Source of the DNA: Ruminococcus sp.
Lineage (GTDB): Bacteria > Bacillota > Clostridia > Oscillospirales > Ruminococcaceae
DNA length: 35,268 bases
Direction of reading: 5' to 3'
NCBI GenBank assembly: GCA_021199305.1
Contig: JAJQIH010000019.1
Span: 1-35,268, forward strand
The position numbers and the translations under genes were made by a program. Shown here piece by piece: positions 1-35,268 of the stretch. Position 1 is the first letter of the stretch. The number at the start of each line of letters is the position of its first letter. The notes beneath the pieces were generated by a model. That model saw only the letters and a list, made by a program, of their open reading frames with translations, did not search any database and was not told the origin of the DNA.

Positions 1-75
1 CTGGTGTAGCTCAGTTGGTAGAGCAGCTGATTTGTAATCAGCAGGTCGGGGGTTCGAGTCCGTCCACCAGCTCCA
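1..75 (+). tRNA. tRNA-Thr (TGT anticodon), 5' end lost by one base
   Basis: The cloverleaf is complete except for the first acceptor base, which lies just outside the window. The anticodon stem-loop around 27-43 reads TGT in the anticodon position. The T-arm GGTTCGAGTCC and a genomically encoded CCA end at 75 are present. The acceptor 3' strand CACCAGC requires a 5' GCTGGTG, of which CTGGTG is seen. Confidence 0.95.
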
Positions 76-112
76 TTTTATGTATTTACGCAGAAATGCA
101 AATTTAATATGT

Positions 113-198
113 GGGAGTGTTCCCGAGCGGCCAAAGGGGGCAGACTGTAAATCTGTTGCTTTTCAGCTACGATGGTTCGAATCCATCCGCTCCCACCA
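113..198 (+). tRNA. tRNA-Tyr (GTA anticodon), long variable arm
   Basis: A 7-bp acceptor pairs GGGAGTG with CGCTCCC (one G-U). The anticodon loop CTGTAAA gives GTA. The variable arm is long, as in bacterial class II tRNA-Tyr, the T-loop is TTCGAAT, and CCA is encoded at 196-198. It lies 37 bases after tRNA-Thr, so the two are probably co-transcribed. Confidence 0.95.
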
Positions 199-207
199 AA
201 CAACCAG

Positions 208-236
208 CAGCAGGCAGTTATTGCCTGCTGTTTTTT
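208..236 (+). terminator. Rho-independent terminator of the tRNA-Thr/tRNA-Tyr unit
   Basis: A perfect 9-bp stem (CAGCAGGCA with TGCCTGCTG) encloses a 5-base loop and is followed by six Ts. It lies 10 bases after the tRNA-Tyr CCA. Confidence 0.9.
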
Positions 237-304
237 GCTATGGGGAATTATTCACATTCGGTACTTTGCAGAGACATTCCCTCTCTCCCAATCCCCTCAA
301 CCCC

Positions 305-333
305 TTGAAAAAATCCGCCTTTTGTGGTACTAT
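305..333 (+). promoter_or_regulatory. Sigma-A-like promoter for the recJ block
   Basis: A TTGAAA -35 and a TACTAT -10 are separated by 17 bases, 43 bases before the recJ start codon and after the tRNA terminator. Confidence 0.6.
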
Positions 334-376
334 ATTTAATATATATTCAGAAGTTTGGAAATTGAGGAAAGCGTAA

Positions 377-2398
377 ATGAAGCAATGGAAAATAGCAAAG
401 GCTGATGAGAAGCTTTGTTTGGATATTTTAAGGAGAACAAATCTCGGCAGAACGGTTGCCGAAGTGCTGGTCGCAAGGGGACTTACCGACTTAAACGAGC
501 TAAACGATTTTTTTAACAACGACGAGCTTGAAGACCCGTTTTGCGTAAAGGATATGGATAAAGCGGTAGACGCTATAAATGAAGCCTTACAAAACGGCGA
601 GAGAATTTGCATTTACGGCGATTACGACTGCGACGGAGTTACCTCAACGGCAATTCTTTATACATATCTCGAAATGCTGGGAGCTGATATTTCCTATTAT
701 ATTCCGGAACGAAGCGAAGGATATGGCCTTAATAAATCAGCCGTTGACAAAATTTACCATAACGGCGTTTCTCTTATAATAACTGTCGACAACGGAATTT
801 CCGCTGTTCACGAAGCGGAATATATTGCTGAGCTTGGTATGAAGCTTGTAATTACCGACCACCACCAGCCACCCGAGGAACTGCCGGATGCTTGCGCTGT
901 TGTCGACCCTCACAGAAGCGACTGCCCTTCAAAATTCAAGGAGCTGTCCGGAGCGGGCGTTGCTCTGAAGCTGATAGCTGCAATGGAGGGCGATTACTCA
1001 GCAGTCCTTGAGCAATTTTGCGAAATAGCTTCGATTGGTACTGTCGCTGACGTTGTAAGCCTGACGGGCGAAAACAGAATCATCGTCAGAAAGGGACTTG
1101 AATATTTAAAGAATACTGAAAATTACGGGCTTTCCTGCCTGATGGAAAAGTGCGCATTAAAGCCTGATAAGATAACTTCAACTGCTGTTGCCTTTACTAT
1201 TGCGCCGAGAATCAACGCAGCAGGAAGATTTGGTTCCGCTGAAACCGCTTTGCAAGCGCTTATTTGCGAGGACGAATCAGCAGAGGAGTTTTCAAACGAG
1301 CTTGTGTTGCTTAATGCCAAGCGAAAGGAAGCTGAAGAGAAGATATTAGCTGAGATTCTTTCGTTTATTGACGAGAACCCTGAGGTGCTTGACGAGAGAG
1401 TTTTAGTGCTTGCTGGAAGAGGCTGGCACCACGGAGTTATCGGAATTGTAGCGGCGAAGCTTTTAAATATTTTCTCAAAGCCTGTCTTTTTAGCTTCGTT
1501 TGACGAAAACGGAGTCGGAGTAGGCTCTGTAAGAAGCATGGAAGGTTATAACGTCTTTTTGGCGCTTAATGCTTGCAGCGAACAGCTTGTAAAATTCGGC
1601 GGCCATGAAAAGGCTGGCGGTTTTACCGTCAGAGAGGAAAAAATGGAAGCTTTCAGGGATGCGCTTTCAGAGTACAGCAAAGAGCAATATCCCCGAATGC
1701 CAAAGCTTACAATTTTAGCCGATAAGATTATTTCTCCAGATGAGCTGACCGTTGAGAATATAAAAACGCTGTCTGTTCTGGAACCGTTCGGCGAGGGTAA
1801 TTCAGAACCTGTTTTCGCAATGCCTTCAGCAATCGTAAAAAGCATATATTCGATAGGCAAGGGCAAGCATTCAAAAATTACTGTAAGCTACGGCAGAGCG
1901 GCAGTTCAGGCACTTATTTTCAATCGCTCGCCTGAAAGCCTTGAATTTAACGCAGGAGATACAATCGATATACTTGCAAATGTTTCTATAAATGAATATA
2001 ACGGCAATGAAAGCCTTACAATAAAGGTTGTGGATTATCGCCTGAGCGGAATCAGCCAGAGCAAGTATTTTGCAGCCTTTGACGCTTACGAAGCGTTCAA
2101 ACGAGGAGAGGAGCTTGACAAGGCTTATCTTAAAGCTTTGACTCCCGACAGACGGGAGCTTGTAGCCGTTTATAAGGCGATAGGAAAAATAAAGAATGTA
2201 AACTACGACAGATTGTACCTGTCTTTGAGAAACGAAAATATAAATTACGCAAAGATGAGAATTTGTCTTGATATATTTGAAGAAAAGGGCTTGGCAACGC
2301 TTACCGCTTCAAAGAAGGCAGTAACGCTTAATAAGGCGACCCAAAAGGTTGACCTTGAAAGCTCGCATATTTTGCAGAGATTAAGAAACGCACAATAA
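377..2398 (+). CDS. recJ: Single-stranded-DNA-specific exonuclease RecJ
   Basis: This is a 5'-3' single-stranded DNA exonuclease of recombination and mismatch/base-excision repair, acting in the cytoplasm with Mn2+. The 673-aa protein shows the DHH-family metal motifs in order: YGDYDCDG at residues 80-87, a VDNG motif, and TDHH at 160-163 that names the family. The DHHA1 substrate-binding motif GGHEKAGG lies near 408-415, and the GRGWHHGVIG segment before it is typical of RecJ. A C-terminal OB-like region follows (about 470-560). The ATG is preceded by GAGGAAAG at good spacing. The gene opens a forward block and ends 44 bases before rel, an order common in Clostridia. Length is normal for the family. 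Confidence 0.95.
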   Translation: MKQWKIAKADEKLCLDILRRTNLGRTVAEVLVARGLTDLNELNDFFNNDELEDPFCVKDMDKAVDAINEALQNGERICIYGDYDCDGVTSTAILYTYLEMLGADISYYIPERSEGYGLNKSAVDKIYHNGVSLIITVDNGISAVHEAEYIAELGMKLVITDHHQPPEELPDACAVVDPHRSDCPSKFKELSGAGVALKLIAAMEGDYSAVLEQFCEIASIGTVADVVSLTGENRIIVRKGLEYLKNTENYGLSCLMEKCALKPDKITSTAVAFTIAPRINAAGRFGSAETALQALICEDESAEEFSNELVLLNAKRKEAEEKILAEILSFIDENPEVLDERVLVLAGRGWHHGVIGIVAAKLLNIFSKPVFLASFDENGVGVGSVRSMEGYNVFLALNACSEQLVKFGGHEKAGGFTVREEKMEAFRDALSEYSKEQYPRMPKLTILADKIISPDELTVENIKTLSVLEPFGEGNSEPVFAMPSAIVKSIYSIGKGKHSKITVSYGRAAVQALIFNRSPESLEFNAGDTIDILANVSINEYNGNESLTIKVVDYRLSGISQSKYFAAFDAYEAFKRGEELDKAYLKALTPDRRELVAVYKAIGKIKNVNYDRLYLSLRNENINYAKMRICLDIFEEKGLATLTASKKAVTLNKATQKVDLESSHILQRLRNAQ

Positions 2399-2442
2399 AA
2401 ACACGATAGATATATATTAACAACCGACGAGGGAGAGAGTTT

Positions 2443-4635
2443 ATGGAAGAGCCAGTATATACCATTGACGCATTCATAGAAAAAATCACAAAAGAAGATA
2501 AAAAGTATGACCTCGATAAGATAGTTCACGCTTACGAGGTCGCAAACGAGCTTCACAAGAATCAGTTCCGTGATTCAGGAGAGCCGTATATAACCCACCC
2601 TTTGGCGGTGGCGTTTATAGCGCTCAGCCTTGGAATGGACACCGACACTATCTGCGCCGCATTGCTTCACGATACCGTAGAGGATACGCCCTATACCCTT
2701 GAAGAGCTTTCAAAGGATTTCGGTGCTGACGTCGCTATGCTTGTGGACGGAGTTACAAAGCTCGGAAAAATTCCAATGGCAACAAAAGAGGAGCAGCAGG
2801 CTGAAAATATAAGAAAGATAATTCTTGCAACAAGCGAGGATATTAGAGTTATACTTATAAAGCTGTGCGACAGACTTCATAATATGCGGACGCTTAAATA
2901 CCGCAAGGACGAAAAAAGGCGGGCAACGGCTCTTGAAACTATGAACATCTATGCGCCGCTTGCTCACAGACTTGGAATACGTCCTATCAAGGAGGAGCTT
3001 GAGGACAGAGCCTTTCAGTTTTTAGATCCTTACGCTTATGAGGAAATTGATAAACAGATGCTTTTGCAAAAGGACGAGCGAGTAGCGCTTATCGACAGCA
3101 TCAAGCAAAAAATTACCGATAGATTAAAGCAGGACTTTGACCCGGTTCCTTATGTTGACGGCAGAGTCAAGTCAATTTACGGAATTTACAAAAAGGTGTA
3201 CCGTGACGGAAAGGACCTGGATCAGATTTACGACAAGTACGCCGTCAGAATAATTGTAAACAACGTAACCGAATGCTACGCTGTTTTAGGAATTATCCAC
3301 GATATGTTCAGCCCTATTCCTAACAGGTTCAAGGACTATATTTCAACCCCGAAATCCAATATGTATCAGTCGCTTCATACAACCGTTATTGGCTCGGAGG
3401 GAATAATTTTCGAGGTACAGATAAGAACGTGGGAAATGCACCACACAGCCGAGTATGGCGTTGCGGCGCATTGGAAATACAAAGAGGGAATTACAGGAAG
3501 AACCAAAAACGACGCCAGACTTGAGTGGATAAGAAAGATTCTAGAAGCTCAGAAGGAATCCGACGACGTTGAGGAGATTGTAAGAACTATAAAAACAGAC
3601 CTCGCCCCTGAGGACGTTTTTGCGTACACTCCGAGAGGTGATATGATTTCTTTGCCGCTGGGCGCAACTGTTATCGACTTTGCTTATGCTATTCACACTC
3701 AGGTCGGACACAAGATGACGGGAGCTAAGGTCGAGGGTAAAATGGTTTCTATCGACCACCAGATCAAGACTGGTGAAATTGTTGAAATTATAACCTCAAA
3801 GGACGAAAATCACGGACCCAGCCGTTCATGGCTTAAAATCTGCAAAACCAACGAGGCAAAGTCGAAGATCCGTTCGTGGTTTAAAAAGGAAAAGCGAGAG
3901 GAAAATATCTTCGAGGGAAGAAACGAGCTAAGGCGTGAGCTTAAACGCAATTTAATTCACATAGACGACGAAAAAGAGCTGTACGAATTTCTGGAAACGG
4001 ATATAAAGCGCCACAACTGCGAAACGCTTGACGACTTTTATGCAGCTATAGGCTATGGCGGCGTAACGCTTTCAAAGCTAATGCCACGCTTGAAGCAAAA
4101 CTACCAGAAAAAGTACGGCGCTCAGAAATCTCCAACGCCTGAAATTGTTCCGTTTAAATCGTCAAGAAAGGCTTCAAACGGTATAATAGTTGACGGAATT
4201 GACGACTGCGCCGTTAAATTTGCAAAGTGCTGTACTCCGCTTCCGGGCGATGATGTTATCGGCTTTATCACGAAGGGTCACGGAATTTCCGTTCACAAAA
4301 AGGACTGCGTTAATTATCAGACTCAGAAGGATCTCCCTGAGCTTGTTTCACGCTGGGTTTCAGTTTCGTGGGCGGAGGAGCGTTCAACCACATACTTCAG
4401 CGCAACGCTTGACATTGTCGCTCACGACAGAATAGGATTGATGGCGGATATAGTAAACACAGTTTCTATGCTCAGAATACAAATGCACGAAGCTACAGGC
4501 AGAGAACTTAAAAACGGAAACGCAAATGTTATCGTAACAGTTTCAGTTGCAGGCAAGGAGCAGCTTGAAAGCTTAATGCTGAAGCTCAGAAAGATTGACA
4601 GCGTAATTTCCGTTGACAGAAGTAACAAGCAGTAG
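2443..4635 (+). CDS. rel: Bifunctional (p)ppGpp synthetase/hydrolase, RelA/SpoT family
   Basis: The enzyme makes and degrades (p)ppGpp, the stringent-response alarmone, and associates with the ribosome. The 730-aa protein has the full long-Rel layout. An N-terminal HD hydrolase domain carries intact HDTVEDT at residues 76-82. The synthetase domain carries RFKD at 295-298, the RxKD signature that the family links to bifunctional enzymes, followed by the SNMYQSLHTT segment. A TGS domain starts near 391 with DVFAYTPRGD, and a C-terminal ACT domain covers about 650-730. Both catalytic halves look intact, so I expect both activities. The ATG follows a GAGGGAGAG ribosome-binding site, and the stop is 8 bases before the next gene. 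Confidence 0.96.
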   Translation: MEEPVYTIDAFIEKITKEDKKYDLDKIVHAYEVANELHKNQFRDSGEPYITHPLAVAFIALSLGMDTDTICAALLHDTVEDTPYTLEELSKDFGADVAMLVDGVTKLGKIPMATKEEQQAENIRKIILATSEDIRVILIKLCDRLHNMRTLKYRKDEKRRATALETMNIYAPLAHRLGIRPIKEELEDRAFQFLDPYAYEEIDKQMLLQKDERVALIDSIKQKITDRLKQDFDPVPYVDGRVKSIYGIYKKVYRDGKDLDQIYDKYAVRIIVNNVTECYAVLGIIHDMFSPIPNRFKDYISTPKSNMYQSLHTTVIGSEGIIFEVQIRTWEMHHTAEYGVAAHWKYKEGITGRTKNDARLEWIRKILEAQKESDDVEEIVRTIKTDLAPEDVFAYTPRGDMISLPLGATVIDFAYAIHTQVGHKMTGAKVEGKMVSIDHQIKTGEIVEIITSKDENHGPSRSWLKICKTNEAKSKIRSWFKKEKREENIFEGRNELRRELKRNLIHIDDEKELYEFLETDIKRHNCETLDDFYAAIGYGGVTLSKLMPRLKQNYQKKYGAQKSPTPEIVPFKSSRKASNGIIVDGIDDCAVKFAKCCTPLPGDDVIGFITKGHGISVHKKDCVNYQTQKDLPELVSRWVSVSWAEERSTTYFSATLDIVAHDRIGLMADIVNTVSMLRIQMHEATGRELKNGNANVIVTVSVAGKEQLESLMLKLRKIDSVISVDRSNKQ

Positions 4636-4643
4636 GTGAGAGT

Positions 4644-5264
4644 ATGAAAATCATAAAGCTGTTCGGACTTTCCTCCTTTGCGGCCAATTGCTATGCAGTT
4701 GCAAGCGAGGAGGGAAATGTAGCGCTGATTGATGCGCCCTGCAACGCCGAAAAGATATTAAGCGAGCTTGAAGCACGTGGACTATCCCTTAAAAAAATTC
4801 TGCTCACTCATGGGCATTTTGACCACGTAATGGCAACAGGCGAGCTGGTGAGAAAAACAAACGCTGAGGTTTTTATACATTCGCTTGATCGGGATAAGCT
4901 CAGAAGTCCGAGTTTAAGCGTTGCTGAATATTTTGGAATCAGCGGCTTTGAGTCGTTTTACGGTGAAAAGGCAATAGAGGATAACGATAAGATTACGCTT
5001 GACGAGTTGACGTTTGAAGTAATTCACACGCCTGGGCACACAAGCGGCGGCGTTTGCTACAAAACCAGAAACGTAATTTTTACAGGCGATACGCTTTTTC
5101 AGATGTCAGTCGGAAGGTGCGATATGCCAGACGGCGATTGGCAGGCTTTAAACGACTCGTTAAAAAAGCTGTCAGAGATCAAAGGCAACTATACTCTTTA
5201 TCCTGGCCACGGCGAATCGTCCGAGCTTGATTTTGAAAAGGCGTACAATCCGTATATGAGATAA
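4644..5264 (+). CDS. MBL-fold metallohydrolase, glyoxalase II-like
   Basis: This 206-aa metallo-beta-lactamase-fold hydrolase has all the metal ligands visible: HGHFDH at residues 56-61, HTPGHTSGG, FTGDTLF and a C-terminal YPGHGE. Length and motifs match the short YcbL/glyoxalase II-like group that hydrolyses thioesters such as S-lactoylglutathione analogues. The natural substrate cannot be read from sequence. The ATG follows a GGTGAG site and begins 8 bases after rel, so it is probably co-transcribed. Genes of this family commonly follow rel in Clostridia, which suggests a conserved though undefined housekeeping role. Confidence 0.9.
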   Translation: MKIIKLFGLSSFAANCYAVASEEGNVALIDAPCNAEKILSELEARGLSLKKILLTHGHFDHVMATGELVRKTNAEVFIHSLDRDKLRSPSLSVAEYFGISGFESFYGEKAIEDNDKITLDELTFEVIHTPGHTSGGVCYKTRNVIFTGDTLFQMSVGRCDMPDGDWQALNDSLKKLSEIKGNYTLYPGHGESSELDFEKAYNPYMR

Positions 5265-5310
5265 GTTGCGGACAATGCCGAAAATTTAAATTTAAGAGGA
5301 GCGTTTTGTT

Positions 5311-6798
5311 TTGACTTTACAGCTTAGCGGACACAATTTTAAGTACGAGCTAGAGAGCGTGTTGAAGCTTTTTATTCCTGCAACTCGCTTCTCTTTTTGT
5401 TATGATGAAGTGCCGTCCTTTACAGCTTCAGACGATTACTTTTTTACAAGAAAAAAGCAGCTGAAAAGCGGAGTGCTTTTGTACGTTATTTGTAATATCC
5501 ATGGAAAGAATGCAAGAAAAGTACAGATATTAAAGAATAACACAAGCGACGATGAATGCGAGCTTGTGCTTTCAAGGCTTTTGTATCTTGCGCTTTCTGA
5601 ATTTTTTGGCATAAAGCCTAAGTGGGGAATAATCACTGGCGTCCGACCTGTAAAGCGAGTAAATGAAATGCTCGAAAACGGTTGCAGCGAAAGCAAAATC
5701 AGAGATACACTTAAAGACAGATTTCTGGTAAGCGACGAAAAGATTGATATAGCTTTAAAAACTGCAAAGACTCAGCGGGAAGCTTTAAAAACCACCAAGC
5801 CTGACAGTGTAAGCCTTTATATTTCAATTCCGTTTTGCCCGTCGAGGTGTTCCTATTGCTCGTTTGTATCGCAGTCTGTTGACAAAGCGTTTAATATAAT
5901 TGACGAGTATCTTGAAAACCTCAAAAGGGAAATTGAGTACACGGCAAGCATTGTAAACAGACGAGGTCTTACGCTTGACACTATTTATATTGGCGGCGGA
6001 ACGCCTACAACGCTTAGTGCCAGGCAACTTTTATCTCTTATGGAAAAAATTTCTCAAAGCTTTGATCTTTCCGCTATTCGGGAATATACGGTAGAAGCTG
6101 GCAGAGCGGATACAATTACAAGAGAAAAGCTTGAGGTTATAAAGAAAATGGGAGCCGAGCGTATTTCGATAAATCCACAGACGCTTTCCGACGACGTTTT
6201 AAAGGCGATTGACCGCCGCCATACCGTAGAGCAGTTTTATAAAAGCTATGATTTGGCGAGAAGTATCGGCTTTAAGGCGATAAATACCGACCTGATTGCA
6301 GGACTTCCAACTGACACGGTTTCATCTTTTGAAAATACAATAAACGGCATTTTAAAATTAAAGCCTGAAAATATAACGGTACATACTCTTTCTGTAAAGC
6401 GAGCTTCAAATATAAATATAAACGCAGAGCTTTCAGTCCTTGAAAATCCAACCGATAAAATGGTTGAGTATGCAACCTCTTCGCTTCTGGAAAACGGCTA
6501 TAATCCGTACTATTTGTACAGGCAGAAAAATATGGTCGGAAATCTTGAAAATATAGGCTGGGAAAGGGATGGAACTCCGTCGCTTTACAACATTTTCATT
6601 ATGGAGGAAAACCAGTCTATAATCGCTCTCGGCGCAGGAGCTTCCTCTAAAATTGTAATGAAGGACAAAAGCTTGAACCGAGTGTTTAACTATAAATTTC
6701 CGCTTGAATACAACAAGCATTTTGATTTAATGCTTGCAAAAAAGGACGAGATTGAAGGGTATTTAAGCGAACAGGAAGATATATATGAAGAAAAATGA
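5311..6798 (+). CDS. hemZ: Oxygen-independent coproporphyrinogen III oxidase-like radical SAM protein HemZ
   Basis: This 495-aa radical SAM protein of the HemN/HemZ family is annotated as coproporphyrinogen dehydrogenase in haem synthesis. An N-terminal region of about 165 residues ends in GVRPVKRV, a HemZ feature. The radical SAM core follows, with the cluster motif CPSRCSYC (C176, C180, C183) and GGGTPTTL as the SAM-binding glycine motif. The start is TTG at 5311, supported by AAGAGGA ten bases upstream. No other haem genes are in view, so the true substrate is uncertain and HemZ/HemW-like roles remain possible. It overlaps rlmD by 14 bases, which indicates translational coupling. Confidence 0.88.
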   Translation: MTLQLSGHNFKYELESVLKLFIPATRFSFCYDEVPSFTASDDYFFTRKKQLKSGVLLYVICNIHGKNARKVQILKNNTSDDECELVLSRLLYLALSEFFGIKPKWGIITGVRPVKRVNEMLENGCSESKIRDTLKDRFLVSDEKIDIALKTAKTQREALKTTKPDSVSLYISIPFCPSRCSYCSFVSQSVDKAFNIIDEYLENLKREIEYTASIVNRRGLTLDTIYIGGGTPTTLSARQLLSLMEKISQSFDLSAIREYTVEAGRADTITREKLEVIKKMGAERISINPQTLSDDVLKAIDRRHTVEQFYKSYDLARSIGFKAINTDLIAGLPTDTVSSFENTINGILKLKPENITVHTLSVKRASNININAELSVLENPTDKMVEYATSSLLENGYNPYYLYRQKNMVGNLENIGWERDGTPSLYNIFIMEENQSIIALGAGASSKIVMKDKSLNRVFNYKFPLEYNKHFDLMLAKKDEIEGYLSEQEDIYEEK

Positions 6799-8128
6799 AA
6801 TTGTAAGACTTAAAATAGACGGCATTACCAACGAGGGAAACGGCGTCGGAAGGTTTGAGGGAATGGCTGTGTTTGTGCCATTTACAGCGGTCGGCGACGA
6901 GATAATGTGCAGGATAGTTAAGGTAAACAAGTCCTTCGCTTACGCAATTGTAGAAAGCGTTCTTTCGCCGTCAGTTGACAGAATAGAGCCTGACTGCAAT
7001 GTTTACAAGCGCTGCGGCGGCTGTTCGTTCAGGCATTTAAGCTACTCAGCCGAGCTTTCAGCAAAGCAGAGCTTTGTGCGTGACGCTTTTGAGAGAATAG
7101 GCGGACTTGAAATTCCGCTGGATGAAATTTCAGGCTGCAATGAAGTATACCATTACCGCAACAAAGCACAGTACCCTGTTTGCGAAAGGGACGGCAAATT
7201 AGCCTGCGGCTTTTATTCAAAGCGTTCGCACAGAGTGGTTGACAACAACTGCTGCCTGCTTCAGCCAGAGGTGTTTAACGAAATTGCTGAAAGGACGGTC
7301 GAGCTTCTCGGAAGGAGCGGCTTTACAGCCTACAATGAGCAAAGCGGCAGGGGAGATGTTCGCCATATCTATATACGAAGCGGCTATTATACTAAGGAAA
7401 TAATGCTGTGCGTTGTCGCGGCGAAGAATGACAAAAGATTTAAATCAGCTTTACAAAAGCTCCCTGAAAGTTTTCCGCAAATCAAAAGCATAGTTCTTAA
7501 CATAAACCCTGACAGGACAAATGTCGTCCTGGGAAAACGCAACGAGCTTCTTTTCGGCGATGAACATATCACAGATACAATTTGTGGCAACAAGGTTTTG
7601 ATTTCGCCGCATTCGTTTTACCAGATAAATACACCGCAGGCTGAAAAGCTGTACGCTCAGGTGAGTGAGTACGCTGATCTGAGCGAAAACGAAACCCTTC
7701 TCGACCTGTATTGCGGAATCGGCACGATTGGAATGTCGCTTTACGATAGCGTTAATAAGCTTATCGGCGTGGAAATAGTTCCTGACGCTGTAAAAAATGC
7801 AAAGGAAAATGCCAGGCTTAACGGCTTTGACGCTCAGTTTATCTGCGCCGATGCCGCAGAGGGAGCCGCAAGACTTATAAAAAGCGGCCAGACTCCCGAC
7901 GTTATAGTCGCAGACCCTGCAAGAAAAGGCTGCGACAAGCAAACCCTTGACGCTATGCTTTCGATGTCGCCAGAAAAGATAGTAATGGTTTCCTGCAACC
8001 CTTCGACAGCGGCACGAGATATAAAATACCTCTGCGAAAATGGCTATAAGGCTGTCAAAGGCAGAGCAGTGGATATGTTCCCGAGGACGGCTCACGTTGA
8101 ATGCGTTGTAAAGCTTAAACGGAAATAA
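6785..8128 (+). CDS. rlmD: 23S rRNA (uracil-5)-methyltransferase, RumA/RlmD family
   Basis: The enzyme uses SAM to form 5-methyluridine in 23S rRNA, or possibly tRNA in some Gram-positive relatives. The 447-aa protein starts with a TRAM RNA-binding domain (about 1-60). Iron-sulfur cysteines follow at C71, C77 and C80, with a candidate fourth at 156/157. The methyltransferase core carries LLDLYCGIGTIG for SAM, ADPARKG, and the catalytic cysteine C404 in VSCNPST. The start codon lies inside the end of hemZ. RlmCD-type dual specificity is known for this family in Firmicutes and cannot be excluded. Confidence 0.92.
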   Translation: MKKNEIVRLKIDGITNEGNGVGRFEGMAVFVPFTAVGDEIMCRIVKVNKSFAYAIVESVLSPSVDRIEPDCNVYKRCGGCSFRHLSYSAELSAKQSFVRDAFERIGGLEIPLDEISGCNEVYHYRNKAQYPVCERDGKLACGFYSKRSHRVVDNNCCLLQPEVFNEIAERTVELLGRSGFTAYNEQSGRGDVRHIYIRSGYYTKEIMLCVVAAKNDKRFKSALQKLPESFPQIKSIVLNINPDRTNVVLGKRNELLFGDEHITDTICGNKVLISPHSFYQINTPQAEKLYAQVSEYADLSENETLLDLYCGIGTIGMSLYDSVNKLIGVEIVPDAVKNAKENARLNGFDAQFICADAAEGAARLIKSGQTPDVIVADPARKGCDKQTLDAMLSMSPEKIVMVSCNPSTAARDIKYLCENGYKAVKGRAVDMFPRTAHVECVVKLKRK

Positions 8129-8145
8129 GTAAAAGAAGCAAAGGA

Positions 8146-8177
8146 ATCGCCCCCTTACATTCGTGTGAGGGGGCGAT
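8146..8177 (+). terminator. 14-bp hairpin with UUCG loop after rlmD
   Basis: The stem (ATCGCCCCCTTACA with its complement, one G-U pair) is closed by a TTCG tetraloop, 17 bases after the rlmD stop. There is no U-tract downstream, only AAATATGG. It may act as an mRNA 3'-end stabiliser or a weak terminator rather than a classical one. Confidence 0.5.
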
Positions 8178-8274
8178 AAATATGGACTCGTTAACGTATT
8201 TGGAAAACGTCAATGTCATTCTATCAAAACGTCTGCAAAAAGTCAATAGCAAAATCGCAATTACAGCAGCTCCT

Positions 8275-8470
8275 GTCGATTTTTCACACACCTCGATTCA
8301 CAAGCGAAGTGATGACTATTCTCAGCCAATGGCAAGGAGAACAAAGAACTTGTTTTGTTGCTTTCTCACACACCGCTTTACAACCGAAGTCCGATATTTC
8401 TTCTCCCCCGCCGTTGGCGGGGGAGAAGAAACCCCCTCTTGTCGATTTTTCACACACCTCTATTTACAAC
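8275..8470 (+). repeat. Three degenerate copies of a roughly 30-bp unit at about 83-bp spacing
   Basis: Copies start near 8275, 8356 and 8441. Copies 1 and 3 share GTCGATTTTTCACACACCTC exactly. Copy 2 has a diverged version, TTCTCACACACCGC. Copies 1 and 2 both continue into ACAA then CGAAGT. Offsets between copies are 82 and 84 bases. The intervening sequence contains a long palindrome. I see no protein here that can be supported. Confidence 0.6.
8397..8431. repeat. Perfect 16-bp palindrome with 3-base loop
   Basis: The arm TTTCTTCTCCCCCGCC pairs perfectly with its complement across a GTT loop. It lies between repeat copies 2 and 3. No U-tract follows on either strand, so it resembles a REP-type palindrome more than a terminator. 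Confidence 0.75.
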
Positions 8471-8592
8471 CAATTTCAAATATGATATTATTTAATGTGA
8501 AAATATAGTGCCAGATTACAGACTTTAAAATCGGAAATTCTGAAAATATCAGCAAGTGTCCAATTAAATGTACACAAAATCGGAATTTCCTG

Positions 8593-8621
8593 TTGACTTT
8601 GTTTCCATATACTGGTAAAAT
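8593..8621 (+). promoter_or_regulatory. Sigma-A-like promoter of the cas3 remnant
   Basis: TTGACT and TAAAAT are separated by 17 bases, 57 bases upstream of the cas3 ATG. Between promoter and gene the octamer GAGAAAGT occurs twice, 20 bases apart. Confidence 0.65.
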
Positions 8622-8677
8622 ATAGTTAGCGAGAAAGTAGAAATGCTAAGTGAGAAAGTGAGGGGGGACGTAAAGCT

Positions 8678-9607
8678 ATGAATTTATGTACGGCGCTTTG
8701 GGCGAAAAAAGAAAGGGAAGATAACCTCCAGACTAAATGGTTGCCTCTTTTACAGCACCTTGAAGATACAAGCCGAGTGTGCGGCTTTTTGTGGGAACAT
8801 TGGTTGTGCGACGGGCAACGTGAAATCATCGCAGAAAATAACGATCAGGAAACAGCAAAGAGAGTTTTGTTGTTTCTCGGAGCGGTTCACGACTTAGGCA
8901 AAGCAACCCCTGCTTTTCAAATAAAAGAAAGCGGAATACGGGAAATCGATATTGAACTTTTAAACCGCCTTGAGCTGGCTGGGGCAAGCGAAATTTCAAA
9001 CCTGATACTCGCAAACGGTGGAAAAAGTCCTCATAGTATTGCAGGTGAAGCGTTGCTGAGACGGTTTGATGAGAGATTTAAATCGCCTGAAGATATTTCT
9101 TCAATCGTCGGAGGCCACCACGGCCGCCCGGTAAGCAGGGGTATAATCGAAAAGCAGTTTACCGCTTATAGAATGAATTACTATCAAACGGAAAAAGAAA
9201 CCGATTCGCTGTGGCAATTATGGGATAAAACCCAGAGATATATTTATAACTGGGCGCTCGGCATAGCTGGATTTAAATCGGCTTCAGAAATACCACCTCT
9301 TTCCTGTTCCGCACAGGTACAGGCATTAGGATTGCTGACTATGGCGGACTGGATTGCCAGCAATACGAATTATTTTCCATTGATAGATCTTGATGAAGAT
9401 GCTGTGGTAGATTCAGATGCACGATTTGAAGACGGCATAAGTAAATGGTTTAAAAGCTATGGGTGGACGCCAGATGGGTTACTTGATACTGAAAAAGAAT
9501 TTGAACATCGTTTCGGTTTTCTGCCCAGACCCGAACAAAAAATTTATCTCATTGGAGCAATTCACCCCTACTTTAGAAGTTGGGGTCTTTTTGCTCCAAT
9601 GAGATAA
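8678..9607 (+). pseudogene. cas3: CRISPR-associated Cas3, HD nuclease domain only (truncated)
   Basis: Cas3 is the nuclease-helicase that shreds targets bound by type I Cascade. The 309-aa frame has the N-terminal HD domain. HLEDT lies near residue 26, the catalytic HDLGK at 71-75 (with ATPAFQ after it), HSIAGE follows, and HH at 147-148 lies in GGHHGRP. The layout, with a long linker ending in FGFLPRPEQ, is most like type I-E Cas3. That is the point where the SF2 helicase should begin, but after PEQ the frame runs into a perfect hairpin (9543-9608) and stops. Helicase, other cas genes and a CRISPR array are all missing. The promoter looks intact, so an HD-only protein could still be made. 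I rate a decayed locus more likely than a functional standalone Cas3''. Confidence 0.8.
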
Positions 9608-9608
9608 A
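9543..9608. repeat. 66-nt near-perfect hairpin at the cas3 break; possible reverse-strand terminator
   Basis: The 18-base arm TTTATCTCATTGGAGCAA (9543-9560) is matched exactly by its complement at 9591-9608. An inner stem, ACCCC with GGGGT plus four more pairs, closes on a short loop. On the reverse strand the structure is followed by TTTTTT. It may be a terminator for reverse-strand genes, a MITE-like insertion or an element end. Confidence 0.75.
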
Positions 9609-9665
9609 AAGCCACTTCACTCTTGCTTAAAATTAGTGTTCAATTTCCTTTCTTTTCACATCTTC

Positions 9666-9701
9666 AAAAATAAGAAAAGCACCGTGCCTTTTCACGATGC
9701 T
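9666..9701 (-). terminator. Terminator of the dinJ-brnTA-HTH operon
   Basis: On the reverse strand a 9-bp stem (AGCATCGTG with CACGGTGCT, one G-U) and 6-base loop is followed by TTTCTTATTTTT. It begins 16 bases after the stop of the truncated HTH gene. Confidence 0.8.
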
Positions 9702-9716
9702 TCTAGTTTTAGTTAT

Positions 9717-9875
9717 TCAATTGTTTCTCTCATCTGTAGACTCTCTTCTTTCAATGATTTTTCCGATAAGCTCAGTTTCAAATTCAATCTGTGCTCTTTC
9801 AGCTATGCTTACTTTGTTTGTGTCGCTGATATAGTCCTCAAACGTAGTAAATTTTTCACCATTGATTTCAATCAT
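9717..9875 (-). pseudogene. N-terminal remnant of an HTH-type antitoxin
   Basis: A 52-codon frame not long enough to stand out by length. It starts at an ATG 4 bases past the brnA stop, with GGGAG (inside the brnA end) as ribosome-binding site, so translation is coupled. The peptide begins MIEINGEKFTTFEDYI and continues to EFETELIGKIIERRE. That resembles the segment just before the helix-turn-helix in HigA-like Xre antitoxins, in which a sequence such as KGLTQ would follow. Here the frame diverges and stops, so the DNA-binding domain is missing, probably by frameshift or deletion. No partner toxin is visible. Family assignment is from memory of the N-terminal pattern. Confidence 0.5.
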
Positions 9876-9879
9876 AATA

Positions 9880-10095
9880 TCACTCCCACGATAGAGACAA
9901 TTGTCGATGATTTTTTATACAATCTGTAAGGTACAAATTGATGAGTGTCTGATAGGGTATTTTCTTGTCAGAGGACATTTCAGTAAAATAATTTACAATA
10001 TCGTCATCAAGAGTAATAGTATTTCCTTCATTAAGTGCTTTTGCATATGGGTTTCTTCTTGGATTCAAATTTTCAATGTTATATTCCTCTCTCAT
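9880..10095 (-). CDS. brnA: BrnA-type antitoxin
   Basis: This 71-aa antitoxin should neutralise BrnT and repress its own operon. The N-terminal part contains NPYAKAL, and the C-terminal ribbon-helix-helix-like DNA-binding segment contains ITLDDDIVNYFTEM and IPYQTLINLYLTDC, both characteristic of BrnA. The ATG at 10095 is chosen over a longer upstream frame because GGAGGTG sits five bases before it and the family starts with short sequences of the form MxEEYN. It begins 4 bases after the brnT stop. If brnT is truly inactive, brnA is an orphan antitoxin. Confidence 0.85.
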   Translation of the reverse strand: MREEYNIENLNPRRNPYAKALNEGNTITLDDDIVNYFTEMSSDKKIPYQTLINLYLTDCIKNHRQLSLSWE

Positions 10096-10099
10096 AAAC

Positions 10100-10387
10100 T
10101 CACCTCCATGCTTCATATTGTTTGATTTCGTTTCTAGTTGCCTTTCGAGCAGATATAATTCTAACAACTTCATCTGATTGACGATAGCAATGTCACACTA
10201 TGAGCAGATTTGCTTTACGGTTGATGCCTATTAGTAAAAACCTATCCTCGTTTTCTGAATGGTCTGGGTCATCGAACAAAATTGCGTTGTCGTCACAGAA
10301 TACAGTCTGTGCTTCTTCAAACGAAACTTTGTGTTTCTTTTTGTTTATAGTGTTTTTGCTTTCGCCCCATTCAAATTTGTACTTCAA
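10100..10387 (-). pseudogene. brnT: BrnT-family toxin with an in-frame TGA at codon 65
   Basis: BrnT (DUF497) toxins are small RelE-fold ribonucleases. From a TTG start at 10387, the frame reads KYKFEWGESKN, KHKVSFEEAQTVF and DPDHSENEDRFLLIG, then LLIV and a TGA at 10193-10195. After the TGA the same frame continues as HCYR then VVRIISARKAT, exactly the expected BrnT C-terminus, and stops just before brnA. Firmicute homologues have VCHCYR here, so the TGA replaces a cysteine codon by one base change. A 64-aa product would lack part of the catalytic fold. This looks like a recent single-nonsense inactivation. Recoding is possible but unsupported. Confidence 0.8.
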
Positions 10388-10413
10388 AAGTAAGTTTCTC
10401 CCTTCTGATCCAT

Positions 10414-10677
10414 TTACTCTTCTATTAACTCATGTTCTACTAATGGTCTAGTTCCGTTTTCAACACCATCAATAATTTTAGTAAGATAACGCTTGTTGCT
10501 TTCAGAAGAAAGAGGTTCAGCAGTAATTTCAAATGGAATACGATGTTCTCTGCTAACTTTTGTCAAAAAGATTGACATAGCTGTTGATATAGTAAGTCCC
10601 ATTTCATTTAATGTGTTTTCGGCTTCACGTTTCACATTTTCATCAATGCGAAAACTAACTTGTGTTGTATTTGCCAT
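10414..10677 (-). CDS. RelB/DinJ-family antitoxin, no adjacent RelE/YafQ partner
   Basis: This 87-aa protein of the RelB/DinJ family has a ribbon-helix-helix N-terminus (TTQVSFRIDENVKREAE, then LNEMGLTISTAMSIFL) that dimerises and binds DNA, followed by a C-terminal tail that would wrap a RelE/YafQ-type toxin. The ATG at 10677 is preceded by GGGAG. A longer upstream frame starts inside the promoter and is rejected. A strong promoter lies just upstream. The next gene downstream, 26 bases away, is brnT rather than a YafQ toxin, so it may be an orphan, a hybrid pairing, or the regulator of the whole reverse operon. Confidence 0.85.
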   Translation of the reverse strand: MANTTQVSFRIDENVKREAENTLNEMGLTISTAMSIFLTKVSREHRIPFEITAEPLSSESNKRYLTKIIDGVENGTRPLVEHELIEE

Positions 10678-10699
10678 AATATCAACTCCCTTCGATATT

Positions 10700-10728
10700 A
10701 TTGTATCACATTTGATGTTGTTTGTCAA
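10700..10728 (-). promoter_or_regulatory. Sigma-A promoter of the dinJ-brnT-brnA operon
   Basis: On the reverse strand, TTGACA (10728-10723) and TACAAT (10705-10700) are separated by exactly 17 bases, 22 bases before the dinJ-like ATG. Confidence 0.85.
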
Positions 10729-10775
10729 GTATTTGAGCAGTATTTTCTATTACTCAATCGGCTTTGAAATGTTAA

Positions 10776-11042
10776 CTACACACGTTCATAATGTGACCAC
10801 ATACTAATGACCTTGACAATCTTCTTATCCTCTATAACCTCGTACACAAGTCTGTGCTTTATGTTGATTCGCCTGGAATATAATCCTTGCAAATTGCCTA
10901 CAAGCTTCTCATATGGAGGCGGATTTTGAAACGGATTGCTTTGAATGACTTCGATTAGTAATTTCGCAGTATCAGATAAATGAGCAGCCTTCAGTTCCTG
11001 AACGTCTTTAGCTGCTGCTTTTGTAAGGACTACATTGTACAT
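10776..11042 (-). CDS. yoeB: YoeB-family mRNA interferase toxin
   Basis: This 88-aa RelE-fold toxin cleaves mRNA in the ribosomal A site. Residues matching the known YoeB active site are present: E46 in PYEKL, R64 in KHRLVYEV, and H84-Y85 in the C-terminal WSHYERV. The fold and length match the E. coli protein. The ATG at 11042 overlaps the yefM stop by one base (TAATG), typical of coupled antitoxin-toxin translation. A TTG two codons upstream is less likely. The toxin looks fully intact. Confidence 0.93.
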   Translation of the reverse strand: MYNVVLTKAAAKDVQELKAAHLSDTAKLLIEVIQSNPFQNPPPYEKLVGNLQGLYSRRINIKHRLVYEVIEDKKIVKVISMWSHYERV

Positions 11043-11290
11043 TACCAATCTACCTCATCAGCCGAAACACATTCCGATACAGATGTGTTTTTTCCGTCTA
11101 AAAGCTTTTTCTCCATATTTGGAATAGATGTCAAGTAAAGAGTTTCCATAAGTCCATTGTAATCATCTTCGCTAAGAAGTACAGCAGAACCTTCCTTTGT
11201 GCTGATACTCACAGGCTCGTTGAAACAAATTGTATTCTTTAGGATATTGTAAAGGTCCTTGCGGAAATTTGTTGCATTTGTGTTTATCAT
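11042..11290 (-). CDS. yefM: YefM-family antitoxin
   Basis: This 82-aa Phd/YefM antitoxin has an N-terminal DNA-binding half (INTNATNFRKDLYNIL, then EPVSISTKEGSAVLLSEDDY) and an acidic C-terminal tail that binds YoeB. The start at 11290 is supported by GAGGTGG upstream. A longer frame would begin in the promoter. Family members bind the operon promoter and repress it, more strongly with the toxin bound. Confidence 0.92.
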   Translation of the reverse strand: MINTNATNFRKDLYNILKNTICFNEPVSISTKEGSAVLLSEDDYNGLMETLYLTSIPNMEKKLLDGKNTSVSECVSADEVDW

Positions 11291-11309
11291 AAATAACCAC
11301 CTCTTTAGT

Positions 11310-11338
11310 ATTATAGCATACGTTTTAACGTACGTCAA
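11310..11338 (-). promoter_or_regulatory. yefM-yoeB promoter with palindrome between -35 and -10
   Basis: On the reverse strand, TTGACG (11338-11333) and TATAAT (11315-11310) are spaced by 17 bases. The spacer holds TACGT-TAAA-ACGTA (11332-11319), a good candidate for the YefM autoregulatory operator. Confidence 0.85.
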
Positions 11339-11381
11339 GCAAGTATGAAAATATTTTTTCTTGTTACGCCACTATTATTAT

Positions 11382-11576
11382 ATGAAGAAATTCAACACAA
11401 CCTCTTCGAGGGTTGAACGAGCGATACGCCACGCCATTGAAATTGCCTGGGACAGAGGAGATATTGACACGCTGAACTCGTTTTTCGGCTACACAGTTGA
11501 CGTTGCCAAAGGCAAACCGACAAACAGCGAGTTTATTGCTCTGATTGCGGATAGGATTAGGCTGGGGTTGAGGTGA
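11382..11576 (+). pseudogene. C-terminal fragment of the sporulation regulator Spo0A
   Basis: The 64-codon frame reads [19 protein letters not shown], then AWDRG, FFGYTV and [18 protein letters not shown]. This is the final third of the Spo0A effector domain, including the DNA-recognition helix with [10 protein letters not shown] and the conserved GKPTNSEF. The receiver domain and the first part of the effector domain are missing. No ribosome-binding site precedes the ATG, and the bases just upstream in another frame read VTPLLLY, like the residues normally found there. I read it as a decayed or transferred end of a spo0A-like gene. A short expressed DNA-binding protein is possible but not supported by start signals. 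Confidence 0.75.
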
Positions 11577-11648
11577 GCAAGATTCATATACAGAAACAGC
11601 AGCAGACACTCCGCCCTACTGGTAAACAAAGGCGAGCGGCCAAAGCAA

Positions 11649-11684
11649 AACCACACCACCGTGATAATACACAGCGGTGTGGTT
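11649..11684 (-). terminator. Imperfect hairpin terminator between convergent fragments
   Basis: The arm AACCACACC pairs with GGTGTGGTT around an inner 3-bp stem, with two mismatches. On the reverse strand it is followed by TTGCTTT, so it may end the reverse frame at 11714. Confidence 0.5.
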
Positions 11685-11713
11685 CTATTAGATTAGATTT
11701 AAAATGCCAAATC

Positions 11714-11980
11714 TTACTCCTCTTGTCTTCTAGCAAGAGTATTATCTATTTTATAGATTCGTTTCAATACTTCGTTTAGCTGCCTTTGCAACTCAGCTCT
11801 AGCATTTCTGGCAGGTTCTATTTTCTCGTCTGCATTGGCATCTCTTACCTTTTGTTCTTCCTCAGCCTTGTCATTTAAAGCTGACCGTTTAGCCCTTATA
11901 GCTGAAATCTCATCGTCCGTGTAGTATCCGAAATTGATACAAAAATACCGCCCAGAATAGTGTGAATGTGGGCAAAACAA
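11714..11980 (-). pseudogene. C-terminal fragment of an unrecognised coiled-coil protein
   Basis: A reverse frame of 88 codons with no ATG and no ribosome-binding site. Its only candidate start, a TTG, lies at the edge of a terminator-like hairpin. The peptide is highly charged and helical (SALNDKAEEEQKVRDANA, then EKIEPARNARAELQRQLNEV), compatible with a coiled coil, and ends KIDNTLARRQEE. It looks like the tail of a longer gene from a lost mobile element. I do not recognise the family. Confidence 0.4.
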
Positions 11981-11981
11981 A

Positions 11982-12023
11982 GGCTTTCAGCGAGGTTTTT
12001 GACCTACTGAAAGCCGATTTTTG
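11982..12023 (+). terminator. Hairpin GGCTTTCAG/CTGAAAGCC
   Basis: A perfect 9-bp outer stem (11982-11990 with 12007-12015) with inner AGG/CCT pairing is followed on the forward strand by GATTTTTGTTTG. On the reverse strand TTTGTTTTGCCC follows, so it could work in both directions. It separates the 11714 fragment from the ydbC cassette. Confidence 0.6.
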
Positions 12024-12158
12024 TTTGTATGCGATTTTTCGCTCCGAGCGCGAATCCACTCCAAATGAAACCTTCCGATAAGAAAAATTGAAAAGTATGA
12101 AACCCTCGGACGGCTCGGAGATGGAATAATTAAAATGTAAGAGAATAATTGAAATGTT

Positions 12159-12383
12159 CTACTTACCGAGTGCCTCACCCAGAAGACTATATAGAGTTCT
12201 CGCCTCGTCCTCGGTGAGGGTAATGCCCTTGCCCATCTTTTCATGCTCCGGCGCCCAGTCGCGGATGTCGTACTTCGGTGCTGCACCGTTCCAGGATACG
12301 AGATTCAGTTCCTTCGACCAGCCTTTTGGACTGGTGGAGATTTCGCCAAGTTGCTGTTTGATTTCGTATTTAATGTCTGCCAT
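12159..12383 (-). CDS. YdbC-like protein with PC4 single-stranded DNA-binding domain
   Basis: This 74-aa protein matches the YdbC/PC4 group. KGWSKELNLVSWN is followed by PKYDIRDWAPEHEKMGKG, the conserved core of this small beta-sheet domain. Family members bind single-stranded DNA and are structural relatives of the eukaryotic coactivator PC4. Their bacterial role is poorly defined. The ATG has GGAGG upstream. It is the last gene of a three-gene reverse cassette, 14 bases after the 88-aa gene. G+C looks visibly higher here than in the surrounding AT-rich fragments, which suggests transfer. Confidence 0.9.
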   Translation of the reverse strand: MADIKYEIKQQLGEISTSPKGWSKELNLVSWNGAAPKYDIRDWAPEHEKMGKGITLTEDEARTLYSLLGEALGK

Positions 12384-12397
12384 AAAACAAGTCCTCC

Positions 12398-12664
12398 TTA
12401 TCCCTCGTCATCCGTGGTGGTAGCGAGAAGTTCCTTTGCCTCGCTGAGGCGCAAATCCCAGTACTTTTGCAGCATCTGGATAATAACCGCCTCCTCAACA
12501 CCAGCTTCTCGCATAGCCAGAATCGTTTTCTCAATACCAAGCATATGTTCTTCAATAACTGCGTCATCAACAGCCGCATCCTCATGGTCTCTTACTGTGG
12601 CTCGAATTTCTTCGAGCAATTCACCTCCGAATTTAGCGAGACCTTCTTTCCAATTATCACTCAT
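12398..12664 (-). CDS. Hypothetical acidic helical protein, 88 aa
   Basis: I do not recognise this family. The protein begins MSDNWKEGLAKFGGEL, is rich in Glu and Ala, and appears entirely helical, with AAVIDD-like acidic stretches and EAVIIQMLQKYWDLRLSEA near the end. A GAGGAG ribosome-binding site supports the ATG. It lies between the GIY-YIG gene (27 bases) and the ydbC-like gene (14 bases), so the three are almost certainly one transcript. A small acidic protein beside a nuclease could be a partner or inhibitor, but this is only inference. Confidence 0.75.
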   Translation of the reverse strand: MSDNWKEGLAKFGGELLEEIRATVRDHEDAAVDDAVIEEHMLGIEKTILAMREAGVEEAVIIQMLQKYWDLRLSEAKELLATTTDDEG

Positions 12665-12691
12665 GACAAATCTCCTCGTCGCTCTTCTTGT

Positions 12692-13540
12692 TTATCCTTC
12701 TTCTTGATTCAACGACACTCCATCCGCATCATGCCATAGTGCATTGCCATTCAGAGCGGCTCCGCCGACCAAACCGGCCGCTGCACTTGGACTTGACATT
12801 GGCACATCCACCAGCAGCTCATGTGTACTCGAAATCTTGTCCTTGTATTTCTCCCTGGTTCTCAGCACATTACGTGGGCAGCTCTTCGTGGTTTCCGGAT
12901 TGAGCATACTCCCTTTGAACACAACAAATCCCTCAGCAGTCCGCTGACCGGTTGCCTTGTAACCTTTGTACTCCATATACAGCATCGGATTCGAGCTGTC
13001 TATAGGAGAGTCTTTCGGATCCGGTTTTTCAAAAACCTTGTATCCCATCACGCCGACAACCAGAGCCGTGTAGTCTATGAAGTCCTCCATCTCGCTCACG
13101 GTTTCTTCGGACGGATTACCCGGATTCGGGTCATTACCGTTGCGCACCAAATATCGACCGGCTTCCTGCGCCATGTTGCAGAAACGGTTCTCAAGGTAGC
13201 TTATCTCCGTGGGTCCGAGAGAGTTATTCGTGGTTGTGACCATAACCGCTTCTGTCCAGTAGTCTATAGAGTTGTGTGGCTCCTGGATGCGGTAAAGCAG
13301 ACCTTGCCCGTTCTTTCTGGTACCTGCCTGTCCGATATAGACAACAGGGTTTTGTTCCTTGTCCGTGCCAAATAGAAAATACACGCCGCTCTGTTTGAGG
13401 ATGCGCATATCCTTGCAACGTTCGAGCAGTGTCCTTGGCACCTTATAGGCGACGCCAACCCAGTTGGCAAGAGAACACTTCATCCTGCCGCCGGGTACGT
13501 CGTCCATTAAAAATAGTTTCATTGCTTTACCGCGAGCCAT
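12692..13540 (-). CDS. GIY-YIG nuclease family protein with DUF4357-like C-terminus
   Basis: This 282-aa protein has an N-terminal GIY-YIG nuclease-like domain. SGVYFLF lies at 51-57 (GIY equivalent) and VVYIGQAG at 66-73, a candidate catalytic Arg is at 84 in LLYRI, and a candidate metal-binding Glu is near 117 in SYLENR. A C-terminal DUF4357-type segment around 200-250 reads TAEGFVVFKGS. Proteins with this pairing are widespread in bacteria and phages, often in variable regions, without a settled function. The start is supported by GGGGG eight bases upstream. It heads the reverse cassette with the 88-aa and YdbC-like genes and shares their higher G+C. Confidence 0.88.
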   Translation of the reverse strand: MARGKAMKLFLMDDVPGGRMKCSLANWVGVAYKVPRTLLERCKDMRILKQSGVYFLFGTDKEQNPVVYIGQAGTRKNGQGLLYRIQEPHNSIDYWTEAVMVTTTNNSLGPTEISYLENRFCNMAQEAGRYLVRNGNDPNPGNPSEETVSEMEDFIDYTALVVGVMGYKVFEKPDPKDSPIDSSNPMLYMEYKGYKATGQRTAEGFVVFKGSMLNPETTKSCPRNVLRTREKYKDKISSTHELLVDVPMSSPSAAAGLVGGAALNGNALWHDADGVSLNQEEG

Positions 13541-13681
13541 AGCGGAAACCCCCTTGCTATATTATTCCTTGCTTAATGCTTGTAAGTGCGCCATATGGAC
13601 AAAATCCAAAAGTGACCGATTTACCGATATTTCATCAAAGAGCGTTACACCACCGGTAATGCCCTTTTTCTTTTCAGATGA

Positions 13682-13710
13682 TTGACTTAATCGAATTTGT
13701 ATGATAGAAT
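13682..13710 (+). promoter_or_regulatory. Promoter of the 279-aa gene
   Basis: TTGACT and TAGAAT are separated by 17 bases. The first in-frame ATG (13697) falls inside this promoter, which is why a downstream start is preferred. Confidence 0.75.
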
Positions 13711-13759
13711 AAGTATGAAGGGTGTAAGATATAAATTGACATTTGTAGGGGTGAACGAG

Positions 13760-14599
13760 TTGAGTATCATAATTGAAAGCAAAATGCTACATCGCATTGA
13801 TAGTTACACGACAAACACTTTGAATCCAGACACTGGACTTCCATATGATGATTCGTGGATAGTCTTTTCCTTAAATAATGAGAACTACCGTATGCGTGTC
13901 GGAAAAGAAAATGGTGGTGCATATGTGCTTAAAGTCGGAAAGTTCCATTTGAATTGGAAAATGGCTTTGGGAGATTTTATTGATTATCATAAATCCTCCG
14001 GTCATAAAATGGTTTTAGCGTTGAGTCAGGAATCCCTTGATGATGCCTTGAACAGCTACCATGGTCATTCGTGCCGAGATCGTTTCCTCAGAAATTACGA
14101 AAATCCCATTTTAATTCACAGCACCGCGCAAATATGTTATGAGCATATAATCAAAGACGATTGCTTGAAATCTTGGAATTGTCTTTATAAAGAGGGCTTT
14201 TTCACGGACGAAGAGCCAATCGGCAAGCTATTGGGTGATCCATTGGAGTTGAGAGACTATATTCTTTTTGGCTCTGGTGTTACTGGAGAAATAGTTGTCA
14301 GCTCTAAAGAAAAACACAGAATAGAAATGGACTGGAATCAGCCGTATCAACCGGGAGCCAGATTATATTTTGATATGAGACGAATTGCAGAGGACGGACT
14401 CCTTATTCGTGACGGTAGTGAAATAAAGGTAAAGGATTTTTTGCCATTGAAGCCATATCTTATTTGGGCTGCAACCGCAAAAGAGCTCAATCTCGAACAA
14501 GGAGATGTAACACCCAAGCAATTTGCTGAAAGTGCTGATTGCTATTTTCGAGATCATTTTCGTCCCAATTTTTGCTACGATGTGTATATAGAAAATTGA
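13760..14599 (+). CDS. Unrecognised protein, 279 aa; faint ADP-ribosyltransferase-like motifs
   Basis: I cannot assign this protein to a named family. The start is taken as TTG at 13760 because AGGGGTG lies six bases upstream and the earlier ATGs overlap the promoter. A GTG at 13751 is an alternative. The C-terminal half looks like a distinct domain. It contains ILIHSTAQICYEHI and LKSWNCLY, then PIGKLLGDPLELRDYI, GARLYFDMRRI and PYLIWAAT. An H-S-T segment followed by a later LYFD strand is reminiscent of ADP-ribosyltransferase/RNA 2'-phosphotransferase-like folds, but that is a weak pattern match. There are no membrane segments. The gene stands alone with its own promoter between two reverse clusters. 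Confidence 0.75.
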   Translation: MSIIIESKMLHRIDSYTTNTLNPDTGLPYDDSWIVFSLNNENYRMRVGKENGGAYVLKVGKFHLNWKMALGDFIDYHKSSGHKMVLALSQESLDDALNSYHGHSCRDRFLRNYENPILIHSTAQICYEHIIKDDCLKSWNCLYKEGFFTDEEPIGKLLGDPLELRDYILFGSGVTGEIVVSSKEKHRIEMDWNQPYQPGARLYFDMRRIAEDGLLIRDGSEIKVKDFLPLKPYLIWAATAKELNLEQGDVTPKQFAESADCYFRDHFRPNFCYDVYIEN

Positions 14600-14723
14600 T
14601 ATGTGATATAACTTTACTTAGTAATCATTGTTGCAATTATGATTTATCAGCAAAATCATATGCTATTAATTATCCCTCAAATATATATCGCAACAGTACA
14701 GCATTGACAGCGCAAAAATTCCC
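14600..14723. other. AT-rich spacer, no feature recognised
   Basis: There is no gene between the 279-aa gene and the hairpin array. On the reverse strand a short open frame ends at 14670, but it is composed largely of the repeat array and has no start signals. Confidence 0.5.
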
Positions 14724-15056
14724 CGTGACGATGCGTGACGGTCGTGACGATGTTTCTGAGGTCTCTAAAATACCGTCACCATCGACACACATCGTCACGC
14801 TTTTAATTTCGGGATCATGAACTATCGACATTATCAGCATTATCGAACCCCGATTGTGCTGAAAATGCTGATAGTTCAGATTTCTCGGAGTATGGATTTT
14901 GCACCTTTTGGGCTTTTTGTGAGACAAAAGGTGCAAAAAGCCCAAAAGACAGATTTCTGCAACTCTCGGAACGTGAACTTTGCACATTTTCCGCATTTTG
15001 TAGCTGCAAAGTGTGCAAAATGCGGAAAGTTCAGATTTCTCATAATGCAGGGAGTG
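14724..15056. repeat. Array of four 9-bp-periodic hairpin units
   Basis: Units lie at 14724-14799, 14818-14878, 14897-14948 and 14975-15032. In each, one half consists of two or three 9-base words in tandem and the other half carries their complements, again with 9-base phasing but in swapped order. The last three units are each followed by CAGATTTCT (14877, 14950, 15032), and two of these are followed by CTCGGA. Word sequences differ completely between units. On the reverse strand the pattern translates as three-residue repeats such as HFAHFA and KCGKCAK. I recall similar stretches inside gut Firmicute mobile-element genes, but cannot confirm it. Confidence 0.75.
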
Positions 15057-15072
15057 TGATAAATCTAAATTA

Positions 15073-15215
15073 CTATGGTTTTTGTGGATTTAATTTCTTC
15101 GTTGCGTCAACACATTTCTGCTGAAAAATTACTGTTTCAATCTTTATTGCAAAAAATGCAGCAATGCTCGCATAAAACATCAATATACCGCCCTTGCTTT
15201 CAATAGCTTCAAAGC
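15073..15215 (-). pseudogene. Duplicated 43-codon fragment of the DUF3169 gene
   Basis: The segment 15085-15215 repeats 16163-16293 with four mismatches in 131 bases, in the same orientation and 1078 bases away. The reverse frame stays open (ILMFYASIAAFFAIKIETV, then KCVDATKKLNP) and stops at TAG 15075-15073. It is a partial copy of residues about 137-178 of the DUF3169 protein, located just after the operon. There is no start signal. Confidence 0.9.
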
Positions 15216-15280
15216 AATCTGAGAGTGCCGTTTTGCATTATTAAGAAAGCTCAAAATGAAAGCTCAAAAATAATCGCCCA

Positions 15281-15856
15281 TCATTGCGGCATATACCACC
15301 ATGAATTTAAGCCGTAAAGGTAGGTTCTTGAGCCTTTTGGCATTTGAGTAAGAGCGTTAAATACGTTGTAGTAATCGCCGAAACCCATACCAATGCTGAT
15401 AACGCCAAGTGCTGTGAAGAAGATAAGCGATGGGAATATCATACCGATTATGTAAGGAATCGCGCCAAATACAATGTTCGGCAGAAGCGACATAAAAATA
15501 AACCTCGACTTTGACATAGTTTCTGTACCGACTACAAAAATCAAGCCTTGCTTTAAGTTTGTGTACAGGTATACATCCTCTTTAAAACAAATTGCGTGCA
15601 AAAATTCGTGAGGGAACAGAACCAGAACAGACGCTACACATCCAAGCGGCAACGACCAGCCGCCAATGTAGTCCCAGCAGCGTATTAACGCTGGAATCGC
15701 AAGCAGTATCATTATGATAATACAGCCGATATTTGCAATTATTGCCAGTTGTTTTGTGCTGTTTACCTCCTTGAATTTGTGTGCATTTTCTTTGTGCTCG
15801 CCGTGTGGAAGCGAGTCAGGGTTCAGGTCGTACTTTCCGCAATAATGTAATTTCAT
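15281..15856 (-). CDS. DUF3267 membrane protein, putative metallopeptidase
   Basis: This 191-aa membrane protein matches DUF3267, a group related to site-2-type zinc peptidases. FPHEFLHAICF near residue 85 supplies an HExxH zinc motif inside a hydrophobic region, and four or five membrane segments are apparent (about 37-60, 70-90, 115-135, 140-160). The C-terminal GFGDYYNVFNAL places a conserved Asp where the third zinc ligand is expected. The ATG is supported by GGGAG. It is the third gene of the reverse HTH-DUF3169-DUF3267 operon, 27 bases after the second. A substrate cannot be inferred. Peptidase activity is family inference, not shown. Confidence 0.82.
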   Translation of the reverse strand: MKLHYCGKYDLNPDSLPHGEHKENAHKFKEVNSTKQLAIIANIGCIIIMILLAIPALIRCWDYIGGWSLPLGCVASVLVLFPHEFLHAICFKEDVYLYTNLKQGLIFVVGTETMSKSRFIFMSLLPNIVFGAIPYIIGMIFPSLIFFTALGVISIGMGFGDYYNVFNALTQMPKGSRTYLYGLNSWWYMPQ

Positions 15857-15883
15857 TTTAATCTCCCGCTTTCATTTGTTCTT

Positions 15884-16675
15884 TTAAGAAATCTTGTTTC
15901 CCGCCTTTGAATATTTAAACGCTTCTATGCAATACGTCGACTGATTGACAATCCAGATAAGACATACCACCAGAGATGGTAAGAATCCTATTCTGAAAAC
16001 GAGTGCGCAAACGGCAAGGACTGTTGATAAAATAACGCAAGCTGTATTGGTAACAGTATATGACCTGTACGCACATTTGCCAATCATAATTTTTTCGGCT
16101 TCGTCACAGCTATCCATCCACTTCTTCTGAAATCTCGTGTCATAAACCGACGCTGTTTTTTCTGGATTTAATTTCTTCGTTGCGTCAACACATTTCTGCT
16201 GAAAAATTACCGTTTCAATCATTATTGCAAAAAATGCAGCAATGCTCGCATAAAACATCAATATACTGCCCTTGCTTTCAATAACTTCAAAGCCTTTGGA
16301 GTATGACGCTACTATCAGAAAGTAAGACAGAATTGTTGCAATGTTTGTAATCCAGATGATAATAGAATGCTGCTTGTCAATTAAATCCGGAGTTTCTTCG
16401 TCCTCTCCGTCCCAGGAAACAATCAGCTTCTTAGCATTCCTGTAAATTGGAACGCAGACAACAGGCAGGATAATTGCTACCGCAAGCAGCAGCCAGGGAG
16501 CTATATTCGCTGCGAAAAATTCTCCCGCACCCCTTATCCCTCCAGCCATCGAATCGCTTCCAAATTTAACAGAGCAAAAGCCTATTACTATGCCGATAAC
16601 CAGACAGCAAATCATTATAACCATAAATTTAGGCAGAGCCTTTTTGTTCGCATTCCTGATCTCATTGTTATCCAT
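15884..16675 (-). CDS. DUF3169 family membrane protein
   Basis: This 263-aa integral membrane protein starts with a charged segment (NANKKALPKFM) and has paired membrane helices at about 17-38 and 58-80, 107-125 and 135-155, and 210-255. Between them lies a soluble loop, IYRNAKKLIVSWDGEDEE, characteristic of DUF3169. Proteins of this family typically sit directly after a small Xre regulator, as here. Their role is unknown. The start is supported by AGGAGGAAGAGG and overlaps the HTH gene by 8 bases, so the two are translationally coupled. A 131-bp internal piece has been copied to 15085-15215. Confidence 0.87.
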   Translation of the reverse strand: MDNNEIRNANKKALPKFMVIMICCLVIGIVIGFCSVKFGSDSMAGGIRGAGEFFAANIAPWLLLAVAIILPVVCVPIYRNAKKLIVSWDGEDEETPDLIDKQHSIIIWITNIATILSYFLIVASYSKGFEVIESKGSILMFYASIAAFFAIMIETVIFQQKCVDATKKLNPEKTASVYDTRFQKKWMDSCDEAEKIMIGKCAYRSYTVTNTACVILSTVLAVCALVFRIGFLPSLVVCLIWIVNQSTYCIEAFKYSKAGNKIS

Positions 16676-16883
16676 TTTCCTCTTCCTCCTGTAAATAAAA
16701 TACTTCTTCCACAGTTACGCCGCACACCCTTGCAATAGTTAACGCAAGCGTAACAGACGGCGAATAATCGCCCCTCTCTATAAGGCTGATTGTCTGCCTT
16801 GAAACGCCGCACAAGCGCCCCATTTCCTGCTGATTAACATTGAGTGCTGCCCGGCGTTCTTTTAAACGGTTTCGCAATATCAT
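16668..16883 (-). CDS. Small Xre-type HTH regulator
   Basis: This 71-aa protein is essentially one helix-turn-helix domain. NRLKERRAALNVNQQEMGR is followed by CGVSRQTISLIERGDYSPS, the recognition helix and the ERG/YSPS turn typical of YgzD/YozG-like regulators, ending with the LTIARVCGVTVEEVF helix. It leads the DUF3169-DUF3267 operon, and two palindromes between promoter and start codon are the natural target, implying autorepression. A GGAGG site precedes the ATG. Confidence 0.92.
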   Translation of the reverse strand: MILRNRLKERRAALNVNQQEMGRLCGVSRQTISLIERGDYSPSVTLALTIARVCGVTVEEVFYLQEEEENG

Positions 16884-16900
16884 TATACTACCTCCGAAAT

Positions 16901-16973
16901 GACAATCTTAATTGTCGAAATGACAACTATCTTTGTCATTTTTGATTATACTACTGCCGAATCCATTTGTCAA
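16901..16973 (-). promoter_or_regulatory. HTH-DUF3169-DUF3267 promoter with two operator palindromes
   Basis: On the reverse strand, TTGACA (16973-16968) and TATAAT (16950-16945) are 17 bases apart. Downstream lie two palindromes sharing the half-site TGACAA/GACAAT: ATGACAA-N6-TTGTCAT (16920-16939) and GACAAT-N4-ATTGTC (16901-16916). Both are in the transcribed leader, where binding by the small HTH protein would block elongation or initiation. Confidence 0.85.
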
Positions 16974-17077
16974 TAGTTTTTTGAAAATTGGTGCAGGCTT
17001 GTTTTTGTTCTCACAATATGATATTATAAGTTTAGCGAAGAAGGCTACAATTTGTAATGAGATGAGGATTTGATGAT

Positions 17078-18010
17078 ATGATTATTCAGACTGGTATGAG
17101 AACGGACATTCCTGCGTTCTATTCAGAATGGCTTGAGAACCGTATCAAAGAGGGATTTGTCTGTACAAGAAATCCGTATTATCCAAATCAGGTTACCAGA
17201 TACTCACTCTCTCCAGATGTGGTGGATATAATCGGTTTCTGCACAAAAAATCCTGCACCGATGCTCGAACGTATGGACGTGTTGTCTCCTTATGGTCAAT
17301 ACTGGTTTGTGACGATTACACCATATGGAAAGGAAATCGAGCCGAACGTTCCGCCAAAGGAAAAAGTAATTGATGATTTTATCAGGCTTTCAAAAATTGT
17401 TGGTGCGGATAGTATGGGCTGGCGGTACGACCCGATATTTCTCACTGAAACATATACAATCAAGCGACATATCTGTGATTTTGAAGAAATAGCAAAACGA
17501 CTTTGTGGATATACGCACAGCTGTGTCATCAGCTTTATCGATCTTTACGAAAAGACAAAACGTAACTTTCCACAGGCAAGGTCAGTTGAAAAAGCCGATA
17601 AAAGCACACTTGGAAAGGCACTGATTGAAATTGCAAATAAATATGATATAACAGTTCGTCCTTGCTGTGAGGGAGATGAGCTTGCAGTTTACGGTGCAGA
17701 TTGCAGTGGCTGTCTTACGCAAGATATATGGGAACAGGCAATTCACGGCAGACTTGACATTCCAAAATCAAAAATCAAGTCACAGCGTTCTCAATGCACC
17801 TGCGTTTTCGGCAGAGATATAGGGCATTACAACAACTGCGGTCACTTGTGTAAATACTGCTATGCCAATGCTGACAGCAGGCTTGTGTTGCAAAATATGA
17901 AACAGCATGATCCGAAATCTCCGTTTCTGATTGGTCACAGTATGCCCGACGATGTGATTCATATTGCACAGCAAAAATCTTGGGTGGACAGTCAGCTTAC
18001 ACTTTTTTAA
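17078..18010 (+). CDS. DUF1848 protein, Fe-S cluster-binding
   Basis: This 310-aa protein matches DUF1848, a group with radical-SAM-like cysteine clusters. The N-terminal part has RTDIPAFY, the middle contains FCTKNPAP and YWFVTITPYG, and the C-terminal third has a Cys cluster: CCEGDEL, DCSGC, then CTCVFGRDIGHYNNCGHLC and YCYAN. Such proteins are thought to bind an iron-sulfur cluster and have been linked to DNA lesion or nucleotide chemistry by weak similarity to spore photoproduct lyase-type proteins. That link is inference. A GAGGA ribosome-binding site lies 9 bases upstream. It is a single-gene unit between the HTH operon (divergent) and tRNA-Ser. Confidence 0.85.
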   Translation: MIIQTGMRTDIPAFYSEWLENRIKEGFVCTRNPYYPNQVTRYSLSPDVVDIIGFCTKNPAPMLERMDVLSPYGQYWFVTITPYGKEIEPNVPPKEKVIDDFIRLSKIVGADSMGWRYDPIFLTETYTIKRHICDFEEIAKRLCGYTHSCVISFIDLYEKTKRNFPQARSVEKADKSTLGKALIEIANKYDITVRPCCEGDELAVYGADCSGCLTQDIWEQAIHGRLDIPKSKIKSQRSQCTCVFGRDIGHYNNCGHLCKYCYANADSRLVLQNMKQHDPKSPFLIGHSMPDDVIHIAQQKSWVDSQLTLF

Positions 18011-18091
18011 GCGAAATCAGATACATAAAGGCTCTCATCCATTGACAATCAGCACGAATCAGACAGCACCTCCAAAATCCGAAAAAAGCAC

Positions 18092-18120
18092 TTGCATTCG
18101 GTTTAAAAGTGTGCTATAAT
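18092..18120 (+). promoter_or_regulatory. Promoter of tRNA-Ser
   Basis: TTGCAT and TATAAT are separated by 17 bases, 53 bases before the tRNA. Confidence 0.8.
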
Positions 18121-18173
18121 CTAAATCACGGTGTCCTCGCTATGTTAAACGCTGGCAGGTTCACTTACTTTTT

Positions 18174-18262
18174 GGAAGCGTATCGAAGTGGTCATAACGG
18201 GCCTGACTCGAAATCAGGTAGCTCTCACGGGCTCGTGGGTTCGAATCCCACCGCTTCCGCCA
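18174..18262 (+). tRNA. tRNA-Ser (CGA anticodon)
   Basis: The acceptor GGAAGCG pairs with CGCTTCC. The anticodon loop CTCGAAA is flanked by CCTGA/TCAGG. A long variable arm is typical of tRNA-Ser, the T-arm is GGGTTCGAATCCC, the discriminator is G, and CCA is encoded. The gene marks the right edge of the accessory region, but no direct repeat of its 3' end was found inside the window. Confidence 0.96.
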
Positions 18263-18272
18263 GAAAATCAAG

Positions 18273-18300
18273 CCCCCGATTTTTCGGGGTTTTATTTTTT
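18273..18300 (+). terminator. Terminator of tRNA-Ser
   Basis: CCCCGA and TCGGGG form a short stem with a T-rich loop followed by TTTTATTTTTT, 11 bases after the CCA. Confidence 0.9.
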
Positions 18301-18462
18301 GCTTACACGAATTTTGCACGCTTTTTGGTATACGATGTCAACCAAAACGGCAACAATTATTGTAAATTTATTGTTAATCGAGGTCAAACTATGGAATATT
18401 TATGGTGCTTATCGCACAGTTATCGGCGTTTTGCTGCTGGGAATGAATTACCGGACTCAGAT

Positions 18463-18501
18463 AGCTTCTCTCTTTGCTTAAAGCTTGCAAAGAGGGAAGC
18501 T
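18463..18501 (+). terminator. 15-bp hairpin upstream of the marR promoter
   Basis: The arm AGCTTCTCTCTTTGC pairs with GCAAAGAGGGAAGCT (one T-G) around a 9-base loop. Only a weak T stretch (TGAATTTTG) follows, so it may be a terminator or a repeated palindrome. The rest of 18303-18532 shows no supported feature. Confidence 0.5.
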
Positions 18502-18532
18502 TGAATTTTGCCACGACTTAAAAAAATTTGCC

Positions 18533-18580
18533 TTGACAAATTCAAGACGCTGCAATATAATTAAGTAGTTAACTATTTAA
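18533..18580 (+). promoter_or_regulatory. marR-ABC promoter and MarR operator
   Basis: TTGACA (18533) and TATAAT (18556-18561) are 17 bases apart. Immediately downstream, TTAAGTAGTTAACTATTTAA (18561-18580) is a 20-base palindrome with one mismatch, centred on TAGTTAACTA, the typical look of a MarR-family site. Its position at the transcription start implies repression of the operon by its own first gene. Confidence 0.87.
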
Positions 18581-18593
18581 TCGAGGTGAGAAT

Positions 18594-19025
18594 ATGAGTA
18601 AACCACTGATGCTTAACATCAAAAGCACCTATAAGCTATGGACGGGATATATGAAGTCGCTTGCAAATGCGGCAGGCATTCCCGATTCGTACCGGATGGT
18701 GCTTACTTTTTTGCTAAGACATCCGGGCGCAAGCCAGAAGGAGATAGCAGAGTTCAGAAATATTACTACTGCGTCTGTAAGTCAGATTGTCAAGGAAATG
18801 GAGCTTACAGGGTACTTGAGAAAGGAAACTGATTCGAGGGACCAGCGTTATGTAAATCTGTATTTGACTCAGAAGGGCGAAGACTGCGCCGAGGAGCTTC
18901 ACAAGCGAATCGCTAAGGCTGACGATGATATTACAAGGCTTTTTACCACCGAAAAGGAAAGCGCAATGATTGAAATGCTGAGTGAGCTTTCACAAATTAT
19001 AGAAAAGGAGCTGCCAAAATGCTAA
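18594..19025 (+). CDS. MarR-family transcriptional regulator
   Basis: This 143-aa winged-helix protein has the recognition region GASQKEIAEFRNITTASVSQ followed by the wing, RKETDSRDQRYVNLYLTQKG, whose D-R-R pattern is the MarR signature. An N-terminal helix and the C-terminal EMLSELSQIIEKEL helix would form the dimer interface. The ATG follows GAGGTGAG. It overlaps the first ABC gene by 7 bases. With the palindrome at its own promoter, it most likely represses the operon until an exported drug or metabolite binds it. The ligand is unknown. Confidence 0.93.
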   Translation: MSKPLMLNIKSTYKLWTGYMKSLANAAGIPDSYRMVLTFLLRHPGASQKEIAEFRNITTASVSQIVKEMELTGYLRKETDSRDQRYVNLYLTQKGEDCAEELHKRIAKADDDITRLFTTEKESAMIEMLSELSQIIEKELPKC

Positions 19026-20749
19026 AGTACTTGAAAAAATATTGGTATTGCTGTATTTTAGCGCCGCTGTTTATGTTTGGCGAAATTGCAATGGATTTGC
19101 TTCAGCCTGATATGATGGCGACGATCGTAGACGACGGCGTACTGGGCGGAAATATGCAGCTCATTTTTTACGAAGGAATTAAAATGGTTCTGCTTGTACT
19201 GTTCGGCGGTGCCTGTGGAGTTCTTTGCGGAGTGTTTGCAAATATCGCATCCCAGAACTTCGGAAACGATGTCAGAAAGGATATGTTCTCGCACATTATG
19301 GACTTCTCCTTTGAGCAGACCGACCGCTTTACAACAGGTTCTCTTGTAACGAGAATTACAAACGATGTATCGCAGGTTGAGCAGATGATTATGCAATGTA
19401 TTCGCTCGCTCGTTCGGTGCGTTGTAATGTTTGCTGGCGGAATTTTTATGCTCTATCGCCAGTCGCCGAAATTTGCGCTTGTAGCGGCTTGCGGCTTACC
19501 GTTTGTGACGGCGATTGTAGTTTTCACGCTAAAGAAAGCATCGCCGCTATTTACAAAAATTCAGCAAAAGCTCGATCGGGTAAATTGCATAGTTCAGGAA
19601 AACATAGCGGGAGCGAGAGTTGTAAAGGCTTACGTTAAAGAGGACAGCGAGCTTGAAAACTTTTCAAAAGCAAACGACTCCCTTTGCAGTACAAATTTAA
19701 GAGCGCAGACTATTCTTGCGTTTTTGAATCCGTGCGTGAATATTGTTCTCAATCTGTGCGTTGTTGGAGTTTTGTACGTTGGCGGCTATACCGTCCAGGC
19801 AAACGGAAACATTACTCCAGGACAAACTATGGCGGCAATTACATATCTTTCTCTGATTCTTATGAGAATTGTATTTCTGGCAAATATCTTCCAGACCTTT
19901 ACAAGAGCCGCCGCTTCCTGGAAGAGAATCCGCGAGGTTTTAAATACCGAAAGCGCACAGAAGTCAGGAACTCAGACAGCTGATACTGACATCAGCGGCG
20001 AGGTAGAGCTCAGACACGTAACGTTTTCTTATCCAAACCTGCCTGAGAATATAGTTCTCGACGACATTTCATTGTCTGTCAAGAAGGGCGAAACCATCGC
20101 TATTATCGGCTCTACCGGTTGTGGAAAGTCAAGCCTTGTAAACCTTATTCCAAGATTTTACGATGCAACCGAAGGCGAGGTTATAGTCGACGGACATAAC
20201 GTGCTTGAATACGACATCCAGGCGCTTCGAAGCAAGATAGGTATAGTTCAGCAAAAGGCGGAGCTGTTTTCAAGAAGCATAAAAGAAAATATCTGCTGGG
20301 GAAGCGAGGGCGCAACCCAGGATGAGATAAGTAAGGCGGCGAGCACGGCACAGGCTGAGGAGTTTATACTTCGTATGGCTGACGGCTATGAAACTGCCGT
20401 TACCGAGGGCGGGCATTCGCTTTCAGGTGGACAAAAGCAAAGAATTTCCATTGCCCGTGAGATGATTAAAAAGCCTGAAATTTTAATTTTAGACGATTCC
20501 GGAAGCGCTCTTGACTTAAAGACCGAAAGCGCCTTTTATGAAGCTCTTAACAAGGAGTTTTCAGACACTACAAGAATTATTGTTGCACAGCGAATAGCCT
20601 CCGTCAGACAAGCGGACAGGATTTACGTTTTGGAGCATGGCAAAATTTGCGCCAGCGGAACACATTCCGAGCTGCTTGAAACGTCGGATGTATATCGGGA
20701 AATCTGCCGTTCACAGTTAAAGAAAGGGGAGATTGTAGATGCCGAATAA
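19019..20749 (+). CDS. Heterodimeric ABC exporter subunit with degenerate ATP site
   Basis: This 576-aa half-transporter has an N-terminal six-helix exporter domain (about 1-300) and a C-terminal ATPase domain. Walker A is GSTGCGKSS at 364-372, the signature is LSGGQKQR, and the Walker B end is LDDSGSALD, where the usual catalytic Glu is Asp (D493). The switch His is replaced by Gln (Q524 in VAQRIAS). These are the marks of the non-hydrolytic partner in asymmetric pairs such as BmrC/LmrC/TM287. It should pair with the next gene to export drugs or lipophilic compounds across the membrane. It overlaps marR and, by 11 bases, the second ABC gene. Confidence 0.93.
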   Translation: MLKYLKKYWYCCILAPLFMFGEIAMDLLQPDMMATIVDDGVLGGNMQLIFYEGIKMVLLVLFGGACGVLCGVFANIASQNFGNDVRKDMFSHIMDFSFEQTDRFTTGSLVTRITNDVSQVEQMIMQCIRSLVRCVVMFAGGIFMLYRQSPKFALVAACGLPFVTAIVVFTLKKASPLFTKIQQKLDRVNCIVQENIAGARVVKAYVKEDSELENFSKANDSLCSTNLRAQTILAFLNPCVNIVLNLCVVGVLYVGGYTVQANGNITPGQTMAAITYLSLILMRIVFLANIFQTFTRAAASWKRIREVLNTESAQKSGTQTADTDISGEVELRHVTFSYPNLPENIVLDDISLSVKKGETIAIIGSTGCGKSSLVNLIPRFYDATEGEVIVDGHNVLEYDIQALRSKIGIVQQKAELFSRSIKENICWGSEGATQDEISKAASTAQAEEFILRMADGYETAVTEGGHSLSGGQKQRISIAREMIKKPEILILDDSGSALDLKTESAFYEALNKEFSDTTRIIVAQRIASVRQADRIYVLEHGKICASGTHSELLETSDVYREICRSQLKKGEIVDAE

Positions 20750-22553
20750 TCAACAAAACAATCCTCCGAAGGTTGATTTGCGCCGACATGGCCCTCCGAT
20801 GATGGGAGAGGTGGAAAAATCAAAGGACGCTGGAAAAACTCTCCGAAGACTCGCTAAGTATCTGCTTAAATCAAAGTATCTGTTTCTGGGAGTTTTCGTA
20901 GCCGTTATATTGGTGACAATCACATCTCTTATTTCCCCGGCAATACAAGGCGAGGTAATAGACTGTATCAAGGAACGCTCGTGGGACTCGTTTAAGCTTT
21001 TGCTTATATTGTTGCTTGTATCCTTTTTGCTGAATACTTTGTTTACGCTCGCTCAGTCGCTGCTTTCAGCAAGGCTTAGCCAGAGCATTGTCAGACATAT
21101 GAGATACGACCTGTTTAAAAAGATCGACCACCTTTCAATTTCCTATCTTGACACACACTCAAACGGCGACGTAATGAGCAGAATGACAAACGATATTGAA
21201 AACATTTCAAATACCGTTTCCCAGAGCTTAGGTTCGCTCGTATCAGGAGTTCTGACAATTATCGGAACGGTTGCCATTATGTTTTATTACTGCTGGCAGC
21301 TTACCCTTATCACTATGGTGACGGTAGTTATTACAGTTTTTGTCACAAAGGTTATGTCTACGAAAATGCGAAGCGTTTTCCGCAGACGAGCTAAAGCTCT
21401 CGGAGAACTAAACGGACATTCTGAAGAAATGATTACAGGCTACCGCACAGTTTTAGCGAACAACCGACAGGAAAAGACAAAAACCGAGTTTGCTGAAATT
21501 TCCGACAGACTTACAAAAGAGGGCATTCACGCAGAGATTCTAGGCGGAAGTATGGGCCCTATTATGAACTGCATTTCAAACCTGAGCTTTGTAATCGTAG
21601 CGGCTTTCGGCGGTTATTTTGCGCTTAAAGAGTTTATAACAATCGGTATAATTTCAGCCTTTATAATCTACGCAAAGCAGTTCTCACGACCGATAAATGA
21701 TATTGCAAACCTTTACGGCTCGCTTCAGACGGCGCTTGCAGGAGCCGAGAGAGTTTTCGGACTTATGGATCAGCCTGATGAGAACAACAGCGGAAGTGAG
21801 AAAATCGAAAATATGCAGGGAAATATTTCATTTCGACATATCGACTTTTCGTATATTCCTGGAAAGCAGGTGCTTTACGACTTCAGCCTGGATGTAAAGT
21901 CGGGACAGAAAATTGCTCTTGTCGGCGCAACAGGAAGCGGCAAGACAACTATTGTAAACCTGCTTATGAGATTTTACCTTGCCGATTCGGGTGAAATTCT
22001 GATTGACGGGAAGAATATCTTAGACCTCGATCGTGACTGGTTGAGAAAGAACACCGCTATAGTTTTGCAGGATACAGTTTTGTTCTCCGACACGATTGAA
22101 AACAATATAAAATACTCGAATCCTGACGCTGACAAGGCGGCCGTCGTTAAAGCGGCGCAAACGAGCAATTGCGCACAGTTTATAAATCGGCTTAAAGGCG
22201 GCTACCAGACCTATCTGCGGCAGGCAGGAGAAAATCTCTCGCACGGTCAGAAGCAGCTTATAAACATCGCAAGAGCTGTAATTGCCGACCCGAAGATTTT
22301 AATCCTCGACGAAGCTACATCTTCTGTCGACACAAGAACAGAGCAGGGCATTCAGGACGCTCTTGTAAATCTTATGAAAAACCGCACAAGCCTGATTATT
22401 GCCCACCGTCTTTCGACAATTCAGGATGCAGACGTAATAGTCGTTATGGAAAAGGGAAGAGTAGTCGAAACGGGAACGCACGAAGAGCTTTTGGAAAAGC
22501 AGGGTGCATATTATTCGCTTTATATGGCGCAGTTTGCAGGAAATAAAACGTAA
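20739..22553 (+). CDS. Heterodimeric ABC exporter subunit with catalytic ATP site
   Basis: This 604-aa half-transporter has six membrane segments (about 45-330) and an ATPase domain. Walker A is GATGSGKTT at 396-404, Walker B ILILDEATSS has the catalytic Glu (E525), and the switch His is H556 in IAHRLST. Its signature motif is LSHGQKQL rather than LSGGQ. In asymmetric exporters the altered signature pairs with the degenerate Walker site of the partner, so the two genes complement each other as expected. About 40 extra N-terminal residues, starting PNNQQNNPPKVDLRRHGPPM, are typical of LmrD/BmrD-like subunits. The start lies inside the previous gene. Confidence 0.94.
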   Translation: MPNNQQNNPPKVDLRRHGPPMMGEVEKSKDAGKTLRRLAKYLLKSKYLFLGVFVAVILVTITSLISPAIQGEVIDCIKERSWDSFKLLLILLLVSFLLNTLFTLAQSLLSARLSQSIVRHMRYDLFKKIDHLSISYLDTHSNGDVMSRMTNDIENISNTVSQSLGSLVSGVLTIIGTVAIMFYYCWQLTLITMVTVVITVFVTKVMSTKMRSVFRRRAKALGELNGHSEEMITGYRTVLANNRQEKTKTEFAEISDRLTKEGIHAEILGGSMGPIMNCISNLSFVIVAAFGGYFALKEFITIGIISAFIIYAKQFSRPINDIANLYGSLQTALAGAERVFGLMDQPDENNSGSEKIENMQGNISFRHIDFSYIPGKQVLYDFSLDVKSGQKIALVGATGSGKTTIVNLLMRFYLADSGEILIDGKNILDLDRDWLRKNTAIVLQDTVLFSDTIENNIKYSNPDADKAAVVKAAQTSNCAQFINRLKGGYQTYLRQAGENLSHGQKQLINIARAVIADPKILILDEATSSVDTRTEQGIQDALVNLMKNRTSLIIAHRLSTIQDADVIVVMEKGRVVETGTHEELLEKQGAYYSLYMAQFAGNKT

Positions 22554-22572
22554 AGAGTGAGAAATAAAAAAC

Positions 22573-22610
22573 CACCGCCCGAAACCGAAAGGTTTCGGGC
22601 GGTGAGTTTT
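22573..22610. terminator. Bidirectional terminator, copy 1
   Basis: A perfect 14-bp stem (CACCGCCCGAAACC and its complement) with a GAAA loop lies between the end of the ABC operon and the end of the reverse hxlR gene. A-rich and T-rich flanks (AATAAAAAAC and AGTTTT) suit both directions. The stem is identical to that at 24729-24760. Confidence 0.9.
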
Positions 22611-22613
22611 CCT

Positions 22614-22976
22614 TCATTCTTTAGTTTCATTGTCATTTGAGTTTATTTGGTTCTCTAATTTGCTTTCCCATACAGCAAGCTCTGTTAAAATCGGCATCAA
22701 AGAGCGAACCGCATCGGTTATTTCGTACTCTACACGAACTGGAATTTCTAAAAATTCAGAGCGCTTTACAAGGCCGTCATCCTCAAGCTCTTTTAATGAT
22801 TTTGCAAGCATGGTGTTTGAAATACCGTTCATCTTTTTCTTCAGGTCGTTAAATCTGGTTGTGCCATCGTGAGATAATGAACACAGGATTGACATCTTCC
22901 ACCTTCCGCCGATAGAAGCCATAGCTCGCTGTAAGGGACAGCTTTTTGTGCAAGGGCATATGTGTTCGTTAGCCAT
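22614..22976 (-). CDS. HxlR-family transcriptional regulator
   Basis: This 120-aa winged-helix protein begins with the family's cysteine segment (CPCTKSCPLQRAM), followed by IGGRWKMSILCSL, RFNDLKKKMNGISNTMLAK and SLKELEDDGLVKR, the classic HxlR recognition and wing parts, then EITDAVRSLMPIL. The N-terminal cysteines are often redox- or electrophile-sensing in this family. It is transcribed away from the flavodoxin-radical SAM pair, sharing a 173-base intergenic region, and is the obvious regulator of that pair. The ATG follows GGAGGA. Confidence 0.93.
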   Translation of the reverse strand: MANEHICPCTKSCPLQRAMASIGGRWKMSILCSLSHDGTTRFNDLKKKMNGISNTMLAKSLKELEDDGLVKRSEFLEIPVRVEYEITDAVRSLMPILTELAVWESKLENQINSNDNETKE

Positions 22977-23029
22977 AATTATTCCTCCATAGTAATTTTT
23001 TTAGTACCTACTCAACAAAAACTGCGTAA

Positions 23030-23057
23030 TTGACATTGGTATTTTTGTGACTATAAT
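23030..23057 (+). promoter_or_regulatory. Promoter of the flavodoxin-radical SAM operon
   Basis: TTGACA and TATAAT are spaced by 16 bases, 93 bases before the flavodoxin ATG. Between this promoter and hxlR lies TAGTACCTACT (about 23002-23012), a possible HxlR contact. Confidence 0.75.
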
Positions 23058-23149
23058 ATATTATAGCAGGTTTCAAATTAAGAGTAAAGACTTTTTTGGG
23101 AGTTGCTATACATTTTTTACAGTCTTATTGTATGAACGGAGGAATTACA

Positions 23150-23575
23150 ATGGAGGAATTAAAGGTAGCTGTTCGCTATTTTTCTAAATCAGGAAACACA
23201 AAAAAGCTTGCTGATGTTATTGCAAAAACATCAGGCTGTAAAGCGGAAAAAATGCCTGCACCGTTAAACGATTACGTTGACGTGCTGTTTTTGGGAGCTT
23301 CCGTTTATTGGGGAGGAATCAGTTCAGAGGTAAAGAAGTATATCAAGACGCTTGACAAGAGTAAGGTAGGTAGGGTAGTGGTGTTCTCAACCTCTGCTCT
23401 TGCAGAAAGAGCTTTGCCGCAGGTTAAAAAGTGTTTGCAGGAACGCAAAATCAAAGTTGACAGTAAGAGTTTCTATTGTCGGGGCGAGTTCACAGCACTT
23501 CATAAGGGAAGGCCAAACAGCGATGATTTAAGAGCTGCTGCAAAATTCGCTAAACAAGTGTTAGAAGGGAAGTAA
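23150..23575 (+). CDS. Flavodoxin-family protein
   Basis: This 141-aa protein has the FMN phosphate loop FSKSGNTKKLA near the N-terminus, LFLGASVYWGG in the middle (aromatic residue stacking on the flavin) and a final helix, LRAAAKFAKQVLEGK. Length and order fit a short-chain flavodoxin. The ATG at 23150 is chosen because GGAGG lies 7-11 bases before it. An earlier ATG lacks a site. It ends 5 bases before the radical SAM gene. A flavodoxin beside a radical SAM enzyme is a plausible electron donor for reducing its cluster. That pairing is inference from context. Confidence 0.9.
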   Translation: MEELKVAVRYFSKSGNTKKLADVIAKTSGCKAEKMPAPLNDYVDVLFLGASVYWGGISSEVKKYIKTLDKSKVGRVVVFSTSALAERALPQVKKCLQERKIKVDSKSFYCRGEFTALHKGRPNSDDLRAAAKFAKQVLEGK

Positions 23576-23580
23576 TCTCA

Positions 23581-24696
23581 ATGGCTGATAATAATTTTAA
23601 TCTCGGAGAATATCTTTCTAAGGGAGTTGAAGGAATAGTAAAAACTGCAATAAAGGCAACAATCACAGATCCACGGGAAAGTGTTTTTATGGCTCGCTAT
23701 CTGGCTTCAAGTCGTAAATCGTCTGCAAGACGAGCTGAACTTGAGGAGCAGGGCGAACATATTCCTCCGTTTCTGATTGCCAGTATTACCAGCACTTGTA
23801 ATCTGCATTGTGCTGGTTGTTATGCAAGAGAAAATCATAGCTGTTCAGACGAAGCGGCTTTTGCACAGCTTTCAGCTGACGAGTGGGAACGCATTTTCAA
23901 GGAAGCTAAGGATTTAGGAATTGGATTTATCCTTCTGGCTGGCGGTGAGCCGTTAATTCGCAGAGATATTTTGCAGAAAGCTTCTGAAATACCAGAGATT
24001 CTGTTTCCAGTTTTTACAAATGGGACACTATTAGGAGATAGCTACATAGAGCTTTTCGATAAAGCAAGAAACTTGTTGCCTGTTTTTAGTATTGAAGGCA
24101 ATGAGAACAAAACTGATGAGCGGCGTGGAAAAGGTATCTATCAAAGACTTATAAAAGTGATGGATAAAATGCAGGAAAATCATTTGATTTTCGGCGCGTC
24201 TGTTACTGTCACAGCGGATAATATAAAAGAGGTAACCTCAGATGATTTTGTTGATGACCTTCAAAAACGTGGCTGCAAGGTAATAATTTATGTTGAATAC
24301 GTACCAGTTACTCATGACAGCACAGAGCTTGCTTTGCAGGACACCGAAAGAGAATTTCTCAACAATAAAATTTCCCGCCTTCGCGAAGCTTATAATAAAA
24401 TGCTGTTTCTCTCGTTTCCGGGGGATGAAAAGGCAACGGGTGGCTGTATAGCCGCAGGAAGAGGATTTTTCCATATCAATTCTCATGGTGGTGCAGAGCC
24501 TTGTCCGTTTTCGCCATACTCAGATATCAATGTTCGTGATACATCAGTCAGAGAAGCACTTCACTCAAAACTTTTTACAGCTTTGCAGGATGGAGATGTA
24601 CTGATGGAGGATCATACTGGCGGTTGTGTGTTATTTGAAAAGAAGAGTCAGGTTGAAAAGCTTCTCACAGATAGTGCAATTCAGCAATTGACATAG
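23581..24696 (+). CDS. Radical SAM protein with SPASM-like C-terminus
   Basis: This 371-aa protein carries the cluster motif CNLHCAGCYA (C73, C77, C80), the GGEPL motif (AGGEPLIRRD) and a SAM-fold core. The C-terminal part has GGCIAAGRGFFHINSHG, EPCPFSPYSD and GGCVLFEKK, cysteines arranged like a partial SPASM/auxiliary cluster region. The N-terminal 65 residues are helical and include FMARYLASSRKSSARRAELE. SPASM-type enzymes modify peptides, proteins or cofactors, but no precursor peptide gene is visible nearby, so I give no substrate. It is co-transcribed with the flavodoxin and likely under HxlR control. Confidence 0.9.
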   Translation: MADNNFNLGEYLSKGVEGIVKTAIKATITDPRESVFMARYLASSRKSSARRAELEEQGEHIPPFLIASITSTCNLHCAGCYARENHSCSDEAAFAQLSADEWERIFKEAKDLGIGFILLAGGEPLIRRDILQKASEIPEILFPVFTNGTLLGDSYIELFDKARNLLPVFSIEGNENKTDERRGKGIYQRLIKVMDKMQENHLIFGASVTVTADNIKEVTSDDFVDDLQKRGCKVIIYVEYVPVTHDSTELALQDTEREFLNNKISRLREAYNKMLFLSFPGDEKATGGCIAAGRGFFHINSHGGAEPCPFSPYSDINVRDTSVREALHSKLFTALQDGDVLMEDHTGGCVLFEKKSQVEKLLTDSAIQQLT

Positions 24697-24725
24697 CTTA
24701 AACATAAAAACGATCGTTGTAATAA

Positions 24726-24766
24726 AACCACCGCCCGAAACCTTTTGGTTTCGGGCGGTGAGTTTT
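24726..24766. terminator. Bidirectional terminator, copy 2
   Basis: The same 14-bp stem as at 22573, with a TTTT instead of GAAA loop and the same AGTTTT flank. It sits between the convergent radical SAM and NlpC/P60 genes. Confidence 0.9.
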
Positions 24767-24781
24767 AACTATCAGGGGAAT

Positions 24782-26110
24782 CTATCCAACTATTCTTCTT
24801 ATTGCTGAAATGGAATTGTATGTAGCGAATGTGCTGACGTAAGAGTAAACAATTCCTGTGTAGGAATTTTCTGCGTGAACCATCATTCCGTTGCCAACAT
24901 AAATTGCAACGTGATATGCAGGGCTTCCAAAGAAAATCAGATCTCCAGGCTGCATATCCGAGTAGCTTACAGAATATCCGTAGGAAGCTTGCGACGAAGC
25001 CTTGTGCGGAAGCGATATACCTATCTTGGAATAGCAGTACATCGTAAGTCCCGAACAGTCTGCTGCGTACTGGCTTGAAGCGCCCCAGACGTAGGAGCCG
25101 CCGACCATACTTTTTGCTGTCGCTACAACTATATCAATATCGCTCGAGGTTGCTGTGCTTGAGCTGCTGCCCGATGAGCTTTCGGTAGTTGTGGTAGTAG
25201 TTGTCTGTTCATCAGAATCGCTTGTCTGCGCTTCTGTTGTCTGCTCTGAACTGCTGTTGTCAGCAGCCTTGGTAGTTGTCGTTGTGGTAGTAGTTGTAGT
25301 TGTTGTGGTAGTAGTCGTGGTTGTGGTAGTGGTTGTCGTTGTAAGAGTTTTCTTTTGCTCCGCAATATCCTCGCTTTGCTCTTCAAGCTCTTCCTTCAGA
25401 GCATTTAACTCTTCAATTGTCATATCGCTTTGCTCACGAAGCTCCTCAAGCTCATCATTCTGATCCTGAAGGTCCTGCAGCTGAGTTTTATACTCGCTCG
25501 ACTTCTCACTAAGCTCCTCAAGCTTAACCTCTAACTCCTCCTGAGCTGCTTCGTACTCGTTTTTCGTTTCAACCAGATCGTCAATCGCCTGATCGTCGTG
25601 TTCAGCAACACGGGTTATAAGCTCGGTTCTCATCATCATATCAAAAAAGTCTGACGACGAAAGGAGAATAGATATGTACGAGCTGGTATCATTCATATAC
25701 ATTGCACGAAGACGTTGCTTGAAGTCAGAAACTCCCGTTTCAATTTCCTCTTTTTTATCCTCAACCTCCTGCTGAACCTCTCTCATCTGAGCGTCAGTGT
25801 CGGCGATTTCAATAGCGAGCTGCTCGCTGTATTCTTCGATGGTTGAAATCTTTTGTAAAACGACTTCAATCTTTTCTTCAATAGCTTCCTTCTGAGCTTC
25901 TGCGTCCTCAATGTCAGAATTTGCGCTGTTGATTTTCTCATCTATTTCCTCAGCCTGCTTTTCAAGCTCCGCTAACTGCTCCTCGTATGATGCGTCCTCA
26001 GGTACAGCGGATGATGTAATTCCGCTTGTAGCAGTAAGGGATATAGAGCATACTATTATTAAAGCCGTCAAGGCTGAAATTACTCGTTTGATTTTTAATC
26101 GTTTAGACAT
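24782..26110 (-). CDS. Secreted NlpC/P60 peptidoglycan endopeptidase with coiled coil and poly-Thr linker
   Basis: This 442-aa PcsB/CwlO-like cell-wall hydrolase cuts peptide stems of peptidoglycan during growth or division. A signal peptide (about 1-35, basic then hydrophobic ISALTALIIVCSISLTA) is followed by a long coiled coil (about 40-250, rich in Glu/Gln/Lys). Then comes a run of 24 Thr at 257-280, a Ser/Thr linker, and the NlpC/P60 domain from about 325. Catalytic residues are C352 (ADCSG), H400 (YHVAIY) and H412 (MVHAEN). The coiled coil is the part that FtsEX controls in PcsB/CwlO; ftsEX is not in view. The ATG has an AGGAGG site. A WalR-like sequence precedes it. Confidence 0.93.
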   Translation of the reverse strand: MSKRLKIKRVISALTALIIVCSISLTATSGITSSAVPEDASYEEQLAELEKQAEEIDEKINSANSDIEDAEAQKEAIEEKIEVVLQKISTIEEYSEQLAIEIADTDAQMREVQQEVEDKKEEIETGVSDFKQRLRAMYMNDTSSYISILLSSSDFFDMMMRTELITRVAEHDDQAIDDLVETKNEYEAAQEELEVKLEELSEKSSEYKTQLQDLQDQNDELEELREQSDMTIEELNALKEELEEQSEDIAEQKKTLTTTTTTTTTTTTTTTTTTTTTTTTKAADNSSSEQTTEAQTSDSDEQTTTTTTTESSSGSSSSTATSSDIDIVVATAKSMVGGSYVWGASSQYAADCSGLTMYCYSKIGISLPHKASSQASYGYSVSYSDMQPGDLIFFGSPAYHVAIYVGNGMMVHAENSYTGIVYSYVSTFATYNSISAIRRIVG

Positions 26111-26144
26111 CTTGCCCTCCTGTGCGGGAATTGAAATACCAATT

Positions 26145-26205
26145 TGTAACTCTTGTAATCATTATGTAACAATTTAATTCTACATCTTTTACACCCAAAT
26201 GTCAA
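26145..26205 (-). promoter_or_regulatory. Promoter of the NlpC/P60 gene with a WalR-like site
   Basis: On the reverse strand, TTGACA (26205-26200) and TAGAAT (26182-26177) are 17 bases apart. On the forward strand, TGTAAT-CATTA-TGTAAC (26154-26170) fits the published WalR pattern TGTWAH-N5-TGTWAH exactly. A third TGTAAC lies at 26145. The site is at or just past the expected transcription start. Confidence 0.7.
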
Positions 26206-26254
26206 CCCCTATATTGAAAGAAGTATAGTGAAAAGCTTGTGAAAATTCTTTTGC

Positions 26255-26283
26255 TTGCTTTTTGTATGCTTTTATGGTACAAT
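26255..26283 (+). promoter_or_regulatory. Promoter of the 195-aa membrane protein gene
   Basis: TTGCTT and TACAAT are separated by 17 bases, 85 bases upstream of the ATG at 26369. Confidence 0.7.
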
Positions 26284-26368
26284 ATTCTAACATAGCTTTT
26301 TGTATGGCTGTGGGTAACAAGATAAAGCAGGTTATACTCCTGCCAGAGCTTTCAGGGTGGTGTAATAA

Positions 26369-26956
26369 ATGTTTTTTGCAGAAGAAACAGAAAGTATTCA
26401 AAATATCTATACGCCTTTTTCGCTCGGACTACATATTTTTATTGTAGTAGCAGCGGCGGCGATATTCTTTATTCAGTTTTACAGAAAGGGCGGCGTTCAT
26501 TATCTTCTGATGGCGGCGGCAGTAGCTCTTACGCTAATTACCCAGACTGATAACTTCCAGTCAAAGGATAACCTTATCTTTGCGGTTGAAATTATAGAAA
26601 TCGTGCTGGTGGTTCTGATAATTGTTTTCTGGATTATAAATGCTGTCTTAAAACGCAAGAAAAAGAAGACAGAGCAGGCTGAAGCTCAGGAAGCAAAATC
26701 TTCCGATGAACAGCCGAGTGAAGCGACAGAGGTTTCTGACGAAAGCGAAGCGGCTGCAGCAGACGAAGCTTTGCAATCAACTGAGCAAGCCGAACAATCT
26801 GAACAAACAGAGCAAGCAATTCCTGAAGTTACAAGCGATAGCGTCGACAATCTATCAAGTCGTATTGACAAGCGCCTTGAAAAGATTGAAAAAGAAGAAA
26901 ATGAAAACCCTGTTGATAATGCCTTTAAGGACGACGATCTCGACGTTTATCTTTAA
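26369..26956 (+). CDS. Small membrane protein with acidic cytoplasmic tail
   Basis: I do not recognise a named family for this 195-aa protein. The first 95 residues hold three membrane segments (about 20-36, 44-60 and 69-91), followed by a basic stop sequence, KRKKKK. The last 100 residues are acidic and repetitive in Glu, Gln, Ser and Ala (EQAEQSEQTEQA), probably disordered and cytoplasmic, ending in a short amphipathic RIDKRLEKIEKEENEN. The ATG has GGTGGTG upstream. It is followed 24 bases later by trmB, so it probably heads a small forward operon. Function cannot be inferred. Confidence 0.8.
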   Translation: MFFAEETESIQNIYTPFSLGLHIFIVVAAAAIFFIQFYRKGGVHYLLMAAAVALTLITQTDNFQSKDNLIFAVEIIEIVLVVLIIVFWIINAVLKRKKKKTEQAEAQEAKSSDEQPSEATEVSDESEAAAADEALQSTEQAEQSEQTEQAIPEVTSDSVDNLSSRIDKRLEKIEKEENENPVDNAFKDDDLDVYL

Positions 26957-26980
26957 ATAAAGGCGCAAAGGGGAGTATTT

Positions 26981-27661
26981 ATGCGAATGAGGAGGAAAAA
27001 GCACCTTGAGGAGCGACTCTGCGCCTGCGAGGATATTATAATATCCATGTACGGCGAGGATAAAAACTTCATAACAGGTGTTGAAAAGAAGGAATATATA
27101 GACCTTGAAAAGCTGTTTGGAAATAACAATCCCTTATACCTTGAGATCGGATGCGGAAAGGGAAAGTTTGCAGCGGAGCTTGCGAGGAAAAATCCTGACA
27201 AGAATATTTTAGCGGTTGAAAAGGAAAGCAACGTCATAGTCTGTGCGGCTGAACTTGCGCAGGAGCAAAACCTTAAAAACCTTAAATTCCTGCTTGGTCC
27301 GGCGGAGCTTTTACCGAAGTTTTTAAAGAACGACAGCGTAGACAGAATTTATCTTAATTTTTCCTGTCCGTTTCCGAAAAAGCGTTACGCCTCGCACAGG
27401 CTTACTCACCAGAGCTTTTTAAACATCTATAAAGGAATTATGAAGCAGGGCGCAGAGATTCATCAGAAGACCGACAACCCACGCTTCTTTGAGTTTTCAA
27501 TTGAACAGCTTTCACAGTCAGGCTTTGCGCTGAAAAATGTTACCTTCGATCTTTACTCAACTGACTTTGAGGATAATATACCAACAGAGTATGAGGAGAG
27601 ATTTATAAGTCAGGGACTTAACATCTATCGGCTTGAAGCATATCTTAATACGGAGGAATAA
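26981..27661 (+). CDS. trmB: tRNA (guanine-N7-)-methyltransferase
   Basis: The enzyme forms 7-methylguanosine at position 46 of tRNA with SAM. The 226-aa protein has LEIGCGKGKFAAELA for SAM binding, KNILAVEKESN, the substrate motif YLNFSCPFPKKRYASHRLTH, HQKTDNPRFFEF, and the C-terminal TEYEERFISQG. The usual NFSDPWPKKRH motif here reads NFSCPFPKKRY. The Asp normally present is Cys and the Trp is Phe, an uncommon variant of a conserved segment, though the rest fits well. The stop codon is followed directly by the next start. Confidence 0.94.
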   Translation: MRMRRKKHLEERLCACEDIIISMYGEDKNFITGVEKKEYIDLEKLFGNNNPLYLEIGCGKGKFAAELARKNPDKNILAVEKESNVIVCAAELAQEQNLKNLKFLLGPAELLPKFLKNDSVDRIYLNFSCPFPKKRYASHRLTHQSFLNIYKGIMKQGAEIHQKTDNPRFFEFSIEQLSQSGFALKNVTFDLYSTDFEDNIPTEYEERFISQGLNIYRLEAYLNTEE

Positions 27662-27952
27662 ATGAAGGAGTCAGATCCAATTAAAAAGGTAAGACAGCTG
27701 TCGTGGCTTATGGTGCTATACTATGTGCTGTATGTGGCGGCACTTATTTTTGTCGCTTTGGCGGTACAAGCTGAATCAAAAGCGTTGTATGTAGCTCTTG
27801 CAATTTTGTGCGGCGTCGGCGCTACAGCTCTTAATTTTTACGTCACAACCTCAAGAGCAAAGCTTAACGCTAAGCTTAAAGCGGAGTATGAAGCCGCAGG
27901 CATCAATCCAGACGAGCTTGCTAAGAAAAAACGCAAAAAGCGCAGAAAATGA
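27662..27952 (+). CDS. Small membrane protein, 96 aa
   Basis: Two membrane segments (about 15-35 and 40-62) are followed by a basic C-terminal tail ending KKKRKKRRK. No family is recognised. The ATG directly follows the trmB stop, so translation is coupled. The stop codon TGA is part of the first ARG box upstream of argG, so this gene and the arginine operator overlap. Confidence 0.75.
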   Translation: MKESDPIKKVRQLSWLMVLYYVLYVAALIFVALAVQAESKALYVALAILCGVGATALNFYVTTSRAKLNAKLKAEYEAAGINPDELAKKKRKKRRK

Positions 27953-28072
27953 ATAAATATTCATAAATGCCTGAATATATGCAATGAATATTCATCGAAT
28001 GACCTGAAATCAGCAAAAAAATATGAATTTTCCTGAATAAACGCTTGACAAGAGGAAAAAGAAGTGTATAAT
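27950..28072 (+). promoter_or_regulatory. ArgR-type operator region and promoter of the arginine operon
   Basis: TGAATAAATATTCA at 27950-27963 fits the ARG-box pattern TGAATWWWWATTCA exactly. A half-site TGAATATATGCAAT follows at 27972 and a short palindrome TGAATATTCA at 27985-27994. Further TGAA-type half-sites occur at 28005, 28024 and 28034. The promoter is TTGACA (28045) and TATAAT (28067), 16 bases apart. The leader to argG is about 75 bases. ArgR repression with arginine as corepressor is the likely control. Confidence 0.87.
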
Positions 28073-28151
28073 AAACCATAGCGTTTTGAAAGAAACAAAA
28101 ACGCTTAATGTTCACAGTTAATTATTTATTGAAATAAAGGAGTTAATAAAA

Positions 28152-29381
28152 ATGGCAAAGGAAATCAAAAAGGTAGTTCTGGCATACTCTGGCGGACTTG
28201 ACACGTCAATCATCATTGCTTGGCTCAAGGAAAATTACAACAACTGCGAGGTTATAGCAGTTTCAGGAGATGTCGGACAGGGAACAGAGCTTGACGGACT
28301 TGAGGAAAAGGCTAAAAAGACAGGCGCTTCAAAGCTTTACATTCTCGACCTCAAAAAGGAATTTATCGAAGACTACGTTTTCCCAACCGTACAGGCTGGA
28401 GCAATTTACGAAAACAGATATATGCTTGGAACATCGTTCGCAAGACCTATTATAGCTAAGAGAATTGCTGAAATCGCACTCGAAGAGGGCGCAGACGCGA
28501 TCTGCCACGGCTGTACTGGTAAGGGCAACGACCAGGTAAGATTTGAGCTTGCAATTAAGGCGTTCGCTCCTGATATGCAGATTATCGCACCATGGAGAAT
28601 CTGGGATCTTAAATCCCGTGACGAGGAAATTGACTACGCAGAAGCTCACAACATTCCTCTTAAAATCAACAGAGAAACAAACTACTCAAAGGATAAAAAC
28701 TTATGGCACCTTTCTCACGAAGGACTCGATCTTGAAGACCCTGCAAACGAGCCGCAGTATGAGAAGGAAGGTTTCCTTGAAATGGGCGTTTCGCCAATTC
28801 AGGCACCTGACAAGCCAACTTACGTTACAATTCACTTTGAAAAGGGCGTTCCAACAGCTATCGACGGAGTTGAGATGGATGGCGTAAAGGTTGTAGAAAC
28901 GCTTAATAAGCTTGGCGGTGAAAACGGAATCGGACTTGCTGACCTCGTTGAAAACCGCCTGGTTGGTATGAAGTCAAGAGGCGTTTACGAAACTCCTGGC
29001 GGAGCTATCCTGTACCATGCACATGAAGTTCTGGAAACTATTACAATCGACAAGGAAACTGCAAGAATGAAGCAGTATATCGGAATTAAATTTGCTGACA
29101 TCGTTTACAATGGTCAGTGGTACACACCGCTAAGAGAAGCTCTTTCGGCTTTTGTTACTGAAACACAGAAGACTGTTACAGGAGACGTTAAGCTAAAGCT
29201 TTACAAGGGCAATATCATCAACGCTGGCGTTACTTCACCATACACTCTTTATGATGAAGAGGTTGCAACCTTCGATGAAGACCACGTTTACGACCAGAAG
29301 GATTCAGCAGGCTTTATCAACCTCTTCGGACTCCCGATTAAGGTTAAGGCAAAGCTCGACGCCAAGAGAAACACAAAGTAG
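28152..29381 (+). CDS. argG: Argininosuccinate synthase
   Basis: The enzyme joins citrulline and aspartate with ATP to give argininosuccinate. The 409-aa protein has the PP-loop [10 protein letters not shown] at residues 10-19, then [36 protein letters not shown] and [20 protein letters not shown] form the citrulline and aspartate site. The ATG has AAAGGAG upstream. It is the first gene after the ARG boxes, followed by a 169-base gap rich in small repeats before argH. Length and all motifs are normal. Confidence 0.97.
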
Positions 29382-29386
29382 TGGAC

Positions 29387-29515
29387 AGTTGATAATGGAC
29401 AATGGATAATTATCAACTATCAATTATCAACTATTAACTATCAACTTACAACTATCACCTATCTGGGCAGTTCTATATCGGCTGCCCTTATAGACTTTTT
29501 AAAGAGCTTTAAAAA
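29387..29515 (+). repeat. Structured argG-argH spacer: 14-bp tandem repeats and hairpins
   Basis: An inverted repeat, AGTTGATAAT (29387-29396) with ATTATCAACT (29409-29418), runs into three 14-base units starting ATCAACT (29412, 29426, 29440) and a fourth broken unit at 29454. Then come GGGCAG/CTGCCC (29465-29487) and the palindrome TTTTTAAAG-AG-CTTTAAAAA (29496-29515). It could be a processing or attenuation site. Confidence 0.75.
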
Positions 29516-29550
29516 AGCTACTGAAGAAACACTGCAAGGAGAGATTTATT

Positions 29551-30936
29551 ATGCCGATGTGGGCAGGAAGATTTTCAAAAGAAATAGACAGTCGTGTGAA
29601 CGATTTCAATTCGTCGATTAAATTTGACGCAAGAATGTACCGCCACGACATCAAGGGTTCGATCGCTCACGCAACAATGCTTGCAGAGTGCGGTATAATC
29701 GATACGGCGGACAGCAAGAAGATTATAGATGGCTTGAACGGAATCTTAAACGACCTCGACAGCGGAGCGCTTGAGTTTGACCCGAACGCTGAGGACGTTC
29801 ATATGTTTGTCGAAGCGGAGCTTACAAAGAGAATAGGCGACGCAGGAAAAAGACTCCATACAGCCAGAAGCAGAAACGACCAGGTAGCTCTTGACATAAG
29901 AATGTATTTAAGAGATGAGATTGTCGAGATAAAGTCGCTTGTAAAGGAGCTTATAAATACAATCGTTGAGATAGCAGAAAATAATCTCGATACGGTAATG
30001 CCAGGCTATACTCACCTTCAGAGAGCGCAGCCTGTAACCTTCGCTCATCATCTCTCAGCTTATGCCAATATGCTTTGCCGTGATTACGAAAGACTGAACG
30101 ATACATATAAAAGAACCGACAGAATGCCGCTTGGCTCTGGTGCGCTCGCTGGAACTACTTATCCTATCGACAGACAGCGTGTTTGCGACCTTTTAGGCTT
30201 TTCTGAGGTTTGTCAGAACTCGCTCGACGGAGTTTCCGACAGGGATTTTTGTATAGAGCTTGCAAATACCATTTCGATTTTGATGATGCACCTTTCACGT
30301 TTTTCTGAAGAGATAGTTATGTGGTGCTCATGGGAGTTTAAGTTCGTAGAGCTTGACGACGCTTATTCGACAGGCTCGAGCATTATGCCGCAAAAGAAAA
30401 ACCCTGACGTTACCGAGCTTATAAGAGGAAAAACCGCAAGAGTTTACGGCGATTTGAATACGCTTCTCGATATGATGAAAAATCTCCCGCTTGCTTATAA
30501 CAAGGATATGCAGGAGGACAAGGAAGCTATTTTTGACGCAGTAGATACAGTAAAGCTTTGTATCAGCACTTTTATTCCAATGCTTGAAACCATGACCGTT
30601 TTAAAGGACAATATGAGAGCGGCTGCTGCAAAGGGATTTATAAACGCTACCGATTGTGCCGACTATCTGGTCAAAAAGGGTATGCCTTTCAGGGACGCCT
30701 ACAAAATTACCGGAACATTAGTAGCAAGATGTATATCGCTTGACACCACTCTTGAAGCTCTGCCTCTTGAGGAATATAAAAAGCTCAGCGATAAGTTTTC
30801 AGACGACGTTTACGAAGCTATTTCACTCGATACCTGCGTTATGCAAAGAAAATCACAGGGCGGACCTGCGCCCGAAAGCGTAAGTCAGCAGCTTTTATAT
30901 GTAAAAAATTTCCTAAACGAACAGGATGATAAATAG
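29551..30936 (+). CDS. argH: Argininosuccinate lyase
   Basis: The enzyme splits argininosuccinate into arginine and fumarate, the last step of the pathway. The 461-aa protein of the fumarase/aspartase superfamily starts MWAGRFSKEIDSRVNDFNSS. It has HTARSRNDQVALD, MPGYTHLQRAQPVTFAHH, and the signature GSSIMPQKKNPD at 275-286, with the catalytic serine region. The ATG follows GGAGAG. It ends 3 bases before argC, and the spacing to argG suggests possible separate mRNA processing. Confidence 0.97.
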   Translation: MPMWAGRFSKEIDSRVNDFNSSIKFDARMYRHDIKGSIAHATMLAECGIIDTADSKKIIDGLNGILNDLDSGALEFDPNAEDVHMFVEAELTKRIGDAGKRLHTARSRNDQVALDIRMYLRDEIVEIKSLVKELINTIVEIAENNLDTVMPGYTHLQRAQPVTFAHHLSAYANMLCRDYERLNDTYKRTDRMPLGSGALAGTTYPIDRQRVCDLLGFSEVCQNSLDGVSDRDFCIELANTISILMMHLSRFSEEIVMWCSWEFKFVELDDAYSTGSSIMPQKKNPDVTELIRGKTARVYGDLNTLLDMMKNLPLAYNKDMQEDKEAIFDAVDTVKLCISTFIPMLETMTVLKDNMRAAAAKGFINATDCADYLVKKGMPFRDAYKITGTLVARCISLDTTLEALPLEEYKKLSDKFSDDVYEAISLDTCVMQRKSQGGPAPESVSQQLLYVKNFLNEQDDK

Positions 30937-30939
30937 AAT

Positions 30940-31893
30940 ATGAAGACAAAGATATTTATTGACGGCAAAGAGGGAACCACAGGACTTAAAATTTTCGAGA
31001 GATTTAAAAACCGTGACGACCTTGAGCTTTTGCTTATTGACGAGGATAAAAGAAAGGATTCGCTTGAGCGAGCAAGATTGATAAACGAGTCTGATATAAC
31101 CTTTTTGTGCCTGCCTGACGCGGCAGCTAAAGAAGCCGTAACGCTTATTGATAAGGACAACGACCGCACAAAAATCATCGACGCTTCAACCGCTCACAGG
31201 ACAAATCCCGACTGGGCGTACGGCTTTCCTGAGCTTTCAGGCGAGCATAGAGAAAAAATCAAAAGCTCAAAAAGAGTTGCCGTTCCGGGCTGTTATGCAA
31301 GCGGATTTATTTCTCTTGTTTACCCGTTGATTCAGGCCAAAATTATCCCGACCGACTATCCTGTGACAAGTCACGCAGTTTCAGGCTATTCTGGCGGCGG
31401 CAAGAAGATGATTGCCGTACTCGAAGGAGATAACAAGCCGCTTGAGTGCTTCTCACCACGGCAGTACGCTTTGTCGCAAAGCCACAAGCACCTGCCCGAA
31501 ATGCAAAAAATCTGCGGACTTGACTTCCCACCGATGTTTAATCCTATAGTTGACGACTATTACAGCGGAATGGTTGTAAGCGTACCGATTCAGACAAGAA
31601 CGCTGAAAAACAAGCCAACGCTAAAGGATTTCTATGAAGCCTTAAGCGAGCATTACAAAAACGAGCGCTTTGTCAAGGTTATGGAAATGGGCGGGAGCGT
31701 TACTCTGCCAGACGGCTTTTTGGCGGCAAACACGCTCGCTGGAACTAATAATATGCAGATTTTCGTGCTTGGAAACGACGAGCAGGTTTTGCTTTGCTCA
31801 CGTCTTGACAATTTGGGTAAGGGCGCAAGCGGAGCCGCTGTGCAATGTATGAATATTATGCTGGGAATTGACGAAAGCACAGGACTTGTTTGA
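30940..31893 (+). CDS. argC: N-acetyl-gamma-glutamyl-phosphate reductase, type 2
   Basis: The enzyme reduces N-acetylglutamyl-phosphate to the semialdehyde with NADPH. At 317 residues it is the short type 2 form. An N-terminal dinucleotide fold begins IFIDGKEGTTGL, which fits type 2 rather than the GASGYTG of type 1. Catalytic Cys118 lies in VPGCYASGF, and HAVSGYSGGGK and PHL-like KHLPEM follow. The C-terminal half ends DNLGKGASGAAVQCMN. It starts 3 bases after argH and lies 12 bases before argJ. Confidence 0.95.
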   Translation: MKTKIFIDGKEGTTGLKIFERFKNRDDLELLLIDEDKRKDSLERARLINESDITFLCLPDAAAKEAVTLIDKDNDRTKIIDASTAHRTNPDWAYGFPELSGEHREKIKSSKRVAVPGCYASGFISLVYPLIQAKIIPTDYPVTSHAVSGYSGGGKKMIAVLEGDNKPLECFSPRQYALSQSHKHLPEMQKICGLDFPPMFNPIVDDYYSGMVVSVPIQTRTLKNKPTLKDFYEALSEHYKNERFVKVMEMGGSVTLPDGFLAANTLAGTNNMQIFVLGNDEQVLLCSRLDNLGKGASGAAVQCMNIMLGIDESTGLV

Positions 31894-31905
31894 CAGGAGA
31901 GAAAT

Positions 31906-33162
31906 ATGAAAAGCATTTCATTTAAAAATTTTGAAGGGTACAAATACATAGACGGCGGAGTTTGTGCCGCAAGCGGCTTTAGAACAAGCGGTGTTTACGC
32001 TGGAATCAAAGAAAATCCAACCAAAAAAAATGACCTTGCGCTTATTTCATCCGATACTCTTTGTAATGCGGCGGCAGTTTATACTCAGAATAAGGTAAAG
32101 GGTGCGCCGATCATAGTTACAAGGAATAATCTTGCAGCCACCGGCGGCAAGGCGAAAGCAGTAATTGCAAACTCAAAAAACGCAAATACCTGTAACGCTG
32201 ACGGAGAGCAAAAGGCAATTAAAATGTGCGAGCTTGCAGCGGATTCTCTTGATTGTAAGCCTGAGGAGGTAATTGTAGCCTCTACTGGCGTTATCGGACA
32301 AATTTTACCTATTGAGCCTATTGAAAAGGCAATGCCTTCTCTTGTCCTGGGCCTTTGTCGGTCAAATAACGACGCTGCAGCAACAGCTATTATGACGACC
32401 GATACATTCCCGAAACAAGTAGCTGTAGAATTTAAAATCGGCGAAAGCACCTGCCACCTTGGCGGAATGGCAAAGGGCAGCGGTATGATTCACCCGAATA
32501 TGGCGACAACTCTTAACTTTATCACAACCGACTGCGCCGTTTCTACCGATATGCTCCAGAAGGCTTTAAGCGAGGTTGTCGACGTTACGTATAACTGCCT
32601 TTCAATTGACGGCGACCAGTCTACAAACGATATGGTAGCTCTGATGTCAAGCGGACTTGCAGGAAACAAAGAGATTTCTTCCGATAATGAAGATTTCAAA
32701 GCTTTCAAACAGGCGCTGTACATAGTAATGATGAACCTGACCCGAATGCTTGCAAAGGACGGCGAGGGCGCAACCAAGCTTATCGAATGTACAGTAAGCG
32801 GTGCTATTGACAACAAAGCCGCCAAAACTATCGCCAAAAGCGTTATCTGCTCGTCGCTTTTTAAAGCAGCAGTTTTTGGCGAGGATGCAAACTGGGGAAG
32901 AATTTTGTGCGCTATAGGTTATGCGGACGCTGAGTTTGATATAAATAAAACAGACGTTTCAATCGGCTCTGATTACGCTATGATTGACGTTTGCAAAAAC
33001 GGTGCTGGAATTGAATTTTCCGAGGAGCTTGCGGCAAAGGCGCTTGAAAGCGACGAAATTCTGGTTAAAGTTTCTGTCGGCGACGGAGAAGGAAAAGCTA
33101 CTGCATGGGGCTGCGACCTCACTTATGATTACGTAAAAATTAACGGAGATTACCGTACATAA
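31906..33162 (+). CDS. argJ: Ornithine acetyltransferase/N-acetylglutamate synthase, ArgJ
   Basis: ArgJ moves the acetyl group from N-acetylornithine to glutamate, so the pathway runs as a cycle, and some ArgJ also make acetylglutamate from acetyl-CoA. The 418-aa precursor is cut by itself between A200 and T201 in KGSGMIHPNMATTLNF, with T201 becoming the nucleophile. Other marks are FRTSGVYAGIK, SKNANTC, STGVIGQ and GEDANWGRILCA. The ATG follows AGGAGAG. No separate argA is in the window, consistent with this route. Confidence 0.96.
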   Translation: MKSISFKNFEGYKYIDGGVCAASGFRTSGVYAGIKENPTKKNDLALISSDTLCNAAAVYTQNKVKGAPIIVTRNNLAATGGKAKAVIANSKNANTCNADGEQKAIKMCELAADSLDCKPEEVIVASTGVIGQILPIEPIEKAMPSLVLGLCRSNNDAAATAIMTTDTFPKQVAVEFKIGESTCHLGGMAKGSGMIHPNMATTLNFITTDCAVSTDMLQKALSEVVDVTYNCLSIDGDQSTNDMVALMSSGLAGNKEISSDNEDFKAFKQALYIVMMNLTRMLAKDGEGATKLIECTVSGAIDNKAAKTIAKSVICSSLFKAAVFGEDANWGRILCAIGYADAEFDINKTDVSIGSDYAMIDVCKNGAGIEFSEELAAKALESDEILVKVSVGDGEGKATAWGCDLTYDYVKINGDYRT

Positions 33163-33185
33163 ATTTCTGAAAGGGAAGATGTAAA

Positions 33186-34046
33186 ATGGAACAGATTTCA
33201 AACTATACCCGTACAAAGGTACTTATTGACGCTCTGCCGTACCTTCAGAAATACCACAACAAGATAGTTGTAGTAAAATACGGCGGAAACGCAATGACAA
33301 ACGAGGTTTTAAAGGAAGCAGTAATGAGCGATATTGTGTTGCTTGCGGCTGTCGGAATAAACGTCGTTTTGGTTCACGGCGGCGGACCTGAAATAAACTC
33401 AATGCTTGACAGAGTAGGAATTAAATCTACCTTTATCAACGGACTTCGCTATACCGACGAGGAAACGATAGATATAGTAAAAATGGTTCTTGCAGGAAAG
33501 GTAAACAAGGAGCTTGTTTCAAATATCGAGCTTCACGGCGGTCAGGCTTTAGGACTTTGCGGAATCGACGGCGGAATACTTGTTGCTGAGAAAAAGCAGG
33601 GCGACACAGATTTAGGTTTTGTCGGCGAAATCAAAAGAGTTACCACAAAGCCGATCCTTGACGCTATTTCAAACGGATATATCCCGGTTATTTCAACTGT
33701 GGCTACAAGCGAAAACGGTCAGACTTATAATATTAACGCTGATACTGCGGCGGCGAGAATCGCTTCCTGCCTGAGGGCGGAAAATTTAATTCTGATGACC
33801 GATATTGCAGGACTTTTAGAGGACAAAAATGACGATTCAACGCTTATCCCTGAGGTTAACGTTTCTGAGGTTCCATATCTTAAAAAGGCAGGAATTATAA
33901 GCGGCGGTATGATTCCAAAAATCGACTGCTGCGTTGAAGCTGTAAGACGAGGAGTCAAGAAAACCTGCATAATCGACGGAAGAGTACCACACTCGATTCT
34001 GATTGAGCTTTTGTCGAGCGAAGGCGTCGGCACGCAGTTTATGTAA
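33186..34046 (+). CDS. argB: Acetylglutamate kinase
   Basis: The enzyme phosphorylates N-acetylglutamate with ATP. The 286-aa protein has VVKYGGNAM near residue 28 (ATP phosphate binding), VLVHGGGPEIN near 60, NINADTAAARIA and SGGMIPKIDCCVEAVRRGV near 240. The N-terminal extension of about 20 residues (SNYTRTKVLIDALPYLQKY) resembles the helix that arginine-inhibited hexameric NAGKs carry, so feedback inhibition by arginine is plausible. It lies between argJ (23 bases) and argD (26 bases). Confidence 0.96.
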   Translation: MEQISNYTRTKVLIDALPYLQKYHNKIVVVKYGGNAMTNEVLKEAVMSDIVLLAAVGINVVLVHGGGPEINSMLDRVGIKSTFINGLRYTDEETIDIVKMVLAGKVNKELVSNIELHGGQALGLCGIDGGILVAEKKQGDTDLGFVGEIKRVTTKPILDAISNGYIPVISTVATSENGQTYNINADTAAARIASCLRAENLILMTDIAGLLEDKNDDSTLIPEVNVSEVPYLKKAGIISGGMIPKIDCCVEAVRRGVKKTCIIDGRVPHSILIELLSSEGVGTQFM

Positions 34047-34072
34047 AAATTACAAGCGAAAGGTATGAGGGA

Positions 34073-35254
34073 ATGAATACAATAGAAAAGCACAATATGC
34101 ACGTTATGCCGACTTATGGCAGATTTGATGTTGTGTTGGAAAAGGGAAGCGGTTGCGTAGCTGTTGACGAGGATAAAAAGGAGTACATAGATTTCGGTTC
34201 AGGAATTGGCGTAAACAGCTTAGGCTTTTGCGACGACGACTGGGCGGATGCAATTTTTTCACAGGCTCACGCCGTTCAGCACACTTCAAATTACTACTAC
34301 ACAAAGACCTCAAGCGACTTTGCCGAAAGGCTTACAACCGCTACTGGTTATCAGAAGCTGTTTTTTGGAAATTCAGGAGCAGAAGCTAACGAATGCGCTA
34401 TAAAGCTTGCAAAAAAGTATAGCTTTGACAAGTACGGCAAGCAAGCCGGGCGCAATATTATAATCACTCTTGAAAACAGTTTTCACGGCAGAACGATAGC
34501 TACACTTTCAGCGACAGGGCAGGAGGTTTTTCACAACTACTTTTTCCCGTTCGTCGGAGGCTTTGTAAACGTAAAGGCAAACGATATAGCCGACCTCAAG
34601 GAAAAGCTTGCCACTTATGAAAATAAGGTCTGCGCCGTAATGTTTGAGTGCATTCAGGGCGAGGGCGGAGTTATACCGCTCGAGAAGGAATTTGTAAACG
34701 CTATCTTTTCGGAATGCGAAAAGAGAGATATATTAACCATTTGCGACGAGGTTCAGACTGGCGTCGGCAGAACGGGGAAATTCTTGGCAAGCGAAAACTA
34801 TAACGTAAAGCCGAACATTACAACTCTCGCCAAAGGCTTAGCTGGCGGCGTACCGATTGGCGTTTGTATGGCGGACGAAAAGTGCTGCGATGTATTGTCA
34901 AAGGGAACGCATGGCTCTACCTTCGGCGGAAACCCGATAAGCTGCGCTGGCGGAAACGTCGTTCTGAGCAAGGTTTTGGCAGACGGCTTTCTGGACGAGG
35001 TTTCAAAAAAGGGCGAATACTTTAAAAGCGAGCTTGAAAAGATAGATGAAGTTGAAGGCGTTGACGGAATGGGCTTGATGATTGGAATCAGGCTGAAAAC
35101 CAAAAATGCCGCAGAGGTAGCGAAGGCTTGTCTTGACGAAGGACTTTTAGTCCTCACCGCAAAGGACAAGGTAAGACTTTTGCCGCCGCTTACAATAAGC
35201 AAGCAGGAAATTGATAAGGGAATTAAGATTTTAAAAAATATACTTGACAGATAA
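34073..35254 (+). CDS. argD: Acetylornithine aminotransferase
   Basis: This PLP enzyme makes N-acetylornithine from the semialdehyde with glutamate as amino donor. The 393-aa class III aminotransferase shows YIDFGSGIGVNSLG, FFGNSGAEANECAIKLA, FHGRTIATLSATGQ, EGGVIPLEKEF, CDEVQTGVGRTGKF, and the Schiff-base lysine K254 in TTLAKGLAGG, followed by GSTFGGNPISC. The ATG follows GTATGAGGG. The gene is complete and ends just inside the window. Confidence 0.96.
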   Translation: MNTIEKHNMHVMPTYGRFDVVLEKGSGCVAVDEDKKEYIDFGSGIGVNSLGFCDDDWADAIFSQAHAVQHTSNYYYTKTSSDFAERLTTATGYQKLFFGNSGAEANECAIKLAKKYSFDKYGKQAGRNIIITLENSFHGRTIATLSATGQEVFHNYFFPFVGGFVNVKANDIADLKEKLATYENKVCAVMFECIQGEGGVIPLEKEFVNAIFSECEKRDILTICDEVQTGVGRTGKFLASENYNVKPNITTLAKGLAGGVPIGVCMADEKCCDVLSKGTHGSTFGGNPISCAGGNVVLSKVLADGFLDEVSKKGEYFKSELEKIDEVEGVDGMGLMIGIRLKTKNAAEVAKACLDEGLLVLTAKDKVRLLPPLTISKQEIDKGIKILKNILDR

Positions 35255-35258
35255 GGAG
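35253..35258 (+). promoter_or_regulatory. Ribosome-binding site of a gene beyond the window
   Basis: AAGGAG directly overlaps the argD stop, and no terminator is seen, so another gene starts just after 35268. In such operons argF or a carbamoyl-phosphate synthase gene is common. That identity is only a guess. Confidence 0.6.
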
Positions 35259-35268
35259 ATAATAACAA

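Follow-up and report, generated by a model that had tools for sequence, protein, structure and literature searches.

The locus raises the question of what kind of element keeps the format of its hairpins while their words are replaced. In the window, by which we mean the whole 35,268-nt stretch of DNA analyzed here, four adjacent inverted units of 9-base words (U1 to U4) occupy positions 14724–15041, and this array is a real observation. Each word is built of six near-constant bases plus a variable triplet, with three words per arm and the second arm inverted. A score for such 3+3 inverted 9-phased words was matched by none of 100 dinucleotide shuffles in any unit (z of 6.4, 9.0, 8.9, and 9.8 for U1 to U4), which bears out the earlier note's description of four units of 9-base words, and the four top-scoring tiles of the whole window were those of the array. 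The array also folded strongly as DNA (z = −8.4; 0/100 shuffles equally good). Self-match at lag 9 was 0.39, 0.44, 0.53, and 0.50 in U1 to U4 and was the highest among lags 1–20 in U2 to U4, while U1 peaked higher at lag 19 (0.44) because one of its words has 10 bases, not nine.

The units fall into two families. U1 (14724–14801, plus strand), an origin-like hairpin of AAA_25/RepA type, has 5′ words GTGACG starting at 14725, 14735, and 14744, with ATGC, GTC, and ATG in the triplet positions after them, and inverted words CGTCAC at 14774, CGACAC at 14783, and CGTCAC at 14793 across a loop of about 20 nt. The other three are origin-like hairpins of DUF3987 type: U2 (14818–14886) has words CATTAT with triplets CGA and CAG, U3 (14893–14959) has CTTTTT/CCTTTT with GCA and GGG, and U4 (14974–15041) has CATTTT with GCA and CCG. 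The note had held that words differ completely from unit to unit over constant flanks; this is true of U1, whose words are wholly different, but U2 to U4 are mutually related, with 35 of 69 columns invariant, and neither flank is found at all four units, CAGATTTCT being confined to U2 to U4 and CTCGGA coming after U2 and U3 only. The former is the reverse complement of AGAAATCTG, which adjoins the stop codon in intact loci elsewhere, and because intact locus L229 reads TGA-AATCTG at this position, stop codon included, the gene-sense of U2 to U4 is the minus strand. Two pattern searches were of little use: TTCAGATTTCTCGGA with 2 mismatches allowed occurred at 9 places in the window's own genome compared with 8 for the reversed control, which is uninformative, and the flank pattern GTTCAGATTTCTCGG occurred over genome contigs in at least 117 stretches across many phyla, which we took as chance.

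Relatives of U1 were found at the 3′ ends of genes for AAA_25 ATPases (L158, L159, and L203, and by eye L012 and L278). A DNA search of 15 genomes of the genus with 601 bases gave many weak matches, one of which, L012, lies directly after an ORF resembling by eye the end of an AAA_25 ATPase, on an integrase element; another, L014, was read and dropped. Two of the relatives came from plasmid records: L158 has the gene order integrase (by eye), NikA-like, AAA_25, hairpin, Mob_Pre, and L159 carries the hairpin inside the last coding part of its AAA_25 gene, an exception among the Clostridia loci read, most of which have it at the stop codon or a little beyond. The pattern GTGACG(NNN)GTGACG(NNN)GTGACG occurred at 25 places in 14 of 197 genomes of the order and its reversed control at none. 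Protein relatives of the L158 ATPase (E 1e-20) were present in 32 of 147 order genomes, and of 30 such loci among the matches listed, 21 had an array at the 3′ end that none of 100 shuffles equaled (L195–L205, L208, L209, L211, L213, L214–L216, and L218–L220, with L213 weak and L195 and L196 identical). No passing array was found in the other nine (L206, L207, L210, L212, L217, and L221–L224), although the stretch tested may miss the 3′ end in L221–L224, and L207, L210, and L212, which failed the shuffle test, showed GTGAC-type repeats by eye. The AAA_25 profile matched the RepA helicase structure 1g8y (E 1.4e-9), which we take to be RepA of RSF1010.

The association extended to viral contigs. 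Among the best 80 of 124 viral AAA_25 loci, reaching down to 27% identity, 74 were scored, and 21 of these scored at least 23 at period 9, compared with 1, 5, 6, 1, and 2 at periods 7, 8, 10, 11, and 12; at least 26 was reached by 14 loci at period 9 and by 0, 0, 1, 0, and 0 at the other periods. Control stretches inside the viral AAA_25 genes (n = 72) had a mean of 18.3 and a maximum of 23.2, and 53 of the 74 loci were below the threshold of 23. The number of independent viral cases is smaller than these counts because related rows stand on both sides (L362, L363, L364, and L370 among those passing, L310–L315 among those failing). Viral words included GTGACG, GCGACG, TACTAT, GAAACG, TAACTT, TCGTTC, CGTTGR, CCATTG, TGCAAC, and ATAGAG, so that the statement that format is kept and content replaced holds over a large family whose viral members change words and keep the 9-base phase. 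In the 21 passing viral loci the array started within 20 bases of the stop codon in 8, inside the gene and 106–154 bases before the stop in 8, and 42–220 bases after it in 5, a looser placement than in the Clostridia loci. By eye, a like layout occurs in another phylum, on Streptomyces plasmid NZ_CP107792 (L272, 2980–3278), where several 9-base TGACAGAAC words, direct and inverted, are flanked by a YfjI gene on one side and, on the other, by a helix-turn-helix gene beside an integrase.

The second family led to a different protein. A covariance model built from U2 to U4 matched 13 of 297 genomes of the bacterial family at E ≤ 0.01, own genome included. Of the 12 loci read, five (L229, L230, L235, L238, and L253) had the hairpin at the stop codon of a long DUF3987-type ORF, confirmed in both cases tested (E 1.7e-85 and 7.1e-83), and 37–45 nt ahead of a small ORF that is xis-like by eye; near relatives of U3 (L235/L253) and of U4 (L229/L230) are among them. 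The hairpin adjoined a DUF3987 fragment in L233, and six loci were orphans without a helicase (L231, L232, L234, L237, L242, and L255). The intact element L260 has the order DUF3987, hairpin, Mob_Pre, integrase, and the last two genes point to mobilizable elements. When loci were drawn by protein instead, 14 of 148 genomes of the family gave 15 with DUF3987, of which nine had an inverted array (0/100 shuffles), one of them, L394, being a fragment, and three more (L388, L391, and L392) had direct 9-phased arrays only (0/100 shuffles), their inverted sets being nonsignificant with 4, 11, and 17 of 100 shuffles as high; this makes 12 of 15 loci with an array. Neither type was found in L389, L390, and L393, although the stretch tested may miss the 3′ end in L389 and L390. 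As a hairpin finder, a CATTWT ×3 pattern was rejected: it matched 8 of 295 genomes with control matches in 4, and the six loci read were not such hairpins. The AAA_25 and DUF3987 profiles showed no detectable relation (probability 0.3 per cent, the DUF3987 side consisting of only 3 close sequences), and no DUF3987 gene was confirmed in viral contigs. One DUF3987 gene, L387, has GTGAC words around its 3′ end, with the core seen in AAA_25-type words, a sign that unrelated initiators may have traded word sets or that a host factor may be common to both.

What we observed directly is the position at helicase 3′ ends, the word format, the element context, and the replacement of words. From this we infer that the hairpins are probably replication origins of integrative or mobilizable elements, and that the window holds one origin of AAA_25/RepA type (U1) and three of DUF3987 type (U2 to U4), all orphans without their helicase genes. 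The words would be iterons, recognized by a DNA-binding region, probably the C-terminus, of the helicase encoded beside them; two helicase oligomers may load head-to-head, the spacer or an extruded stem-loop would melt, and the excised circle would then replicate. The replacement of words would follow from initiator specificities that differ from lineage to lineage, and the 9-base phase may be held by the geometry of adjacent subunits. Spacers between the word sets are short and not uniformly AT-rich by eye, and loops measure 3–36 nt in the clear hairpins. Similarity of words was only weakly related to similarity of proteins (r of 0.15 and 0.22). Words seemed at first to covary with the C-terminal domain (24 loci, partial r 0.57, 0/999 permutations as high), a result that was discarded because it came from near-identical rows and from C-termini that run into the array; without such near-duplicates and without coding overlap, the remaining 14 loci gave no signal that words track the C-terminal rather than the ATPase domain (partial r = −0.007, 1058/1999 permutations as high).

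Several known systems resemble this arrangement. RSF1010 is a mobilizable replicon whose RepA (1g8y) the AAA_25 profile matches; it has a RepA helicase, oriV iterons, and ssi hairpins, with a separate RepC for the iterons and primase binding to the ssi hairpins. In phage-inducible chromosomal islands (PICIs) the origin follows directly on the 3′ side of the initiator gene and has an AT-rich region between two sets of iterons (PMC6092414), and the C-terminal domain of SaPI Rep reads iterons directly downstream of its own gene (PMC7581432). Our hairpins share this place immediately behind an initiator helicase gene and the two sets of short iterons around a spacer (PMC6092414, PMC7581432), but their initiators are AAA_25/RepA-like and DUF3987 proteins, and they have a 9-base phase, inverted 3+3 sets, and short loops where an AT-rich region is described for PICIs (PMC6092414). 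Similarly, Cch2 uses its C-terminal domain to bind repeats that come shortly after the cch2 gene, a putative SCC origin (PMC7581432); there direct repeats suffice for binding and inverted ones are dispensable, whereas here inverted sets are usual and some loci have direct ones only. The archaeal plasmid pRN1 depends on a stem-loop that comes right behind its replication gene, and, as in our hairpins, structure rather than sequence is conserved, between conserved flanks, which is the pattern of kept format and replaced content that the earlier note had pointed out; unlike ours, it depends on an archaeal replication protein, and the part of the report available describes no word phase and no detectable specific binding (PMC4234260).

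Simple iterons leave one feature unexplained, the order of the triplets. In U3 the triplets read GCA,GGG in one arm and GGG,GCA in the other, and in U4 GCA,CCG and CCG,GCA, so the swapped order that the earlier note ascribed to all units is exact in these two; U1 and U2 fit swapped and unswapped order equally (4/6). Other exchanged examples are AGT,GGT / GGT,AGT, GTC,ATG / ATG,GTC, and CAA,CTT / CTT,CAA. We kept hairpins with at least 14 of 18 6-mer pairs, dropping 5 AAA_25 and 8 DUF3987-type distinct rows below this limit, 4 and 3 duplicates, and one unparsed row. In-register pairing of the 6-mers was 94% in 15 distinct AAA_25 hairpins and 84% in 11 distinct DUF3987-type hairpins, compared with only 41% and 36% for the triplets, which rose to 69% and 59% when exchanged. 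Exchanged-order matches exceeded those of permuted pairs (62 vs 31.6 and 39 vs 25.3; 0/5000 each), values that related rows inflate. An order t1,t2 ... t1′,t2′ gives equal spacing for both word pairs and two alternative 15-bp registers, and the exchange may make a bistable stem, avoid a perfect palindrome, or come from homogenization in slipped stems. As a universal rule it was rejected: L345 is an unshifted palindrome, L318 and L342 are partly so, and L185 and L186, with 17–18 of 18 6-mer pairs intact, scarcely match in their triplets, whichever order is used. Swapping is therefore unlikely to be the core function, because it is absent in other lineages.

These pairing data bear on whether the hairpin instead acts in mRNA, as a terminator, 3′-end stabilizer, or attenuator between the helicase and the next genes. 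Its location at the stop codon and ahead of the next gene would suit such an RNA element, as would the strong folding, yet we consider it unlikely: no T run follows the 3′ arms by eye, triplets are mostly mismatched in the register in which 6-mers pair, L185 and L186 maintain nearly all 6-mer pairs with hardly any triplet match, and the direct 9-phased repeats of L388, L391, and L392, which have no significant inverted set, fit DNA words better than an RNA stem.

Returning to replication origins, we asked what such hairpins represent in the window. The own genome is tabulated as 99.96% complete, and searching it for DUF3987 relatives (E 0.001) and for L158-like ATPases (E 1e-20) yielded none; its AAA_25 matches on other contigs (458 and 468 aa) are probably RadA and DnaB, judged by protein size only. 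Because no such helicase was found in this genome, the window hairpins would be orphan origins. Related genomes carry further copies of the cluster, which consists of left flank, U1, linker, U2, and U4-type units, in unrelated gene surroundings. Its left part (left flank, U1, linker, and U2; 14679–14886, plus strand) recurs at 76% identity in G431:C39, with U1 and U2 linked as in the window. In G498, copies on C24 and C12 have U1 collapsed to a few bases between kept flanks (seen in L231 1490–1620 and L298 1500–1580), and in G495:C12 U4 is accompanied by a U3 with a partial deletion and by the end of U2. Promoter-like TTGACA/TATAAT sequences follow the G431 and G498:C24 copies by eye. The window cluster is thus itself a repeated intergenic unit of this bacterial family, for which a relic, a moving repeat, and a selected decoy are candidates. 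A selected multi-origin site is an unlikely proposal: a small chromosomal repeat would gather origins of two unrelated initiator families and either titrate incoming initiator helicases, as an iteron decoy against mobile elements, or hitch-hike as a satellite that several helpers amplify. A wider rule would underlie this: a single 9-base origin grammar would serve two helicase families that show no detectable similarity, with words replaced and with phase, inversion, and (in many lineages) the swapped order of triplets kept.

Other features were seen around the cluster. A 155-base direct repeat (92% identity) lies at 15076–15230 and 16154–16308, 1078 bases apart, its first copy abutting the right flank of the cluster and its second within a minus-strand DUF3169 ORF. 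The ORFs of 8600–18170 resemble a variable island between conserved genes, with tRNA-Ser at 18174 and no integrase by eye. Farther on, repeats at 25270–25342 code a long threonine run in the ORF at 24782–26110, and a tandem TATCAAC heptamer (7.6 copies, 80% match) lies between two ORFs at 29411–29463.

Three remaining explanations fare worse. Relaxase sites are often hairpins, and Mob_Pre genes lie downstream in L158 and L260, which would be consistent with the Mob_Pre relaxase using the hairpin as an oriT or single-strand initiation site; this is rather improbable, however, given that in two families the array goes with the helicase gene and that the next large ORF in L159 resembles by eye a recombinase rather than a relaxase. 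Slippage templated by the hairpin, in 9-base registers, might make and homogenize words as a functionless mutational product, and the excess of exchanged-order triplets over permuted pairs, inflated as it is by related rows, would favor it. The position at helicase 3′ ends over very distant loci, set against the in-gene control mean of 18.3, and the keeping of GTGACG words over many elements make such slippage very improbable. Least probable of all is the earlier idea that the array is a diversifying element or belonged to a decayed gene as its variable part. Three-residue repeats can indeed be read on the minus strand, but most intact Clostridia loci read have the array at the stop codon or beyond it, related units sit at helicase gene 3′ ends, the flank (CAGATTTCT/AGAAATCTG) is a stop-codon flank, and near-identical loci have the same words. 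An active copying process confined to the array likewise lacks support, as words were identical, with no turnover, in the four near-identical pairs seen (L229/L230, L235/L243, L236/L253, and L195/L196), while the note was right about codon-length phasing and about membership in gut Firmicute mobile elements.

In the literature covered, which excludes subscription papers, we found no description of 9-base-phased word hairpins, as judged from titles and the openings of abstracts, or of such a grammar in two helicase families, nothing on DUF3987 with iterons, and nothing on iteron origins with a helicase in integrative mobilizable elements (IMEs) of Clostridia. If the hairpins are replication origins, their grammar of three 9-base words, a spacer, three inverted words, and a helicase 3′ end would make it possible to recognize, from sequence, the origins that mobilizable elements, phages, and satellites carry in gut bacteria, and words could be matched to initiators. 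Incompatibility or decoy effects would then become testable, and odd ORFs with three-residue repeats, such as those on the minus strand here, would be readings through origins.
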